Below, in pieces: positions 1-64,000 of a stretch of 64,000 bases of DNA. Source of the DNA: Martelella mediterranea (GTDB lineage: Bacteria; Pseudomonadota; Alphaproteobacteria; Rhizobiales; Rhizobiaceae); the NCBI GenBank assembly GCA_003001975.1, contig PVUG01000004.1:124001-188000 (forward strand), given 5' to 3'. The notes below the pieces were generated by a model. The model worked only from the letters and a program-made list of their open reading frames with translations, had not been told where the DNA came from and searched no databases. The position numbers and the translations under genes are program-made. The stretch's first letter is position 1; each line of letters begins with the position of its first letter.

Positions 1-528
1 GCGGAAAAATTCCATATGGATGAAGGCTTTTTGAAGGCCCTTAATCCCGACGCCGACTTCTCCCGCCCCGGAACGGTGATCAAGGTGGTCAACCCGGGCG
101 GAAAGCAGAAGGGTGCTGTTACCCGCATCATCGCCGATAAAAGCCTCAAGCAGCTTTTCGCCTATGACGAGGCAGGCGCTCTGGTTGCCGCCTATCCGGC
201 CACCATCGGGTCGACGGACACCCCGTCTCCGTCGGGCACCGTCACGGTCGAGCGGGTGGCGCTGGATCCCAACTATACCTACAACCCGTCGAAAAACTTC
301 AAGCAGGGCGACAATGACCGGGTCCTGACCATTAATCCGGGGCCGAACGGACCTGTGGGCAATGTCTGGATCGCACTTTCGAAACCCAGCTACGGCATTC
401 ACGGCACGCCCGATCCCGCCAAGATCGGCAAGACCTCCAGCCATGGCTGCGTGCGCCTGACAAACTGGGATGCACAGGAACTGGCCGCAATGGTCAGCCC
501 GGGCGTCACGGTGGAATTCGTCGAGTGA
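1..528 (+). CDS. L,D-transpeptidase (YkuD family), 3' part only
   Basis: The reading frame is open from the first base of the window, so the N-terminus lies outside it; the ATG at 16 is probably internal. The visible 175 residues are a YkuD catalytic domain. The active-site signature is present as YGIHGTPDP followed by SSHGCVRLTNWD, giving the conserved His and the nucleophilic Cys. Enzymes of this family make 3-3 cross-links in peptidoglycan or attach proteins to it in the periplasm. The missing part probably carries a signal peptide and a substrate- or wall-binding region, which is inferred from family habit. A perfect 14-base palindrome (552-565) and a GC hairpin near 579-610 follow the stop. 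A second, unrelated L,D-transpeptidase lies at 43041-44981. Confidence 0.9.
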   Translation, partial: AEKFHMDEGFLKALNPDADFSRPGTVIKVVNPGGKQKGAVTRIIADKSLKQLFAYDEAGALVAAYPATIGSTDTPSPSGTVTVERVALDPNYTYNPSKNFKQGDNDRVLTINPGPNGPVGNVWIALSKPSYGIHGTPDPAKIGKTSSHGCVRLTNWDAQELAAMVSPGVTVEFVE

Positions 529-551
529 ACCGGAGCGCCGCCGGGCCATTC

Positions 552-565
552 CTGACAAATGTCAG
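552..565. other. 14-base perfect palindrome downstream of the L,D-transpeptidase
   Basis: CTGACAAATGTCAG reads the same on both strands. It lies 24 bases after the stop codon and about 170 bases before the next start, in a 205-base spacer that otherwise shows only a weak GC hairpin near 579-610 and an AT-rich stretch at 630-680. It could be part of a terminator or a protein-binding site for the following gene; the sequence does not decide. Confidence 0.4.
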
Positions 566-733
566 AAAATCGGGAAATCGAATATGACAGCGGGCAAAAA
601 CAGCCCCGCTACGCCTTCGCAAATGTAAAATTCTGGTTTATAAAAGAACAATAGTTTGGCGTTTTTCGAATTACCTTTTTTCAGCGTCTGAAACAGCAGG
701 CGCATCATCAGTTTTCAGCGGTGTAAACCGAAC

Positions 734-1354
734 ATGGACGATATAACTTCATTTGAGATCATTGGTATGTTTTCGGAAATCGCGGCAGCGGTTTCCCGCA
801 ACAGTCTCTGGCTGAGCAGGCTGGACACGATTTCTGGCGACGGCGACCACGGGGAAGTCATTTCCTCGGCATTCATTGCCATGGAACATCAGCTGGCAGC
901 GCTCGATCCTTCATCAGTGACACCCGCCCGCGTCTTCGACATGGCGGCCGAAACCTTTCTGAAAATCGATTCCGCCTCTGCCCGGCTTTACGCCTCCGCC
1001 TTCCGGCGGGCCGGCAGCCGCCTTCCGGGAAGCCATGTCATCAGCGAGGATGATTTCGACCGGGCCTTTGCCGCCATGGCCAGCGGCATCATCGACCACG
1101 GCCAGGCAAACGCGCCGCACAAGAACATGGTGGACGCCTGGAAGCCCGCACTCAAAGCCTATGAGGCCGCACGGGACAATGGCCGCCATATGGCCGACTG
1201 TCTGACCGCGGCAGCCGATGCTGCCCTTGCAGGCTCCGAGCCGGCGACCGACAACGATCCCCTGCCCTTTGCCCATCCGGACAAGGTGATGGATGCCGGT
1301 TGCGCATCTGCGGTTCTGATCATGCGCTCGATGCGCTACGCGCTGCAGGATTAG
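734..1354 (+). CDS. DhaL-like (DAK2 phosphatase/kinase domain) protein, solo
   Basis: A 206-residue protein resembling the ADP-binding L subunit of dihydroxyacetone kinase. The Mg-nucleotide motif is seen as SGDGDHG near residue 35, followed by KNMVDAWKPA near residue 136, which matches the DhaL pattern of a Thr/Asn-Met-Asp-Ala helix. The glycine-serine loop that normally reads like GGASGPLYG is replaced by DSASARLYASAF, so nucleotide binding may be altered. In the family the L subunit works with a substrate-binding DhaK and, in PTS-type systems, with DhaM. Neither is adjacent here. The next gene is an unrelated photolyase 70 bases downstream. No convincing ribosome-binding site precedes the ATG. 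The role is unknown; it could serve a DhaK encoded elsewhere. Confidence 0.7.
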   Translation: MDDITSFEIIGMFSEIAAAVSRNSLWLSRLDTISGDGDHGEVISSAFIAMEHQLAALDPSSVTPARVFDMAAETFLKIDSASARLYASAFRRAGSRLPGSHVISEDDFDRAFAAMASGIIDHGQANAPHKNMVDAWKPALKAYEAARDNGRHMADCLTAAADAALAGSEPATDNDPLPFAHPDKVMDAGCASAVLIMRSMRYALQD

Positions 1355-1424
1355 CATCCGTCGGCCTTTTCTCCTGCACGGGCCCGCCCTACATCATGGT
1401 CATTCATTGCCGTGACAGGATATC

Positions 1425-2855
1425 ATGCCGAACAAGACACCCGCGATCTACTGGATCCGCCAGGACCTCCGCATCAACGACAATGCCGCGCTGATGGCCG
1501 CGGCCAAGGGCGACCGCCCGGTGATCCCGCTTTATATCCGCGACGATGACCTGGCCGGCGCACTGGGGGACGCGCAGGCGTGGTGGTTGGAACGCTCGCT
1601 TGCCCGCCTTGGCGAGGCCTATGATGAACTCGGCACCGGCCTTGTGCTCAAAAGCGGAAAACCCGAGACGATCATTGCCGACCTGATCGAGGAAACCGGC
1701 GCCGAAACCGTTTACTGGAACCGGCGCTACACGCCGGAGGGCATGCGCACCGATAAAGCATTGAAGCAAAAGCTGCGCGATGACGGCATCGATGCGCAGA
1801 GCTTTGCCGGCCGGATCCTGCACGAGCCGTCGAAATTCGAAACCAAATCCGGCGGCCCCTACAAGGTCTATACCCCCTTCTGGAAGGCGTTTTCCGCAGA
1901 CCCCAGGATTGCCGATCCGCAGGACGCCCCCGACGGGTTGACAGCGCCTGATAAACAGCCGCAAAGCGAGCGGCTTGAAGACTGGAAGCTTTATACCGGA
2001 AAACCGGACTGGGCCGCCGGCTTCGACGATATCTGGACGCCCGGCGAGGCCGCGGCGAACCGCCAGCTCGACCGGTTCATCGATGATATCGCCGAACATT
2101 ACGCATCATCGCGCGACCGGCCGGATATCGAGGCGACCTCGATGCTGTCCCCGCACCTCGCACTTGGCGAGATTTCACCGGCCACCATCTGGCACCGGGT
2201 GGAGCGCGCCAAAGGCCTGTCGTCGGAAAACAGGAAAAAATTCCTGCAGGAGCTGGTCTGGCGGGATTTCTGCTATCACCTGCTGTTTCACGCCCCCGAT
2301 CTGCGCACCGAAAACTGGAATAGCCGGTTCGACGGCTTTGCCTGGCAGGACAATGACGAAGCATTCGACGCGTGGACGCGCGGGCGCACCGGCTATCCGA
2401 TCGTCGATGCCGGCATGCGGCAGCTCTGGCAGGAAGGCACGATGCACAACCGGGTGCGCATGATTGCCGCCTCCTTCCTGATCAAGGATCTGATGATCGA
2501 CTGGCGCAAGGGAGAGGCATGGTTCCGCGACACGCTCGTCGATGCCGACCCGGCGTCCAACCCGGCCAACTGGCAGTGGGTGGCGGGCTCGGGCGCCGAC
2601 GCCTCACCGTTTTTCCGGATCTTCAATCCGGTGCTTCAGGGCAACAAGTTCGATCCGCAGGGCGATTATATCCGCCGCTATGTGCCGGAGCTTGAAGACA
2701 TGCCGGCAAAACATATCCACGCCCCCTTCGATGCACCGCGCGACGTGCTCGATGCCGCCGGCGTGACGCTGGGCAAAGACTATCCAAAGCCGCTGGTCGA
2801 CCACAAGAAAGCCCGCAACCGTGCGCTTGCCGCCTTCGAGAAGATCAAGGACTGA
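1425..2855 (+). CDS. phrB: Deoxyribodipyrimidine photolyase (class I CPD photolyase)
   Basis: A 476-residue flavoprotein that uses blue light to split cyclobutane pyrimidine dimers in DNA. The N-terminal antenna domain starts WIRQDLRINDN. The C-terminal FAD domain carries the strongly conserved blocks WRDFCYH, GYPIVDAGMRQLW, HNRVRM and NWQWVAGSGADASPFFRIFNP, which are diagnostic for the photolyase/cryptochrome family. The length matches bacterial CPD photolyases. An AGGA sequence 6 bases before the ATG supports the start. The antenna cofactor is probably a folate, but this is not readable from motifs alone. The gene is followed about 100 bases later by cysK; no shared function is apparent. 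Confidence 0.95.
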   Translation: MPNKTPAIYWIRQDLRINDNAALMAAAKGDRPVIPLYIRDDDLAGALGDAQAWWLERSLARLGEAYDELGTGLVLKSGKPETIIADLIEETGAETVYWNRRYTPEGMRTDKALKQKLRDDGIDAQSFAGRILHEPSKFETKSGGPYKVYTPFWKAFSADPRIADPQDAPDGLTAPDKQPQSERLEDWKLYTGKPDWAAGFDDIWTPGEAAANRQLDRFIDDIAEHYASSRDRPDIEATSMLSPHLALGEISPATIWHRVERAKGLSSENRKKFLQELVWRDFCYHLLFHAPDLRTENWNSRFDGFAWQDNDEAFDAWTRGRTGYPIVDAGMRQLWQEGTMHNRVRMIAASFLIKDLMIDWRKGEAWFRDTLVDADPASNPANWQWVAGSGADASPFFRIFNPVLQGNKFDPQGDYIRRYVPELEDMPAKHIHAPFDAPRDVLDAAGVTLGKDYPKPLVDHKKARNRALAAFEKIKD

Positions 2856-2954
2856 AATGGGTTTGCGCAAATGCTTAAAAACGGGCAATCGCATACCTTG
2901 CCTGAATCCCGCCAAAGGCGTTTCTGGGACGCAAAAATGCAAGGATTTTCGACC

Positions 2955-3986
2955 ATGACGACATCAGACTCGGTCATCGACCTTATCGGCAACACACCGC
3001 TGGTCAAACTCAGGGCGGCTTCCGAGGCCACGGGCTGCACCATCTACGGCAAGGCGGAGTTTTTGAACCCCGGCCAGTCGGTGAAAGACCGCGCCGCACT
3101 CTACATCATCCGCGACGCCGAACGGCGCGGCCTGATTGCGCCCGGCGGCACCATTGTCGAGGGCACGGCCGGCAATACCGGCATCGGGCTGACCATGGTC
3201 GCCAATGCGCTCGGCTACAAGAGCGTGATCGTCATTCCCGAAACCCAGGCGGAGGAAAAGAAGGACGCGCTGCGGCTTCTGGGCGCCAAGCTGGTCGAAG
3301 TGCCGGCCAAGCCCTATCGCGATCCGAACAACTACGTAAAACTTTCCGGACGGCTGGCCGCGCAACTGGCAAAGAGCGAACAGAACGGCGCAATCTGGGC
3401 CAATCAGTTCGACAATACCGCCAACCGCAATGCCCATATCGAGACCACGGCGGAAGAGATCTGGCGCGACACCGACGGCAAGGTCGATGGTTTCATCTGC
3501 GCCGTCGGCTCGGGCGGCACCCTTGCCGGCACCGCCATGGGGCTGAAGGCGAAGAACCGTGACATCAAGATCGGCATTGCCGATCCGGAAGGGGCCGCCC
3601 TCTACGAATTCTACAGCAATGGCGAACTCAAGAGCGAAGGCGGCTCGATAACCGAAGGTATCGGCCAGGGCCGCATCACCGCCAATCTCGACGGGTTCAC
3701 ACCCGATTTCGCCTATCGTATTGCCGACAGCGAGGCCCTGCCGCTGATATTCGATCTGGTGACCCAAGAGGGCTTGTGCCTGGGCGGTTCATCGGGCATC
3801 AATATAGCCGGCGCCATCCGGCTTGCGCGCGAACTCGGCCCCGGCCACACCATTGTCACGGTACTTTGTGATTATGGAAACCGGTATCAGTCGAAGCTCT
3901 ACAATCCTTCCTTCCTGAAGGACAAAGGCCTGCCTGTGCCGGAATGGCTGACGGCGACAACGGAGATCGCCGTACCGTTCGAATAG
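2955..3986 (+). CDS. cysK: Cysteine synthase A
   Basis: A PLP enzyme that joins O-acetylserine and sulfide to make cysteine. The 343-residue protein shows IDLIGNTPLVKL at the N-terminus, the PLP lysine in GQSVKDR (K44), the substrate loop EGTAGNTGIG and the phosphate-cradle sequence GSGGTLAGTA. I place the start at 2955 because MTTSDSVIDL begins at the usual family position and AGGA lies 9 bases upstream. The frame is open farther back (to 2871, and an ATG at 2937), but that extension has no family resemblance. The AlaX-type editing gene starts 10 bases after the stop, and sseA, which also handles sulfur from cysteine metabolism, follows. These three may form one transcript. Confidence 0.95.
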   Translation: MTTSDSVIDLIGNTPLVKLRAASEATGCTIYGKAEFLNPGQSVKDRAALYIIRDAERRGLIAPGGTIVEGTAGNTGIGLTMVANALGYKSVIVIPETQAEEKKDALRLLGAKLVEVPAKPYRDPNNYVKLSGRLAAQLAKSEQNGAIWANQFDNTANRNAHIETTAEEIWRDTDGKVDGFICAVGSGGTLAGTAMGLKAKNRDIKIGIADPEGAALYEFYSNGELKSEGGSITEGIGQGRITANLDGFTPDFAYRIADSEALPLIFDLVTQEGLCLGGSSGINIAGAIRLARELGPGHTIVTVLCDYGNRYQSKLYNPSFLKDKGLPVPEWLTATTEIAVPFE

Positions 3987-3996
3987 AAAGTGACCC

Positions 3997-4719
3997 ATGC
4001 CTGTTGATGCCCTGTTCCGTGACGACTTCTACCTTGCCAGATGCGATGCGGTTGTCACGGCGGTGCATGATGACGGCACATTCGAAACGGACAGAACCTG
4101 TTTTTATGCAACGTCCGGCGGCCAGCCGGGCGACACCGGTCTTGCCCGGCGCGCCGATGGATCGACGCTTGCGCTTGGCGTTACCCGTCACGGCGAAGGC
4201 AAGGACGTCATTTTGCATGTGGTGGCGGAAGGCGAAACCCCGCCGCATCCCGGCGAAACACTGTCTCTCGAGATCGACTGGCCGCGCCGGCTGAAGCTGA
4301 TGCGCATGCACACCGCATGCCATCTGCTTTCCGTTGTCTGTCCCTACCCGATCACCGGCGCCTCCGTCGGAGAGGACGAATCGCGCGTCGATTTCGACAT
4401 GAGCGAAACCATCGACAAACAGGCCGTCAGCGACGCGATGATGAAACTCGTGGCCGAAGATCACCCGATCTATGTCCAGTGGATCACCGATAAGGAACTT
4501 GCCGCCAATCCGGATATCGTCAAATCGAAGAATGTCCGCCCGCCCATCGGCATGGGTCGGGTCTCGCTTGTGTGCATCGGCGCGGACTCGTCGGTCGACA
4601 GCCAGCCCTGCGGGGGAACACACGTGCGAAGCACTGCCGAGGTCGGCCCCGTCCACATCGGCAAGGTCGAGAAAAAGGGCCGTGAAAACCGCCGTTTTCG
4701 TATTCGCTTCACCGCGTAA
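3997..4719 (+). CDS. Alanyl-tRNA editing protein (AlaX type)
   Basis: A stand-alone editing domain related to the trans-editing half of alanyl-tRNA synthetase. It removes serine or glycine wrongly charged to tRNA-Ala in the cytoplasm. The zinc site is visible as HTACH (residues near 105) and CGGTH near 207. The N-terminal block FYATSGGQPGDTG is the conserved start of the editing fold. At 240 residues it is the medium AlaX form, without the long C-terminal oligomerisation region. It lies 10 bases after cysK and 31 bases before sseA on the same strand, so translation coupling with cysteine metabolism genes is plausible. The Shine-Dalgarno is weak. Confidence 0.93.
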   Translation: MPVDALFRDDFYLARCDAVVTAVHDDGTFETDRTCFYATSGGQPGDTGLARRADGSTLALGVTRHGEGKDVILHVVAEGETPPHPGETLSLEIDWPRRLKLMRMHTACHLLSVVCPYPITGASVGEDESRVDFDMSETIDKQAVSDAMMKLVAEDHPIYVQWITDKELAANPDIVKSKNVRPPIGMGRVSLVCIGADSSVDSQPCGGTHVRSTAEVGPVHIGKVEKKGRENRRFRIRFTA

Positions 4720-4750
4720 GCCTATCAGTTTTTCAAGGAGTTTGAGCAAG

Positions 4751-5602
4751 ATGAGTGCTGAAAGCCGGTATATTGTTTCGCCGGAATGGGTGGCCGGGCG
4801 CCTGAACCGCTCCGGATTTTCCGTCATCGACGCCTCTTGGTATCTGCCCGCCCATAATCGCGACGGCAAGGCGGAATATGCCGAAGGCCATATTCCCGGC
4901 GCGGTGTTCTTCGATCAGGACGCGATCGCCGATACCACCACCGGTCTGCCGCACTCTCTGCCCGCTCCCGAATTCTTCGCGGTCGAAATGGGCAAGCGCG
5001 GCATCAGCGAGACAGATACGATCGTGGTCTATGACGGGCCCGGCATCTTTGCAGCACCCCGCGTCTGGTGGATGTTGAAAATCATGGGGGCCGGCGATGT
5101 CTATGTGCTGAATGGCGGTTTCGACGGCTGGAAGGCTGAAGGCCGCCCGGTTGAAACGACTGTTCCGACACCGCAGCCCGCCACATTCACCCCGGATTTT
5201 CAGGCCCACAGGGTCACCTCCTTCGAGGCGATGCGCGAAGTTGTCGCTTCGGGCAAAAGCCAGATCGCCGACGCCCGCGGCGCGGGACGTTTCGAGGCGG
5301 TTGAGCCAGAGCCCCGCCCCGGCATGCGTTCCGGCCATATGCCGGGTGCGAAAAACCTGCCCGCAACGGCGTTTTCTGAAAACGGACGGTTCCGCTCCAA
5401 TGATGAGTTGAGGGCAATGTTTGCAGAAGCCGGGATTGATCTGGACCAGCCGGTGGTGACCAGTTGCGGGTCCGGCGTGACGGCGGCCATCATCACCCTT
5501 GCGCTGGAAAGCCTTGGCCATACGGATAACAGCCTCTACGATGGCTCCTGGTCACAATGGGGCGGCCGCGATGATACAGAGATTGTGACCGGGAAGGCGT
5601 GA
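4751..5602 (+). CDS. sseA: 3-mercaptopyruvate sulfurtransferase
   Basis: A 283-residue tandem rhodanese protein that transfers sulfur from 3-mercaptopyruvate to thiol acceptors or cyanide. The inactive first rhodanese domain contains YEDGPG-like YDGPGIFAAPRVWWML; the second has the catalytic cysteine C239 in SCGSGVTAA. The CG-S-G-V loop is the form typical of mercaptopyruvate rather than thiosulfate sulfurtransferases. I set the start at 4751 because AAGGAG lies 10 bases upstream; an open frame reaching back to 4472 merely overlaps the preceding gene out of phase. The stop overlaps the region where the GNAT gene begins, indicating co-transcription. Confidence 0.94.
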   Translation: MSAESRYIVSPEWVAGRLNRSGFSVIDASWYLPAHNRDGKAEYAEGHIPGAVFFDQDAIADTTTGLPHSLPAPEFFAVEMGKRGISETDTIVVYDGPGIFAAPRVWWMLKIMGAGDVYVLNGGFDGWKAEGRPVETTVPTPQPATFTPDFQAHRVTSFEAMREVVASGKSQIADARGAGRFEAVEPEPRPGMRSGHMPGAKNLPATAFSENGRFRSNDELRAMFAEAGIDLDQPVVTSCGSGVTAAIITLALESLGHTDNSLYDGSWSQWGGRDDTEIVTGKA

Positions 5603-5607
5603 GCACG

Positions 5608-6171
5608 ATGGAAAACCAGCAGCAGACACCGCTCAGCGTCCACGTCACGGAACTGGAGATGACGGCGCCGCCAAAGGCGCATATCATTGCGCCGTCCAAC
5701 CTGCATCTCGCGCTGATGCGCGTTCCGCAGATACCGCTGCCGTTCTACCGGTTCCTGTATCGCCAGGTCGGAACCCGCTGGGAATGGGTCGACCGTATCC
5801 GCATGAGCGACGAGGAACTTGCCGCCAACGTCCACAATGAGCGCACCACCATCACCGTGTTTTATCTGGAGGGCGCGCCGGCCGGCTTTTACGAGTATCA
5901 GCAACAGGATGGCGGGATTACCGAACTCATTCATTTCGGCCTGTTCGAACGCGCGCTTGGCCTCGGTGTCGGCAAATGGTTCCTGCTTCAGGGGCTGAAG
6001 GCGATGTGGGCCGACAAGCCCGAAAAGATCATCACCGCCACCAACAGCCTCGACCATCCGCGTGCGCTGCAGCTCTACCAGCAATTCGGCTTTTCGCCGG
6101 TATCGACTTACGAAAGTGAAATCACCCCGCTTTCGGATGCCGAGCTGCTGGCCTTCACCCGCAAGCTCTAG
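5608..6171 (+). CDS. GNAT family N-acetyltransferase
   Basis: A 187-residue protein with the GNAT fold. The acetyl-CoA binding segment is seen as FERALGLGVGKWFLLQG, followed by TNSLDHPRALQLYQQFGF, the usual C-terminal motif in which a residue near the end of the domain contacts the substrate. The substrate is not predictable. A GTG at 5599 overlaps the sseA stop codon (GTGA), but the GGAAGG sequence ends only 1-2 bases from it. The ATG at 5608 is 10 bases away and is preferred. It is the last gene of the run cysK-alaX-sseA-gnat, followed by a hairpin terminator at 6197-6234. Confidence 0.88.
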   Translation: MENQQQTPLSVHVTELEMTAPPKAHIIAPSNLHLALMRVPQIPLPFYRFLYRQVGTRWEWVDRIRMSDEELAANVHNERTTITVFYLEGAPAGFYEYQQQDGGITELIHFGLFERALGLGVGKWFLLQGLKAMWADKPEKIITATNSLDHPRALQLYQQFGFSPVSTYESEITPLSDAELLAFTRKL

Positions 6172-6196
6172 AAACGCCCAAGCAAACAGATGAAAC

Positions 6197-6234
6197 CCGC
6201 CCGCCCCGGTCTCCGGCTGCGGGCGGCTTGTTTT
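6197..6234. terminator. Terminator between convergent gnat and padR genes
   Basis: CCGCCCG (6197-6203) pairs with CGGGCGG (6220-6226) across a GC-rich loop and is followed by CTTGTTTTG. The opposite strand has an A/T-richer exit as well, so it can serve both the gene ending at 6171 and the convergent gene ending at 6241. Confidence 0.65.
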
Positions 6235-6240
6235 GTACGG

Positions 6241-6912
6241 TCAGTGTTCAGCCGGCGCCGCACCGTCATCCGGCGTCCCGGCATTTTCGATTTTTTCGGC
6301 AAGTCCCAGAAGTTCGGCAACAATCGCAGCGCTTGCGCCCGCATCCTGTTCCAGCCGCCGGTCAATCACCTCACGCAGATTGAGAAACGCCGCCTCCACG
6401 CTGCGCGGCAGGTTATCGCCGCCGCGGGCGCGCTCGCGCTTCATCTGCCGGGCGCTCAGCCGCTCCGCCACCGCCTGCAGCGCCTTGAGCGCCATCGCCG
6501 CCTCCGGTGCCTGCTCATCGAGATAGGCCCGGCCGCTTTCGGTAATCGCGTAGGATTTCTTGTTGCCCTCGACCGTGGCGATCACATAGCCGCCGTCCTC
6601 GAGATAGGAGAGCGTCGGATAGATGACGCCCGGGCTGGGTGAATAGAAACCACCGCTCAGTTCCTCGATTGCCTTGATGATCTCGTAACCGTGGCGCGGT
6701 TCATCGGCAATCAGCTGCAATACCAGAAAGCGCATACGGCCGTGGCCGAGGAACCGGCCGATACGGCCGCCGCCATCATCGCCGCCAAAGCCGTGACCGC
6801 CGCCGCGACCGGGTCCACGCCCCGGCCCGCGTCCGGGGCCTCGCCCCATTGCGAACAGCCCCCGCATGTCACAATCGCGCCAATCGTGATGCCTGCCAGA
6901 ATGTCCGTGCAT
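6241..6912 (-). CDS. PadR family transcriptional regulator with Gly/His-rich N-terminus
   Basis: A 223-residue DNA-binding protein. The first 50 residues are very rich in Gly, Arg and His (MHGHSGRHHDWRDCD and repeated GRGPGRGP). The winged-helix PadR core follows: MRFLVLQLIADEPRHGYEIIKAIEE and SPGVIYPTLSYLEDGGYV. A helical dimerisation tail completes it. PadR proteins are usually repressors of transporters or detoxification genes. The His/Asp/Cys-bearing leader may bind metal; that is inference. An AAGGA sequence 7 bases upstream supports the start. The upstream region carries two copies of a palindromic operator (6922-6964 and 6981-6996), so autorepression is likely. The gene is monocistronic and no obvious target lies beside it. 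Confidence 0.9.
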   Translation of the reverse strand: MHGHSGRHHDWRDCDMRGLFAMGRGPGRGPGRGPGRGGGHGFGGDDGGGRIGRFLGHGRMRFLVLQLIADEPRHGYEIIKAIEELSGGFYSPSPGVIYPTLSYLEDGGYVIATVEGNKKSYAITESGRAYLDEQAPEAAMALKALQAVAERLSARQMKRERARGGDNLPRSVEAAFLNLREVIDRRLEQDAGASAAIVAELLGLAEKIENAGTPDDGAAPAEH

Positions 6913-6921
6913 GTCAGCGTC

Positions 6922-6964
6922 CTTTCGATCATGTTTTCGATATATCGAAACATAGATCGAAAAG
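6922..6964. promoter_or_regulatory. Extended dyad operator upstream of padR
   Basis: A perfect 16-base palindrome TTTCGATATATCGAAA sits at 6935-6950. Outside it, matching half-sites CTTTCGATC and GATCGAAAAG extend the symmetry to about 43 bases. It lies 10-50 bases upstream of the padR start codon on the opposite strand, the expected place for an autoregulatory operator. Confidence 0.8.
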
Positions 6965-6980
6965 AGGCCGGTTACAAGGT

Positions 6981-6996
6981 TTTCGATATAACGAAA
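6981..6996. promoter_or_regulatory. Second padR operator copy
   Basis: TTTCGATATAACGAAA differs from the upstream palindrome at a single base, and its centre is 46 bases away from it. Two near-identical sites at this spacing suggest cooperative binding by the adjacent PadR protein. Confidence 0.7.
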
Positions 6997-7111
6997 TAAT
7001 ATCTTATTGCGGTTTCGGATCTCATGCCCCTGCCAGTCCGCTTCCGAAACCCTGTCCAGCCCGCAACAGAATTTCCTTGCGGGAAACGGTTTTCTTCAGC
7101 GAAAAAACAGA

Positions 7112-7135
7112 TTATTGTTCGAAGAAGAACAATAA
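7112..7135. promoter_or_regulatory. Dyad operator in front of the Lrp-type regulator
   Basis: TTATTGTTC and GAACAATAA form perfect 9-base inverted arms around GAAGAA. The site ends 21 bases before the TTG start of the Lrp gene, so binding would block or modulate its own promoter, as is common in Lrp/AsnC regulators. Confidence 0.75.
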
Positions 7136-7156
7136 AATTCGCAGGGAGTTCGAAAA

Positions 7157-7642
7157 TTGGACCTGGACGATATCGATCGTGCAATCATGAAGGCGCTTCA
7201 GAACAATGGCCGCATCACCAATGCCGAATTGGCGGAAACCGTAGGTCTGTCACCATCGGCCTGCTCACGCAGGCTCGACCTTCTGGAAAAAAGCGGCGTG
7301 ATCGAGGGCTACACCGCCAAGATTTCCCCCGAGGCGCTCGGATACAAGATGACGGCGCTTGTCCACATCTCGCTGTCCGGTCAGTTCGCCCGCACGCTTT
7401 CCGAATTCGAGGAGGCCGTCAGGCGCTGCCCGAACATTATCGTCTGCTACATGGTCTCCGGCGAATATGACTATGTAATGCGTGTGGCGGCCAAGGACCT
7501 GAAAGACTATGAGCGCATCCACCGCGACTGGCTTTCCGCCCTGCCGCATGTGGTGCAGATCAACTCATCCTTCGCGCTTCGGCCAATCATCGAGCGCCTC
7601 AATGTCGATGTCGATGAAGCCTTCGTCACACCGCCGGCTTGA
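7157..7642 (+). CDS. Lrp/AsnC family transcriptional regulator
   Basis: A 161-residue regulator with an N-terminal helix-turn-helix (LDDIDRAIMKALQNNGRITNAELAETVGLSPSACSRR) and a C-terminal RAM ligand-binding domain (residues about 70-150, with the conserved VSGEYDYVMRVAAKDL strand). Lrp family members sense amino acids and control their transport or metabolism. The start is TTG at 7157, preceded by GGGAG 7-8 bases upstream. No ATG fits. The 3' end overlaps the convergent GNAT gene by 17 bases. A perfect inverted repeat immediately upstream suggests autoregulation. Which amino acid it senses cannot be told from the sequence. Confidence 0.93.
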   Translation: MDLDDIDRAIMKALQNNGRITNAELAETVGLSPSACSRRLDLLEKSGVIEGYTAKISPEALGYKMTALVHISLSGQFARTLSEFEEAVRRCPNIIVCYMVSGEYDYVMRVAAKDLKDYERIHRDWLSALPHVVQINSSFALRPIIERLNVDVDEAFVTPPA

Positions 7643-8210
7643 TCATCAGTAACCAGTTGTCGCCATCGGCCTGCCAGTCGGGCGCCGTCACCAGCGCCTG
7701 CCGCGCCCTTTCGACAAAGCCCAGGCGTTCGTAAAAACGCCGGGCCGGCGCATTGGCTTCAGAGACGATCAGGCTGATATCGTTCGCTTCGGAAAGCCGG
7801 TCCGCCTTGTCGAGCAGGAAGGAACCGAGCCCGCGCCCGCGATATTCCGCATAGGCCGCCAGGACGTGAATGTGGAATGTTCCTTCGGCCTGCCGTTTCA
7901 GGTCGCGCAGCGGGCTCATGACCGGATGATCGATTTCGCAGCCATAGCCCGGCGCCGTGTCGGCAAGCGGATAGGCAATCATCAGCGCAGCGACATCGGA
8001 GCCGAGTGTCGCGACCGTCCCCTTGGTCCAGGAGATCGCGCTATCTTCGCGGGCGGCGCTTTCGCGGCCGGCCTGCCAGGGATCTTCGGCCCCGCCCTCA
8101 AGCTGCCCCCAGCACCACAGCGGCAGGCGATGGCCGGCAATGTTGATCAGCCGCACCATATCCGGCACATCCTCGCGGGCCGCATTTCGGATCGTGAAAC
8201 TGGTAACCAA
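7626..8210 (-). CDS. GNAT family N-acetyltransferase
   Basis: A 194-residue acetyltransferase. The acetyl-CoA motif is YAEYRGRGLGSFLLDKAD (R/Q-x-x-G-x-G/A form), followed by SEANAPARRFYERLGF, the conserved last part of the GNAT fold. The N-terminal part (TIRNAAREDVPDMVRLIN) is the usual first strand and helix. Substrate unknown. The start appears to be TTG at 8210, with GGAGGG just upstream. It runs convergently into the Lrp gene, sharing 17 bases at the 3' ends, so the two genes could interfere with each other by antisense transcription. Confidence 0.87.
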   Translation of the reverse strand: MVTSFTIRNAAREDVPDMVRLINIAGHRLPLWCWGQLEGGAEDPWQAGRESAAREDSAISWTKGTVATLGSDVAALMIAYPLADTAPGYGCEIDHPVMSPLRDLKRQAEGTFHIHVLAAYAEYRGRGLGSFLLDKADRLSEANDISLIVSEANAPARRFYERLGFVERARQALVTAPDWQADGDNWLLMIKPAV

Positions 8211-8385
8211 ACTTCCCTCCCGTATTGACGGCCGGCATGCCTGCGAATAGCCTGCCTAATGTTTCCGTAAATCGGCATAAGGTTGGTGCGCTTTCACGCC
8301 CGATGTCAACCGCCTGTCACATGACGGTGCGAAGCGATGAACGTGTTCCAGCATTTCCTTGCAAACGACGAACCCCGGAGCCTTC

Positions 8386-10374
8386 ATGTCCACGCCCGTA
8401 CTGTCGTCCCTGATCTCGCGCCGCGCTCTTCTGGCCGGCATGTCCGCCACATCGGCGCTGATCGTTCTCCACCCCTTTGCCGCCAACGCCACCGGTAATC
8501 AGGCGCATCTGCGGCTGATGGAAACCACGGACATCCACGTCAACGTGCTTCCGTATGATTATTATGCCGACCGCCCCAACGACACGATGGGCCTTGCCCG
8601 CACCGCCTCGATCATCGATGCCATTCGCGCCGAATCGACCAATTCGATGCTGATCGACAACGGCGATTTTCTGCAGGGCAATCCGATAGGCGATTACATT
8701 GCCTATGAGCGCGGCATGAATGACGGCGATATCCACCCCGTCATCAAGGCCATGAATGTGCTCGGCTACGAGATCGGCACACTCGGCAATCACGAATTCA
8801 ATTACGGCCTCGACTTCATGTTCAAGGTCACGGGCGACGCGAATTTCCCCTATGTCTGCGCCAATCTGACAAAGGGCGCCCTTGCGAACGATCCGACACA
8901 GGACGACCTGTTCTTCAAACCCTACATGATCAAGGAAAAGATGATTACCGACGGCGCCGGCAATACAAGCCCGGTCAAGGTCGGCTTCATCGGTTTCGTG
9001 CCGCCGCAGATCATGGTCTGGGACGAAAAGAACCTTTCCGGCAAGGCCAATACCCGCGACATCGTCGATGCGGCCGAAGCCTGGGTTCCAGTGATGAAGG
9101 AAGACGGCGCGGATATCATTATCGCGCTCTCCCATTCCGGCATCGACGGCTCCGGTCCGGCCGAACTGATGGAAAATGCCTCGCTCTATCTCGCCGGTGT
9201 TGATGGCATCGATGCCGTCTTTACCGGTCACCAGCACCTTGTCTTCCCCGGCCCGACCGATTTTCAGGGCATTGCCGGCGTCGATCCGGTCAAGGGCACG
9301 CTGCAGGGCAAGCCGGCCGCCATGGGCGGCTTCTGGGGCTCGCATATGGGCCTTATCGACCTGCTTCTGGAAAAGGACGGCAACAGCTGGAAGATTGTCG
9401 ACTTCACCACCGAAGCCCGTCCGATCTATCACCGCACGGAAGACCGCAAGGTGGTGGCCGATGTCGAATCCGCACCCGCCGTGGTTTCCGCCGTCAAGGC
9501 CGATCACGACGCCACGCTGGACTATGTCCGCACCCCGGTCGGAAAGACGTCCGCGCCGTTGCAATCCTATTTCGCATTGGTCGCCGACGACCCCTCTGTG
9601 CAGATCGTGTCACGCGCGCAGACCTGGTACACCAAGGACATGCTGAAGGACGGCGAATACAAGGATTTCCCGGTCCTTTCAGCCGCCGCCCCCTTCAAGG
9701 CCGGCGGTCGCGGCGGCCCGGATTATTATACCGAAGTCCCCGCAGGCGACATCGCCATCAAGAACGTTGCCGATCTTTACCTTTATCCCAACACCGCCCG
9801 CGCGGTTCTCATCAACGGCGCACAGGTCCGGGAGTGGCTGGAAATGTCGGCCGGCATGTTCAATCAGGTCGAACCGGGCGCCACGGATGCGCCGCTCCTC
9901 AATCCCGATTTTCCGTCCTACAATTTCGACGTCATTGACGGCGTGACCTACAAGATCGACCTGTCGAAACCGGCGCGCTATGCCAAGGACGGCTCGCTTG
10001 CCAGCCCGGATTCGCATCGCATTATCGATCTTGCCTTCGACGGCAACCCCATCGACCCGGAACAGCAATTCGTGGTGGCGACCAACAACTACCGCGCCGG
10101 CGGTGGCGGCAATTTCCCGGATATCGACAGCGACGTCATTGTCTTCGTCGGCCCGGACACCAACCGCGATGTGATCGTCCGCTATATCGTCGACCAGGGC
10201 ACCATCAACCCCTCGGCCGACTTCAACTGGACCTTCGCCCCGATGCCCGGCACCACAGCCGTCTTCGAAACCGGCCCGCGCGCGGCGGAATACATTGCCG
10301 ATGTGAAGGGCGCAAAGATCGAAACCGCCGGCGATGGCGAGAACGGATTTGCGCTCTACCGGATTGTTCTTTGA
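8386..10374 (+). CDS. cpdB: 2',3'-cyclic-nucleotide 2'-phosphodiesterase/3'-nucleotidase
   Basis: A 662-residue periplasmic enzyme that opens 2',3'-cyclic nucleotides and then removes the 3'-phosphate, allowing nucleotide scavenging. The N-terminal metallophosphatase domain shows [41 protein letters not shown] and GHQHLVFPG, which supply the two-metal site. The C-terminal 5'-nucleotidase domain contains the substrate loop [10 protein letters not shown]. The leader has SRRALLAG followed by a hydrophobic stretch ending near ANA, a twin-arginine signal peptide. The ATG at 8386 has CGGAG 6 bases upstream and is preferred over the TTG at 8359. The gene stands alone, followed by a hairpin and a dispersed repeat. 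Confidence 0.94.
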
Positions 10375-10406
10375 TCAGAAAAAATAGCGCTTTACGGGAA
10401 AACCCG

Positions 10407-10429
10407 GGGGCGGAATACTTTCCCGCCCC
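10407..10429 (+). terminator. Hairpin after cpdB
   Basis: GGGGCGG (10407-10413) pairs with CCGCCCC (10423-10429). The usual T-run is absent because the dispersed repeat begins at the last base of the stem, as though the element had inserted directly behind the hairpin. Confidence 0.5.
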
Positions 10430-10546
10430 TCAGACTACTGACAAAGCTCGCCCCCTCGTTCTTTCGTCATACCGGCCTTGAGCCGGCATGACGGCGGGGA
10501 AGGAGGCGAAACCGTGGTTGCTTGCGGGGTTTGTCAATAATCCGAG
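10429..10546. repeat. Dispersed palindromic intergenic element, copy 1 (short form)
   Basis: About 118 bases with imperfect inverted ends: CTCAGACTACTGACAAAG at 10429-10446 and GTTTGTCAATAATCCGAG at 10529-10546 match at 14 of 18 positions when one is inverted. Inside is one palindrome, GTCATaCCGGCC-TTGA-GCCGGcATGAC, at 10466-10492. It fills most of the cpdB-cckA spacer. Related copies are at 27555, 36029, 42767 and 53645. Confidence 0.7.
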
Positions 10547-10569
10547 CCGGCTAAGGCCGACTGTACACC

Positions 10570-13179
10570 TCACCCTTCACGCAGCATGTCCCAGACGGCG
10601 GCAACCAGCTGCTTGAGATTGTAGGGCTTCGGCAGGAAACCGAATTTGGCGTCGTCGGGCAGGTTCTTGGCGAACGCATCGTCGGCATAGCCGGAAACGA
10701 AGATGAACTTCAGGTCCGGATATTGCCCGCGCGCCTCGCGCAGAAGCGTCGGTCCGTCCATTTCCGGCATGACAACGTCGGAGACGACGATATCGACCGC
10801 GCCTTCCAGCCTTTCGAGGATCTTCAGCGCGTGCACGCCGGTATCGGCCTCATGCACGGTGAAGCCGCGCATTTCCAGCATGCGCTTGCCGGAGCGGCGC
10901 ACCGCGTCCTCGTCTTCCACCAGCAGCACCACGGCGGACTGACCCGTCAGGTCCATATCCTCCTCGCGCGGCGCCTCGTTGTCGCTTTCATTGCCCTCGG
11001 AGAAGGCGGCGGCAATCGGCTGGCCCCTGTGATCCTTCGGCGCGGCAACGGCTTCGCTTGCCGCCCGGGCATGGCGCGGCAGAAGAATGAGGAAACGGGT
11101 TCCCGTACCGACCTCCGAGATCGCGTGCAGAAAGCCGCCGGACTGGGTGACGATGCCATAGACCATGGCAAGACCGAGACCGGTGCCCTTGCCGACATCC
11201 TTGGTGGTGAAAAACGGTTCGAAGATCTTGTCGAGCACTTCGGGCGCGATCCCCGTTCCGGTATCGGCCACCTCGACCAGCACGAAATCGCGCTCCGGCA
11301 CTTCACGCAGACCGAGCGCGGCGACCTCACCGGCGGCAATATTGCGCGTGCTGATCGTCAGCGTGCCGCCGCCCGGCATCGCATCGCGGGCGTTGACGCA
11401 GAGATTGGTGACCACCTGACCGAACTGGCCCGGATCGGCCTTCACCGGCCACAGTTCGCGGGCAAAATCGGTCGTCAGCCTGATGTCCGATCCGCCCGTC
11501 AGCCGCTCGATCATCATCCGGTTGTCGCCGATGACATCGTTGAGGTCGACGACCTCGGCGCGCATCGTCTGCTGGCGCGAGAAGGCAAGCAATTGCCGCA
11601 CAAGGCCGGATGCGCGGTTGGCATTGCGCTTGATCTCGACCAGATCGGCAAATTCGGGGTCAGAGGCCCGCGACTGCAACAGAAGATGATCCGCCGACAA
11701 CAGGATGGCCGTCAGCACATTGTTGAAATCATGGGCGATACCGCCGGCAAGCGTGGCAACGGCATTCAGCTTCTGGGTACGCGCCATCTGAGCTTCAAGC
11801 GATTTCTGCTCGCTGATCTCAATGGCATAGACCAGCGCAACCGTGTCCGGTCCCGAGCCGCTGGCAGCATGCACGAAAAAGCGGAAGTGACGCCCGTCAT
11901 CGGTCGCATGACGCACCTCGAAGGGGGCAATCTCGCCCTGCCCGTCTGCGGCAGCCCCCAGCGCCTCGCTCACCCTGGTCTGGTCGTTTTCGTCGATCAG
12001 ACTGGCGATACGTGCGCCGCGCCCGATATCCTCGCGCTTCAAGAGGTCGGCGAACATCGCCAGAAAGCGGGTATTGGTGGTCAGCAACCGGCCGTCGCGG
12101 TCAAGCGTTGCAATGGCCATCGGCGTATCGTCGAAGAAATGGCCCTGTGTCGCCCCGGCGCCGCCACTGCCCTTGCTGTCCTCGCGCTTCACTATCACCG
12201 TGCGGCTTTCCGCCGGGCGGCCGTCGCGATCGGCGGTTACATCATGCAGCAGCGTGACCGGCAGGTGACGGCCCGATGGCAGCCTGAGCGATACATCCAG
12301 CGTTTCGGTCACCCGCTGGCCGGCTTCGACGCCAAGCGTTTCAAGCAGGGTCATGCCCTCACCGTCAACGATATCCGCCAGCGCAACCGTGCCGGCGACA
12401 AAACCGGCCAGATCAATGCCGATCCAGCTAGCCAGCGTGGCATTCAGATAACGGATCTTGCCATCGGAATCACAGGTCAGGAAGCCGACCGGCGCATGAT
12501 CCAGATAATCAATTGCCTTCTGCAACTCCTTGAAATAACGCTCCTGTTCCTGCCGTTCTTCGGTGATGTCGCAGATCTGCCAGATGTTGTAATTGCGGGT
12601 ATGCGCGCGGCTGTCGGTTACCGGGAAAAAGCGGGTGCTCAAACGATACCACCGGGCCTTGTCCCCGTCCCTGCCGGAGAGTGCACGGGTCAGCCGGAAC
12701 TCTTCCTGACCGTCCTTGCCGGCGCGCACAGACTGGGTCAGCCGGTAGAGCACTTCCGAACTTTCAGGCTCCTCGGACAGCAGCGACTCGAGGCTCGGCG
12801 GCACACCGCCGCCCTCATTGCCGGTCATCCGCCCGTAAGCCGCGTTGGCATAAACCATGCGGTCGCGATGATCGGTGATCACGACGGCTTCCGGATACTG
12901 GTCCAGAAACGGTCCGGCGAAATGATTTTGCCGGGCGCCGGGAAACAGCTGCACAAGGCCGGTCAGAACGGCCAGCCCGAAGAAAACCCCGAGGATCGCA
13001 AAAAGGCCCAGAATCGCCAGCAGGATATCGTCCGGCAGATAGCCCCGATACTGATAACCGAGCGTGATGATGGCCGCCAGAATCAGCAATACCAGCGCAA
13101 GCCTGGCGAAAACACCGGCCCCCGGACCACCCCGGACCACAGGCTTGCCGGCCTTTTCACTCTGTCGATCCAATGCCAT
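10570..13179 (-). CDS. cckA: CckA-type hybrid sensor histidine kinase
   Basis: An 869-residue membrane kinase. It has two transmembrane helices (about 24-41 and 51-78) and three PAS-like regions (about 90-205, 225-340 and 360-475). The dimerisation/phosphoacceptor motif is GGIAHDFNN with His483. The ATPase domain contains [10 protein letters not shown] and [13 protein letters not shown], and a C-terminal receiver contains VEDED and Asp801 in [10 protein letters not shown]. This is the CckA architecture. In alphaproteobacteria CckA passes phosphate through ChpT to the cell-cycle regulator CtrA. ChpT and CtrA are not in the window, but a perfect CtrA box is (45161). The ATG at 13179 has GAGG 5 bases upstream; a GTG 13 codons earlier is less likely. 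The gene is monocistronic. Confidence 0.92.
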
Positions 13180-13525
13180 TGCAACCTCGTCATCTGCGCC
13201 TGCCGCCGGGAACAGCACCCCGCGGCGAAACGTTCATTCAGCCCTATCCGGTTCGCAGACGGATCAAAACACCGCCTCCCGCAGCGCGAACCCAAGCCCG
13301 ACCCGAAGGGCAGACTTCTTCCATTATGGCGGCGGACAATAGCCGGAAAAGCTTAATTTTGAGTGTGATTCGCGCAAAACCGTGGACGCCGGATCGGCAG
13401 TTACGGCTTAAGCTTGAAGGAACTGTCCGGAAAGTTGATATTCCATTCAGATATGCGCATAACATCAAAGCGCACAATCATTTCAGATCCACAATCCAGA
13501 AAAACCACCGGGTGAAAGACAAGCG
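13180..13525. other. Divergent intergenic region cckA / FliO-like
   Basis: 346 bases between two divergent starts. No open frame in it looks coding. It should hold both promoters. An AT-rich patch at 13350-13370 and another at 13430-13470 are the likeliest promoter cores. I see no full CtrA box or other recognisable operator. Confidence 0.4.
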
Positions 13526-13894
13526 ATGGGAGACATGACCTTCAGCAACGCCATTTTCGATTTCCCGCTGCTGTCATTCGGCATCATTCTTCTGGCCGTC
13601 CTGGCAATCTGGTTTCTTCTGCGCCACAGACCGCCTCACCCGTTCATCAAGGGCGGCCAGAACAGAAGGCCGCGCCTTTATGTGGTGGATGCCGCAGCCG
13701 TTGATGCCCGCAGGCGCGTCGTTCTGGTCCGCCGCGATAATGTCGAGCATCTCGTCATGATCGGCGGTCCCAACGATATTCTGCTTGAAACGCGGATTCC
13801 CGCACCCATCGGAACACGCCACCGGCACGAAACCGGCCAGCCGGCCGCCGGAAGCGAAAATCCGAAACCGAAGGAAGAGCAGCGCGACGCCTGA
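13526..13894 (+). CDS. FliO-like small membrane protein
   Basis: A 122-residue protein with one N-terminal transmembrane helix (about 12-32, FGIILLAVLAIWFLL) and a cytoplasmic tail. The tail contains DARRRVVLVRRDNVEHLVMIGGPNDILLE. That RRVVLVRRDNVEHL-IGGP block is what defines FliO, a chaperone of the flagellar export gate, and related alphaproteobacterial proteins. The C-terminus is a charged, Pro/Lys-rich disordered tail. No flagellar genes are nearby, so a flagellar role is uncertain and it may act in another membrane process. A second ATG at 13535 is possible. It converges on dksA with a shared terminator at 13936-13968. Confidence 0.65.
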   Translation: MGDMTFSNAIFDFPLLSFGIILLAVLAIWFLLRHRPPHPFIKGGQNRRPRLYVVDAAAVDARRRVVLVRRDNVEHLVMIGGPNDILLETRIPAPIGTRHRHETGQPAAGSENPKPKEEQRDA

Positions 13895-13935
13895 TGATTC
13901 GCCGCTGCCGGACCGGACGGCCCGGACCGGAAACC

Positions 13936-13968
13936 AAAAGGCCGCGTCCTGATCGGGCGCGGCCTTTT
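13936..13968. terminator. Bidirectional rho-independent terminator
   Basis: AAAAGGCCGCG and CGCGGCCTTTT form a strong stem around a 9-11 base loop, with A-run before and T-run after. This suits both the FliO-like gene ending at 13894 and dksA ending at 13980 on the other strand. Confidence 0.9.
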
Positions 13969-13979
13969 GATGTGTTATG

Positions 13980-14405
13980 CTATTCGTCGCGGTAAACTTT
14001 TTCGCGTCGCTCGTGGCGTTCCTGTGCCTCGATCGACAATGTCGCGATCGGTCGAGCATCAAGTCGCCGCAGGCCGATCGGCTCCCCGGTTTCCTCGCAA
14101 TAGCCATATGTCCCGTCGTCGATCCGACGCAGTGCAGCATCGATCTTCGAGATCAGCTTGCGCTGACGGTCTCTCGCTCTCAGTTCGATGGATCGGTCGG
14201 TTTCGGAAGAGGCCCGGTCTGCAAGGTCCGGATGATTGGCGTTTTCGGCCGCCAGATTATCGAGCGTTTCACGGGCTTCCCGCAAAATGTCGTTTTTCCA
14301 GGCGATAAGTTTCGCGCGGAAATAGGCCCGCTGATTGGGATTCATGAACTCTTCGTTATCGGAGAGAACATAGCTACTAAGATCAATGTTCTTGTTCAAA
14401 GCCAT
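13980..14405 (-). CDS. dksA: DksA-type RNA polymerase-binding protein (zinc-poor form)
   Basis: A 141-residue protein that binds the RNA polymerase secondary channel and works with ppGpp in the stringent response. The coiled-coil part (MNPNQRAYFRAKLIAWKNDIL to TDRSIELRARDRQRKL) and the block DDGTYGYCEETGEPIGLRRLDARPIATLSIEAQERHE are typical. Canonical DksA has four zinc cysteines; here only the first remains, as reported for other alphaproteobacterial DksA proteins. The start is ambiguous. The ATG at 14405 is only 1 base from AGGAG, while a TTG at 14399 has 7-base spacing. I keep the ATG. Confidence 0.92.
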   Translation of the reverse strand: MALNKNIDLSSYVLSDNEEFMNPNQRAYFRAKLIAWKNDILREARETLDNLAAENANHPDLADRASSETDRSIELRARDRQRKLISKIDAALRRIDDGTYGYCEETGEPIGLRRLDARPIATLSIEAQERHERREKVYRDE

Positions 14406-14808
14406 TCTCCTGAACAACACCCCACGGGCGCTGTATATCCCAAACAAACCTGATAATTCAAGTCTCTGCTGTAAATTTGAGCACTTTAATAACTGTTGAA
14501 AATTTAGGCCGGGTTTCTGGATTTTCTGCAAAAAAAGAAGGCAATTGCCACAAATCTTTCATCGACACCTGCAACGCCCGGTTTTACCGCGCCTTCGGAA
14601 GGGTCGCTTTTTCCCGTAATGCTAACAGATGCCCGGAATCTTGCCGGATTGTCCCGTGCGCTTTTTCAAAACAACGTCATCCACTGCGGCAAAAAAAACG
14701 CAGGGCCTTGCGTAAATTTCATGGTAAGGACATGTTCGAACCTGCTGCTCTGCCGCAATGGTGGATAAAGCACCGCCGAAACCGCTTCATGCCGCTTCGA
14801 GATGAGCA
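14406..14808. other. Divergent intergenic region dksA / SixA-like
   Basis: 403 bases between divergent starts. The part near dksA (14440-14560) is AT-rich and likely holds its promoter. The rest shows no convincing ORF, palindrome or RNA gene. Open frames that cross it do so only as extensions of shadows. Confidence 0.4.
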
Positions 14809-15318
14809 ATGTCGACGATCAGCCCTCACCCTGAACGGATCTATCTTTTCCGGCACGCCCAGGCCGTCTGGCCGGAGCCGACCATGCGCGACTTCGAGCG
14901 TCCGCTGTCAAAGCGCGGGGTCGATGACGCCGATGCCATGGCACGGCGGCTGAAGGAAGAGCACTACCTGCCCGAGATCATCCTGTCTTCCTCGGCCATG
15001 CGCTGCCGCCAGACTGCCGATGCGGCCTATCGTGCGCTGGATCGCCGGCCGTCCTGCCGTTTCATCGACGATTTCTACCAGGCGGCCCCGGTCACCTATA
15101 TCGAGGCGATTTCCGACCACGCCGACCGTCAGTCGGTGATGATCTGCGGGCACAATCCGGGCATCGAGGAAACGCTTCTGATGCTTGTGGGATATGAAGC
15201 CTTCAACGTGACCTGTCCCTATGGTTTTCCCACCGCCGGCGTTGCCGTGCTCGATCATACCGGCAATACGGGAAACGGTCTGCCGGAGTGGAAGGTGACC
15301 GCCTTCCTCGCCCCCTGA
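14809..15318 (+). CDS. SixA-like histidine phosphatase
   Basis: A 169-residue member of the histidine phosphatase superfamily. The catalytic RHA motif is in YLFRHAQAVW near residue 15, and the second histidine is in ICGHNPGIEE. A basic pocket is suggested by SSSAMRCRQTADAAY. The size and the pattern match SixA, which dephosphorylates phosphohistidine on signalling or phosphotransfer proteins. The substrate here is unknown; a link with the phosphorelay kinase encoded nearby (CckA) would be speculation. Upstream is a weak GAG ribosome-binding site 7 bases from the ATG. It is followed by the YcjX/YcjF pair 91 bases downstream on the same strand. Confidence 0.85.
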   Translation: MSTISPHPERIYLFRHAQAVWPEPTMRDFERPLSKRGVDDADAMARRLKEEHYLPEIILSSSAMRCRQTADAAYRALDRRPSCRFIDDFYQAAPVTYIEAISDHADRQSVMICGHNPGIEETLLMLVGYEAFNVTCPYGFPTAGVAVLDHTGNTGNGLPEWKVTAFLAP

Positions 15319-15409
15319 CACCGCGGAACGGGCGGCTCTCCCCAAACCGCCTTTTATCGCGCACCGGCCTTGCCTATATTGCGGTCTGAACCGCGAAAGG
15401 AAGCCGATC

Positions 15410-16888
15410 TTGACGCCGATCCATACGTCGTTTGGCGATAATGCCAGACTTACGCTCGACACCATTACCGATCGTGCATCCGACATCGTTCAGCCGACGC
15501 TGCGACTGGGCGTCACGGGGCTGTCGCGCGCCGGCAAGACCGTCTTCATCGCCGCCCTTGTCCACAACCTCATCCATCACGGCCGGCTGCCAATGTTCGA
15601 GGCCATGCGTTCGGGCCGGCTTTCCAATGTGCGCCTCGACGAGCAGCCGGACGACCAGATCCCGCGATTCGATTATGAAACCCATATCGACCGGCTGGTG
15701 GATGAACGGATCTGGCCCGATTCGACCCGTGCGATTTCCGAATTGCGGCTGATCATCGAATATCAGAGCGCCAGCCGCTGGAACCGGATGTTTTCGCGCG
15801 GCCGGATCGCCATCGATATTGTCGATTATCCGGGCGAATGGCTGCTGGACCTGCCCCTTCTCGGCCAGGATTTCGCGACGTTTTCGGCGCAGACCGAAGC
15901 CAGCGCCAAAACCGGCGTGCGGGCAGCGCTTGCCCGTGACTGGCTCGGTCTTTGCGCCGAGTGCGACTATGACGCGCCGGCGGATGAGAAGACCGTAAAG
16001 GCGCTCAATGAGGCCTTCACCGCCTATCTGAGAGCATGCCGGGCAGACGAACACTCGCTGTCCACCCTGCCGCCCGGCCGCTTCCTGATGCCCGGCGACC
16101 TTGAGGGTTCGCCGGCCCTGACCTTCGCCCCGCTTGCAGGCCTGGGCGCGGAAAAGCCGAAACGGGGCTCGCTCGGCGCGCTGATGGAGCGGCGTTACGA
16201 GGCCTATAAATCCGTCGTCGTCAAACCGTTCTTCCGCAATCACTTCGCTCGCCTCGACCGCCAGATCGTACTGGTCGACACGCTTCAGGCGTTGAGCCGC
16301 GGCCCGGAAGCTGTGGCCGATCTGGAACATGCGCTTTCCGAGGTGCTGGCCTGTTTCCGGCCCGGCCGCAACACCTGGCTGTCCTCCCTTGTGCGCCGGC
16401 GGATCGACCGCGTGCTGATTGCCGCAACCAAGGCAGATCACCTGCATCATGAAAGCCATGACCGGCTGGAGAAACTGACCCGACGTCTGGTGGACGATGC
16501 CACAAACACCATCGGCGCCTCAGGCGCCGGTATCGAGGTGATGGCAATCGCCTCGGTCCGGGCAACGCGGGAGGCCTCCGTCGAAAGCGGCTCCAGTCAG
16601 CTTCCGGTCATCGTGGGAACGCCCATGAGCGGTGAGAAGATCGGCGCCGAAACATTTGACGGGAAACGGAAAACCGCGATCTTCCCGGGTGACCTTCCCG
16701 CCAATCCCGATGCGTTTTTCCGGCTGCTCCGGCGCGGCGGCAAGGCCCCGGAACACCTCGCCGACATCAATGCCGTGCGGTTTCGCCCGCCCGAGATTGA
16801 TACGGACAGTCAGGAAGGCGGCCTTTCGATCCCCCATATCCGTCTTGATCGCGTATTGCAGTTTCTGGTGGGAGACCGGCTGGCATGA
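15410..16888 (+). CDS. ycjX: YcjX-like P-loop NTPase
   Basis: A 492-residue nucleotide-binding protein of the YcjX (DUF463) family. The P-loop reads GLSRAGKTVF near residue 37, and a Walker-B-like region is IAIDIVDYPGEW. The sequence SSLVRRRIDRVLIAATKADHLH contains an NKxD-like TKAD. The family is predicted to act with the membrane protein YcjF, which follows here with a 4-base overlap (ATGA). Envelope-stress links are reported in enterobacteria, but the molecular role is unsettled. The start is TTG at 15410 with AAGGAAG 7 bases upstream. Confidence 0.93.
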   Translation: MTPIHTSFGDNARLTLDTITDRASDIVQPTLRLGVTGLSRAGKTVFIAALVHNLIHHGRLPMFEAMRSGRLSNVRLDEQPDDQIPRFDYETHIDRLVDERIWPDSTRAISELRLIIEYQSASRWNRMFSRGRIAIDIVDYPGEWLLDLPLLGQDFATFSAQTEASAKTGVRAALARDWLGLCAECDYDAPADEKTVKALNEAFTAYLRACRADEHSLSTLPPGRFLMPGDLEGSPALTFAPLAGLGAEKPKRGSLGALMERRYEAYKSVVVKPFFRNHFARLDRQIVLVDTLQALSRGPEAVADLEHALSEVLACFRPGRNTWLSSLVRRRIDRVLIAATKADHLHHESHDRLEKLTRRLVDDATNTIGASGAGIEVMAIASVRATREASVESGSSQLPVIVGTPMSGEKIGAETFDGKRKTAIFPGDLPANPDAFFRLLRRGGKAPEHLADINAVRFRPPEIDTDSQEGGLSIPHIRLDRVLQFLVGDRLA

Positions 16889-17952
16889 CCCCGAACGAAC
16901 CGCGCAAGCCCGCCGTCTTCGATATCGAGGATGAAAAACGCAGCGACGAGGCCGCCCCGCACCGCAAGCCGCGCCATTTCGACGATCCCGACGTTCGCAT
17001 GACACCCGAGGCGGAAGATCCGTTTCTGGGAGAGGCCGGAACCATTGCCGACGAAGACGGCGAACCGCCGGTCGCGACGATGAAGAAACGCGGTTTCTCG
17101 TTTGCAAAGCTTGCCGCCGCCGCCTTCGGCATCGTGCTGTCGCTGGCGATCGGGCTGTGGATCGACGACCTCGTGCGCAGCCTGTTCGCCCGCGCCCCCT
17201 GGCTTGGCTGGCTGGCGCTCGGTGCGGTCGTCATCGGCGTTGTTGCGGCCATCGTGGTCGCCGTCCGCGAGGCAATCGCGATCCTCAGGCTCGGCGCCAT
17301 CCAGCACATCAAGCTGCGTCTGGCAGAGGCCCATGCCGGGCGCGATGCGCACGCCGCCCGCAAGGCCGTCGGCGAACTGGCCACCCTGGTTGCCGACAAG
17401 GCCGAAACCGCGCGCGGCCGCCAGCGCCTCAGCGAACTCGACGACGCAATCGTGGATGCCCCCCAACTGGTGGAGTTCTGCGAACGCGAGATGATGGCGC
17501 CGCTCGATATCAAGGCCCGCGCGCTGATCCTCAACGCTTCCAAGCGCGTATCCGTGGTCACCGCCATCAGCCCGCGCGCCGCCGTCGATATTCTGTATGT
17601 CTTCTACGAATCGATCCGGCTGATCCGCAATATGGCCGAGCTTTATGGCGGTCGCCCCGGTTCGATCGGCCTGTTCCGGCTGATCCGGGACGTGCTGGCC
17701 CACCTTGCCGTCACCGGCTCCATTGCCGTTGGCGACAGTCTGGTGCAGCAGGTGCTGGGGCACGGGCTTGCCTCCAAGCTCTCCGCGCGTTTCGGTGAAG
17801 GCATGATCAACGGGCTGATGACCGCGCGCATCGGCATTGCCGCCATGGACCTTTGCCGCCCGATGCCCTTCACCGCGCTCAAACGGCCGGGAATCGGCGA
17901 TTTCATCAGCGATCTCGGCCCCGGTGAAAAGAGCGATCTTTCAAAGTCCTGA
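16885..17952 (+). CDS. ycjF: YcjF-like membrane protein (DUF697 / TIGR01620 family)
   Basis: A 355-residue inner-membrane protein. The N-terminal 70 residues are charged and probably cytoplasmic. Two transmembrane helices follow (about 72-92 and 104-128, around FGIVLSLAIGLWI and LGAVVIGVVAAIVVAV). A long helical part then contains the conserved DUF697 segments VVTAISPRAAVDILYVFYES and RLIRDVLAHLAVTGSIAVGDSL. It starts inside the last codons of ycjX (ATGA overlap), so the two are translationally coupled and probably form a complex. Downstream is a perfect hairpin at 17960-17980. Confidence 0.92.
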   Translation: MTPNEPRKPAVFDIEDEKRSDEAAPHRKPRHFDDPDVRMTPEAEDPFLGEAGTIADEDGEPPVATMKKRGFSFAKLAAAAFGIVLSLAIGLWIDDLVRSLFARAPWLGWLALGAVVIGVVAAIVVAVREAIAILRLGAIQHIKLRLAEAHAGRDAHAARKAVGELATLVADKAETARGRQRLSELDDAIVDAPQLVEFCEREMMAPLDIKARALILNASKRVSVVTAISPRAAVDILYVFYESIRLIRNMAELYGGRPGSIGLFRLIRDVLAHLAVTGSIAVGDSLVQQVLGHGLASKLSARFGEGMINGLMTARIGIAAMDLCRPMPFTALKRPGIGDFISDLGPGEKSDLSKS

Positions 17953-17959
17953 TGCCGCC

Positions 17960-17980
17960 CCTGCCCGCGATACGGGCAGG
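17960..17980. terminator. Hairpin after ycjF
   Basis: CCTGCCCG and CGGGCAGG form an 8-base perfect stem around CGATA, 7 bases after the stop codon. There is no T-run, so it may be a weak terminator or an mRNA-stabilising hairpin. Confidence 0.5.
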
Positions 17981-18063
17981 ACAACCAAAGCTTAACGTTT
18001 CCCGGTCATTCTTGACGCTCGACAAGAACATGTCTGCGCATCCCGCAGTTGACCGGAAACGCC

Positions 18064-18615
18064 ATGATGACACGACGGCCAGAGCGCCTTCTCAGTTCCG
18101 CCATCTTCGCTGCCGCCCTGATTGCGGCAACGCCCTTCGGCGCGGCGGCCGAAAGCGACGACAGCGCCTTTTTCCGGCAGGTTGCGGGAAAATGGTCCGG
18201 CCACGGCAAAATCGTCGAGGGCAAGATGAAGGGGACGCGCTTCCGCTGCAAGCTCGATGGATTGCCGATCGAGGGCGAACATCAAGGCTTCAAGCTCGAC
18301 GGAAAATGCCGCGCAGGACTGTTTTCCCATCCGATGACAGCCGTCTTCATTCGCGAAGACGACGGCTATCGCGGGCACTTTCTCGATGGCGAGGATGGCG
18401 ACGGCCTGGCGGTTACCGGTGGATCGGTCGAAGACGGCCGTGCGGTGATCGCGCTCAGGCGCAAGGATGTCGAAGGCGCGCTGGTCACCAGTCTGGTCGG
18501 CGCCGAAGACCTCGACATCACCCTGCTGATCAAGGGTGGCACGCGCTATGTGCCGGTGATCGGGCTGTCTTTGAAGCGGCAGACGGACCCGCTATCCGTC
18601 GGCGCGGTCAAATAG
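18064..18615 (+). CDS. Hypothetical exported protein
   Basis: A 183-residue protein with a clear signal peptide (basic MMTRRPERLL then hydrophobic SSAIFAAALIAATP, cleavage likely after GAAA). The mature part contains two cysteines (in RFRCKLDG and DGKCRAG) that could form a disulfide. It has repeated short beta-like stretches (FRQVAGKWSGHGKIV, GYRGHFLDGEDGDGLAVTGG), suggesting a small beta-barrel or lipocalin-like fold. I do not recognise a family with known function. The ATG at 18064 is followed directly by another; a TTG at 18049 is unlikely. It is convergent with folK, only 6 bases apart. Confidence 0.75.
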   Translation: MMTRRPERLLSSAIFAAALIAATPFGAAAESDDSAFFRQVAGKWSGHGKIVEGKMKGTRFRCKLDGLPIEGEHQGFKLDGKCRAGLFSHPMTAVFIREDDGYRGHFLDGEDGDGLAVTGGSVEDGRAVIALRRKDVEGALVTSLVGAEDLDITLLIKGGTRYVPVIGLSLKRQTDPLSVGAVK

Positions 18616-18621
18616 CGCCTT

Positions 18622-19134
18622 TCAGCTTTTCCACCACGCACCGTCATCGCTTGCGGGGCTGATATCTGCGGTATCCACGTCGTCCAGCCAGTCGGAAACC
18701 TTTCGCCCGCCAACGACCAGATCCGGCGCGATCTCCGACAGCGGCACGAGCACAAAGCCGCGTTCGCTCATGCGCGGATGCGGAACGGTGAGAAGCGCGC
18801 TTTCCTGCGTCAGATTTCCAAAGGTGAGAATATCGATATCGATGAGGCGCGGGCCCCAGCGCTGGTCGCGAACCCGTTTCAGGCGCTTTTCGATATCAAG
18901 GCAAAACCGCATCAGGTCTTCCGCCGGCCGCTCCGTTTCGATCAGGGCACAGCAATTGACGAATGGCGGCTGGGCAACAGGGCCCCAGGGCGGCGTGCGA
19001 TAGAGCCTTGAAACCGCCACGACCTGTGTCTGAGGGTCCGCGTCGAGCATGGCCAGCGCCCGCGCCATGGCCTCTGCCGGCTCTCCCAGATTGCCGCCAA
19101 GGCCGAGTGCTGCCCTCACCTGTTCAGCGGACAT
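18622..19134 (-). CDS. folK: 2-amino-4-hydroxy-6-hydroxymethyldihydropteridine pyrophosphokinase
   Basis: A 170-residue cytoplasmic enzyme that transfers pyrophosphate from ATP to 6-hydroxymethyl-dihydropterin in folate synthesis. Diagnostic features are the start ALGLGGNLGEP, SRLYRTPPWG, and the HPPK signature RWGPRLIDIDILTF with its metal-binding DxD, then PHPRMSERGFVLVPL. I start at MSAEQVRAAL (19134); the frame is open upstream but would run through folB. Its start lies inside the end of folB (11-base overlap). It is the last gene of folP-folB-folK. Confidence 0.95.
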   Translation of the reverse strand: MSAEQVRAALGLGGNLGEPAEAMARALAMLDADPQTQVVAVSRLYRTPPWGPVAQPPFVNCCALIETERPAEDLMRFCLDIEKRLKRVRDQRWGPRLIDIDILTFGNLTQESALLTVPHPRMSERGFVLVPLSEIAPDLVVGGRKVSDWLDDVDTADISPASDDGAWWKS

Positions 19135-19495
19135 TGTAATCCACCCTCGCCTCGGCATGGTCGAGCAGGCCGGGCACCGGAGCCGAAGGCTTGCGCACGG
19201 CCACCTCGATCCGCCCGATTGCATCGTAATGCCGCGAAACCGAAACGGCGATGGCGTGCGCCAGCGCTTCGATCAGCTTAAAGCGGCGTCCGGTCACCAC
19301 GTCGCTGATCAGCCGGTACACCTCGCCGTAATCGACGGCATCGGAAAAATCGTCATGCAGCAGAGCCGCCTCGTCGTCGATATGCATGGTGATATCGATA
19401 TAGAAGCGCTGGCCGAGCCGCTCTTCCTCCTCCATCACGCCATGGGTGGAGAAGAAGGCGCAGTTCTTCAGTGTAATGGTATAGCGGCCGCTCAT
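19124..19495 (-). CDS. folB: Dihydroneopterin aldolase
   Basis: A 123-residue enzyme converting 7,8-dihydroneopterin to 6-hydroxymethyl-dihydropterin. Conserved elements are ITLKNCAFFSTHGVMEEEERLGQRFYID (with the Glu that contacts the pterin), DAVDYGEVYRLI, and KLIEALAHAIA. Its start overlaps the folP stop by 4 bases (ATGA), and its stop overlaps the folK start by 11 bases, so the three proteins are made from one tightly coupled message. Confidence 0.95.
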   Translation of the reverse strand: MSGRYTITLKNCAFFSTHGVMEEEERLGQRFYIDITMHIDDEAALLHDDFSDAVDYGEVYRLISDVVTGRRFKLIEALAHAIAVSVSRHYDAIGRIEVAVRKPSAPVPGLLDHAEARVDYNVR

Positions 19496-20364
19496 GACAG
19501 ATCTCCGTAGCGCCGCGCGATCATGGCATCAGCGAATGCAAGTGCCGCGCGGCTGGCACCGACATTGTGAACGCGGAAGATCGCGCCGCCGGCAAGGCGC
19601 GTCAGCGTGGTGGTCGCCGCTGTTGCGAAATCGCGGGTCAGATTGTCCTCGCCGCCGCCAACCGCGCCGACAAAGCGTTTGCGCGATGTGCCGACCAGAA
19701 TCGGCAGATCGAACACCTGCAGCGCATCCATATGCGCCATGATGGCGAGGTTGTCATCCACGCCCTTGCCGAAGCCGAAACCGGGATCGATCGCCAGCTG
19801 CGTTTGCTTGATACCGGCGGCACGCGCCGCACCGAGCGCTTCTTCCAGAAAGAGCAGCTGATCGGCCACCGGATCGGCAAGCGTGTCGCGGCCACGGCTG
19901 GTGTGCATGAGGCAATAGCCAGCGCCCGTTTCGGCGGCGACTTTCAGAATGTCCGGTTCGCCCGTCCCGCCGGTGACGTCATTGATGATGTGGGCGCCGG
20001 CGTTAACGGCAAGGCGCGCGGTCTCGGCGCGATAGGTGTCGACGGAAAGAAGCGCGTCGGTCTTTTCGGCCAGCGCCACAATCACCGGCAGCACCCGCTC
20101 CTGCTCCGCCTCGGGCGAAACCGGCGATGCGCCGGGGCGCGTCGATTCACCGCCGATATCGAGAATGCCGGCCCCGGCGGCAATGGCTGCGCCGGCGTAA
20201 TCGACGACGGCGGCGGTATCGGCAAACTGTCCGCCATCCGAAAAGGAATCCGGCGTCACATTGATGATCGCCATCAGCACCCCGGCAGGGCCGAGCGTGA
20301 GTGTCCGTCCGTGCGCGCAGTCAAGCACGCGCTGCCTGAAACAGCATTTTGTGGCTGACGTCAT
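19492..20364 (-). CDS. folP: Dihydropteroate synthase
   Basis: A 290-residue TIM-barrel enzyme that joins 6-hydroxymethyl-dihydropterin pyrophosphate with p-aminobenzoate; it is the sulfonamide target. Signatures are MAIINVTPDSFSDGG, DIGGESTRPGA, SVDTYRAETA, NDVTGG, DPGFGFGKG and VGTSRKRF. GGGGAAA lies upstream of the ATG at 20364. First gene of the folP-folB-folK operon; the ferredoxin gene upstream ends 62 bases before it on the same strand, so it may be included in the transcript. Confidence 0.96.
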   Translation of the reverse strand: MTSATKCCFRQRVLDCAHGRTLTLGPAGVLMAIINVTPDSFSDGGQFADTAAVVDYAGAAIAAGAGILDIGGESTRPGASPVSPEAEQERVLPVIVALAEKTDALLSVDTYRAETARLAVNAGAHIINDVTGGTGEPDILKVAAETGAGYCLMHTSRGRDTLADPVADQLLFLEEALGAARAAGIKQTQLAIDPGFGFGKGVDDNLAIMAHMDALQVFDLPILVGTSRKRFVGAVGGGEDNLTRDFATAATTTLTRLAGGAIFRVHNVGASRAALAFADAMIARRYGDLS

Positions 20365-20425
20365 CGGCGGCTTTCCCCTTTTCGTGATTTGCCTGCCGCT
20401 TGCCTGCAGGGCCAGTGTCTGTCCG

Positions 20426-20746
20426 TCAGCCCTGTTCGTCCGGCACGCGCACCGTCAGTCCGTCGAATTCGGCGCACATGTTGATCTGACAGGACAGCCG
20501 CGAATTGGCGCGGGGATCGATGGCGAAATCGAGCATGTCTTCTTCCATCGGCTCGGGTTCGCCAACCTTTTCGATCCAGGCTTCATCGACATAGACATGA
20601 CAGGTTGCGCAGGCACATGCGCCGCCGCATTCGGCAACAATTCCGGGCACACCGTTGCGCACGGCATTTTCCATGACAGTGGACCCGTCTTCCACCTCAA
20701 GGTTATAAACGGTGTCATCATTGCCGATGAATGTCAGTTTAAGCAT
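20426..20746 (-). CDS. 2Fe-2S ferredoxin (adrenodoxin type)
   Basis: A 106-residue electron carrier. The cluster cysteines are in ECGGACACATCHVY (C-x5-C-x2-C) and a fourth in RLSCQINM, as in vertebrate-type/adrenodoxin-like ferredoxins used in bacteria for cytochrome P450 or iron-sulfur assembly. The acidic patch PEPMEEDMLDFA matches the partner-binding helix of that family. It is not within the suf operon but could supply electrons to it; that is inference. It lies upstream of folP on the same strand and faces away from the giant coiled-coil gene. Confidence 0.93.
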   Translation of the reverse strand: MLKLTFIGNDDTVYNLEVEDGSTVMENAVRNGVPGIVAECGGACACATCHVYVDEAWIEKVGEPEPMEEDMLDFAIDPRANSRLSCQINMCAEFDGLTVRVPDEQG

Positions 20747-21293
20747 GTCGTGAACCTGTGTATCAAATGCCGGACGGCGGCGAGCTTCAACGGTTCTTCC
20801 TCCATAACGCAGGCACAGTCAACATATGCCGCCCGCGGCCCTTCCGCCCTGCAGCGGGCACGGCAAAAATACCGGCGGAAAGATCGCGATCATTGTGGAA
20901 AGCCTCAGAAAAGGCGCATTATGGTTAATATTTGCTAAATGACGGAATTTGATCGCTTTTTGCGGCTCCCGACAATGCCATTTGCGCGTCGATCCCATTT
21001 TCGGCGCAATCTGGAAGACGGGATAATGTTGTGCGGCTATAGCGAATGTGCGATTGAAAACGGGGGTAATCCCTTGAAATAGAAGACATTTGCCTGTCTT
21101 TTACTGCCTTTCCCGGACGCGGAAGGCTTTGATGGCAAGGCATTTGGCGGCTGTTTCGAACCTGTGTGCCGGAGATATGATTGCGTGCCCTGCAAGGGCC
21201 GTGACGTTTTCCGGTTTGGAAGTTTCGGGTCATCTATGCGCCTCAGCGAACGGCGAGGCGCAGAAGACGGCCCATGTGTCACGAGGCGTATCC
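20747..21293. other. Divergent intergenic region ferredoxin / giant coiled-coil gene
   Basis: 547 bases between divergent starts. The frame of the giant gene stays open upstream to 21090, with a possible ATG at 21132 behind GGAAGG, so up to 54 extra codons may be real. TTAATATTTGCTAAA at 20935-20949 is a CtrA box with one mismatch in the second half. No other gene or RNA is apparent. Confidence 0.4.
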
Positions 21294-24200
21294 ATGGCGA
21301 AACAATCTGGCGGCTCTTCGCTCGACGATCAGGCACTTCACGCGCTTGAAGATGCACTGTCTTCCGGTGCGGCGGAAACCGGCACTGACGCCGGGACGGC
21401 GCGCAAGGACACCACGACCGGGCGCGCGGACGAAAAGGCTACCCGCCCCCAGGAAGACCGTGCCAGCGCCCCGCGCCCGAAATCGCCCGCCTTCCGGCCT
21501 GCCAATGATCCGGGCATGCTGTCGACACAGCGCGTGCTGCGGGCCTTCGAGCGCCGTTCGACCGTCAAGGCCCTGCGCAACTCCACCATCATGTCTGCCG
21601 GCTGGCTGGCGCTCGGCGTTACCGGCACGCTAGTCGCCTTCGGCAGCCGCATCTTCAATGCCTCCTCCTTTGCCGACATTCTGAATATCGACGGCATCGG
21701 CCTTGCCGCCGCCCTCACCGTCGCGCCGATCTTCGTATTCTACGCCTTCAACATCATGCTGGCGCGCGCACGCGACATGCAGGATGCCGCCCGCTCGATG
21801 GCGGAAGTGGCGCTGCGCCTTTCCGATCCGGACGAAAATGCCGCCCAGCAGGTCCGCAATGTCAGCCAGGCCGTGCGCCGCGAAGTCTATGCCATGAACG
21901 AGGGCATCGAGCGCACCATCGCCCGCGCTTCCGAGCTTGAAAACCTCGTCCATTCCGAAGTCAACGCGCTGGAACGCAGCTACGCCGACAATGAAATGCG
22001 TATCCGCAATCTGGTGCAGGAACTGACGGCCGAACGTGAAGCCGTGGTCAATCACGCCGCACGTCTGAGAACCTCGATCCTGGGAACCAACGACCAGCTC
22101 AAGGGCGAAATCGGCACGGTCATGGACGAACTCACGCGCAAGGTGACGACGGCCGGTGACGGCGTTGCCGAAATGCTGGAAACCCGCGCAGCCATGATCG
22201 ACGAAAACACCGCCCGGGCGGTATCGACGATCGGGGAGCTTCTGGAAGACCGTTCCAACACGCTCACAACCGCGTTCGACCAGAGCTATGGCCAGCTTTC
22301 CGACCTGTTCGACAAGCGTTTCAACGATCTGTCGCAGAAATTCGATGAACGCGGCCGCACGCTGATCGACGATTTCCACACCAGCGCCACCGCACTCAAC
22401 GACGAGACCGAGCAGCTGACTTCCGCCCTGACCAAGCACGGCAGCGAGCTTGAGGAAATCCTCGACAAGCGCACCGAAACCCTGCGCGAAGTTGCCAAAA
22501 ACAGCGAAACGGCGATGAATGCTGCGCTGGAACGGGTGGTCGGCGGCCTTTCGGCCACGCTCAGCGAAAGCCAGGCCCGTTTCAACCAGCAGATCAACGA
22601 AACCGACGCGGAAATCGCCCGGCAGGTCGAGGAGCGCGGCCAGTATGTCGATCAGCGTCTCGACGCCACCATTGCCCGCCTTGGAACCGAACTCGACAGC
22701 AAGCTCGATACCTTCACCAGCGCCTTTGAAGAAAGCAGCGGGGCGATGGAAGGCCGGATCGACAACACGCTCAGCCGCTTCAACCAGACCTTCTCCGAAG
22801 GCGAGGCAAGTATCGGCACCATGCTTTCGCATGCATCCGAACGCATCCAAGACCGGATGAACGACCACACTCTGGCGCTGGCGACAACGCTTTCGGCCGG
22901 GACGGACATGCTCGGCGACACCCTCAAGACGCATGCGCAGGAAATCGGCGACACCATCGGAGCCGAACATGCCGGTCTCGAAAAGGTCTTCTCCGATGCG
23001 GCCGGACGACTGGACGAAAAGCTCACGCGCTTCAACCAGCAGATCGCCGACGGCGAGGCCAACATCAACGCCGTGCTGACGGAATCCGGCGAGCGGCTGA
23101 ACGAGCGCATGAATGATCAGGCGATCATGCTGACCACGACGCTTTCGGCCAGCGAGGAATCCTTCGCGATGTCGCTGGAAAGCCATGCGTCGCAGATCGA
23201 AAACCACATGCGCGAAGGCACCGAGCGCCTCAGCGGAACGCTGAGCGATGCGTCGAGCCGTCTGGATGTGCAGCTCGGCACGTTCAACGAACGCGTGGGA
23301 AGCGGCGAAAACGGCATTGCCACCCTGCTCGACAGTGCGTCTGAACGCCTGCAGGAACGCATGAACGACCATGCGGCCGCTCTGACCGCCACGCTGTCGA
23401 TCAGCGAGGACACGTTCGGACAGACCCTCGACGCGCATTCCGCCAGGCTGGAAGAAACGCTCAAGACCGGCCATGACCGCCTCGACGGTTCGCTCTCGGG
23501 TGCATCCGAACGGCTTGACGCCCAGCTTCAGCGCTTCAATGCGCAGGTCGGTGACGGTGAAAACGGCATCAGCGCCGCGATTTCGGCGGCCTCCGAGCGG
23601 CTTGGCGAACAGATGAACGAGCAGACGATGATGCTCGCCACCACGCTTTCGGTCGCTGAAGACACCTTCGGACAAACGATCGACGCGCGTTCGGCAAAAC
23701 TGGAAGAAGCGCTGAAGAACGGCCAGGGCCGGCTCGACGATGCGCTCTCCGAGGCGACCGGCCACATCGACCAGCAGCTGGGACACTTCACCTCGCGGCT
23801 TGGCGAGACGGAAGAAGGCATCACCTCTGCCCTTTCGGGTGCAAGCACACGCCTCGAAGCGCAGCTTACCGAGAAAACCGAGCGGCTTTCGGATACGCTG
23901 TCATCGGCGCGCTCCGCGTTCGAGCAGACCTTCGACCAGCACGAGCAGCGCCTCGGCAACACCGTCGAACAGGGGCATGAACGCTTTGCCGCGACACTCG
24001 ATGGCGCCGGCCAGCGCGTCGATGCCTCGTTCAACAGCGCCACCGAACGTCTCGACGAGCGCCTGAACGACCATGCCATCATGCTGGCGACCACACTGGC
24101 GACCAGCGAGGAAAGCCTCGGCCAGACGATCGATTCCTCTTCGACGCGCCTTTCCGAAGCGCTCCTTGACGGGCAGAACCGTCTTTCCGGTTCCTATGAA

Positions 24201-27200
24201 CAGGCCGCCGCGCGGCTGCAGGACACGATCATCGAGCAGACCGGCGCATTCGAAAGCCGGATTGGCGAAATCGATGGCCGCATCGCCCAGACCTTTGCCG
24301 ACCGTGAAGCCGGTATCCGCAGCGCTTACGAAGATGGCCAGATCCGTCTCGACGACAGCCTGCGCGAGGGAACAGGGCAGCTTGAAAATGCGCTGAAACA
24401 GGCAAGCGCCAGCATTTCCGAAACCCTATCCGACGAAACCACCAGCATTTCGGCCACGCTGGCCGCATCGTCCAGCCTGCTGGAAATGTCGCTGGAGGGC
24501 CGTGAAACCGCCCTGCGCGAAACCATCGACAAGGCCGGCATGGCACTTGAAGGCCGGCTGCGCAGTTCCGCCGGCGCGATTGCCGAAAAGGTTTCAGCCG
24601 CCGCCGGTCTGATCACGCAATCGGCCGAGACGATGACCGATCGCGTCGAGACCTCCTTCGGCGTGCTTGGTGAAAGCCTCGACAAACACAGCCAGACCGT
24701 GGAAACCGGCGCCTTCCGGATCGAGGGACTCGTCGATCAGGCCGGTCACCGCCTGGACAAGGCGCTCAACGATCACGCTGCGGCCATCGAGAACACCGGC
24801 GGGGCCGTCGAAAGCCGCCTCACCTCCTCGCTGTCGCACCATATCGAACGGCTGGCAGAAACCGGCGAGAGCACACGGGCACGGCTGGAATCCACCTTTG
24901 CGGACCAGAATGCCGGCTTTGAACGCGCCGCACACGAAGCATCGGAGAAACTTGCCGCTTCATCGGAGGCTATGCACAGCCGGATCAACGAAACGCTGAG
25001 CGAAAATTCCAGGCGCATCGAGCAGGCGGGCGAATCGGTCACAAACAGCCTCCATGAAACCCTGCTGACCCATGAAAACGCCTTCATGCTGGCCGGCACG
25101 CAGATCGATGAGCGCCTTGGCGGCATGCTCGACGAAAAGGCCCGCCTGATCGAAACGGCAAGCGACGCAGCCTCCAACCGGCTGGGCGAAACCCTTGACG
25201 CCCGCCGCAATGCCATTGCCGAAACCCTCGGCAAGGGACAGGAGCACATCGAAAACCGGTTCTCGAGCCTCGAGGGCGCGCTGGACCAGGGTCTCGTCAA
25301 TATCAGCGACACCATGGACCGCCGCACGGCCGAGCTTGCCGGACGGATCCGCGACACGGTTTCCGAAACATCCGCAGATATGGATCGCAACGCCGAAGAC
25401 GCCCGTCTCAAGCTGGAACAGGCCGGACAGAACTTCACCGAGCAGGTTTCCGGCGCTGTCGCCAATGCGCGTCAGGGCATGGAAAGCTCCGCCCACGAAA
25501 TCTTCGACCGTGCCCGCCAGATGCAGGCCGAACTGGCCAATCAGGCAGCCGTCGTCAGCGAACACGCATCGGAAAACAGCACGCGCATTTCCGAGGTCCT
25601 GTCGGCAACCAGCGCCCGGATCGACAACCAGGTCGAGACCATCCGCCGGACCATGAGCGATGCCGAACAGCTGCTGGCCGAACGTGGCGAGCGCCTCAAC
25701 AGCGGCATCGCCGGCACGGCCAGCATGCTGTCCGAGCGTCTTGGCGAATCCGAACAGTCGATGACGGAACGGGCACAGTCCCTGCGCGACAGCCTCGGCG
25801 CCCAGATGAAGGCGCTGGAGGAAACGCTGGGAACCGTCGATCGTGTTCTGGCCGCACGCAGCGATGCGGTCGGCAGTGCGCTGGACGAACGGGCCCGGGA
25901 CATGAATTCGATGCTCGCCGGCCATACCACCGAACTCAGCAGCCTGATCGAGGAAAAGGCAAGGCCGCTGATCGAAAGCTACGGCGAAACCGGCCGTGTG
26001 GCCGCCGAGCGCATCCGCAAGGCCTCCGAGGAAAGCAGCGAGCAGCTGCGGCAGGACGGCAACGCGCTTGCCGGCAATGTCGAAACGCTCGTCGGACACC
26101 TCAGCCAGAGCCACCAGATGCTGGCCGGCATCGTCGATCAGGCCGCCGCCCGCCTCTCGTCTGCCGACGAGCAGCTCGGCACGACAGCGGCCCGCATCAG
26201 CGAAACCGCCGAACGTTCGGCCGCATCGCTTGAAAATTCGAGCAACCTGCTCGGCAGCAAGGTCGATGCGCTTGACGGCAGTGCCGCCGGTGCGCTGGAA
26301 ACCGTTCGCGGCCTCGTCTCCCAGATCGAAAGCCATGCCGGCGTTCTCGACCGCGCCTCGAACCTGATCGAGGCTGCGCAGTCGAACCTCGCCAACACGC
26401 TTACCGAACGTCAGGAGGCGCTTGGCCTTCTCTCAAGCGGTCTGGCAGATCGCTCGCAGGAGATCGAAAAGAGCCTCCAGGCCGTCGGCGCTGCGGTTGC
26501 CGCGTCCATGGAAAAGACGGGCCAGGATGCCGAAAGCATGTCCCAGCGCGTTGCCGAAACCCTGCGCGGTTCGGTGGAAGATGCCGCCAAACGGTTCTCC
26601 GGCGCCACGCAGGACATCGAGCGGATTTCCGCCGAAATCCGCGCCGAGCTCGACAACACACGCGAAGCGGTCAAGCGCGGCATTCACGACATGCCGGAAG
26701 AGGCACGCGAAAGCGCACAGGCCATGCGCAAGGCGGTGGAAGACCAGATCCGCGCCCTGCAGGATATCTCGACCATGATCTCGGCATCGAAGTCGCAGAT
26801 TTCCGCCCCCGAGGCCCCGCGCCCTGCTCCGAAAAAGCAGGAAGAACCGGCACAGCGCCCGTTCACCAGCCCGCCTGCCGGTTCGCTCAGCGGCCCCGCG
26901 GCCGCCAGCCTGTCAGCGGCGTCGGCCGCCAGACAGCCTGCCCGCGAACCCCAGCAGCAGGCCGTGACCCGGACCGCCGCAAGCAATGCTCCAGGTGGCG
27001 AAGGCTGGATCAGCGATCTTCTGAGAGCCGCCGCACGTGAGGAAGCCGGTCAGCAGCGCGACAGCCAGAAAGCCGGCGGCTGGACCGCCCAGGCGACGGC
27101 CAGCGAGCGCAAGCCCAATCAGGTCGTCGATTCGCTGAATTCGCTTTCCGTCGATATTGCCCGGGCAATCGACCACGATGCCTCGGTCGAGCTGTGGCGG

Positions 27201-27464
27201 CGTTACCAGCAGGGCGAGCGCGATGTCTTCACCCGCCGGCTCTACACGCTGAAGGGGCAGCGCACCTTCGACGAGATCAAGGCAAAGTATGAGGGCGATC
27301 GCGAGTTCAAGACCGCTGTCGACCGCTATGTCGCCGATTTCGAGAAGCTGCTCTCCGACGTCATGCGCAAGAACCGCGACCGGACGGCCATCCAGTCCTA
27401 TCTGACGTCCGATACCGGCAAGGTCTACACCATGCTTGCCCACGCCGCCGGACGGCTGAAATAA
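21294..27464 (+). CDS. Giant membrane-anchored coiled-coil protein with tandem 84-residue repeats
   Basis: About 2056 residues. A charged N-terminal region is followed by two transmembrane helices (about 99-119 and 136-156). Some 1650 residues of almost uninterrupted helix come next, rich in Glu, Ala, Ser, Thr, Arg and Asp, of the kind often auto-annotated as kinesin-like or apolipoprotein-like. Residues 496-831 are four repeats of exactly 84 residues (each about FNxxxxxGExxI...ERMNDH...TTLS...RLD), with degenerate copies after. After a Pro/Gln-rich linker (about 1840-1900) comes a compact C-terminal domain containing SVDIARAIDHDASVELWRRY and FTRRLYTLKGQRTFDEI. The ATG at 21294 has GAGG 8 bases upstream. 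It is monocistronic. It is probably an inner-membrane scaffold reaching into the cell or periplasm; the function is unproven. Confidence 0.85.
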   Translation: MAKQSGGSSLDDQALHALEDALSSGAAETGTDAGTARKDTTTGRADEKATRPQEDRASAPRPKSPAFRPANDPGMLSTQRVLRAFERRSTVKALRNSTIMSAGWLALGVTGTLVAFGSRIFNASSFADILNIDGIGLAAALTVAPIFVFYAFNIMLARARDMQDAARSMAEVALRLSDPDENAAQQVRNVSQAVRREVYAMNEGIERTIARASELENLVHSEVNALERSYADNEMRIRNLVQELTAEREAVVNHAARLRTSILGTNDQLKGEIGTVMDELTRKVTTAGDGVAEMLETRAAMIDENTARAVSTIGELLEDRSNTLTTAFDQSYGQLSDLFDKRFNDLSQKFDERGRTLIDDFHTSATALNDETEQLTSALTKHGSELEEILDKRTETLREVAKNSETAMNAALERVVGGLSATLSESQARFNQQINETDAEIARQVEERGQYVDQRLDATIARLGTELDSKLDTFTSAFEESSGAMEGRIDNTLSRFNQTFSEGEASIGTMLSHASERIQDRMNDHTLALATTLSAGTDMLGDTLKTHAQEIGDTIGAEHAGLEKVFSDAAGRLDEKLTRFNQQIADGEANINAVLTESGERLNERMNDQAIMLTTTLSASEESFAMSLESHASQIENHMREGTERLSGTLSDASSRLDVQLGTFNERVGSGENGIATLLDSASERLQERMNDHAAALTATLSISEDTFGQTLDAHSARLEETLKTGHDRLDGSLSGASERLDAQLQRFNAQVGDGENGISAAISAASERLGEQMNEQTMMLATTLSVAEDTFGQTIDARSAKLEEALKNGQGRLDDALSEATGHIDQQLGHFTSRLGETEEGITSALSGASTRLEAQLTEKTERLSDTLSSARSAFEQTFDQHEQRLGNTVEQGHERFAATLDGAGQRVDASFNSATERLDERLNDHAIMLATTLATSEESLGQTIDSSSTRLSEALLDGQNRLSGSYEQAAARLQDTIIEQTGAFESRIGEIDGRIAQTFADREAGIRSAYEDGQIRLDDSLREGTGQLENALKQASASISETLSDETTSISATLAASSSLLEMSLEGRETALRETIDKAGMALEGRLRSSAGAIAEKVSAAAGLITQSAETMTDRVETSFGVLGESLDKHSQTVETGAFRIEGLVDQAGHRLDKALNDHAAAIENTGGAVESRLTSSLSHHIERLAETGESTRARLESTFADQNAGFERAAHEASEKLAASSEAMHSRINETLSENSRRIEQAGESVTNSLHETLLTHENAFMLAGTQIDERLGGMLDEKARLIETASDAASNRLGETLDARRNAIAETLGKGQEHIENRFSSLEGALDQGLVNISDTMDRRTAELAGRIRDTVSETSADMDRNAEDARLKLEQAGQNFTEQVSGAVANARQGMESSAHEIFDRARQMQAELANQAAVVSEHASENSTRISEVLSATSARIDNQVETIRRTMSDAEQLLAERGERLNSGIAGTASMLSERLGESEQSMTERAQSLRDSLGAQMKALEETLGTVDRVLAARSDAVGSALDERARDMNSMLAGHTTELSSLIEEKARPLIESYGETGRVAAERIRKASEESSEQLRQDGNALAGNVETLVGHLSQSHQMLAGIVDQAAARLSSADEQLGTTAARISETAERSAASLENSSNLLGSKVDALDGSAAGALETVRGLVSQIESHAGVLDRASNLIEAAQSNLANTLTERQEALGLLSSGLADRSQEIEKSLQAVGAAVAASMEKTGQDAESMSQRVAETLRGSVEDAAKRFSGATQDIERISAEIRAELDNTREAVKRGIHDMPEEARESAQAMRKAVEDQIRALQDISTMISASKSQISAPEAPRPAPKKQEEPAQRPFTSPPAGSLSGPAAASLSAASAARQPAREPQQQAVTRTAASNAPGGEGWISDLLRAAAREEAGQQRDSQKAGGWTAQATASERKPNQVVDSLNSLSVDIARAIDHDASVELWRRYQQGERDVFTRRLYTLKGQRTFDEIKAKYEGDREFKTAVDRYVADFEKLLSDVMRKNRDRTAIQSYLTSDTGKVYTMLAHAAGRLK
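22779..23786 (+). repeat. Four in-frame tandem 252-base repeats within the giant gene
   Basis: Units start at 22779, 23031, 23283 and 23535, each exactly 252 bases (84 codons) with no insertion or deletion. Each begins with a Phe codon (FNQTF, FNQQI, FNERV, FNAQV); a fifth, degenerate unit begins at 23787 (FTSRL). Conserved positions include GE near residue 8-9, SERL near 20-23, MND/MNE near 27-29 and TTLS/TATLS near 35-39. Protein similarity is clear, while the DNA has diverged, so the duplication is old and length is under selection. Confidence 0.9.
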
Positions 27465-27494
27465 GCGCATTCGGCAACGCATATACGGATATGG

Positions 27495-27527
27495 AAAGGG
27501 GCGACCTCCAGCGGGCCGCCCTTTTTT
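27495..27527 (+). terminator. Rho-independent terminator after the giant gene
   Basis: GGGGCG-ACC pairs with GG-CCGCCC across TCCAGC and is followed by TTTTTTG, 30 bases after the stop codon. Confidence 0.85.
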
Positions 27528-27554
27528 GTTGATGAAGTTTCCACAGGCATTTCC

Positions 27555-27714
27555 GTCATGCCGGCCTTGAGCCGGTATCCAGGGCCAAATGCGATGACGA
27601 TCAAGATGACCCATTGCATGCAAAGGCTTCCACGGCCCTGGACCCCGGATCAGGTCCGGGGTGACGGACATAGGGTGGGGCAACTCTGAGTGTCTGCAAC
27701 AAGGTTTGTCAGAG
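27555..27714. repeat. Dispersed palindromic intergenic element, copy 2 (inverted)
   Basis: Contains two palindromes: GTCATGCCGGCC-TTGA-GCCGGTAT at 27555-27578 and ACCCCGGATCAGGTCCGGGGT near 27641-27661. It ends with GTTTGTCAG (27704-27712), the complement of the CTGACAAAC end seen in the other copies, so this copy is in the opposite orientation. It lies between the giant gene and the mla operon. Confidence 0.65.
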
Positions 27715-27984
27715 GGACACCCGTTTGGTTTTCAGCCGCTGTCCGGTTTGATCTACGGGCTGCATAAACGAGCTGAACTGCTGCGCAACAGCAGTCGATA
27801 ATATCTCCAGATCAAAAGCCAAGCGGCAACCAGCCCATCCACTGTGCAGATGAGGAAATGCAGAAATGATGGGAGACGTGAAAGGTGGCCGGTTTCCCGT
27901 CCAACAGGTCAACCGCTGTCAGCGGACAACTGTGCGGATGACGATGCACCTTTGAAGGCTACGGGACCGCTCCCGGCGCCGATA
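27715..27984. other. Spacer downstream of the mla operon
   Basis: 270 bases between the repeat element and the 3' end of the lipoprotein gene. A short open frame on the minus strand (27709-27912, 67 codons) has no ribosome-binding site and no recognisable domain; I do not call it a gene. Nothing else is seen. Confidence 0.35.
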
Positions 27985-28614
27985 TCAAAGCGTGCTGGCA
28001 ATCCATTCGACGATCTGGGCCTGAACCTCGGCAAAGGCATTGTCGAGCGCGGCGACGAGAACGCCGCTGGAGGCCGAGGCGTTGACGCCGACGCTGCTGG
28101 AAAACAGCCGCTGCGCCCTGACGACACCGGTGCGGTCGTCGAGAAGCTTGACCGACAGCACCACGTCGGCCGTTCCGGGACCGGCGGCATCAATCGCGAA
28201 TTCGCGAATTTCCACGATAACCTGATAATCGATGGCAAGGCCCTGGCCGGGCATGCCGACACCGCCGAACAGGCCGGTATTTTCAAGACCGGCAACCAGA
28301 CGCGCCTGAACCACAGCCGGCAGCAGATCGCTCCACTGGGCGCCGGCCAGATACCTGAGTTCGGAGCCCGAGAGCCTGACGACGATACCGCGATTGTCGA
28401 GCACCTGAATGGCCGACGGCGTGGGCACAAGAAGCTGCAGCCGCGCGGTGCGGGCGCGCGTGGTCGTCACCTCGGTTGCCGCCTTGGCCGTCAGGTCGAA
28501 GGTATCGCTCGGCGGTCTGAGCGCGCAGCCACCAAGACTTGCCACAACGAGACCCAGCCCGACAAGCGGCCCGGCCAGGCGACCGGCTCTCTGTGCTGCG
28601 GCAAAAAACATCAT
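27985..28614 (-). CDS. ABC-type transport auxiliary lipoprotein (PqiC-like)
   Basis: A 209-residue outer-membrane-directed lipoprotein. The leader MMFFAAAQRAGRLAGPLVGLGLVVASLGGC ends in a lipobox (LGGC), so Cys near residue 30 is lipidated. The mature part follows the PqiC/ABC auxiliary fold, with LLVPTPSAIQVLDNRGIVVR, YLAGAQWSDLLPAVVQARLV and RLFSSSVGVNASASSGVLVAALDNAFAEV. It is the last gene of the mlaE-mlaF-mlaD operon. It probably receives or positions lipid cargo on the outer membrane, in place of the MlaC/MlaA arrangement. AGGAAGGA precedes the start; ATG codons at 28614 and 28611 are equally possible. Confidence 0.88.
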   Translation of the reverse strand: MMFFAAAQRAGRLAGPLVGLGLVVASLGGCALRPPSDTFDLTAKAATEVTTTRARTARLQLLVPTPSAIQVLDNRGIVVRLSGSELRYLAGAQWSDLLPAVVQARLVAGLENTGLFGGVGMPGQGLAIDYQVIVEIREFAIDAAGPGTADVVLSVKLLDDRTGVVRAQRLFSSSVGVNASASSGVLVAALDNAFAEVQAQIVEWIASTL

Positions 28615-28769
28615 ACCGTCCTTCCTGGGACCTGCTAATCCATTCAATTCAATGAAGTAAGGCAAAAAGGCCACAATTGCAAAGACCTCTTTGGCGACTT
28701 TTCCCGGCGGCACGCGCTTTTGTCATGTCCGTGATTTCCCCCATCCGAGATCACTCTGCCCCACAAACA

Positions 28770-30140
28770 TCAATACCGGTTGCGGCCGTCATAGGTCTTC
28801 ATATTGTCCGAACCGAAAATGAACTGCTGCGGATCATTGCTGATCGAATTGATCGTGCGGTTGAGGTTGTCGACGGTTCTGCGGGTGTCAGATACCAGCC
28901 CCCGGACATCACGCAGCCCCGAACCGGAGAAGTTCTCGAGATTGGCCGTGATCGGACCAATGCTGGCGTTCAGCGTTTCGGCCGCTTCCTGCACCGCCGT
29001 CAGGGTCTTGCGGGCCTGATCGGAGAGCGAATCGACATCGTCGGAGCCGAGCAGGGTATCGACCTTCACGAGAACCTCGTTGACCCGTGTCGAAGCCTCG
29101 TTGAGCTTGACCGACAATTCGCTGACATTGTCGATCGCCGTATCGATATTCTCGGTCTTGGCGTTGATGCTGTCGGCGACGTTTCGGATCGACGCAACGG
29201 CATCCTTGGCGTCTGCCATGACGACGGAAAGGTCATCGACGGAGGAGCCGACCTTGTCCGGGTCGATCGACGAGACGATCACATCGACCTTCTTGAACAT
29301 GTCGTGCGCCTGATTGCCGAACTTGCTGTAGCTGTCGACCGCTTCGGAGAACTGGGCGATCACGTCGTCAAGATCGTCCGAGGCCTTCGCGACATTGGTG
29401 GTAATCGTGCTGGCATTGCCGATAATCGTCGACACCTCGTCGGGGTCAATCGCATTGATCACCTTGTCGAGCGAGGCAACCGTCGTCTCGAGCCGGCCGG
29501 ACAGGCTGTCGACGGATTTCGACAACTTGCCGACGGTCTCGAGGAAATTGCCGATTTCGTCGGAATTGTCGGCCAGCGCTTCGGTAAAGGTTTCGACATT
29601 GCCGACCGTCTTGGTCAGGGTCGGCGACACGTCCTCGACCAGCTTCTGCACGTCGCTTGCCGTCGAATCGATCCGCTTCATGATCCGGTCGGCCGTCGTC
29701 AGCAGGTTGGACAGACTGGACTTGTCGGCCGTCAGCTGGGCGGGTTCATCGTTCTTGACCGCTTCTTCGAGGATATTCGGCCCCGTCTGGCCATTTGCGG
29801 CCAGTTCGATATAGCCCGTTCCGGTCAGCCCCTGCAGCTCCAGCTTGGCGGTTGTGCTGTCATGCACGGGCGTATCGGCCTTGACCTCGGTGCGCGCAAT
29901 CGTAAACCGCGGGTCTTCCGGGTCGATCTCCAGACGCTTGATCGAGCCGACCTGGATACCGTTGAAGCGAACGGCCGAGCCGACGCTGAGGCCGTTGGCC
30001 GAGCCGGGAATACGCACGATCAGTTCCGCAATCGGTCCCTGACGCCCGTATTCCTGAAGCCAGAACACGAAGCCGGCTGCTGATGCCAGAACCAGCAGAA
30101 CGAAAAAACCGACAATGGTATAGTTAGCTTTGGTTTCCAT
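28770..30140 (-). CDS. mlaD: MlaD family MCE-domain protein
   Basis: A 456-residue protein with one N-terminal transmembrane helix (about 8-28). An MCE domain follows (about 38-115, with GSANGLSVGSAVRFNGIQVGSIKRL and LQGLTGTGYIEL), and then a very long helical C-terminal region. That region is rich in Ser/Asp/Val with repeated LSxxVDSL, TVGNVETF and VSTIIGNASTIT-like segments. E. coli MlaD is about 180 residues, so the extra 300 or so residues are striking. They could form a tube or needle across the periplasm, as in longer MCE proteins. MCE proteins form hexameric rings through which lipids move between membranes. It begins 9 bases after mlaF and is followed by the auxiliary lipoprotein. Confidence 0.92.
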   Translation of the reverse strand: METKANYTIVGFFVLLVLASAAGFVFWLQEYGRQGPIAELIVRIPGSANGLSVGSAVRFNGIQVGSIKRLEIDPEDPRFTIARTEVKADTPVHDSTTAKLELQGLTGTGYIELAANGQTGPNILEEAVKNDEPAQLTADKSSLSNLLTTADRIMKRIDSTASDVQKLVEDVSPTLTKTVGNVETFTEALADNSDEIGNFLETVGKLSKSVDSLSGRLETTVASLDKVINAIDPDEVSTIIGNASTITTNVAKASDDLDDVIAQFSEAVDSYSKFGNQAHDMFKKVDVIVSSIDPDKVGSSVDDLSVVMADAKDAVASIRNVADSINAKTENIDTAIDNVSELSVKLNEASTRVNEVLVKVDTLLGSDDVDSLSDQARKTLTAVQEAAETLNASIGPITANLENFSGSGLRDVRGLVSDTRRTVDNLNRTINSISNDPQQFIFGSDNMKTYDGRNRY

Positions 30141-30149
30141 GCCTGTCCG

Positions 30150-30965
30150 TCACTGCTGTTGGCCGTTTGCGGCGTTTTCGAAAATAGCGCGGGACCGCTT
30201 GCCCCTGAAATAGCTCTGGACCCAAGGGTCGTCGAAGGCGAGCATCTTGTCGAGCGTCCCCTCGACCAGCACCTTCTTCTTGCCAAGCACCGCGATCCTG
30301 TCACATACGGCGTGCAGGCTGTCGAGGTCATGGGTCACCATATAGACCGTAAGGCCGAGCGTGTCACGCAACCGCGCGATCAGCTCATCGAATTCGGCCG
30401 CGCCAATCGGGTCAAGACCCGATGTCGGCTCGTCGAGGAACACCAGGTCCGGATCAAGCGCCAGGGCGCGCGCCAGCGCCGCGCGTTTGATCATGCCGCC
30501 CGACAGTTCCGCGGGAAAACGCTCCGCTGCCTCCGGCCGCAACCCCACCATCTCGATCTTGAGCCGGGCAAGGTCGTCCATCATCGCCTTCGGCAGATCG
30601 AGATATTCCCGCATCGGCACCTGCACGTTTTCCAGCACGGTCAGGCCGGAAAACAGCGCGCCCTGCTGAAACAGCACGCCGACGCGCATATCGACAGAAA
30701 GCCTGTCGGCATAGCTGAGATTGTCGAAATCCCTGCCGAAGATCGAAATCGTGCCGGCCTGGCGCGCATTCAGCCTCAAGACCGTGCGCATCAGCACCGA
30801 CTTGCCGGTTCCCGAACCACCGACGAAACCGAGGATTTCACCGCGATACACATCCAGATCGAGATTTTCGAGCACGGTCGGGCCGCCGAACCCCACGGTC
30901 AGGCCCCGCACGCTCAAGATGCTGCGCCTGCCCTCTTCCGTCCTGTCTTCGGTTTCTGGGTTCAC
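30150..30965 (-). CDS. mlaF: MlaF-type ABC transporter ATPase
   Basis: A 271-residue ATPase that powers lipid transport with MlaE and MlaD. Walker A is GGSGTGKS, the signature is LSGGMIKRAALARAL, Walker B is DLVFLDEPTSGLDP, and the switch histidine is in VTHDLDSL. I start at the GTG at 30965 (VNPETEDRTEEG), which has GAGGAA 5 bases upstream and lies 10 bases after the mlaE stop. A longer frame from 31007 would overlap mlaE. The C-terminal segment DDPWVQSYFRGKRS is the conserved MlaF tail region. Confidence 0.94.
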   Translation of the reverse strand: MNPETEDRTEEGRRSILSVRGLTVGFGGPTVLENLDLDVYRGEILGFVGGSGTGKSVLMRTVLRLNARQAGTISIFGRDFDNLSYADRLSVDMRVGVLFQQGALFSGLTVLENVQVPMREYLDLPKAMMDDLARLKIEMVGLRPEAAERFPAELSGGMIKRAALARALALDPDLVFLDEPTSGLDPIGAAEFDELIARLRDTLGLTVYMVTHDLDSLHAVCDRIAVLGKKKVLVEGTLDKMLAFDDPWVQSYFRGKRSRAIFENAANGQQQ

Positions 30966-30975
30966 CGCCAGTTCC

Positions 30976-32142
30976 TCAATAATTGATTGCCGCGTAGAAA
31001 ATAGCAAAAATTCCGTCGGCGAGAATGACCACGAAAATCGACTTCACGACCGAGGCCGTCACCTTCTGGCCAAGGGATTCGGCACTGCCGCCAACTTTCA
31101 TCCCCTCAAGCGAGGCAATGATCGCGATGATCAGCGCCATGACCGGCGCTTTCAGCATGCCCGAAATCACATCTGCCATGTCAACGGCCTCATGGAAACG
31201 CTGCATGAAGGTCTCAAGCGTGATCCCCGAATAGACATCGAGGATGACCACGGCGCCCAAAAGAGCGGAGAAATTGGCCAGAATGGTCAACAGCGGCAGC
31301 GCGATCAGCAGGGCCAGCATGCGCGGAAACACGAGCACGGAAACCGGATCGAAGCCCATCACCCGCAGCGCATCGATTTCCTCACGCATGCGCATGGCGC
31401 CGATTTCGGCGGTGATGGCACTGCCGGAACGCCCCGCAATCATGATCGCGGTCAAAAGCACGCCGATTTCGCGAAGCTGGAGAATGCCGACAAGGTCGAC
31501 AACGAACAGTTCCGCCCCGAAATAGCTGAGCTGAAAGGCCCCCTGCTGGGCGATGATGGCACCGACCAGAAACGACATCAGCGCGATGATCGGCACCGCA
31601 CGCACGCCCATATGGTCAAGCTGGGCGGTGATCGCGGCCATATTGACGCCGCCGCCGCGCGAAAGAAGCGCCTTCACACCGAGAAACAGCGCTCCGAAAA
31701 AGCCGACGCCGCGATAGACATCCCGCGCACCGGCCACCGCCGACTTACCGACAGGATCAAGAACAGCCTCCGTCAGGCTCGGCCGCGGTTGAGACACCTT
31801 TTCCGGCTCGGGCAAGGTCTCGGGAATGGCTTCCATCAGATCGGCAACACGGCGCTCCATGCCCGAAAGCGTGGCCTCCATGCCTGCGGCCACACATTCG
31901 GCCTGCACTTCGCGGACCATCCAGGCGCCTGCGGTGTCGAAGCCTTCAAGTTGCGACAGGTCGAGCACAGCCGTGCCGCCGGCGCCCTGCAGGCTGTCAC
32001 GCAGCCGGTCTATCTCTCCGCTGAGAAGGCGCGCATTGCGGACCGTCCAATAGCCCCGAAGACACAGGGTGCTGGCCGTTCCGCCGTCGCCGGTTTCCAC
32101 CGTCAGGGAGGCTTTGCTTTCGTCCGCGTTCTGCAAATGCAA
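30976..32142 (-). CDS. mlaE: STAS-MlaE fusion permease
   Basis: A 388-residue protein. Residues about 10-100 form a STAS domain (LRGYWTVRNARLL, AVLDLSQLEGFDTAGAWMV), equivalent to the separate MlaB protein of enterobacteria. The rest is the MlaE permease, with five to six membrane helices and the conserved sequences GVRAVPIIALMSFLVGAIIAQQ, REIGVLLTAIMIAGRSGSAITAEIG and MGFDPVSVLVFPRMLA. MlaB binds MlaF in enterobacteria, so the fusion probably places it on the same complex. First gene of the operon. The start is a TTG at 32142 with no strong ribosome-binding site, so a slightly different start is possible. Confidence 0.92.
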   Translation of the reverse strand: MHLQNADESKASLTVETGDGGTASTLCLRGYWTVRNARLLSGEIDRLRDSLQGAGGTAVLDLSQLEGFDTAGAWMVREVQAECVAAGMEATLSGMERRVADLMEAIPETLPEPEKVSQPRPSLTEAVLDPVGKSAVAGARDVYRGVGFFGALFLGVKALLSRGGGVNMAAITAQLDHMGVRAVPIIALMSFLVGAIIAQQGAFQLSYFGAELFVVDLVGILQLREIGVLLTAIMIAGRSGSAITAEIGAMRMREEIDALRVMGFDPVSVLVFPRMLALLIALPLLTILANFSALLGAVVILDVYSGITLETFMQRFHEAVDMADVISGMLKAPVMALIIAIIASLEGMKVGGSAESLGQKVTASVVKSIFVVILADGIFAIFYAAINY

Positions 32143-32397
32143 TTATCCAGTTTCCAGCGCACCGTCGCGCCCTGCGGGCTCCGGCGCGAAAACAGCGGGA
32201 AACACCCCCTCCACCTCTTCAGCATTCCGCCGGAACACTTTCCGGCCAACCGGTCGCTGGACAAAGTGATGACGATCCGCCGTGATCATGACCTTTGTTA
32301 GGCTTTTCATGATGACGAGGAGATTGCAAGTCTTTTGAAGGCTCTAGGAACTATGCGGGCCAATTGAACCGGACTTCTGCAAGGGTGGCCGGTTGTG

Positions 32398-33228
32398 TCA
32401 GGCCGCCCTGCCCTTGGCCTTGGCGGCCAGAATCAGCGGTGAGAAATCCTCGCTTTCGGTCTCCGCTGCCTCATCCTCATGCACGCCTTCAATCTTCTGC
32501 CAGTGGATCAGCTCGAACGTGCCGTCGAAATGTTCGGCAATGGCGGTGCAGCTTTCGACCCAGTCGCCGGTATTGATGTAGCGGATACCGTCCATGTCTT
32601 CCATCACCGCGTGATGGATATGGCCGCAGATGACGCCGTCGACCTCGTTCCTGCGCGCTTCCTCGACAACGATACGCTGAAACTCGCCGATGAAATTGAC
32701 CGCGTGCTTGACCTGTAGCTTGGCCCACGCGGAAAACGACCAGTAGGGCATGCCGAGCTTGCGGCGCACGGCCGCCAGCACCCGGTTGATGGCAATCGCC
32801 GCATCATAGGCCCAGTCGCCGAGATAGGCGACAACGCGGGCATGACGGACGACGACATCGAATTCATCGCCGTGAATGATCAGATATTTGCGGCCGTCGG
32901 CGGCTTCGAAAATCATCCGTTCGGCCACTTCGACACCACCGAAATGGGTGCCGGGAAAATCCCGCAGGAATTCATCGTGATTGCCCGGAATATAGACGAT
33001 GCGCGTGCCCTTGCGCGCCTTGCGCAGCAGTTTCTGCACCACATCATTGAAGGGCTGCGGCCAGTACCAGCTGCGTTTCAGCCGCCAGCCGTCGATGATG
33101 TCGCCGACAAGCACGATGGTCTCGGCCTCGTGGTGACGCATAAAATCGAGAAGGAAATCGGCCTTGGCGGCCTTCGACCCGAGATGTAGGTCGGAAATGA
33201 AAAGCGTTCTGAACTGTCTGGGTTCCAT
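32398..33228 (-). CDS. Metallophosphoesterase, UDP-2,3-diacylglucosamine diphosphatase-like
   Basis: A 276-residue calcineurin-like phosphoesterase. Metal ligands are visible in FISDLHLGS, LVGDIIDGW, PGNHDEFLRD, IHGDEFD and CGHIHHA. The length and block order match LpxH-like pyrophosphatases that cut UDP-2,3-diacylglucosamine in lipid A synthesis; other substrates are possible in this family. I begin at MEPRQFRTLFISDLHLG (33228). An ATG 13 codons earlier has no family support. It lies downstream of nadE and the TolB-like gene on the same strand with a 107-base gap. The 255 bases before the mlaE start show no gene. Confidence 0.85.
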   Translation of the reverse strand: MEPRQFRTLFISDLHLGSKAAKADFLLDFMRHHEAETIVLVGDIIDGWRLKRSWYWPQPFNDVVQKLLRKARKGTRIVYIPGNHDEFLRDFPGTHFGGVEVAERMIFEAADGRKYLIIHGDEFDVVVRHARVVAYLGDWAYDAAIAINRVLAAVRRKLGMPYWSFSAWAKLQVKHAVNFIGEFQRIVVEEARRNEVDGVICGHIHHAVMEDMDGIRYINTGDWVESCTAIAEHFDGTFELIHWQKIEGVHEDEAAETESEDFSPLILAAKAKGRAA

Positions 33229-33335
33229 CGCCTCAACCCGCCATAGTCCCCGGCGGTCCCTGTGCATCCATGGATGGCACCCTTAAAACACGAGTCGTAT
33301 TTCAGCTTGATGACAGGCCGCCCGATGCAAACTGT

Positions 33336-34163
33336 TCAGACAGGGAAATAGCGCACATAGGCAAAGGCCGCGCCGTCCGGCGACCAGTTGGGTGAATTCA
33401 TCGTGCCCTGCCCGCCGAAGAGGTCGAACAGCGTGGTCAGATTGCTGCCGTCCGGGTCCATCACGCGCACCCTCACATCCTTGTCGCCCGGGTGATCGAA
33501 CACCTCCGGGGCGTAGGAAATCAGAATCACGCGGTCGTTCTTCGGGCAAGGATGGGCAAACCAGTTGCCGGCATTGTCGAAGGTCACCTGCTGCAGCCCG
33601 GTGCCATCGGGGTGAATGCGCCAGATCTGCATCAGACCGGTGCGCGAGGAATTGAAATAGATCCACGCGCCATCGAAGCTGTAGTCCGGCCCGTCATTGC
33701 GGCCCTCTCCATGGGTCAGCCGGGTTTCATCGCCGCCATCGGCCGCAATGGTGTAGATATCGAAGATATCGTCGCGAATGCCGCAATAGGCAAACCGCGC
33801 GCCATCGGGTGACCAGCCGTGCCAGTAGGATGGCAGGTTTTCGGTCACCAGTTTCGGCGTACCGCCTTCCGCCGGCAGCGTGTAGATCGCCGATTTGCCG
33901 AATTCGCATTTGTCGGAGACGGCAATCGTCTTTCCGTCCGGCGATATGCCGTGGTCATTGTTGCAGCGCGCGGCAAAGCCGGTGTCGATCTGTTGCAGCC
34001 GCGGCGTACCCTCCAGCGGCAGCCGGTACATCAGGTCGTCGCTGTTGACCATCAGATAACGCCCGTCCGGCGACCAGTTCGGCGCTTCGATCAGCGCGTC
34101 CGACTGAAACACCACGCGCTGTTCGCCCGTGGCGAAATCGTAGATTTCGACTGAACTGCGCAT
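33336..34163 (-). CDS. TolB-like beta-propeller protein (WD40-like PD40 repeats)
   Basis: A 275-residue protein made of repeated TolB-type blades. Each carries a NWSPDGRYLM-like motif: APNWSPDGRYL, GISPDGKTIA, GWSPDGARFAY, PDYSFDGAWIYF and SPNWSPDGAAFAY. There is no signal peptide, so unlike TolB itself it is probably cytoplasmic. Proteins of this kind act as binding platforms or as oligopeptidase-like propellers without a catalytic domain. The function is unknown. It begins 25 bases after nadE ends, so it is probably co-transcribed with it. Confidence 0.8.
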   Translation of the reverse strand: MRSSVEIYDFATGEQRVVFQSDALIEAPNWSPDGRYLMVNSDDLMYRLPLEGTPRLQQIDTGFAARCNNDHGISPDGKTIAVSDKCEFGKSAIYTLPAEGGTPKLVTENLPSYWHGWSPDGARFAYCGIRDDIFDIYTIAADGGDETRLTHGEGRNDGPDYSFDGAWIYFNSSRTGLMQIWRIHPDGTGLQQVTFDNAGNWFAHPCPKNDRVILISYAPEVFDHPGDKDVRVRVMDPDGSNLTTLFDLFGGQGTMNSPNWSPDGAAFAYVRYFPV

Positions 34164-34188
34164 AAGCCCCTCCCCGGCGTAATCGGCT

Positions 34189-35847
34189 CTATCGGTCCCT
34201 GAACCGGTTGGTGATCGGATAACGCCGATCGCGGCCGAAATTCTTGCGGGTGATCTTCACGCCGGGCGCTGACTGGCGGCGCTTGTATTCGGCGATGTAG
34301 AGCAGATGCTCGATCCGGTGCACGGTTTCGGCATCATGCCCGCGCGCAACAATCGCCTCCACCGACATTTCCCGTTCCACGAGGCATTCCAGAATATCGT
34401 CCAGCACCGGATAGGGCGGCAGCGAATCCTGGTCGGTCTGGTCGGGGCGCAGTTCGGCCGAGGGCGTCTTGTCGATGATGTTTTGCGGAATGGCGTTTTT
34501 CTCCGGCCCGTGCATGCCCTCCGGCCGCTCGGTATTGCGCCAGGCCGCCACCGCATAGACCTGCATCTTGTAGAGGTCCTTGATCGGGTTGAAGCCGCCA
34601 TTCATGTCGCCGTAAAGCGTGGCATAGCCGACCGACATTTCCGACTTGTTGCCGGTGGTCACCACCATGGCGCCGAACTTGTTCGAGATCGCCATCAGGA
34701 TCGTGCCGCGCGTGCGGCTTTGCAGGTTTTCCTCGGTAATGCCTTCTTCGGTGCCCTCGAACAGGCTTTCAAGCGCCGCCTGAAAGCCGCTGACGGGTTC
34801 CTCAATGGCGACGATATCATAACGGCAGCCGAGCGCCTTTGCGCAGGCAGCGGCATCGGAAAGCGATTCTTCCGATGTGTAGCGATAAGGCAGCATCACG
34901 CAGTGAACGCGTTCCGCGCCGAGCGCATCCACGGCAATCGCGGCGCAGATCGCCGAATCGATGCCGCCGGAAAGGCCGAGCACCACGCTCTTGAAGCCGT
35001 TCTTGTTTACATAATCGGCAAAGCCGAGCACGCAGGCGCGATAGTCGGAAGCCTCGCCGATCGGCAGCGCGGAGACCTTGCCGCCGACAATCCGCCAGCC
35101 GTCGTCACCGCGCTCCCATTCGGAAATCGCAATATCTTCCGCGAATTGCGGCATCTGGAAAGCCAGCGTTTTATCGGCATTGAAGCCGAAACTGCCGCCG
35201 TCGAACACCAGTTCATCCTGACCGCCGAGCGTGTTGAGATAGACGAGCGGCAGGCCGGTCTCGATCACCTGTTTGAGCACCACCTGATGGCGCACATCGA
35301 CCTTGCCGCGATAATAGGGCGAACCATTGGGCGACAGCAGCAGTTCCGCACCGCTTTCCGCCAGCGTTTCGCAGACGCCGAGATCGCCCCAGATATCCTC
35401 GCAGATCGGAATGCCGATTCTCACCCCGCGGAAACTCACCGGCCCCGGCATTTCGCCCGGCGCGAAAACGCGCTTTTCATCGAATTCGCCGTAATTCGGC
35501 AGGTCGACCTTGTCGCGGATGGCGACGATCTCGCCACCGTCCAGCACCGCAACGGAATTGTGCCGGCCGGCTTCGCCCTGCCGTGGAAAACCGACGATCA
35601 CGCCGGGGCCTCCATCGGCCGTATCGGCCGCCAGCGCCTCGACGGCCTTCAGACAGGCAGCCAGAAAGGCCGGCTTCATCACCAGGTCTTCGGGCTGGTA
35701 GCCGGAAATGAACAATTCGGTGGACAGCACGAGATCGGCACCGGCCTGCGCGGCCTTTTTTCGCGCGGTGCGCAATTTCTCGAGATTGCCGGCGATATCG
35801 CCAACCGTCGGGTTCAGTTGGGCGAGTGCGATTTTGATGCTGTCCAT
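34189..35847 (-). CDS. nadE: Glutamine-dependent NAD+ synthetase
   Basis: A 552-residue enzyme catalysing the last step of NAD synthesis. The N-terminal nitrilase-type glutaminase domain has the Glu-Lys-Cys triad around STELFISGY, KVDLPNYGEF and IPICEDIWGD. The C-terminal synthetase has the PP-loop LGLSGGIDSA and GYATLYGDMNGGFNPIKDLYK. The ATG at 35847 has AAGGTGG 7 bases upstream; the frame continues upstream in error. First of a probable operon with the TolB-like gene. Confidence 0.96.
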   Translation of the reverse strand: MDSIKIALAQLNPTVGDIAGNLEKLRTARKKAAQAGADLVLSTELFISGYQPEDLVMKPAFLAACLKAVEALAADTADGGPGVIVGFPRQGEAGRHNSVAVLDGGEIVAIRDKVDLPNYGEFDEKRVFAPGEMPGPVSFRGVRIGIPICEDIWGDLGVCETLAESGAELLLSPNGSPYYRGKVDVRHQVVLKQVIETGLPLVYLNTLGGQDELVFDGGSFGFNADKTLAFQMPQFAEDIAISEWERGDDGWRIVGGKVSALPIGEASDYRACVLGFADYVNKNGFKSVVLGLSGGIDSAICAAIAVDALGAERVHCVMLPYRYTSEESLSDAAACAKALGCRYDIVAIEEPVSGFQAALESLFEGTEEGITEENLQSRTRGTILMAISNKFGAMVVTTGNKSEMSVGYATLYGDMNGGFNPIKDLYKMQVYAVAAWRNTERPEGMHGPEKNAIPQNIIDKTPSAELRPDQTDQDSLPPYPVLDDILECLVEREMSVEAIVARGHDAETVHRIEHLLYIAEYKRRQSAPGVKITRKNFGRDRRYPITNRFRDR

Positions 35848-36028
35848 GGCAATTCCACCTTTCAGGTCCGACGAGGGATGGACACCATGTTTTTCAGGAA
35901 AAATCAAACCGGAAAAGGCAGGAAGGCGCGAAGTAGCATGAATAAAGATTGCATCAGGGCAACATTCCACTCCCCCATGAGGGCAGAGGGGCAGCGCACG
36001 CCGTAATTTCTGAGCTTTTGGAGATGCT
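35848..36028. other. Upstream region of nadE
   Basis: About 180 bases between the nadE start and repeat copy 3. It should hold the nadE promoter. No operator or ORF with support is seen. Confidence 0.35.
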
Positions 36029-36213
36029 CTCAGATTGCTGACAAACTTTCCCGCTTTACCGGCGTCATCCTTGGGCTTGACCCGAGGATCTAATCACGTT
36101 GCATCACGAGCGGTGCTCCAGTTTTGCAACAGATTGATTTATTACGCCTTTCCATCCGAAACACCTCTCTTGGCGAGACGTGCTTGAATGCTCGGGACGG
36201 GCCCGAGCATGAC
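36029..36213. repeat. Dispersed palindromic intergenic element, copy 3
   Basis: Starts with CTCAGATTGCTGACAAAC (36029-36046), the end shared with copies 1 and 4. It holds palindrome 1 at 36064-36090 (GTCATCCTTGGGCTTGACCC and the rest of its arm) and palindrome 2 at 36187-36213 (arms GCTCGGG and CCCGAGC), which is inverted relative to it. No matching far end is visible. It sits between nadE and the DAHP synthase. Confidence 0.7.
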
Positions 36214-36240
36214 GAATGAGGGGGAAGCGAGCTTCTCTCT

Positions 36241-36307
36241 GTCGTGCTCACGACATCTCCCCCTCAATGGGGGGAGATTAAATCAAACGCTGTCGGCATT
36301 TGCCGAC
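36241..36307. repeat. Cluster of three palindromes after the DAHP synthase gene
   Basis: In 67 bases there are three palindromes: GTCGTGCTCACGAC (36241-36254), a 9-base stem ATCTCCCCC/GGGGGAGAT (36255-36278), and GTCGGCATTTGCCGAC (36292-36307). The last begins 7 bases beyond the stop codon of the minus-strand gene, so the cluster can act as its terminator or 3' stabiliser. Confidence 0.65.
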
Positions 36308-36313
36308 CAGCAC

Positions 36314-37693
36314 TCACTCGTTGATCGCGAGCTTCTTTTCCTCGTATGCCGTCTTCATCCGTTCGGCGAGCAGGAAGGCGAGTTCCAGCGCCTGGTCGGC
36401 ATTGAGGCGCGGGTCGCAATGGGTGTGGTAACGATCGTGCAGGTCGTCGCCCGTCAGCGCCCAGGCGCCGCCGGTGCACTCCGTCACGTTCTTGCCGGTC
36501 ATCTCGATGTGGATGCCGCCGGGATAGCTGCCTTCGGCGCGGTGGATCTGGAAGAAGCTTTCGACTTCCGACAGGATGCGCTCGAACGGCCGCGTCTTGT
36601 AGGAATTGAGCGTGATCGTATTGCCGTGCATCGGGTCACAGGACCACACGACCTTCCGGCCCTCGCGCTCGACGGCGCGGATCAGGCGCGGCAGATGATC
36701 GGCAACCTTGTCGTGGCCGAAACGGCAGATCAGCGTCAGGCGGCCGGCTTCGTTTTTCGGGTTCAGCGTATCGATCAGGCGCAGGAGGTCGTCTTCGGCA
36801 AGCGAAGGACCGCATTTCAGCCCGAGCGGATTGTTGATGCCGCGGGCATATTCGATATGGGCATGATCGAGCTGGCGCGTACGGTCGCCGATCCAGATCA
36901 TGTGGCCGGAGGTCGTGTACCAGTCGCCCGACGTCGAATCGACGCGGGTCATGGCCTCTTCATAGCCAAGCAGCAGGGCTTCGTGGCTGGTGAAGAAATC
37001 GGTTTCGCTGAGCGCGTGGTTTTCCGCCGCCGTGATACCGATGGCGCGCATGAACGACATGGTTTCGGAAAGCCGGTCGGCAAGCTTCTGGTAGCGTTCG
37101 CCCTGGGGGCTATCCTTGACGAAACCGAGCATCCACTGATGCACGTTTTCCAGATTGGCATAACCGCCCATGGAAAAGGCGCGCAGCAGGTTCAGGGTCG
37201 CGGCCGACTGGCGATAGGCCATCAGCTGGCGCTGCGGATCGGGCAGACGCGCGCCTTCGGTGAAATCGATACCATTGATGATGTCGCCGCGATAGCTCGG
37301 CAGCGTCACGCCATTGATGGTCTCGTCGGACGAGGAACGCGGCTTGGCAAACTGGCCGGCAATGCGGCCGACCTTGACGACCGGCTGCTGGGCGCCGAAG
37401 GTCAGCACCACGGCCATCTGCAGAAAGGCGCGGAAGAAATCGCGGATCGTGTCGGCACCGTGCTCGGCGAAGCTCTCGGCGCAATCGCCGCCCTGCAGCA
37501 GAAAGCCCCGGCCCTCGGCGACTTCGCCAAGCGCTGATTTGAGCTTGCGCGCCTCACCGGCAAACACCAGCGGCGGATAGGAAGCGAGCGCCGCTTCGGC
37601 CTCGGCCAGCTTGTCTGCATCAGGATAGTCCGGCACCTGCAGGATGGGTTTCCTGCGCCAGCTACCCGGTGTCCAGTTTGTTGCACTGTCCAT
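36314..37693 (-). CDS. 3-deoxy-7-phosphoheptulonate synthase, class II
   Basis: A 459-residue enzyme condensing phosphoenolpyruvate and erythrose 4-phosphate, the first step of the shikimate pathway. It is the plant-like class II form, unrelated in sequence to E. coli AroF/G/H. Conserved blocks are [80 protein letters not shown] and [10 protein letters not shown]. The ATG at 37693 has AGGTG 6 bases upstream. The gene stands alone between the repeat cluster and the LysR gene. Class II enzymes often have their own allosteric control, so expression control need not be tight. Confidence 0.95.
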
Positions 37694-37805
37694 GTCGTTC
37701 ACCTGTCCTTGCCGTCCGGCCACACCATGCCGGACACGCCTCTCTCCCGATTTCGGCGCGCTTATAGACCTTTCTCGCTTTTTTGTATACCCGCGTGAGA
37801 GCCAC

Positions 37806-38660
37806 TCATTCGCCGGAAAGCAGGCCGCTGTTCGTCTTGATCAGGGTCGCCAGCCGCTCGATGACGGTGCGCACTTCCGGCCGGTGTCGGTCGTCGTCAT
37901 GGGCGATGATGAAAAGCGGATGGCTGAGCGCGTCGATCATGCCGCCGACACGTTCAAGCGCCGGATCGCTGTCGCCGATGTGAACCGGCAGGACGCCCTG
38001 CCCCGCCCCGGCCGCAATCAGCCGCACCAGCAAGTGCCGGTCCTCCGTCCAGGTGGTGATGGCGGATTCGTGATTTTCGAAAACCCAGCGATCTGACGGC
38101 GAAATCGCGGCACCCGTGCCCATGGAAACCCAGGGCAGCGCCTCATCCGCTCCGCCGCGACGGCGATAAACGGCATAGGCCATGGTGCCGGCGCGGCGCA
38201 CCGCCAGATTGCCGCTGTCGGGCCGGGCGGCGAGGACGGCAACATCCGCCTCCCGAAAGGCGAGCGCCAGCGACGGCCCGGCCGCCGCAAGGCAGATACG
38301 AAAGCCGTCTTCAGCCCCCTTGATCCCGGCCACATGATCGGCAGCAAAGCCCGAAAGCCAGCTGTCGACCGCAATCGACACCCAGGGCATGGCAAAGGCA
38401 TCGCTGTGCCACGCCGCGATATCGTCGGCCACCGCCTGCATGCCGCTGACACGCTCAAACAGAATTTCGCCGTCATGGGCCAGCCGGTAGCCGCGCTGGG
38501 ACCGCAGAAACAGCGCCCGTCCGAGCGTGCGCTCAAGCGCAAGCATGCGTCTGCCGATCGTCGGCGCCGACAGACCGGTGCGCTGGGCTGCGGCACTCAG
38601 ACCGCCCAGTTCGGCAACCACGTGAAAAAGCTGGAGATCCTCCCAGTTCGGATCCGCCAT
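37806..38660 (-). CDS. LysR family transcriptional regulator
   Basis: A 284-residue regulator. The N-terminal winged helix-turn-helix is seen in [39 protein letters not shown]. The C-terminal part is a shortened substrate-binding domain with the usual alternating strands and helices. It is somewhat short for the family (about 300). The effector is unknown. The divergent region upstream (38661-38820) holds a LysR-type T-N11-A dyad at 38697-38713 and two further dyads. The likely targets are itself and the small gene at 38821. Confidence 0.92.
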
Positions 38661-38696
38661 TCTGCCTACTCCCGCAAAAAACGCGCGCGGTACAAA

Positions 38697-38749
38697 CTTA
38701 CACCAGAGGTAAGGACGATGAACCGTTCACGGCTGAAAGAGACGTTTCA
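38697..38749. promoter_or_regulatory. Stack of three dyads in the LysR divergent region
   Basis: CTTAC-N7-GTAAG at 38697-38713 contains a T-N11-A LysR box. TGAAC-C-GTTCA at 38719-38729 is a perfect 11-base palindrome, and TGAAA-N6-TTTCA lies at 38734-38749. They lie 37-89 bases upstream of the LysR start and 72-124 bases upstream of the small plus-strand ORF. Confidence 0.6.
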
Positions 38750-38820
38750 TTCGCAAATCTACAGCGCCCGTAACAGAAAGCCTAGCTCTTGGACATACCA
38801 TCCAAACGGGAGAAAATATC

Positions 38821-39060
38821 ATGCTCGACTGGTTTGCAGTGTCCCGACGTGACCACCCCAGACCGCCCGCCTCGCTCGCCGACCCGCTGGAAGGCGAGGA
38901 CTGGCACGGACATCAATGGGCGGCAGTCCTCATCAGCCGCATCATGCGCCACCGCAGAAGTCAAATAGCCCGGCACGCTGAAACGTGCCGGACCGTAGAC
39001 ATAACGACCTTCAGACCCGCTCGCCGTTCTTCACGCGATAGGTCGGGTTATACATCGTGA
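38821..39060 (+). CDS. Possible small arginine-rich protein, divergent from LysR
   Basis: An open frame of 79 codons starting MLDWFAVSRRDHPRPP, with GGGAG 8 bases before its ATG. The middle (WAAVLISRIMRHRRSQIARH) is basic and amphipathic. The last 50 bases overlap the end of gor on the other strand. A perfect hairpin (38970-38991) lies inside it, so translation may end early or the tail may not be real. I know no family. Its position opposite LysR with dyads between them is the main support. Confidence 0.35.
   Translation: MLDWFAVSRRDHPRPPASLADPLEGEDWHGHQWAAVLISRIMRHRRSQIARHAETCRTVDITTFRPARRSSRDRSGYTS
38970..38991. terminator. Hairpin downstream of gor
   Basis: CCGGCACG and CGTGCCGG form a perfect 8-base stem around CTGAAA, 20 bases after the gor stop codon. 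There is no clear T-run. It lies within the small plus-strand ORF. Confidence 0.55.
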
Positions 39061-40399
39061 CAAGCTCTTCGGACGCCGTCGGATGTACCGCCATGGTGCG
39101 GTCGAAATCGTCCTTGGTGCATCCGCCCTTCAGCGCAACGCCGATCAGCTGCGCCATCTCGCCCGCCTCGTGGCCGAGAATATGCGCACCGACGACCTTG
39201 CGGTCGGCGGCATTGACGATCAGCTTCATCACCGTGCGCTCGTCACGCCCGGAAAGCGTGGCCTTCATCGGACGGAACTTTGCCAGATAGACTTCCAGTT
39301 CCGTATAGCGTTCCGCCGCCACATCCTCGGGCAGGCCGACCGTGCCGATTTCCGGCTGGGAGAATACGGCCGTTGCAATCAGGTCGTGGTCGGGCGTGGT
39401 CGGATTGTTCTTGTACTCGGTTTCGATGAAGCACATCGCCTCGTGGATCGCGACCGGCGTCAGCTGGACACGGTCGGTCACGTCGCCGAGTGCATAGATG
39501 TAATCGACATTGGTGCGCGAATACTGGTCGACCTCAATCGCGCCCTTGGCGTCTGTCTGGACACCCACGGATTCAAGCCCGAGGCTCTTGGTGTTGGGAA
39601 GCCGGCCAAGCGCCATCATCACCTTGTCGACGTTGAAGACATGGCCCTGCCGGGTTTCGGCCTTCAAACGCCCGTCGGCGGCCTGCGCCACATCCAGGAT
39701 CGTGTCATGGCAGACCACCCGGATGCCCTTCTTCTCCATCGCCTCGCGCAGATTGGTGCGCATGTCCATGTCGAAACCGCGCAGGATTTCCGGCCCGCGA
39801 TAGATCAGCGTCGTTTCCACGCCGAGACCATTGAAAATATTGGCGAACTCGACTGCAATATAGCCCCCGCCGGTAATCGCGATCGATTTCGGCAGTTCAT
39901 CGAGATGGAAAGCCTCGTTGGAGGAAATGCAGAGTTCAGACCCCGGCATTTCCGGGTGCGGGTTGGGCGCTCCGCCGACAGCGATCAGGATCTTTTCCGC
40001 CGTCACCTCCTGGCCCGAGGCGTTCAGCCGCAGCCGGTGCGGCCCGATGATCTCGGCCCGGCTTTCCAGAATTTCCGCGCCGGCATTTTCCAGGCCCTTG
40101 CGATACAGGCCTTCGAGGCGGTCGATCTCCTTGTCCTTGGCGGCAATCAGCTCCGGCCACGAAAAGCTGCGCTCGCCGACATGCCAGCCGTACCCCTCGG
40201 CATCCTCGAAATGCTCGGGATACTGGGACGCATAGACAAGAAGCTTCTTCGGCACACATCCGCGAATGACGCAGGTGCCCCCGAAACGGTATTCCTCGGC
40301 AATGGCGACGCGTTTACCGAGCCCCGCCGCCAGCCGCGCGGCGCGCACGCCGCCTGAACCTCCGCCGATAACAAAAAGATCAAAATCATAAGCGGACAT
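39011..40399 (-). CDS. gor: Glutathione-disulfide reductase
   Basis: A 462-residue flavoenzyme that reduces glutathione disulfide with NADPH. FAD-binding GGGSGGVRAARLAA, the redox disulfide GGTCVIRGCVPKKL, a second dinucleotide motif AITGGGYIAVEFA, and the C-terminal AVHPTASEELVTM with the catalytic His-Glu pair are all visible. The start at 40399 (MSAYDFDLF) has GGAG 8 bases upstream. It lies downstream of rpiA and the DUF2059 gene, separated by a strong terminator, so it has its own promoter in the 175-base spacer. Confidence 0.95.
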   Translation of the reverse strand: MSAYDFDLFVIGGGSGGVRAARLAAGLGKRVAIAEEYRFGGTCVIRGCVPKKLLVYASQYPEHFEDAEGYGWHVGERSFSWPELIAAKDKEIDRLEGLYRKGLENAGAEILESRAEIIGPHRLRLNASGQEVTAEKILIAVGGAPNPHPEMPGSELCISSNEAFHLDELPKSIAITGGGYIAVEFANIFNGLGVETTLIYRGPEILRGFDMDMRTNLREAMEKKGIRVVCHDTILDVAQAADGRLKAETRQGHVFNVDKVMMALGRLPNTKSLGLESVGVQTDAKGAIEVDQYSRTNVDYIYALGDVTDRVQLTPVAIHEAMCFIETEYKNNPTTPDHDLIATAVFSQPEIGTVGLPEDVAAERYTELEVYLAKFRPMKATLSGRDERTVMKLIVNAADRKVVGAHILGHEAGEMAQLIGVALKGGCTKDDFDRTMAVHPTASEELVTMYNPTYRVKNGERV

Positions 40400-40519
40400 C
40401 GGGAGGCTCCTTTTTGCAAACAATGTCTTTGGAAATCTTCGGGCCTAGATATGGCGACTTCGAACGGGAAATCAAAGGGACAGGACGCGGCTTTGCCTAA
40501 CGCCGGTCCAGAACGGAAA

Positions 40520-40543
40520 AAGGGCGTGCGAAAGGCACGCCCT
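40520..40543 (-). terminator. Rho-independent terminator after the DUF2059 gene
   Basis: AGGGCGTGC and GCACGCCCT pair around GAAAG... on the minus strand and are followed by TTTTTCC. It closes the rpiA-DUF2059 operon and separates it from gor. Confidence 0.9.
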
Positions 40544-40574
40544 CAAAGCTTAAAAACGGCGTCAGCCGAAGATA

Positions 40575-41111
40575 TTATTCTGCGGCGGCCGGCGCATCAC
40601 CCGTCTGCTCTGCAATGCGACGGTTCAGCTCTTCCTGGGCCTGCTGGTTCAGGTCGCGGGCGATGCCCCTTGCCCAGATGTCGCCTGCCTGGCTCAGTTC
40701 GCGTGCCGCAATCGGCCCGTACTGGATGAACTTCTTGCCGAGATCGGAATTGTAGAATGTCGCCAGCTGTTCCAGCTCTTCCTGGGTGAAGATGTTGGCA
40801 TAGATCTGCGCACCTTCATTTTCCAGATCCGCGCGGCGCGAGGCCAGCGAGATTGCCGTATCCGTCACCACTTCATCGATCAGGGCATGATAATTCGGAT
40901 AAACCTGCGTCAACTGCGCCTGCACGAGATCAGCCTGGTTCGGCAGGATTTCGTCAAACTGGGAATTGATGCCGAGCGCGCCCAGCGCAGCCTTGGCCGC
41001 GGCCTGATGCTCGGGCGAAATATCCTGTGCCGCAGCAACGGAAAAAGCGCCAAGTCCCATTACCGTGGCGACGACGGCCACGGAACGGCCGATCTTGGTT
41101 TGAAATCTCAT
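40575..41111 (-). CDS. DUF2059 domain exported protein
   Basis: A 178-residue protein with a signal peptide (MRFQTKIGRSVAVVATVMGLGAFSVAAAQ). The conserved DUF2059 helical domain follows (residues about 90-150, with IYANIFTQEELEQLATFYNSDLGKKF). Function is unknown; members are periplasmic and common in alphaproteobacteria. It starts 13 bases after rpiA with AGGAG 6 bases upstream, so the two are one operon. A strong terminator ends it. Confidence 0.88.
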   Translation of the reverse strand: MRFQTKIGRSVAVVATVMGLGAFSVAAAQDISPEHQAAAKAALGALGINSQFDEILPNQADLVQAQLTQVYPNYHALIDEVVTDTAISLASRRADLENEGAQIYANIFTQEELEQLATFYNSDLGKKFIQYGPIAARELSQAGDIWARGIARDLNQQAQEELNRRIAEQTGDAPAAAE

Positions 41112-41124
41112 AAAGGACTCCTGT

Positions 41125-41823
41125 CTACTCTGCTGCTTTGAGTGTACGCACGCCACCGCCAGATGCAACGATGGCCAGCGTCGCTATGTCGATAAACAAC
41201 CCGTGCTCCACAACGCCGGGAATCATATTGAGCGCCACAGAAAGAGCCTCTGCATCGGGAATACGGCCAAATGATGCATCAAGGATGTAATGTCCGCCAT
41301 CGGTCATGAACGGGCCATCCCCAGAATGGCGCAATTCGAGCGCTCCGGAGAGATTGAGGCGGGAAACTGTCTTTTCGATGGCAAGGCGTGTGGCGCCAAG
41401 ACCGAAAGGCATGACCTCGATCGGCAGCGGAAATGCGCCGAGCTGATCGACCACCTTGGTCTCGTCGGCGATCACGATCATCGACTTCGACGCCGAGGCC
41501 ACGATCTTTTCCCTGAGCAGCGCTCCGCCGCCACCCTTGATCAGGCTGAGCGCCGGATCGATTTCATCCGCGCCGTCAATCGTGAGATCGAGTTCGGGCG
41601 ATTCGTCCAGAGACTTGACCTCGATGCCGAGTTCAAGGCACTGACGTGCGGTTGCTTCGGATGTCGGCACGCCGGTGACGGAAAAACCGTTCGCCACCTT
41701 CTCCCCGAGCAGCGCGATGAATTCACGCGCGGTGCTGCCGGTTCCGATGCCGAGACGCATACCGTCCTCGACATATCCAAGTGCTGTTTCGGCTGCCTTG
41801 ATTTTCAATTGACGCGCGTCCAT
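41125..41823 (-). CDS. rpiA: Ribose-5-phosphate isomerase A
   Basis: A 232-residue enzyme of the pentose phosphate pathway interconverting ribose 5-phosphate and ribulose 5-phosphate. Motifs: [31 protein letters not shown] and [11 protein letters not shown] (catalytic Asp/Glu/Lys), and [12 protein letters not shown]. The ATG at 41823 has AAGGAG 10 bases upstream. It is divergent from gph, whose product acts on a phosphosugar acid; the two often sit together in rhizobia. Confidence 0.96.
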
Positions 41824-42050
41824 GCGTCACATGCTCCTTCTGATTTACGCTAAGGTGTTTACACGCCACAGGCGCTAAACAAAAGTCCTTTTGCAAGAAG
41901 CCGCGGCTTCTGACCGAATGGATAATACCAAGAGTCAAGGACACGAATATTGCAAACCACAATCCAGCGCAAACTTCGTGTCGATTCGCGCATGCCGGTC
42001 TCCACCTCCCGGAGGCCCGGCAACAGCGCGCCAACGTGGAAGGAAACAGA

Positions 42051-42725
42051 ATGTCATCTCCGCTTGTCATCTTCGATCTCGACGGAACCCTCGTCGACAC
42101 CGCGCCGGACCTGATCGAAAGTCTCAACCATGCAATTGCGCCGGAAGGCCTGGCCCCCTTTGATATCGGCCAACTTCACCAGCTTGTCGGCAAGGGCGTG
42201 AAGGTCATGATCCGGCGGGCCTTCGCGCTGCGCGAGACCGAGCTCGACGACCAGACCTTCGAGGCCTGCTTCGAGCGGTTCACCACCCATTACCGCGCCG
42301 GCATGCCCGGCAAGAGCCGCCCCTACCCCGGAACGGAAAGCGCTCTCGAACGGCTGAAGGCAGCTGGCTTCACACTGGCCGTGTGCACCAACAAACGCAT
42401 GCCGCTGACCATGCCGCTTCTTCAAAGCCTCGGCCTTGCCGATCATTTTGACGTGATTACCGGCGGCGACAGTTTCGAATTCCGCAAACCCGACCCGCGC
42501 CATGTTCTGGGCACCATCGAACAGGCGGGCGGCAAACCGGAAAACGCAGTGATGATCGGCGACAGCTCCAACGATATCGATGCCGCCAGCGGCGCGGGTG
42601 TGGCCACCGTCGCGGTGACCTTCGGCTATGCCGACCGGCCGGTCGAAACCCTGGGCGCCGGCCGGACGATCAGTCACTTCGACGAGTTGACCGCCGCCCT
42701 GATCACAGAACTGCTCGGCCGCTGA
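42051..42725 (+). CDS. gph: Phosphoglycolate phosphatase
   Basis: A 224-residue HAD hydrolase that removes phosphate from 2-phosphoglycolate, a product of DNA repair and oxygenation. Motif I is FDLDGTLVDTAPDL, motif II ends in VCTNKR, and motif III/IV are KPDPRHVLG and MIGDSSNDIDAASGAG. The cap domain (about 20-90) is the helical type. The ATG at 42051 has AAGGA 6 bases upstream; the GTG at 42036 is not needed. It ends 16 bases before a terminator hairpin that is copied on the other side of repeat copy 4. Confidence 0.9.
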   Translation: MSSPLVIFDLDGTLVDTAPDLIESLNHAIAPEGLAPFDIGQLHQLVGKGVKVMIRRAFALRETELDDQTFEACFERFTTHYRAGMPGKSRPYPGTESALERLKAAGFTLAVCTNKRMPLTMPLLQSLGLADHFDVITGGDSFEFRKPDPRHVLGTIEQAGGKPENAVMIGDSSNDIDAASGAGVATVAVTFGYADRPVETLGAGRTISHFDELTAALITELLGR

Positions 42726-42741
42726 AACCGCAACGAAAAAA

Positions 42742-42767
42742 GGCGCGCCCGGAAAGCCGGACGCGCC
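42742..42767. terminator. gph terminator hairpin, first copy
   Basis: GGCGCG and CGCGCC enclose a CCGG/CCGG inner stem. AAAAAA precedes it but the T-run that should follow on the plus strand is replaced by the start of repeat copy 4. Its near-identical twin is at 42986-43011. Confidence 0.7.
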
Positions 42768-42986
42768 TCAGACTGCTGACAAATCTCGCCCCACTCTCCT
42801 TCGTCACCCTCGGGCTTGTCCCGAGGGTCTAAGCACGCATGAACGCGACAAGCGTATCGGGAAAAAATCAATTTAAAACAATCTATCACGAACCACCAAC
42901 GCCGCTCGTGCTGAGCGGTGGTTAGATCCTCGGGACAAGCCCGAGGATGACGTCCGTAAAAAGGATAGGTTTATCAATAAATTAAG
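42767..42986. repeat. Dispersed palindromic intergenic element, copy 4
   Basis: About 220 bases. It starts CTCAGACTGCTGACAAAT (42767-42784) and ends GTTTATCAATAAATTAAG (42969-42986). The palindromes GTCACCCTCGGG-CTTGT-CCCGAGGGTC... (42803-42829) and GATCCTCGGGACAAGCCCGAGG... (42925-42951) are inverted copies of each other. A third hairpin lies between them near 42893-42924. It is flanked by two copies of a 29-base sequence (42741-42769 and 42985-43013) that differ at one base. Confidence 0.8.
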
Positions 42987-43011
42987 GCGCGCCCGTAAAG
43001 CCGGACGCGCC
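42986..43011. terminator. Terminator hairpin, second copy, next to the L,D-transpeptidase
   Basis: Same stem as 42742-42767 with a single loop change, followed by TCTTTT on the plus strand. For the minus-strand L,D-transpeptidase ending at 43041 it lies 30 bases past the stop and can end its transcript. Confidence 0.8.
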
Positions 43012-43040
43012 TCTTTTCTATCAATCGAAGCTGAAAGCGA

Positions 43041-44981
43041 TCAGCTGTTTGCCTTGCGCGCCTTGCTTTCCGCCGCAAATGCGCGGTCCAGATACATGTC
43101 GCGGTCGTAGACGTCGTCATAGTACTGGATGTCGCCAGTGGCATCCGGCCAGGCCGTGAAATAGCTGATATAGACCGGGAACTGTTCCGGCACGTCGACC
43201 GGCGTGTTCTGCCCCGTTGCGATATAATCATCGACATCGGATTGCGGCACACCCAGAACGGCGGCGGCCATCTTCTTGGGATCGGCCAGACGCACACAAC
43301 CATGGCTGAGGGCGCGTACATCACGCTGGAAATAGCTCTTCTGCGGGGTGTCGTGCATGTAGATCGCATGGTCGTTCGGGAACAGGATCTTCAGCTGGCC
43401 AAGCGCGTTGCGCTCACCCGGGGGCTGGCGCACGTCGACCATCGGAGCCGCTGCCCAGTTGACCGAGGCCGACGAAACCCGGCGGCCATTATAGCTCACC
43501 TCATAACCGATCTGGTCGAAATAGGACGGGTTGGCCCGCAGCTTCGGCAGATATTCGTTGACGACAATCGAGCGCGGGAGGCCCCAATAGGGGTTGAATT
43601 CCACGGTCTGGATCTCATCACGGAAGAAATAGGTCTGGTTGCGCGGGTTACCGACCACGACGCGCATGTCGAAGTTCTCGCCATTGTCGTCATGATAATA
43701 GACGCGGTAGGCCGGCTGGTTGATGAACACATAGCGCGGGCCGAAATCGTCCGGCAGCCAGCGCAGGCGCTCCATCGCCGCGACCACCTTGCGGGCGCGG
43801 TCGTCATTGGTCTCGACATCAAACGAAGAGATTGTCTTCGGACCGACGACACCGTCGACGTAAAGGCCCTGAACGTCCTGGAAATCGCGGACCAGTTCGA
43901 CCAGTTCCGGGGTATATTCGGTTCCGCCGTCATAGGCGTCGAATACCTCCGCATGATCCTGAATGAAGGCATCGGTGCTCTTGCGCTTGATCGCCTTGAT
44001 CAGATTCGGCACATCCTCGTCGGTCTCGCCGGGATGAATGTAGTTGCCGCGACGGAAGACGATCGGCTCGACATATTCGTCATCGGCACGCAGTTCCTTG
44101 AGCGCGGTCTTCAGCTCCTGAAAACGCTCGCTCTGCGGATTGTAGCTTTCCATCAGGCCCGCGACGTTTTCGGCGTTGCCGAGGGCATCGATGGCCTCTT
44201 CAAGGTCAACGGGATTACGCTGCAGGTCGTGGAATTCCGAAATCCGGTTCGGGTCGACACGGCCGCGCTTGGCGTCCTGCATGTAGGTCAGAACGCGTGC
44301 GGACAGCGCCAGTTCGAAGCGCATCAGTTCGGCCTCGCGCGCCGCGTCATCGGCTGCAAGCGCCAGATCGGGCATGTTGACCGTGTAATCATCGGGATCG
44401 AGGCCCCAGGCATCAGCATCGGCCAGCGTATCAAGTGCTGCCTGCGCCTTGGGCGCAACATCGCCATCGGCAACCCAGATCAGGTCTCCGCCATTGGCGT
44501 AATAATCCTCGATTGCGACGGCGACATCATCGACGGCCTTCACCCGGGCATCGGTCAGGTACTGACGCGGATCGTTCTCGCCGATGGCGACCATGGTCTC
44601 GGTGGAGGCAGCATCGGTCATGGTATCGGGATCAAGCGCGGCAACTTCGGTGTTCGGCTGCTCGTCAGTCACGTCGTTCGTCTCGGGAGCGATCGAACCG
44701 GTCACAACAGGGTCCTGAATTTCGCTGATGGCGATGTAGCGCATCGAATCAGCCTTGTAGGTATAATATTTGGGCGGCGCCACCTTCGGGACCGAATATG
44801 TACGTTGCGTCTGCTGCTGTGGCGCCTGCGGCTGGACGACAGGGGCCCGATCGGCCTCCTTGTCGCGACCGCGCAGAATATCCATCAGGGTCAGCGCATT
44901 GGCCGATGCCGGCACGAATGCAGCCGATATCGCAGCAGCCATGGCTACCGATGAGACGCGAACTAGAAGATTGTTGCGCAA
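43041..44981 (-). CDS. L,D-transpeptidase, YcbB/LdtD-like, with peptidoglycan-binding domain
   Basis: A 646-residue periplasmic enzyme. It has a signal peptide (about 1-29) and a Pro/Gln-rich region. A large N-terminal scaffold domain follows, then a peptidoglycan-binding segment (TPELVELVRDFQDVQGLYVDGVVGPKT). The YkuD domain has IYMHDTPQKSYFQRDVRALSHGCVRLADPKK, with the active His and Cys. This architecture is that of YcbB-type enzymes, which can bypass penicillin-binding proteins by forming 3-3 cross-links. The start is TTG at 44981 behind GGGGTG. A perfect CtrA box lies 180 bases upstream, which may tie it to the cell cycle, although fumC shares the region. Confidence 0.92.
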   Translation of the reverse strand: MRNNLLVRVSSVAMAAAISAAFVPASANALTLMDILRGRDKEADRAPVVQPQAPQQQTQRTYSVPKVAPPKYYTYKADSMRYIAISEIQDPVVTGSIAPETNDVTDEQPNTEVAALDPDTMTDAASTETMVAIGENDPRQYLTDARVKAVDDVAVAIEDYYANGGDLIWVADGDVAPKAQAALDTLADADAWGLDPDDYTVNMPDLALAADDAAREAELMRFELALSARVLTYMQDAKRGRVDPNRISEFHDLQRNPVDLEEAIDALGNAENVAGLMESYNPQSERFQELKTALKELRADDEYVEPIVFRRGNYIHPGETDEDVPNLIKAIKRKSTDAFIQDHAEVFDAYDGGTEYTPELVELVRDFQDVQGLYVDGVVGPKTISSFDVETNDDRARKVVAAMERLRWLPDDFGPRYVFINQPAYRVYYHDDNGENFDMRVVVGNPRNQTYFFRDEIQTVEFNPYWGLPRSIVVNEYLPKLRANPSYFDQIGYEVSYNGRRVSSASVNWAAAPMVDVRQPPGERNALGQLKILFPNDHAIYMHDTPQKSYFQRDVRALSHGCVRLADPKKMAAAVLGVPQSDVDDYIATGQNTPVDVPEQFPVYISYFTAWPDATGDIQYYDDVYDRDMYLDRAFAAESKARKANS

Positions 44982-45373
44982 TTTTTCACCCCGTTTGACA
45001 TAAAATCATGATTTGAGACCACCTTACCCATATCGTGCGGAACCCTCCAATAACAATTCTGCTATCGGGCGAGACGGACGCTGTTGTGTTGGTAAAAAAC
45101 AACACTCCCATCTCAGGTTCCGGGTGGGATCGCCATTTTTTGAAATATATCAGCAGAGGCTTAACAGCGCATTAAGCAATTCGACCCCGAAAGCGGCGTT
45201 TCTGTGTCGGTCCACCCGCGCTTCGGTCAACCAAAAGCAACCTAAATCGAATAAGTTGACGCGGCTTGTTGACAGATCGGCCTTGACCGCGCGATGGCAT
45301 AGCCACGCTTTTCCGGCATGACGTCTTTCAAGTGTGCCCCATGGACGGGCCGTTGCACTGAGGTGGAGAAAAC
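44982..45373. other. Divergent intergenic region L,D-transpeptidase / fumC
   Basis: 392 bases. It contains an inverted repeat GTGTTG-N8-CAACAC at 45086-45105 and a CtrA box at 45161-45175. The rest is unremarkable; promoters for both genes must lie here. No ORF with support. Confidence 0.5.
45161..45175. promoter_or_regulatory. Candidate CtrA binding site
   Basis: TTAA-CAGCGCA-TTAA matches the CtrA consensus TTAA-N7-TTAA exactly. It is 180 bases upstream of the L,D-transpeptidase start and about 200 bases upstream of fumC. CckA, the kinase that feeds CtrA, is in the same window. A TTAA-N7-TTAA match can arise by chance, but rarely in GC-rich DNA. Confidence 0.6.
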
Positions 45374-46765
45374 ATGACTGATACCCGCACAGAAACCGAC
45401 ACTTTCGGCCCGATCGAAGTGGCCGCCGACCGTTACTGGGGCGCGCAGGCCCAGCGCTCGCTCGGCAATTTCAAGATCGGCTGGGAAAAGCAGCCGCTTT
45501 CCGTGGTCCGCGCGCTCGGCATCGTCAAGCAGGCGGCGGCAAAGGCCAATATGGCGCTTGATCGGCTTTCGCCCGAAATCGGCAATGCGATCGTTGATGC
45601 CGCGCAGGAAGTGATCGACGGCAAACTTGATGATCATTTTCCGCTGGTCGTCTGGCAGACCGGTTCGGGCACGCAGTCGAACATGAACGCCAATGAAGTG
45701 ATCTCCAACCGCGCCATTGAAATGCTCGGCGGCGAGATGGGCTCGAAAAAGCCCGTCCACCCCAATGATCACTGCAATATGAGCCAGTCGTCCAACGACA
45801 CCTATCCGACGGCCATGCACATCGCCTGCGCCGAGCAGATCGTGCACCACCTGCTGCCGAACCTGAAACACCTGCAGGAAGCGCTTGCCGCCAAGCAGCA
45901 GGAATTCGCCGACATCATCAAGATCGGCCGCACCCATACCCAGGATGCAACGCCGCTGACGCTCGGCCAGGAGTTTTCCGGCTACACCGCACAGGTCGCC
46001 TCCGCGATCGCCCGCCTCGAACTGACGCTTCCGGGCCTTTACCAGCTTGCCCAGGGCGGCACCGCCGTCGGCACCGGCCTCAACGCGCCGGTCGGCTTTG
46101 CCGAAAAGGTGGCCGAGGAAGTTGCGGAAATTACCGGCCTGCCCTTTGTCACCGCGTCGAACAAGTTCGAGGTTCTGGCCGCCCATGACGCAATGGTGTT
46201 TGCCCATGGCGCCATCAATGCGGCGGCGATGGCCTGCTTCAAGATCGCCAACGACATCCGTTACCTCGCCTCCGGCCCGCGTTCCGGCCTCGGCGAACTG
46301 GCGCTGCCGGAAAATGAACCCGGCTCCTCGATCATGCCCGGCAAGGTCAATCCGACCCAGAACGAGGCGATGACCCAGGTCTGCGCCCATATCGCCGGCA
46401 ATCAGGCAGCGATCGGCTTTGCCGGCAGCCAGGGCCAGTTCGAGCTCAACGTCTACAATCCGATGATGGCCTACAACTTCCTGCAGTCGGTCCAGCTTCT
46501 GGGCGATGCCGCCCGCTCCTTCACCGACAATTGCGTCGTCGGCATCAAGGCACGGGAAGACAACATCAAGGCCGGCGTCGAACGCTCGCTGATGCTGGTG
46601 ACCGCGCTTGCGCCGAAGATCGGCTACGACAACGCCGCCAAAATCGCCAAGACCGCGCACAAGAACAACACCACGCTGCGCGAGGAAGCGCTGGCGACGG
46701 GTCTTGTGAGCGGCGAGGAATATGACGAGATCGTCCGTCCGGAACTGATGATTTCGCCGAAGTGA
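45374..46765 (+). CDS. fumC: Class II fumarate hydratase
   Basis: A 463-residue iron-independent fumarase of the TCA cycle. Signatures are [57 protein letters not shown] and the superfamily motif [22 protein letters not shown] precedes the ATG. A terminator at 46793-46820 separates it from the convergent LysE gene. Being iron-independent, it may maintain the cycle under the iron or oxidative stress that also engages suf; that is inference. Confidence 0.97.
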
Positions 46766-46792
46766 CATTTCGACTTCGAAGATAAAATGCTG

Positions 46793-46820
46793 AAACCCGG
46801 GCTCCTGCAGTCCGGGTTTT
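46793..46820. terminator. Terminator between fumC and the LysE gene
   Basis: AAACCCGG and CCGGGTTTT pair across a 12-base loop; it can work in both directions between convergent genes ending at 46765 and 46827. Confidence 0.85.
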
Positions 46821-46826
46821 CTCATG

Positions 46827-47444
46827 TCAGGCGAAGGCCGACGAGATCGCGACCATGCCGAAGCCGATCAGAATACCGCCGGAAATGCGTGCGACCCAGC
46901 GGGCAAATTCCTTCGGCAGGCGATGACGAATGGCGGCGACCAGACCGCTCAGGAAAATCCACCACAACAGCGAGCCGGTAAAAACCCCGGCAACGACAAT
47001 CGCCGGCGCAATACCGCCGCCGGCATCGGCAAGGCCGAAACCGGCGAAGATGGCGACGAAGGATAATAGCGTCACCGGATTGGCGATGGTCAGCACGTAG
47101 GTCATCGCGGTCGTTTTGAGAAGGTCGCCGGCCCCGGCGGTTTCCGCCGCAGGCTTCGCACCCGTCTGCCGCATTTCCCGCCAGCCGAGAAAAATCAGGA
47201 ATACGCCGCCGCCAATCGCCATCGGCATGGAGATTTTGGCCAGAACGGCTGAAAACGCGGCAAAGCCAAGCGCTGCCAGCGCTCCGTATGAGGCATCGGC
47301 CAGCGCTGTGCCAAGCCCACCGGAAACGCCGACCCAGAACCCGCGCGTCAGGGCACGGTTTATGCAAAGCGCCCCGATCGGTCCAACCGGAGCGGCAATA
47401 GCGAGGCCAAGCAGCACCGCCTTCAAGAACAGCACGATCAGCAT
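46827..47444 (-). CDS. LysE family translocator
   Basis: A 205-residue membrane protein with about six helices. The N-terminal LLGLAIAAPVGPIGALCINRALTRGFWVGVSGGLGTALADASYG is the conserved LysE/RhtB block (APVGP-GAL plus G-GLGTALAD). Members export amino acids or related small molecules. The substrate is not predictable. The ATG at 47444 has GGTGA upstream. It faces fumC, and the divergent AT-rich region with the sialidase-like gene is behind it. Confidence 0.9.
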   Translation of the reverse strand: MLIVLFLKAVLLGLAIAAPVGPIGALCINRALTRGFWVGVSGGLGTALADASYGALAALGFAAFSAVLAKISMPMAIGGGVFLIFLGWREMRQTGAKPAAETAGAGDLLKTTAMTYVLTIANPVTLLSFVAIFAGFGLADAGGGIAPAIVVAGVFTGSLLWWIFLSGLVAAIRHRLPKEFARWVARISGGILIGFGMVAISSAFA

Positions 47445-47579
47445 CGCCTTTCACCTCATCCGTCACATTCCGATCACCGGCGACACTATCAGAAATCGCA
47501 GCCGAAGACAGGGAGATCACGCGCCACAACGCGGCCGGCGAACGCATCCCGCAGTGCCGCCATTCCGCACCCACTGACG

Positions 47580-47730
47580 GCGCTGATACACCGCTGTGGT
47601 TCCAAATTTCAATTCGCCTTAAACAAATTAAATCAAAATACATGTATAAAATAAGTCAAAACAAGCTTTATTAATCTTAATATTCAATTTATACATATAT
47701 ATCCGAAATTTATACTACAGGTAAATCGTC
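47580..47730. promoter_or_regulatory. AT-rich leader before the sialidase-like gene
   Basis: About 150 bases of strongly AT-rich DNA, with TATA- and TTAA-rich stretches such as TTATACATATATATCC, in an otherwise GC-rich window. It lies immediately before the ATG at 47731, where the ribosome-binding site (ACAGGTAAATCGTC) is only moderate. It may be the promoter of that gene and a target for a silencer such as MucR/Ros. Confidence 0.6.
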
Positions 47731-49266
47731 ATGGGGAACGATACAAAAGTAATATTCGTTGAGGGGGAAAGCGATGCGTTCTGGAAATCCAGAAATCGCG
47801 GCAGCAACATTTCGTTTCTCGGTGAAAATCTGTTTGTGTCCTGGTCACACAGCATAGCCGGCGGCGACTATTCCGCCATCTACGCATCTTCGACGGACCC
47901 TGCGGATTATGTCTGGCGGCCGCTGACGAGGATTGCGGACAATGGTGAAGACGGCACCATTCCCAATTGCCCCGCCACAAACCCGGCATTTCACAGCGAC
48001 GACGGCAAAATGCTGCTGTTCTGGCAGATGACCAGTGACGGAACCCCGGCCAGTTCCCAGCTTCGCATGCGCAGCGGAAGCGTCTCCAACCAGTTCGAGA
48101 GCGTTCATTCGGTGCGATGGAAAACGCCCGTCGATGGCGAGCCTGTGACCGCGACGGTCAGCAGCGATGATTTTCTCGCGGCCATGACAATCCTCTGCCC
48201 CAATGCCTGGCCGCTTTTGAACGTGACGTTCGAGCCGCGCAAGAGTTTCGAAATGGCACCGTCATTCAGCGCCGAAAACGGGCGAAACCTCAGCGCGCCG
48301 GATATCGATACCGACGCTGTCGACGCGATCATCGACAGTCTGATCACGGAGATCAGGGACTTCGACAACACCTATCTCAAGGATGTGAAGCACCAGTTGT
48401 CGGAGGACCATCCGGACATCGCCCCGATCCTGGACCGATTGCGCAGATTTTCAGATATTGCCCGGTTCTTCGATGCATTTCAGGCGCATCTGCGGCGAAA
48501 CACGCTCATCGTGTTTCTCTATACGGTCTACGACACCTACACCATGGTCGTGATGCGGCTGACGGTGTTCAACATGTTCAGTCCAGATCGCTATGAACGG
48601 GGCTGGCGGACCCGGAGCCAGCCGCAGAAAATCCGCCTGAAAGACGGGGCCGAGCGTCTGCTGCTTCCGGTCCATTCCGACGCGATCGGCCTTTCGGTCG
48701 TGTTTTATTCGGATGATAACGGGGTGAGCTGGGACTATGCGCAAACGCCGATCCCCGGCCGCGGCACCATCGAGCCGTGCATCGTTCAGCGTCCGTCAGG
48801 CAAGCTGACCGCCTTTCTCAGAACCAAAGCACCGGACCTCTACCTCAACCGGGTGGCCGTCAGCGAATCCTGCGATTACGGGCTCACATGGTCTCCTGCC
48901 GTGCCGGTTCTCAACCCCGAGATCAAAAACCATGACGCCGGTCTTGCGGCGCTGTCGCTGAAACATTCGCGCTTCGACCCGTCGCTGGGGGCCTTCGCCG
49001 TCGTCTACACGCCCGATGAGGACGGCCGGAGCCTTCATCTCAGTGTGGGCTTTTTCGGCACCTCATCGGAGCGCAACAACATGCCGCTGACCTGGCTTGA
49101 ACCCGTATGCCTCGAACAGGCGGCGAGCGGCTGCCGGATCGAGGCCCCGTCAATCACGGAGGGGATCGACGGAACGCTCTACATCTCCTGCAGCTACACA
49201 ATCCCGGAGGAGAACGGCGCTTGCGAGAAAATCTGCGTGATACAATATGACGGCCTCAAAGGCTGA
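47731..49266 (+). CDS. Sialidase-like (BNR/Asp-box) protein
   Basis: A 511-residue protein with a sialidase-type propeller. Two Asp-boxes are seen (SxDxGxxW): SDDNGVSW at 327-334 and SCDYGLTW at 380-387. The blocks NPAFHSDDGKMLLFW and EPCIVQRPSGKLTAFLRT resemble exo-sialidase family strands, including the arginine of the active site. A helical insertion (about 190-256, DAVDAIIDSLITEIRDFDN and onward) interrupts the propeller and is unusual. No signal peptide is found. The gene is alone, behind AT-rich DNA and without partners for sialic acid use, so it looks acquired. The substrate is unknown. Confidence 0.72.
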   Translation: MGNDTKVIFVEGESDAFWKSRNRGSNISFLGENLFVSWSHSIAGGDYSAIYASSTDPADYVWRPLTRIADNGEDGTIPNCPATNPAFHSDDGKMLLFWQMTSDGTPASSQLRMRSGSVSNQFESVHSVRWKTPVDGEPVTATVSSDDFLAAMTILCPNAWPLLNVTFEPRKSFEMAPSFSAENGRNLSAPDIDTDAVDAIIDSLITEIRDFDNTYLKDVKHQLSEDHPDIAPILDRLRRFSDIARFFDAFQAHLRRNTLIVFLYTVYDTYTMVVMRLTVFNMFSPDRYERGWRTRSQPQKIRLKDGAERLLLPVHSDAIGLSVVFYSDDNGVSWDYAQTPIPGRGTIEPCIVQRPSGKLTAFLRTKAPDLYLNRVAVSESCDYGLTWSPAVPVLNPEIKNHDAGLAALSLKHSRFDPSLGAFAVVYTPDEDGRSLHLSVGFFGTSSERNNMPLTWLEPVCLEQAASGCRIEAPSITEGIDGTLYISCSYTIPEENGACEKICVIQYDGLKG

Positions 49267-49270
49267 GGCC
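49252..49270. terminator. Hairpin between the sialidase-like gene and sufA
   Basis: GGCCTCA and TGAGGCC make a perfect 7-base stem around AAGGC, overlapping the 3' end of the sialidase-like gene. The 12-base spacer leaves no other terminator for the two convergent genes. There is no T-run. Confidence 0.45.
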
Positions 49271-49278
49271 GCCTGCCG

Positions 49279-49671
49279 TCAATGCGCCGCGGTTTCGCGG
49301 GCCTTGGCCAGTTCGGCAAGGTCTGCGGCTTGCAGTTCGACGGATTCGCCGCAGCCGCAGGCCGATGTCTCGTTCGGGTTCTTGAAGACGAAACCGGTCC
49401 TGAGCTTGGTGACCTCGAAATCCATGACCGTGCCGAGCAGATAGAGCGAGGCGGCGGGATCGACCCAGACCGTCGCGCCATTCAGTTCGACATGGTCGTC
49501 CTTGTCAGCGACATTATCGGCGGTGACCAAGTCCACGGTGTATTCCATGCCCGCGCAGCCGCCCTTCTTGATCGCAACACGAATGCCGCGCGCGTCCGGT
49601 CCGGAATTGGCGATGATCTCGTTGACACGGTTTGCTGCTGCTTCAGTCAGCGTGATGACTTGAAAGCCCAT
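49279..49671 (-). CDS. sufA: SufA/IscA-type iron-sulfur carrier
   Basis: A 130-residue A-type carrier that accepts iron-sulfur clusters from SufBCD and passes them to apoproteins. The three conserved cysteines are in KKGGCAGMEY and ACGCGESVE. Start at MGFQVITLT (49671), with GGAG 7 bases upstream. Last gene of the suf operon. Confidence 0.93.
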   Translation of the reverse strand: MGFQVITLTEAAANRVNEIIANSGPDARGIRVAIKKGGCAGMEYTVDLVTADNVADKDDHVELNGATVWVDPAASLYLLGTVMDFEVTKLRTGFVFKNPNETSACGCGESVELQAADLAELAKARETAAH

Positions 49672-49743
49672 TTCATTCTCCATCAACATCCGGGTTAAAG
49701 GCCCGGCGTTCGAAGTCTATTGCATCAGGACGCTTAGCCGCCG

Positions 49744-50115
49744 TCAATACCAGCCGACGGCGATCTTTGCTTCTTCGGACATCCGGTCCGGCGTCCACGG
49801 CGGATCGAATGTCATTTCAACCTCGACACCGGAAACCCCCTCGACCGTGCTGACCGCATTTTCCACCCAGGCCGGCATTTCGCCTGCCACAGGGCAACCC
49901 GGCGCCGTCAGCGTCATGTCGATCCGCACCATCCGGTCGTCATCGACATCGATCCTGTAGATCAGGCCGAGTTCGAAGATATCGGCCGGAATTTCCGGGT
50001 CGTAAACCGTCTTCAGCGCAGAAATGATATCATCGGAGAGCCGCGCAAGCTCCTCGGGAGGAATGGAGGAACCGGTCTCGGCCGATGCCGTTTTTGCGTT
50101 TTCTTCAACACTCAT
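49744..50115 (-). CDS. sufT: SufT/MIP18-like (DUF59) protein
   Basis: A 123-residue protein of the DUF59 family, which helps mature iron-sulfur proteins. The signature is KTVYDPEIPADIFELGLIY, TLTAPGCPVAGEMP with the key cysteine, and DPPWTPDRMSEEAK. The ATG at 50115 has GGAG 6 bases upstream. It lies between sufS and sufA, the usual alphaproteobacterial order. Confidence 0.94.
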   Translation of the reverse strand: MSVEENAKTASAETGSSIPPEELARLSDDIISALKTVYDPEIPADIFELGLIYRIDVDDDRMVRIDMTLTAPGCPVAGEMPAWVENAVSTVEGVSGVEVEMTFDPPWTPDRMSEEAKIAVGWY

Positions 50116-50130
50116 GCCATTCTCCTAGGC

Positions 50131-51369
50131 TCAGGCAAAGAAGGTTCGCGCGTAATCGAGCGCCTCAACCAGGGCATCCACTTCCGCACGCGTATTGTAA
50201 AGGCCGAACGAGGCCCGGCAGGTCGATGTCACGCCGAACCGGGTCAAAAGCGGCTGCGCGCAATGGGTGCCCGCGCGCACCGCAACACCGCGACGGTCGA
50301 TGATCGTCGAAATATCGTGGGCATGCACGCCTTCGATGGCGAAGGAAAAGATGCTGCCCTTTCTTTCCGCATTGCCGATCACCCTCAGCGCATTCACATG
50401 CGAAAGCTGCTCGCGCGCATAGGCCGTCAGATCCGCCTCGTGCGCGGCAATCGCCGCACGGCCGATGCCTTGCATATAGTCAAGGGCAACGCCCAATCCA
50501 ATAGCCTGCACGATTGGCGGCGTTCCCGCCTCGAAGCGATGCGGCGGTTCGGCATAGGTGACGCGATCCTCGAAAACGTCGGAGATCATCTCGCCGCCGC
50601 CCTGGAACGGGCGCATCTCCGAAAGCCGGTCGAACGTGCCGTAAAGCACGCCGATGCCCGAGGGACCATAGAGCTTGTGGCCGGTCATCACATACCAGTC
50701 GCAGCCGATATCGCGCACATCGACCGGCAGATGGACAGCGCCCTGCGAACCGTCGACCAGCACCGGAATGTCGCGCTCATGGGCAATCCGGGTCACTTCC
50801 TTGACATCGACAATGGTGCCGAGCGCATTCGACATCTGGGTGATGGCGACCAGTTTGGTGCGCTCGGTCAGGCATTTTTCGAAGTCTTCGAGGTGGAATT
50901 CGCCATCCTCGTCCACCGGCGCCCAGACCAGTTTCACGCCCTTGCGTTCGCGCAGGAAATGCCAGGGCACGATGTTGGAATGGTGCTCCATGATCGAGAT
51001 GACGATCTCGTCGCCTTCGCCGAGATTTTCCATCGCCCAGCCGTAAGCCACGGTGTTGATGGCTTCGGTGGTGTTGCGGGTGAAGACGATCTCGTTGACC
51101 GAACCGGCATTGAGGAAGGCGCGCACCTTTTCGCGCGCGGCCTCATAGGCATCGGTTGCCGCGTTTGACAGAAAATGCAGGCCCCGGTGCACATTGGCGT
51201 ATTCATGCGCATAGGCGTTGGCAACCGTGTCGATGACGACCTGCGGCTTTTGCGCCGACGCGCCGTTGTCGAGATAGACAAGCGGTTTTCCGTCATGAAC
51301 CGTGCGCGACAGGATCGGAAAATCCTGCCTGATCTTTTCGACGTCGTAACCTGTAACCTGAGCATCCAT
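50131..51369 (-). CDS. sufS: Cysteine desulfurase SufS
   Basis: A 412-residue PLP enzyme (group II) that takes sulfur from cysteine for cluster assembly. YLDNGASAQKP at the start, the PLP lysine in TGHKLYGPSGIG, and the catalytic cysteine in RAGTHCAQPLL are visible. The start at 51369 (MDAQVTGYDVEK) has GGAG 9 bases upstream. No SufE gene is adjacent. A second cysteine desulfurase, of the NifS/IscS group, begins the same operon. Confidence 0.95.
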   Translation of the reverse strand: MDAQVTGYDVEKIRQDFPILSRTVHDGKPLVYLDNGASAQKPQVVIDTVANAYAHEYANVHRGLHFLSNAATDAYEAAREKVRAFLNAGSVNEIVFTRNTTEAINTVAYGWAMENLGEGDEIVISIMEHHSNIVPWHFLRERKGVKLVWAPVDEDGEFHLEDFEKCLTERTKLVAITQMSNALGTIVDVKEVTRIAHERDIPVLVDGSQGAVHLPVDVRDIGCDWYVMTGHKLYGPSGIGVLYGTFDRLSEMRPFQGGGEMISDVFEDRVTYAEPPHRFEAGTPPIVQAIGLGVALDYMQGIGRAAIAAHEADLTAYAREQLSHVNALRVIGNAERKGSIFSFAIEGVHAHDISTIIDRRGVAVRAGTHCAQPLLTRFGVTSTCRASFGLYNTRAEVDALVEALDYARTFFA

Positions 51370-51473
51370 TGCCCTGAACTCCGTCTGTGGCCTCCGGTCG
51401 TCGGAAGCCGTGAACGCCACCCGGGCTGGCGGGCGGAAAATTGCCGCGGGAAGGCGCAAAGAGCGCCTGCCGC

Positions 51474-52745
51474 CTATTCGTGCCGGTCGAGCCAGTCGGT
51501 GATGATCGCCTCGACGGCCTCGGAGAGCTGCTCGTTGTCGAGTTCCTCGACAACTTCGGCAACAAATGCGTTGATCAGCAGGCCCTCGGCCACCTTACGC
51601 GGAATGCCGCGCGCCATCAGGTAATAAAGATGGTTCGGATCGATATCCGTGACCGTCGCGCCATGACCGCACTGAACGTCGTCGGCGAAGATTTCAAGCT
51701 CGGGCTTGGCCGAGAACGTACCGAAATCGCTCATCAGCAGCGTGTTGCAGCTCATCTTGGCATCGGTTTTCTGGGCGTCCTGAGCAACCCGGATCAGCCC
51801 CTGGAACACGCCGCGCGCCTTGTCGAACACGACATTGCGAACGACTTCCGTTGACGTCGTGTTCGGCACGTTATGACCGAGATCGAAGGTGATGTCGGTG
51901 TGCGTTTCGCCGCCCAGAAGGTTGACGCCACGCAGGGTCAGGTCCGCGCCCTCGCCGTTTACCGTGCAGTCGATTTCGTGGCGCACCAGCTTGCCGCCGG
52001 CATTGACGATCAGAAGCTTCAGCCGGGCGTTTTCGCCAAGTTCGATCCTGAGCTTGCCGAGATGGGAATCTTCCGCGCCCTGCTGCTGCATGACGACATA
52101 GGTGATTTCCGCATCCTTGCCGAGCGACAGCGACGTCAGCGAACTGACCAGCGCGGCATCGCCCTGCGGCGCGACATGGCGCTCGACCAGCATGCCGGAG
52201 ACGCCCTCGCCCACATCGATGCGATTGCGGTTATGCACCTGGCCGCCGTCGTGAACCGACTGTATTTCCAGCGGTTCGGCAAGCGTCGTCCCATCGGCGA
52301 TATCGAGAATATAGCCGTCACTCATCAAGGCGCCGTTGATGCGCCCGATGGCGTCATCCTTGTGCGCCAGTTCAAGCCGCACGGCGGTATCGCCGTTTGC
52401 AAGCGCATCGGCGGTATTGCCGCCGGAAACGCCGTCGATTGCCGGGATATGGCTTGCGCGGCCCTGCACCAGCGGCAAAACCGCACTGCCCGGCAGAAGC
52501 GGGGAAAGCGCGTTGACCGCCTCGCCGCTGCCCTCGGGCACGGTGCGCAGGAGATTGCGCAGATCGGTATAGTGCCAGGATTCAACGCGGCGGGTCGGCA
52601 AGCCGTTTGAGCGCAGTTCGCCGGCCAGCCGGTCGCGCTCGGTGGTCACTTCGGCATTGCCCGGCAGCGAGCCCGCAAGCCGGCCGAAGGAGGCCACCAG
52701 CGCTTCTTCCGCCGCTGTCAGCGTGATCTGTTTTTGCATGTTCAT
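51474..52745 (-). CDS. sufD: SufD scaffold protein
   Basis: A 423-residue partner of SufB and SufC. The N-terminal helical part (RRVESWHYTDLRNLL) and the beta-helix with DVQCGHGATVTDIDPNHLYYLMARGIPRKVAEGLL are diagnostic; that last segment is conserved between SufB and SufD. 18 bases separate it from sufC and 104 bases from sufS. Confidence 0.95.
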   Translation of the reverse strand: MNMQKQITLTAAEEALVASFGRLAGSLPGNAEVTTERDRLAGELRSNGLPTRRVESWHYTDLRNLLRTVPEGSGEAVNALSPLLPGSAVLPLVQGRASHIPAIDGVSGGNTADALANGDTAVRLELAHKDDAIGRINGALMSDGYILDIADGTTLAEPLEIQSVHDGGQVHNRNRIDVGEGVSGMLVERHVAPQGDAALVSSLTSLSLGKDAEITYVVMQQQGAEDSHLGKLRIELGENARLKLLIVNAGGKLVRHEIDCTVNGEGADLTLRGVNLLGGETHTDITFDLGHNVPNTTSTEVVRNVVFDKARGVFQGLIRVAQDAQKTDAKMSCNTLLMSDFGTFSAKPELEIFADDVQCGHGATVTDIDPNHLYYLMARGIPRKVAEGLLINAFVAEVVEELDNEQLSEAVEAIITDWLDRHE

Positions 52746-52763
52746 CGCGTCCGTCTCCCGGCC

Positions 52764-53519
52764 TCAGGCCGCTTCGCCGATGATATCGGCGTAGCCGTTG
52801 GCCTCCAGCTCATGCGCCAGTTCCTTGCCGCCGGTCTTGATGATCTGGCCCTTGTAGAGCACGTGGACCGTATCCGGCACGATATAGTCGAGCAGGCGCT
52901 GGTAGTGGGTGATGACCATCACCGAACGATCCGGCGCGCGCAGCGCGTTGACGCCATCGGCAACGATCTTCAGCGCGTCGATATCAAGCCCTGAATCGGT
53001 CTCGTCCATGACGCAGAGCTTTGGTTCCAGAAGCGCCATCTGCAGGATTTCCGCGCGCTTCTTCTCGCCGCCGGAAAAGCCGACATTGAGCGGCCGTTTC
53101 AGCATCTCGTAGTCGATCTTCAGCTCGGCGGAAGCTTCCTTGACCTTGCGCATGAAGTCCGGAGTGGAAAGCTCGCCCTCGCCGCGCGCCTTGCGCTGCT
53201 CGTTGATCGCCACCTTCAGGAACTGCATGGTGGCCACACCGGGAATTTCCACCGGATACTGGAAGGCCAGGAACACGCCTTTGGCGGCACGCTCTGCGGC
53301 GTCAAGTTCCAGAATGTTCTCGCCGTTATAGATGATCTCGCCTTCGGTCACCTCATAATCCTCGCGGCCGGCAAGGATATAGGAAAGCGTCGACTTGCCG
53401 GAGCCGTTCGGCCCCATGATCGCGGCTACTTCACCATCCTGGATCGTCAGGTTCAGCCCCTTGATGATCTCCGTGCCATCCTCGGCAATGCGTGCGTGCA
53501 GGTTCTTGATTTCAAGCAT
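52764..53519 (-). CDS. sufC: SufC ATPase
   Basis: A 251-residue ABC-type ATPase that drives the SufBCD scaffold. Walker A is GPNGSGKST; the signature is FSGGEKKRAEILQ; Walker B is LCVMDETDSGLDID; the switch histidine is in VITHYQRLLDY. The spacing to sufB is large (325 bases) because a repeat element intervenes. Confidence 0.96.
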   Translation of the reverse strand: MLEIKNLHARIAEDGTEIIKGLNLTIQDGEVAAIMGPNGSGKSTLSYILAGREDYEVTEGEIIYNGENILELDAAERAAKGVFLAFQYPVEIPGVATMQFLKVAINEQRKARGEGELSTPDFMRKVKEASAELKIDYEMLKRPLNVGFSGGEKKRAEILQMALLEPKLCVMDETDSGLDIDALKIVADGVNALRAPDRSVMVITHYQRLLDYIVPDTVHVLYKGQIIKTGGKELAHELEANGYADIIGEAA

Positions 53520-53644
53520 TTGTCGTTTCCTTCAGCAGGCGACCGGTTTTGGCGTTTTCGGGCAGGTCCCGAAACAGTAGGCAAAACAGTCGCTGTCAAT
53601 TTCTCTCGGGCGCGGCCGTCACTGCCGCTTGCCCCTTGTTCTGC

Positions 53645-53795
53645 GTCATCCTCGGGCCTGACCCGAGGATCAAAATCACATTTCAGCACGAGAAAACCCC
53701 ATACTGTGTTCGCCCTTGCGCCGTTTTTCCCGATCCGCTCCGCACACTTTCCCGGCACTTGCGGAATGGATCCTCGGGTCAAGCCCGAGGATGAC
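53645..53795. repeat. Dispersed palindromic intergenic element, copy 5, inside the suf operon
   Basis: GTCATCCTCGGGCCTGACCC... (53645-53671) and GATCCTCGGGTCAAGCCCGA... (53769-53795) are inverted copies of one 27-base palindrome, 97 bases apart. It lies in the 325-base gap between sufB and sufC, which otherwise holds nothing recognisable. The CTGACAAA ends seen in other copies are not clear here. Confidence 0.75.
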
Positions 53796-53844
53796 ACGGC
53801 GGGCGGTCAGGCTCAGCGCAAGACGGCCGGCGTTGCCGAACGTG

Positions 53845-55329
53845 CTAGCCCACGGAGCCTTCCAACGAAATCCCGATCAGCTTCTGTGCCTCGACGGCAA
53901 ACTCCATCGGCAGTTCCTGAATGACTTCGCGGACGAAGCCGTTGACGATCAGGGCGATCGCCTCTTCTTCGGGAATGCCGCGCTGCATGCAGTAGAACAG
54001 CTGATCCTCGGAAATCTTCGAGGTTGTCGCCTCGTGCTCGAAGCGGGCCGATGAATTGCCGGCCTCGATGTAGGGCACGGTGTGGGCGCCGCATTTGTCG
54101 CCGATCAGCAGGCTGTCGCACTGGGTGAAGTTGCGCGCGTTTTCCGCCTTGCGGTGGGCTGCGACCTGACCGCGATAGGTATTGTTGGAAAAGCCCGCCG
54201 AAATGCCCTTGGAGATGATCCGGCTCGACGTGTTCTTGCCGAGATGGGTCATCTTGGTGCCCGAGTCGATCTGCTGATGGCCGTTGGAAACGGCAATCGA
54301 GTAGAACTCGCCGCGGGAATTGTCGCCGCGCAGCAGGCAGGAGGGATATTTCCAGGTGATCGCCGAACCGGTCTCGACCTGGGTCCAGGAAATCTTGGAA
54401 TTATCGCCCCGGCAATCGCCGCGCTTGGTGACGAAGTTGTAGATGCCGCCCTTGCCCTCGGCATCGCCGGGGAACCAGTTCTGGACCGTGGAATACTTGA
54501 TCTCGGCATCATCCAGCGCCACCAGTTCGACAACGGCGGCGTGAAGCTGGTTTTCATCGCGCTGCGGCGCGGTGCAGCCTTCCAGATAGGAGACGTAAGC
54601 CCCTTCTTCGGCGATGATCAGCGTGCGCTCGAACTGGCCGGTGTTCTTCTCGTTGATGCGGAAATAGGTCGAAAGCTCCATCGGGCAGCGAACGCCCTTG
54701 GGCACGAAGACGAAGGAGCCATCGGTAAACACCGCCGAATTCAGAGCGGCATAGAAATTGTCAGCGCGCGGCACGACCGAGCCCAGATATTTCTTCACAA
54801 GATCCGGATATTCGCGGATCGCCTCCGAAATCGACATGAAGATCACGCCGGCCTTGGCGAGTTCCTTCTTGAAGGTGGTGACGACCGAGACCGAGTCGAA
54901 CACGGCATCGACGGCAACCCTATTGGACTGGTGCTGCTTGTCTTCGACGCCCGCCAGGATTTCCTGCTCCTGCAGCGGAATACCGAGCTTCTCGTAGGTC
55001 GCCAGCAATTCCGGGTCGACCTCGTCCAGCGTTTTCGGGCCGCTGACCGATTTCGGCGCAGCATAATAGTAGAGGTCGTTGAAATCGATTTTCGGGTAGC
55101 TCACCCGCGCCCAGCTCGGCTCTTCCATATTGAGCCAGCGCTGATAGGCGGCCAGACGCCATTCCAGCATCCAGTCGGGTTCACCCTTCTTGTGGGAAAT
55201 GAAACGTATGATGTCCTCGGACAGGCCCTTGGGCGCCTTGTCCACTTCAATCATCGTTTCGAAACCGTATTTGTACTGATCGACGTCGATCTCGGCAACC
55301 TGATCGACGGTTTCCTTAACGGCAACCAT
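53845..55329 (-). CDS. sufB: SufB scaffold protein
   Basis: A 494-residue protein on which new iron-sulfur clusters are built with SufC and SufD. Diagnostic blocks: [66 protein letters not shown] and [20 protein letters not shown]. The ATG at 55329 has GGAG 7 bases upstream. Confidence 0.97.
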
Positions 55330-55455
55330 ATGTTCACTCCACTCATGACCGGGTTCAAGGCCCGGCGGTTCACGTGTACCAAAGCGGCTATACCGCTTTA
55401 TGTAATCAAAGCTGGCGGGATTTGCACCCCGTCCAGCCTGCGTTTTGTCAATTCT

Positions 55456-56622
55456 TCAGGCCGCTGCGTCCGACAGCTTCCTGCGACCGGCAATCTTCGC
55501 AAAAGCGTCGATTGCCCTGTCGATATCTTCCTGCGTTGTCGACCAGCCAAGCGAGATGCGCAGCGCGCCCAGGCGCGGATCGCGGCCCATGGCCTTCAGC
55601 ACATGACTTTCACCAACCTTGCCGGATGAACAGGCAGAGCCTGCCGACAGCGCGATCCCTTCCAGATCGAAGGCGATCTGGCCGGTTTCCGCCTTCAGGC
55701 CCGGCAGGGTGAAAGCGCAGGTATTGGCAACGCGTTCGGTGTTTTCGCCATAAATGACGACGTCGGGCGCGGCCTTGCGCATGCCGGTCTCCAGCCGCGC
55801 CCTGAGGGCTGCAATGCGTGCATTGCGTTCACCGACCCCATCGGCAGCAAAGGCAGCGGCGGCACCAAAGCCCATGATGCCGGCAATATTTTCCGTGCCG
55901 GAGCGATGGCCCTTCTCATGGCCGCCGCCGCGCACCAGCGGCGCCGGCATCAGCGTTTCACCGCGTGAGACAAGCGCGCCGACACCCTTGGGACCGCCGA
56001 TCTTGTGCGACGAGACGATCAGGAAATCGGCGTCGAGCGCTTCCGGTGAAACGGGAATGCGACCGGCAGCCTGCACCGCATCGACCACCAGAAGACCGCC
56101 ATGGGCATGCACGATTTTCGCCGCTTCTGCCACCGGCTGGACAATGCCGGTCTCGCTGTTGACCAGCATGATCGCAACCATCGGAAGCCCGGCCTCGGAC
56201 CTGTGGCCGGCCAGCAGTTGTTCCAGCGCATCGAGGCTGACAACGCCATCCGCGCTTACGGGAATCTCATGGCGCATCTCCGCGGAAAAACGCCCGCCCT
56301 CATGAACGGCCGGATGCTCGATTGCCGACACATAAAGACCGCCGAGACGCACCGGGCTGCGGCCCATGCGGAAATCCGGCGTCAAAACGGCATTGGCCGC
56401 CTCGGTCGCACCGGAGGTAAAGACCACATACTCTGCAGCAGCGCCAACCAGTTCGCCCACCTGCCGGCGGGCTTTGTCGATGGCCGCACGCGCAGCCCGC
56501 CCTTCCCGGTGAACGGATGACGGATTGCCGGCAAGTTCCATGGCCTCGAGCACAGCGGCGCGGGCTTCCGGCAGAAGCTTCGCAGTCGCATTCCAGTCAA
56601 GATATATCCTGTCGGTGCTCAT
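55456..56622 (-). CDS. Cysteine desulfurase (NifS/IscS type)
   Basis: A 388-residue group I cysteine desulfurase. The PLP lysine is in SSHKIGGPKGVGALV, and the catalytic cysteine loop SAGSACSSGKVGESHV is of the long, mobile kind. It is the first gene of the suf operon, 126 bases ahead of sufB. Having both group I and group II desulfurases in one operon is usual in rhizobia. It may also feed other sulfur-requiring pathways. An Irr-type iron control element lies 104 bases upstream. Confidence 0.94.
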   Translation of the reverse strand: MSTDRIYLDWNATAKLLPEARAAVLEAMELAGNPSSVHREGRAARAAIDKARRQVGELVGAAAEYVVFTSGATEAANAVLTPDFRMGRSPVRLGGLYVSAIEHPAVHEGGRFSAEMRHEIPVSADGVVSLDALEQLLAGHRSEAGLPMVAIMLVNSETGIVQPVAEAAKIVHAHGGLLVVDAVQAAGRIPVSPEALDADFLIVSSHKIGGPKGVGALVSRGETLMPAPLVRGGGHEKGHRSGTENIAGIMGFGAAAAFAADGVGERNARIAALRARLETGMRKAAPDVVIYGENTERVANTCAFTLPGLKAETGQIAFDLEGIALSAGSACSSGKVGESHVLKAMGRDPRLGALRISLGWSTTQEDIDRAIDAFAKIAGRRKLSDAAA

Positions 56623-56725
56623 AACGGCCTTATTTGGGCAGGCAATGGCGGCCCACGACGCATTTTCCTTGAAATCACTGCTCTGCTTGGCCTATTTGAG
56701 CCTTCAGCAAGAGATGACTTCTATT

Positions 56726-56742
56726 TTTCGAACCATTCTAAA
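56726..56742 (-). promoter_or_regulatory. Iron control element (Irr box) upstream of the suf operon
   Basis: TTTCGAA-CCA-TTCTAAA matches the ICE consensus TTTAGAA-N3-TTCTAAA at 13 of 14 defined positions. It lies 104-120 bases upstream of the first suf gene. Irr is the rhizobial haem- and iron-responsive regulator. A nearby TGA-N9-TCA (56759-56773) may be a partial RirA-type site, but that match is weak. Confidence 0.65.
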
Positions 56743-56832
56743 CTGCTTTTAGGAAAGCTGAGCCAATTAGTCAAGTCAATGCGACTTGCGCAAGCGGTCT
56801 TGAAAGTTTGAACCGATTTTTCCGGAGAGCCA

Positions 56833-57510
56833 ATGCCTGAAGTGATTTTCAACGGACCGGCCGGTCGCCTTGAAGGCCGCTACCAGCCGTCCAAGGAGAA
56901 GAACGCCCCGATCGCCATCGTCCTCCATCCGCATCCGCGTTTCGGCGGCACGATGAACAATCCGATCGTCTACGAGCTCTTCTACATGTTCCAGAAACGC
57001 GGCTTTACCACGCTGCGCTTCAATTTCCGCGGCATCGGCCGCAGCCAGGGCGAATTCGACCATGGCTCGGGCGAACTTTCGGACGCGGCGGCAGCACTCG
57101 ACTGGGTGCAGAGCCTGCACCCCGATTCGAAGAATTGCTGGGTCGCCGGCTATTCCTTCGGCTCGTGGATCGGCATGCAGCTTCTGATGCGCCGGCCGGA
57201 AATCGAGGGCTTCATGTCGATTTCGCCGCAGCCGAATATCTACGACTTCTCGTTCCTGGCCCCCTGCCCCTCTTCCGGCCTGATCATCCACGGCGACGCC
57301 GACAAGGTTTCGCCGCAGCGCGACGTCAACGGCCTGGTCGAAAAGCTGAAGACCCAGAAGGGCATTCTGATCACCCAGAAGGTGGTGCCGGGCGCCAACC
57401 ACTTTTTCTCCGGCCGCAACGAGGACCTGCTCGCCGAGTGCGAGGACTATCTCGACCGCCGCCTGGACGGTGAACTCGTCCCCGAACCGGCGCCCAAGCG
57501 GATCAGGTGA
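56833..57510 (+). CDS. Alpha/beta hydrolase
   Basis: A 225-residue esterase-like protein. Catalytic Ser is in GYSFGSW, Asp in HGDADKV, His in GANHFF. The N-terminal block HPHPRFGGTMNNPIV is characteristic of a family of small cytoplasmic hydrolases. The substrate is unknown. GGAG lies just upstream of the ATG. It is divergent from the suf operon and shares the control region with the ICE. Confidence 0.88.
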   Translation: MPEVIFNGPAGRLEGRYQPSKEKNAPIAIVLHPHPRFGGTMNNPIVYELFYMFQKRGFTTLRFNFRGIGRSQGEFDHGSGELSDAAAALDWVQSLHPDSKNCWVAGYSFGSWIGMQLLMRRPEIEGFMSISPQPNIYDFSFLAPCPSSGLIIHGDADKVSPQRDVNGLVEKLKTQKGILITQKVVPGANHFFSGRNEDLLAECEDYLDRRLDGELVPEPAPKRIR

Positions 57511-57642
57511 TTTTCACCTGACGCTGCCAACGGCCTGCAAGCCTTTTGCGCGATAGAAGCCGAAGCCGCACCGTATCACCAAATCAGCAACCGGCGGGAT
57601 CATGACCGATCCCGCCGGTTTTCCTTTCCTGCGTTTTCCCTC

Positions 57643-57673
57643 TTGACCTTGACACTAGTGTCAAGGGGATAGC
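57643..57673 (+). promoter_or_regulatory. MerR-type promoter/operator before the SDR gene
   Basis: A perfect 20-base palindrome CCTTGACACTAGTGTCAAGG (57647-57666) lies between a -35 TTGACC (57643-57648) and a -10-like GATAGC (57668-57673), giving the elongated 19-base spacer typical of MerR-regulated promoters. The MerR gene is one gene downstream. Confidence 0.85.
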
Positions 57674-57731
57674 GCTGCCGTTCCATGGTCATGCAGGCAT
57701 GCAGGACCGGCTCACGGAAAGGTTTGAAAAC

Positions 57732-58496
57732 ATGTTTGAAGCAAATGACTGGCAGGGCAAAATTGCCATCGTAACGGGCGGCAGCGCCGGCATCGGAAAG
57801 GCCACCGCACTGGCGCTGGCCGAACGCGGCGCGAATGTCGTCATAACAGGCCGCAACCAGGCGCGGCTCGATGCCATTGTCGGCGCCAATGACCGGATTG
57901 CCGCCGTTCAGGCCGGCAGCAGCGATCCCGCAAGCGCGGCCCGCATTGTCAAGGCCGCGCTCAGCCGTTGGGGCCGCCTCGATCTGGTCGTCAACAATGC
58001 CGGCGCCGGCAAGCCATTGCCGATCGACGCCTATGACGCGGAAACGCTCACCGAGATCAACGCCGTCAACATCATGGCCCCGTCCCTCTTGGTCAAAGAG
58101 GCGGTTCCGGCGTTGCGGGAAACCAAAGGCGCCATCGTCAATATCACCACCGCCGTTTCCGCCCGCGCCGCGCCGATGCTGGCGCATTATGCCGCCACCA
58201 AGGCAGCGCTTGAACACCTGACCCGGTCCTGGGCCGTGGAACTCGCCGCCGACGGCATTCGCGTGAACGCGGTTGCCCCCGGCCCGGTCAAGAGCAACGC
58301 ATTGACGGGCATGATGGGGCTTACGCCAGAAATGGCGGCTTCGATCGAGCAGCAGGAGGCGGCGCAGATACCGCTCGGCCGCCGCGGCGAGACAGACGAT
58401 ATCGCGCCGTGGATATTGCATCTGGGCGGTTTGGCCAATGCATGGGTCACCGGCCAGATCGTCACGGTGGATGGCGGCTGGTCTCAGCGCGGCTGA
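57732..58496 (+). CDS. Short-chain dehydrogenase/reductase (SDR)
   Basis: A 254-residue NAD(P)-dependent oxidoreductase. The cofactor motif is GGSAGIGKA, NNAG is present, and the catalytic Ser-Tyr-Lys is formed by ITTAVS... and YAATKAA. The substrate is unknown. The ATG at 57732 has AAAGG 9 bases upstream; one at 57699 is also possible. A MerR-type operator just upstream and the MerR gene behind it indicate that its expression is switched on by that regulator. Confidence 0.9.
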   Translation: MFEANDWQGKIAIVTGGSAGIGKATALALAERGANVVITGRNQARLDAIVGANDRIAAVQAGSSDPASAARIVKAALSRWGRLDLVVNNAGAGKPLPIDAYDAETLTEINAVNIMAPSLLVKEAVPALRETKGAIVNITTAVSARAAPMLAHYAATKAALEHLTRSWAVELAADGIRVNAVAPGPVKSNALTGMMGLTPEMAASIEQQEAAQIPLGRRGETDDIAPWILHLGGLANAWVTGQIVTVDGGWSQRG

Positions 58497-58620
58497 CATT
58501 GCCGGGCCAGCGCCGCAAAACCGGATGCGTGATCCCTTGACTTCGAAGCCGGACATTAACATCTGTGTCAATGTTGAAGGCGGCCGCAAAGGCGCCGCTC
58601 CAGTGCTGGAAGAAGCAGAC

Positions 58621-59004
58621 ATGCAGATCAAGGAAGCCGCCGAAACGCTCGGGATCACGCAGCGGATGTTGCGCCACTATGAAAATGCGGGCCTCATGGA
58701 CGCCCGCCGATCGGAAAACGGATATCGCATTTACAGCGATGCGGATCTGCGCCGCGCCGCCCGCATCCGCGATCTTATCGAAACCGGCTTTTCCACCCGC
58801 GAGGTGCGCCTGATGGCGGCCTGTCTTTCCGACGAAGGATCAGGCCCCTGCGCGGGCGGTATCGCCCAGCTGCAGGACAAGCTCGACCATATCGACCGGT
58901 TGCGCGCCGATCTCGATCACCGCCGACAGGCCGTCCTCGACCGCATCGCCACATTGCGCGCCGCGCTGCCGGAAGCCGGCGAAAGGCAGAATGCGCAAGC
59001 TTGA
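58621..59004 (+). CDS. MerR family transcriptional regulator
   Basis: A 127-residue regulator. The DNA-binding domain is MQIKEAAETLGITQRMLRHYENAGLMDARRSENGYRIYSDADL. A coiled-coil dimerisation helix follows, and a short effector region holds GSGPCAGG, with one cysteine. It is short for a metal sensor and closest in form to the SoxR/YfmP-like group that senses small molecules. The ATG at 58621 is behind GGAAGAA. It probably controls the SDR gene through the dyad at 57647-57666. Confidence 0.9.
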   Translation: MQIKEAAETLGITQRMLRHYENAGLMDARRSENGYRIYSDADLRRAARIRDLIETGFSTREVRLMAACLSDEGSGPCAGGIAQLQDKLDHIDRLRADLDHRRQAVLDRIATLRAALPEAGERQNAQA

Positions 59005-59253
59005 TCGTGTTGCCGATTGTGATCCGAATGGTGTGCAAGGCGGATCAGGTCTTTGATACCGTTTCTGTTTGCCGTGTCGGGGAAATATCCCGCCCGCCTT
59101 CAGACGCGAGAAGCGCGAAAGCTGCTCCGGAATGCCCGAACTACCCGAGACTGTCAGGCAATAGGTGGCGTTCGACTGCCAAAACAGGTGCACACGAACG
59201 AAAAACCGTGCTAAAGGCCGCGCGTCCGCATTCAAGCAACCGAAGATAGATCC

Positions 59254-60507
59254 ATGTCGAAGTTCAAATCCGAATTCCTGCACACACTTTCCGAGCGCGG
59301 TTTCATCCAGCAGATCTCCGATGAAACCGGCCTTGATGACCTTCTGTCGAAGGAGCAGGTGACGGCCTATATCGGCTTCGATCCGACGGCGCCGAGCCTG
59401 CATGCCGGCTCGCTGATCCAGATCATGATGCTGCACTGGTTCCAGAAGACCGGTCACCGGCCGATTTCGCTGATGGGTGGCGGCACCGGCATGGTCGGCG
59501 ACCCGTCCTTCAAGGACGAGGCCCGCAAGCTGATGACCGTCGACATGATCGAGGACAATATTGCCTCGATCCAGCGCGTCTTCGCCAATTACATCGACTA
59601 TGACCGCGCCGAGACGCCGGCGCTGATGATCAACAATGCCGAATGGCTGCGCGACATCAACTACCTGGAATTCCTGCGCGATGTCGGCCGTCATTTCTCG
59701 GTCAACCGCATGCTGTCGTTCGAGAGCGTGAAGACGCGGCTCGACCGCGAGCAATCGCTGTCCTTCCTCGAATTCAACTACATGATCCTGCAGGCCTACG
59801 ACTTCGTCGAGCTTTACAGGAACTACGGCTGCCGCCTGCAGATGGGCGGTTCGGACCAGTGGGGCAATATCGTCAACGGCATCGATCTCGGCCACCGCAT
59901 GGATGCGCCGCAGCTTTACGCCCTGACGGCGCCGCTTCTGACCACGGCTTCCGGCGCCAAGATGGGCAAGTCCGCCAATGGCGCTATCTGGCTCAATCCG
60001 GACATGCTGGGGCCTTACGATTTCTGGCAGTTCTGGCGCAACACCGAAGACGCCGATGTCGGTCGTTTCCTCAAGCTCTACACCACCCTGCCGATGGACG
60101 AGGTCGCACGCCTCTCAGCTCTCGGCGGTTCCGAGATCAACGAGGTCAAGAAAATCCTCGCCACCGAAGTGACCGCCATGCTGCATGGCCGCCAGGCGGC
60201 TGAAGAGGCGGCCGAGACGGCGCGCAAGACCTTCGAGGAAGGCGCACTTGCGGCCAATCTTCCGACCGTCGAGATCGCCGCATCGGACATTGAGGCCGGG
60301 ATCGGCATTCTCACGCTTCTGGTTCAGGCAAGCCTTGCCGGCTCCAACGGCGAAGCCCGCCGTCATATCAAGGGCGGCGCGGTGAAGCTCAACGACAAGG
60401 GCGTCTCCGACGAGCGCATGGCCGTCGGCACCGATGCCATCACCGAAGACGGCGTCATCAAGCTCTCGCTCGGCAAGAAAAAGCACATTCTGATCAAGCC
60501 GGTCTGA
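59254..60507 (+). CDS. tyrS: Tyrosyl-tRNA synthetase
   Basis: A 417-residue class I synthetase. The HIGH-like motif is PSLHAGSL and the KMSKS-like motif is [10 protein letters not shown], within a catalytic domain with [10 protein letters not shown] and [15 protein letters not shown]. The C-terminal S4-like RNA-binding domain ([19 protein letters not shown]) binds the tRNA. The ATG at 59254 follows a moderate ribosome-binding site. A strong terminator follows. Confidence 0.97.
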
Positions 60508-60552
60508 ATCGAAGCCGTTCAGACGGCTCATTAAAATCAGGATCAATACCCA

Positions 60553-60590
60553 GAATCCCGGCCTCGCGATCGGGATTTTTTTATTTTATA
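60553..60590 (+). terminator. Rho-independent terminator after tyrS
   Basis: AATCCCG and CGGGATT pair around GCCTCGCGAT, followed by a T-run (TTTTTTTATTTT). Confidence 0.9.
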
Positions 60591-60773
60591 TTTTACTTAA
60601 AAACAAAAGTATAAATAAAAGTAATATACAATTTAATATTACAAATGATGTTGATTTATTTAAAATGTGGTTTTACCCATACCAATACGAAGGAAATATA
60701 AGAATACAGAAAGACAATCCTTGGAGGGCGCGCGCAGAGGGTATTTTCACTTCACCAATCCGGGGGACATTAC
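60582..60773. promoter_or_regulatory. AT-rich leader before the autotransporter
   Basis: About 190 bases, the first 130 of them strongly AT-rich (TTAAAAACAAAAGTATAAAT and similar). Like the leader at 47580-47730 it stands out from the GC-rich surroundings. It precedes a GTG start with GGGGGA 9 bases upstream. Confidence 0.6.
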
Positions 60774-63700
60774 GTGAAAACTGCGAAGCCAGAGAGAACC
60801 CACCTGAAGCATCAGGCCATGCTGACGGCATCGCCGCTCGCAATAGCGGCAACACTGCTGTTTATCGAACACGGCGAGGCGAAAGCGGCAGGCTGCTTTT
60901 TTAGCGGCAATGCTGCAACCGAGGCCGTCACTGTCACCTGCAATACATCCAATGATCCGTCCGACACGGTGGTATCAACCGGTGACTTCAGCGATAGCGT
61001 GAATGTCGAGGACAATGTCGCCGTCAAAAGGATCAGAACTCTTGACGATGATGACAGCGTTACCATGAGTGGCACTTCCACGGTCGGAGAATCCATCGCC
61101 GGCAATGCCAACGCGATCAATATGGGCGACGGCGACGATACGCTGATCATGACGGGAAATGCCGAAACCTACGGCGTTGTCGTTATGGGCGACGGAGACG
61201 ATACGGCCCGTATCGGCGGCAATGCCGTTATCGGCGTGAACAGGACACGCGCCTTCCAGACGAGCCTCGACATGGGCGATGGAAACAATTCGGTTGTCGT
61301 TACCGAAAACGCGCGCGTGTCAGCACTGCTGCAACTGGGCAGCGGCAACGACACGGTGACCGTCGAAAGCGGAGAGGTCAACCGTATCCGCGACGATGGC
61401 GGTATTGATCACTTCACCATTAATGGCGGCAGCGTCGGGCGTATCGGCCATGCCTATGACAATCAACGGGCGTCCGGCGGCGATACGCTGGTGATGAATG
61501 GCGGAACGCTGGGCGTTTATTCCGGCAGCGGCGATCGCGATTCCGTCTCCCTCTACGGAGGCACCGCGCAGACAATCAACGGCGGCGGCGGAAACGATGT
61601 CATCATTCTGGACGGCACCGAAGTGACCGGGTTTCTGCGTGGCGGCTGGGATCTCGGCTCGGAAGATGACGCAGACGAAATCCATCTCCTGTCTGGCAGC
61701 GTCGGGCGATCCGTGCTGGGCGAGAAAGGCGCAGACCACATTGTCATCGACGGCGCGGCCATCGGTGAAGGCGTGACCGGCGATTCGGCGGTCCTGTTCC
61801 AGGGCAATCCGATTGACGACACGGCCAGCGACGACCTGATTGAATGGAAATCAGGCTCCATCGGCACGGAAGACGCTCCCGGTTATGTGGCCGGCGGCGG
61901 CGGCTCGGACACCATCATCATTTCCGCCAGCGAATATGACGGCACCCAGGAGATTACCGGCGCCTCCTATGACTGGATCAACGGCATGCCTGTCCATCAG
62001 GATGACGGACCGCAGCAGGATGAACTGACGCTGCAGGGCGTGACGGTCTCGACAGACGCCGGCCTTGTGACGCACTGGGAGAAGATCACCTTGCAGGATT
62101 CGGATTTCACCGTTTCGGGCAGCAGCTGGAGTGTCTCCCGGACGGACGGAAACGGGATATTCCTGAACCGGTCTTCGCTGCATTTCGATCCCGATGTCAC
62201 GATTGCCAGCAACCTGACGGCGACGGAAAACAGCACGGTCGATCTTGCATCCGGCACCACGCTTGACGGCAATCTTTCTTCCGTCAACAGCGCCGTTACC
62301 TTCGGCGATGGCGCGTCCTTGACCGGAAATGCCACGATCAGCGGCGGCACCTTTACCACCGGCAATGGCTTTTTCGTGGGCGGCGACAGCTCTTTCACCG
62401 ACAAGAGCCGCGTTACCCTTGGCAACAGGACGGCGTTTGCGGGCAACATCCAGATTTCAGGCAGCACAGTGAACTTCGCCAACCAGTCGTCGGTCTCCGG
62501 CAATCTGCGCAATGACGGCACCTTGAGCATGCAGGACGGCGCTGCAGGCGACCTTCTGACGGTCTCCGGCACCTATTCGGGCAATGGCACATTGCTGATG
62601 GATATCGACCCGGACACCGGAAGCGCCGACAGCCTGACCGTCGGGCATGTCGGCAGCGGCTCCTCCTATATCCAGGTCAGCCCCGTCTACACCGATGTGT
62701 TGCCGGGCCCGGATTCGAAGTGGCAACTGGTAACGGTTACCGACGGCAGCGGCACGCCGGACTCCTTCCTGCTTGAAGGCGGGGATGCCGAACTCGGCGC
62801 CTATCTCTACAATCTGGATTTCGAAAACGGCACGTTCGTTCTTCAAAACACCGGCAGGTTTGCGCCTGCGGCTTCGCTATATGAAGTCTACCCGCAGGTT
62901 CTTCTGTCGCTTTCACGCATGGGGACGCTCAACACCCGGGTCGGCGACCGCTACTGGAATGACGACAGCGCAAGCCTTGCGACCGTGACAGCCTATTCGG
63001 AAACCGCGGAAGACGACGAGGCCCCCTTCCCGGTGACCGACACCGGCGTTCCGGTGACCGGCCAAAGCAGCGTCTGGGGCAGGATCGGCGGCGCCCGCAG
63101 TCACGTTGATCCGACGATGTCCTCCACCGGCACCACCTACGATCTGGACCGTTTCGAGCTGGATGCCGGCGTCGACGGGCTGCTGGCCGACACCGCCGAC
63201 GGCAGACTGATCGGCGGCATCACCGCGCATTATGTCCACGGTGCGACCGATACATCATCCCCCTCCGGCGATGGATCGATCGACACCAATGGCTACGGCT
63301 TCGGTGGAACACTGACCTGGTATGGTCTCAACGGCTTTTATGCCGATGGCCAGGCCGAACTGACCTGGTATGATTCCGACCTGGAGACCAAACGCGACGG
63401 GGTGTTTGAAAGCGGCGCTTCGGCTTTCGGATACGGCCTGTCCATCGAAGCGGGCCAGCGGATTGCCCTTCAGGACAAGCTGAGCCTGACGCCGCAGGCC
63501 CAGTTGCAATATTCAGCAATCGATTTTGACGATTTCACCGACAGTCTCGGCTCACAGATTTCCCTGCGCAGTGGCGATCAGCTTCTGGGCCGCATCGGCC
63601 TGATGCTCGACAGTGAATCGATCTGGACCGACGCGATGGGAGAGACAAGGCGGAGCAGCGGCTACGGCATCATCAATGTTTATCACGACTTCAGCGATGA

Positions 63701-63899
63701 CACCGAGGTCCGCGTCTCGCAGGCGAACCTGACGTCGGATCTTGACGACTGGACCGGTGAAATCGGCTTTGGCGGCACCTATCAGTGGGACGACAGCAAA
63801 TATGTCGTATACGGGGAAATCAGCCTTGCCTCCGGCCTGGAAAGTTTTGGGGATTCCTACGCATTCGGCGGCAATATTGGCCTCAGTGTCCGCTGGTAA
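60774..63899 (+). CDS. Autotransporter with RTX-like GxGxD passenger
   Basis: A 1041-residue outer-membrane protein. A long, basic signal peptide (about 1-39) leads to a passenger (about 40-700) of beta-helix type. The passenger carries GxGxD turns: MGDGDDTLI, MGDGDDTAR, MGDGNNSVV, LGSGNDTVT and GGGGNDVII, about 20-29 residues apart at first. A pertactin-like stem (GTYSGNGTLLMDIDPDTGSADSLTVG) follows. The last 280 or so residues form the autotransporter barrel (SSVWGRIGGARSH to LSVRW), ending in Trp as required for insertion by Bam. No protease motif is visible. The GTG start has GGGGGA 9 bases upstream. The gene is alone after tyrS. Confidence 0.9.
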   Translation: MKTAKPERTHLKHQAMLTASPLAIAATLLFIEHGEAKAAGCFFSGNAATEAVTVTCNTSNDPSDTVVSTGDFSDSVNVEDNVAVKRIRTLDDDDSVTMSGTSTVGESIAGNANAINMGDGDDTLIMTGNAETYGVVVMGDGDDTARIGGNAVIGVNRTRAFQTSLDMGDGNNSVVVTENARVSALLQLGSGNDTVTVESGEVNRIRDDGGIDHFTINGGSVGRIGHAYDNQRASGGDTLVMNGGTLGVYSGSGDRDSVSLYGGTAQTINGGGGNDVIILDGTEVTGFLRGGWDLGSEDDADEIHLLSGSVGRSVLGEKGADHIVIDGAAIGEGVTGDSAVLFQGNPIDDTASDDLIEWKSGSIGTEDAPGYVAGGGGSDTIIISASEYDGTQEITGASYDWINGMPVHQDDGPQQDELTLQGVTVSTDAGLVTHWEKITLQDSDFTVSGSSWSVSRTDGNGIFLNRSSLHFDPDVTIASNLTATENSTVDLASGTTLDGNLSSVNSAVTFGDGASLTGNATISGGTFTTGNGFFVGGDSSFTDKSRVTLGNRTAFAGNIQISGSTVNFANQSSVSGNLRNDGTLSMQDGAAGDLLTVSGTYSGNGTLLMDIDPDTGSADSLTVGHVGSGSSYIQVSPVYTDVLPGPDSKWQLVTVTDGSGTPDSFLLEGGDAELGAYLYNLDFENGTFVLQNTGRFAPAASLYEVYPQVLLSLSRMGTLNTRVGDRYWNDDSASLATVTAYSETAEDDEAPFPVTDTGVPVTGQSSVWGRIGGARSHVDPTMSSTGTTYDLDRFELDAGVDGLLADTADGRLIGGITAHYVHGATDTSSPSGDGSIDTNGYGFGGTLTWYGLNGFYADGQAELTWYDSDLETKRDGVFESGASAFGYGLSIEAGQRIALQDKLSLTPQAQLQYSAIDFDDFTDSLGSQISLRSGDQLLGRIGLMLDSESIWTDAMGETRRSSGYGIINVYHDFSDDTEVRVSQANLTSDLDDWTGEIGFGGTYQWDDSKYVVYGEISLASGLESFGDSYAFGGNIGLSVRW

Positions 63900-64000
63900 G
63901 ACAGCAAGACAACCGGGCGTATCGTGGCTTTGACCGGCGGGACAGGACGCGGCGGCGCGGCAACGCGCCCTGCAGGGTTTTCTACTGAAACTCGAAGATC
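63900..64000. other. Sequence after the autotransporter
   Basis: 101 bases to the end of the window. A GC-rich stretch (63948-63975) could fold, but no T-run follows. No gene is seen. Confidence 0.3.

Follow-up and report, generated by a model that had tools for sequence, protein, structure and literature searches.

Length changes in the hendecad-patterned rod of a GPR/RgsE orthologue from Martelella mediterranea fall almost exclusively in helical phase

Results

The window analyzed here, a stretch of 64,000 nt of Martelella mediterranea DNA, carries at 21294..27464 on the (+) strand a gene for a protein of 2056 aa, counted from an ATG at 21294; the mechanically called open reading frame starts upstream, at a TTG at 21090. 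The protein is similar from end to end to proteins of Sinorhizobium meliloti and Agrobacterium, with identities of 43–48% at the N-terminal end and about 53% at the C-terminal end. Specifically, it shares 47.5% identity with the Agrobacterium orthologue L096 over the N-terminal 300 aa and 53.6% over the C-terminal 296 aa, and the C-terminal stretch from Martelella radicis is 94% identical. Its length (~2100 aa expected), its N-terminal hydrophobic segments, and its long helical rod are traits of GPR/RgsE. The S. meliloti Ak57 orthologue has 2089 aa, which is also the length given for RgsE (SMc00190) in PMC7327166, and carries the annotation "kinesin." Judging by these similarities, the window protein is orthologous to GPR/RgsE, the growth pole ring protein. 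An earlier, sequence-only reading of this DNA had placed it in a family with no better name than hypothetical or kinesin-like, a label that gives way to GPR/RgsE; a Pfam scan of the whole protein found no kinesin motor family at E ≤ 1.

On the (−) strand, a 2Fe-2S ferredoxin gene (20426..20746) is the divergent neighbor, followed by folP (dihydropteroate synthase; 19492..20364). S. meliloti RgsE shares with the window gene both its length class and its folP/ferredoxin side: the two genes occur there in the same order and on the same side of rgsE, with additional genes in between. A gene for an MlaE-type lipid-transport permease lies a few kilobases downstream of the GPR/RgsE gene (30979–32142). 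A query with the C-terminal stretch had a match in 149 of the 151 genomes from the family and in 380 of the 397 from the order. A search of plasmid DNA returned four Sinorhizobium records in which the match was confined to the C-terminal 5%; these helped with annotation and synteny.

The sequence-only reading had made this a membrane protein whose long rod resembles a coil, and that architecture holds. A predicted N-terminal membrane hairpin (21585..21764, [+] strand) comprises two hydrophobic segments, a weaker one near aa 98–117 (hydropathy, 1.56) and a stronger one near aa 134–157 (hydropathy, 2.0), the latter being the only one above the threshold of 1.6. The rod spans aa 181–1750 (~1570 residues; 21834..26543, [+] strand) and bears a single hydrophobic stripe; it is strongly acidic (net charge of −7.6 per 100 residues; median of −6.1 across 138 sequences) and contains one Pro, no Cys, and no Trp. 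The protein ends in a helical domain (27114..27461, [+] strand), delimited by an alignment of 56 sequences and by an AlphaFold model of the 174-aa C-terminal stretch that places helices at residues 59–169 (pLDDT, 78.1; pTM, 0.62). This domain is the best-conserved part of the GPR/RgsE family. The whole-protein Pfam scan assigned it to no family, its 112 Foldseek matches to the PDB at E ≤ 10 included none at E ≤ 0.001, and a PHROGs search with the C-terminal stretch gave a single match with an E-value of 0.089, which was set aside.

The Fourier spectrum of the whole rod (LIVMF residues counted) is dominated by a single peak, at 3.655 residues per turn, with a power of 130, compared with a power of at most 9.7 in 40 shuffled rods. 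Windows that begin between aa 235 and aa 1390 keep the phase of the stripe within about 90 degrees, whereas it drifts in later ones, and the highest self-match lags over the whole protein are 11 and 22. When positions were divided into 11 sectors, LIVMF residues were concentrated in three neighboring ones (88%, 56%, and 44%) and made up ≤15% of each of the remaining eight; Arg and Thr occupy one flank of the stripe and Asp and Glu lie opposite. This 11-residue hydrophobic pattern, together with a (4,7) spacing, is that of a hendecad coiled coil, whose period lies near 3.67. The SMC arms encoded in the same genome, analyzed by the same method, gave periods of 3.51 and 3.47, and a canonical heptad coiled coil with a period of 3.5 was rejected for the rod. 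The period is a family trait, the best windowed value being 3.59–3.68 in 137 of 138 sequences (median, 3.657).

Within the rod, four consecutive 252-base units, each starting with Phe, occupy 22779..23030, 23031..23282, 23283..23534, and 23535..23786 on the (+) strand, as the sequence-only reading had noted; its count of four fell one short, since a more diverged fifth unit with a Phe start follows in the same register (23787..24038, [+] strand). Units 1–4 share 33–56% protein identity and 54–65% DNA identity among themselves, and unit 5 is 25–38% identical to them at the protein level, compared with 8–15% for the 84-residue blocks flanking the five-unit array. A self-match at lag 84 extends over aa 487–922 (5.2 units, 44% identity) and scored 513; when the rod was shuffled 2000 times as blocks of 11 residues, the highest score at any of four lags never exceeded 49. 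The 252-base period was found by an ungapped repeat search and was not reported by Tandem Repeats Finder. Identity among units 1–4 is lowest at codon position 3 (45%) and higher at positions 1 (59%) and 2 (71%). As previously proposed, the units keep a constant length of 84 residues in register across the joints, with length constrained more strongly than sequence.

The composition of the unit, in contrast, differs from the 12 heptads proposed earlier: the four-unit region has a power of 48 at 3.654 residues but only 3.4 at 3.496, and each unit consists of seven hendecads and one heptad. Specifically, the conserved hydrophobic spacing, derived from 120 matches to the unit across 11 Martelella proteins (counting weak ones beyond the array), is seven repeats of (4,7) followed by 4,3 (7 × 11 + 7); the heptad sits at the joint, and the unit makes 23 turns. 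Gly is unusually frequent in the rod, at 7.2% against a family median of 6.6%, and reaches 8.5% in the array, which is high for a rigid coil, and a motif containing Gly lies right after every 84-residue unit start. The hydrophobic phase is continuous through the joints, whereas a weak, low-confidence AlphaFold monomer model of the array (pLDDT, 64.6; pTM, 0.21) breaks the helix at model residues 203–208 and 371–374, just past the starts of two of the five units (3 and 5) at the Gly-containing motif. On this model, a hinge at some unit joints is possible.

To compare orthologues, we removed a fragment (L071), a sequence identical to L060 (L189), repeats of L055, L057, and L058 (L195, L202, and L203, respectively), and L056, which lacks a long frame with the C terminus; L076 was kept although it is cut by a contig end. 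At a score of 150, lag-84 arrays were detected in 11 of the 13 Martelella but in none of 134 other sequences. They extend over 4.4–7.1 units, and a 40-residue repeat replaces them in the other two Martelella. Hence, variable unit length, which would speak against a fixed unit, is seen between genera but not inside the lag-84 Martelella arrays. The array of the Martelella relative L199, with 7.1 units at 65% identity, has the most similar units among the species examined, which suggests recent turnover.

Other lineages have repeats of different lengths, including 80, 66, 88, 55, 44, 40, and 94 residues. All 29 distinct strong lags between 12 and 110 fall on whole turns at a period of 3.60–3.667, a band that holds 38 of 99 lag values and was chosen after the lags had been seen. 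With the period fixed at 3.655, 166 of 249 strong lags (115 of 193 for lags of ≥40) lie within 40 degrees, and several lineages with units of 58, 65, 72, or 94 residues fit a shorter period of 3.60–3.625. A genuine tandem repeat imposes harmonics of its own length, so these lags are weaker evidence than the insertions and deletions (indels) described below. Across 138 sequences, the approximate rod length ranges from 428 to 2468 residues.

Among small genomes of about 1.1–1.9 Mb (L163, L164, L158, L160, and L162), the gene is kept with shorter frames (1345–1718 aa). The excluded contig L056, titled Marinicella sp. W31, shares 89% identity with the window over the C-terminal stretch, and its longest frame has 1721 aa; either the gene is broken or the contig is misassembled, and the record is perhaps misnamed.

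Indels were analyzed in 47 disjoint pairs, chosen greedily as the closest pairs with a shared 5-mer fraction of ≥0.15 and comprising 94 of the 138 sequences. By alignment, 97 of 169 rod gaps were multiples of 11, compared with 7 of 270 gaps outside the rod, and the mean cosine of gap length at 3.655 was 0.74 in the rod (null, −0.01; SD, 0.05) versus −0.09 outside it. Small out-of-phase indels, defined as those of length 1–3, 5, 6, or 8–10, numbered 2 over 69042 aligned residues of the rod, compared with 209 over 27644 residues outside it, the non-rod controls including disordered stretches tolerant of small indels. Mismatch rates were similar (0.171 in the rod, 0.178 in the N-terminal part, and 0.130 in the C-terminal part). 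Among the 31 pairs with ≥80% identity, 45 of 57 rod gaps were multiples of 11.

The contrast between rod and non-rod was concordant across four gap-penalty settings; under the loosest penalty, small out-of-phase gaps rose to 7 in 48385 residues of the rod, against 115 in 18562 outside it. An alignment-free comparison anchored on shared unique 10-mers gave the same picture: 56 of 77 rod changes were multiples of 11, 71 of 77 lay within 50 degrees, and none of the 77 was small and out of phase, whereas outside the rod the corresponding counts were 3 multiples of 11, 10 in phase, and 74 small and out of phase among 94 changes. Compared with its nearest four species (78–80% identity), the window protein shows rod changes of +84 (2 of 4) and +22 (4 of 4) and no others. 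Comparison with the two Martelella carrying the 40-residue repeat (about 50% identity) did produce small out-of-phase gaps, possibly through ambiguous alignment. Rod gap positions cluster in the third to seventh tenth, and 37 of 55 rod indels of ≥11 residues in pairs with ≥80% identity resemble the adjacent stretch of equal length (match of 40% or more), so repeat-driven mutation supplies many of the length steps.

We found no sign that length changes within a rod offset one another. The net change ratio (squared sum over sum of squares) was 2.52 across 26 pairs, 1.67 when the largest pair was left out, 1.15 when three were left out, and 1.53 in the 17 pairs with ≥80% identity. Twelve comparisons of SMC arms among the 13 Martelella genomes gave 0 gaps in 8280 aligned residues. 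The rod is, therefore, free to change length, but almost exclusively in phase.

Discussion

The pattern of period, units, and length changes is probably best explained by a membrane-anchored scaffold rod, a hendecad coiled coil that evolves in length by quantized, phase-locked steps. According to this proposal, GPR/RgsE would be a polar scaffold consisting of an N-terminal hairpin anchor, an alpha-helical rod, and a conserved C-terminal domain, a function that we extend to the window protein by analogy with experiments in Agrobacterium and Sinorhizobium. With roughly 1560 residues at a rise of 0.15 nm each, the rod would measure about 235 nm when fully extended. A hendecad-dominated amphipathic coil with a period of 3.655 would be nearly straight or form a gently right-handed coiled coil; the pairing of helices as a coiled coil, and the number of strands, are inferred from the pattern. 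Tandem duplication and deletion would lengthen and shorten the rod, and, because 84 residues make 23 turns, gain or loss of a unit leaves the hydrophobic stripe in place. Selection would then remove changes that rotate the stripe and tolerate those that are in phase. What we infer is thus selection on the position of the stripe, and not on length itself as the sequence-only reading had it, given that unit number and unit length vary and changes in rod length go uncompensated while rotational phase is held in common.

The published reading of these helices is that of an apolipoprotein-like lipid binder, in which the 11- and 22-residue repeats are amphipathic helices that lie on membrane or lipid and are not paired. 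PF01442 indeed matches the whole protein with an E-value of 1.5e-69 (11 stretches; 234 bits against a cut-off of 90), the five distinct PDB sequence matches at E ≤ 0.01 are all apolipoproteins (A-IV and E; best E-value, 1.2e-8), and PMC8262873 reports that deleting such regions from Agrobacterium GPR harmed shape and ring formation. However, two phase-preserving shuffles of a 600-residue piece, only 18% identical to the real piece, kept 75 and 80 of its 114 PF01442 bits, while one full shuffle abolished the match. Since about two thirds of the score survives, the "apolipoprotein" label probably reflects mostly pattern and not demonstrable homology; the remainder could stem from homology or local order. 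The stripe, moreover, is narrow and the rod strongly acidic, which would suit an anionic membrane poorly, and these features, together with the Arg/Thr flank, would fit helix-helix packing better. We regard lipid binding as unlikely.

Phase-locked steps might also be a mutational by-product, with recombination between 33- and 66-base repeats yielding multiples of 11 in the absence of phase selection. Although the many large indels that look like the neighboring stretch agree with such a process, it leaves unaccounted for both the near-absence of small rod indels, which need no repeat, and the in-phase changes that are not multiples of 11 (7, 18, 29, 58, and 84), and we consider it quite improbable. 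Even less probable is the idea, raised in the sequence-only reading, that unit number acts as a fixed ruler for the reach of the protein. A unit of exactly 84 residues throughout the Martelella arrays would agree with a ruler, and coiled-coil arms of selected length do exist, e.g., in SMC (PMC5344682). Yet unit number varies from 4.4 to 7.1 within one genus, rod lengths span the wide range given above with uncompensated changes, and the gap-free SMC arms illustrate what a truly fixed length looks like.

The hendecad scaffold rod can be compared with several known systems. GPR (Atu1348) of Agrobacterium tumefaciens is like the window protein in having two N-terminal membrane segments, a giant helical rod with PF01442 matches, and a conserved C terminus, but the Agrobacterium orthologues carry repeats of 44 or 66 residues instead of 84. 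Likewise, the Sinorhizobium sequences examined differ in having no 84-residue array. According to PMC8262873, GPR appears as six foci arranged in a 200-nm ring close to the growing tip and is required for rod shape. PMC7327166 lists TolQ and other Rgs proteins as interaction partners of RgsE, which it describes as dispensable in S. meliloti Rm2011. SMC arms are alike in that, according to PMC5344682, the coil functions at certain lengths only, in a periodic pattern; they differ in their heptad period, in having no indels within the genus, and in preferred steps of about 100 residues, not 11. The cytoplasmic tail of ZorA is similarly a membrane-anchored bundle of long helices (PMC11890865). NCBIfam ZorA_1 matched the rod with 82 bits (10 stretches), far under its cut-off of 190; this match probably reflects a shared helical pattern, and no motor domain was seen.

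In Rhizobiales, GPR is a central organizer of unipolar growth. Its huge rod has so far been read as apolipoprotein domains plus short coiled coils, with PMC8262873 describing 21-residue predicted coiled coils and apolipoprotein domains. The words "repeat," "hendecad," "heptad," and "periodicity" are absent from the text of that paper, and the open-access literature searched contained no mention of hendecads or of an 84-residue unit for the GPR family. A rod with one hendecad stripe, whose length changes are locked to its phase, is a different, testable model, and it tells how GPR could be cut while remaining intact, namely, in steps of 11, 22, or 84 residues. It also provides a clear case in which helical phase quantizes indel lengths while total length drifts.

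A further reading, which we offer as unlikely, is that the rod is a genetically adjustable strut whose length sets the diameter or the stand-off of the growth pole ring in discrete steps. If so, ring geometry would itself evolve in discrete steps. The extended length calculated for the window rod is of the same order as the ring reported for Agrobacterium, and, at 0.15 nm per residue, rod lengths across the family correspond to about 64–370 nm.
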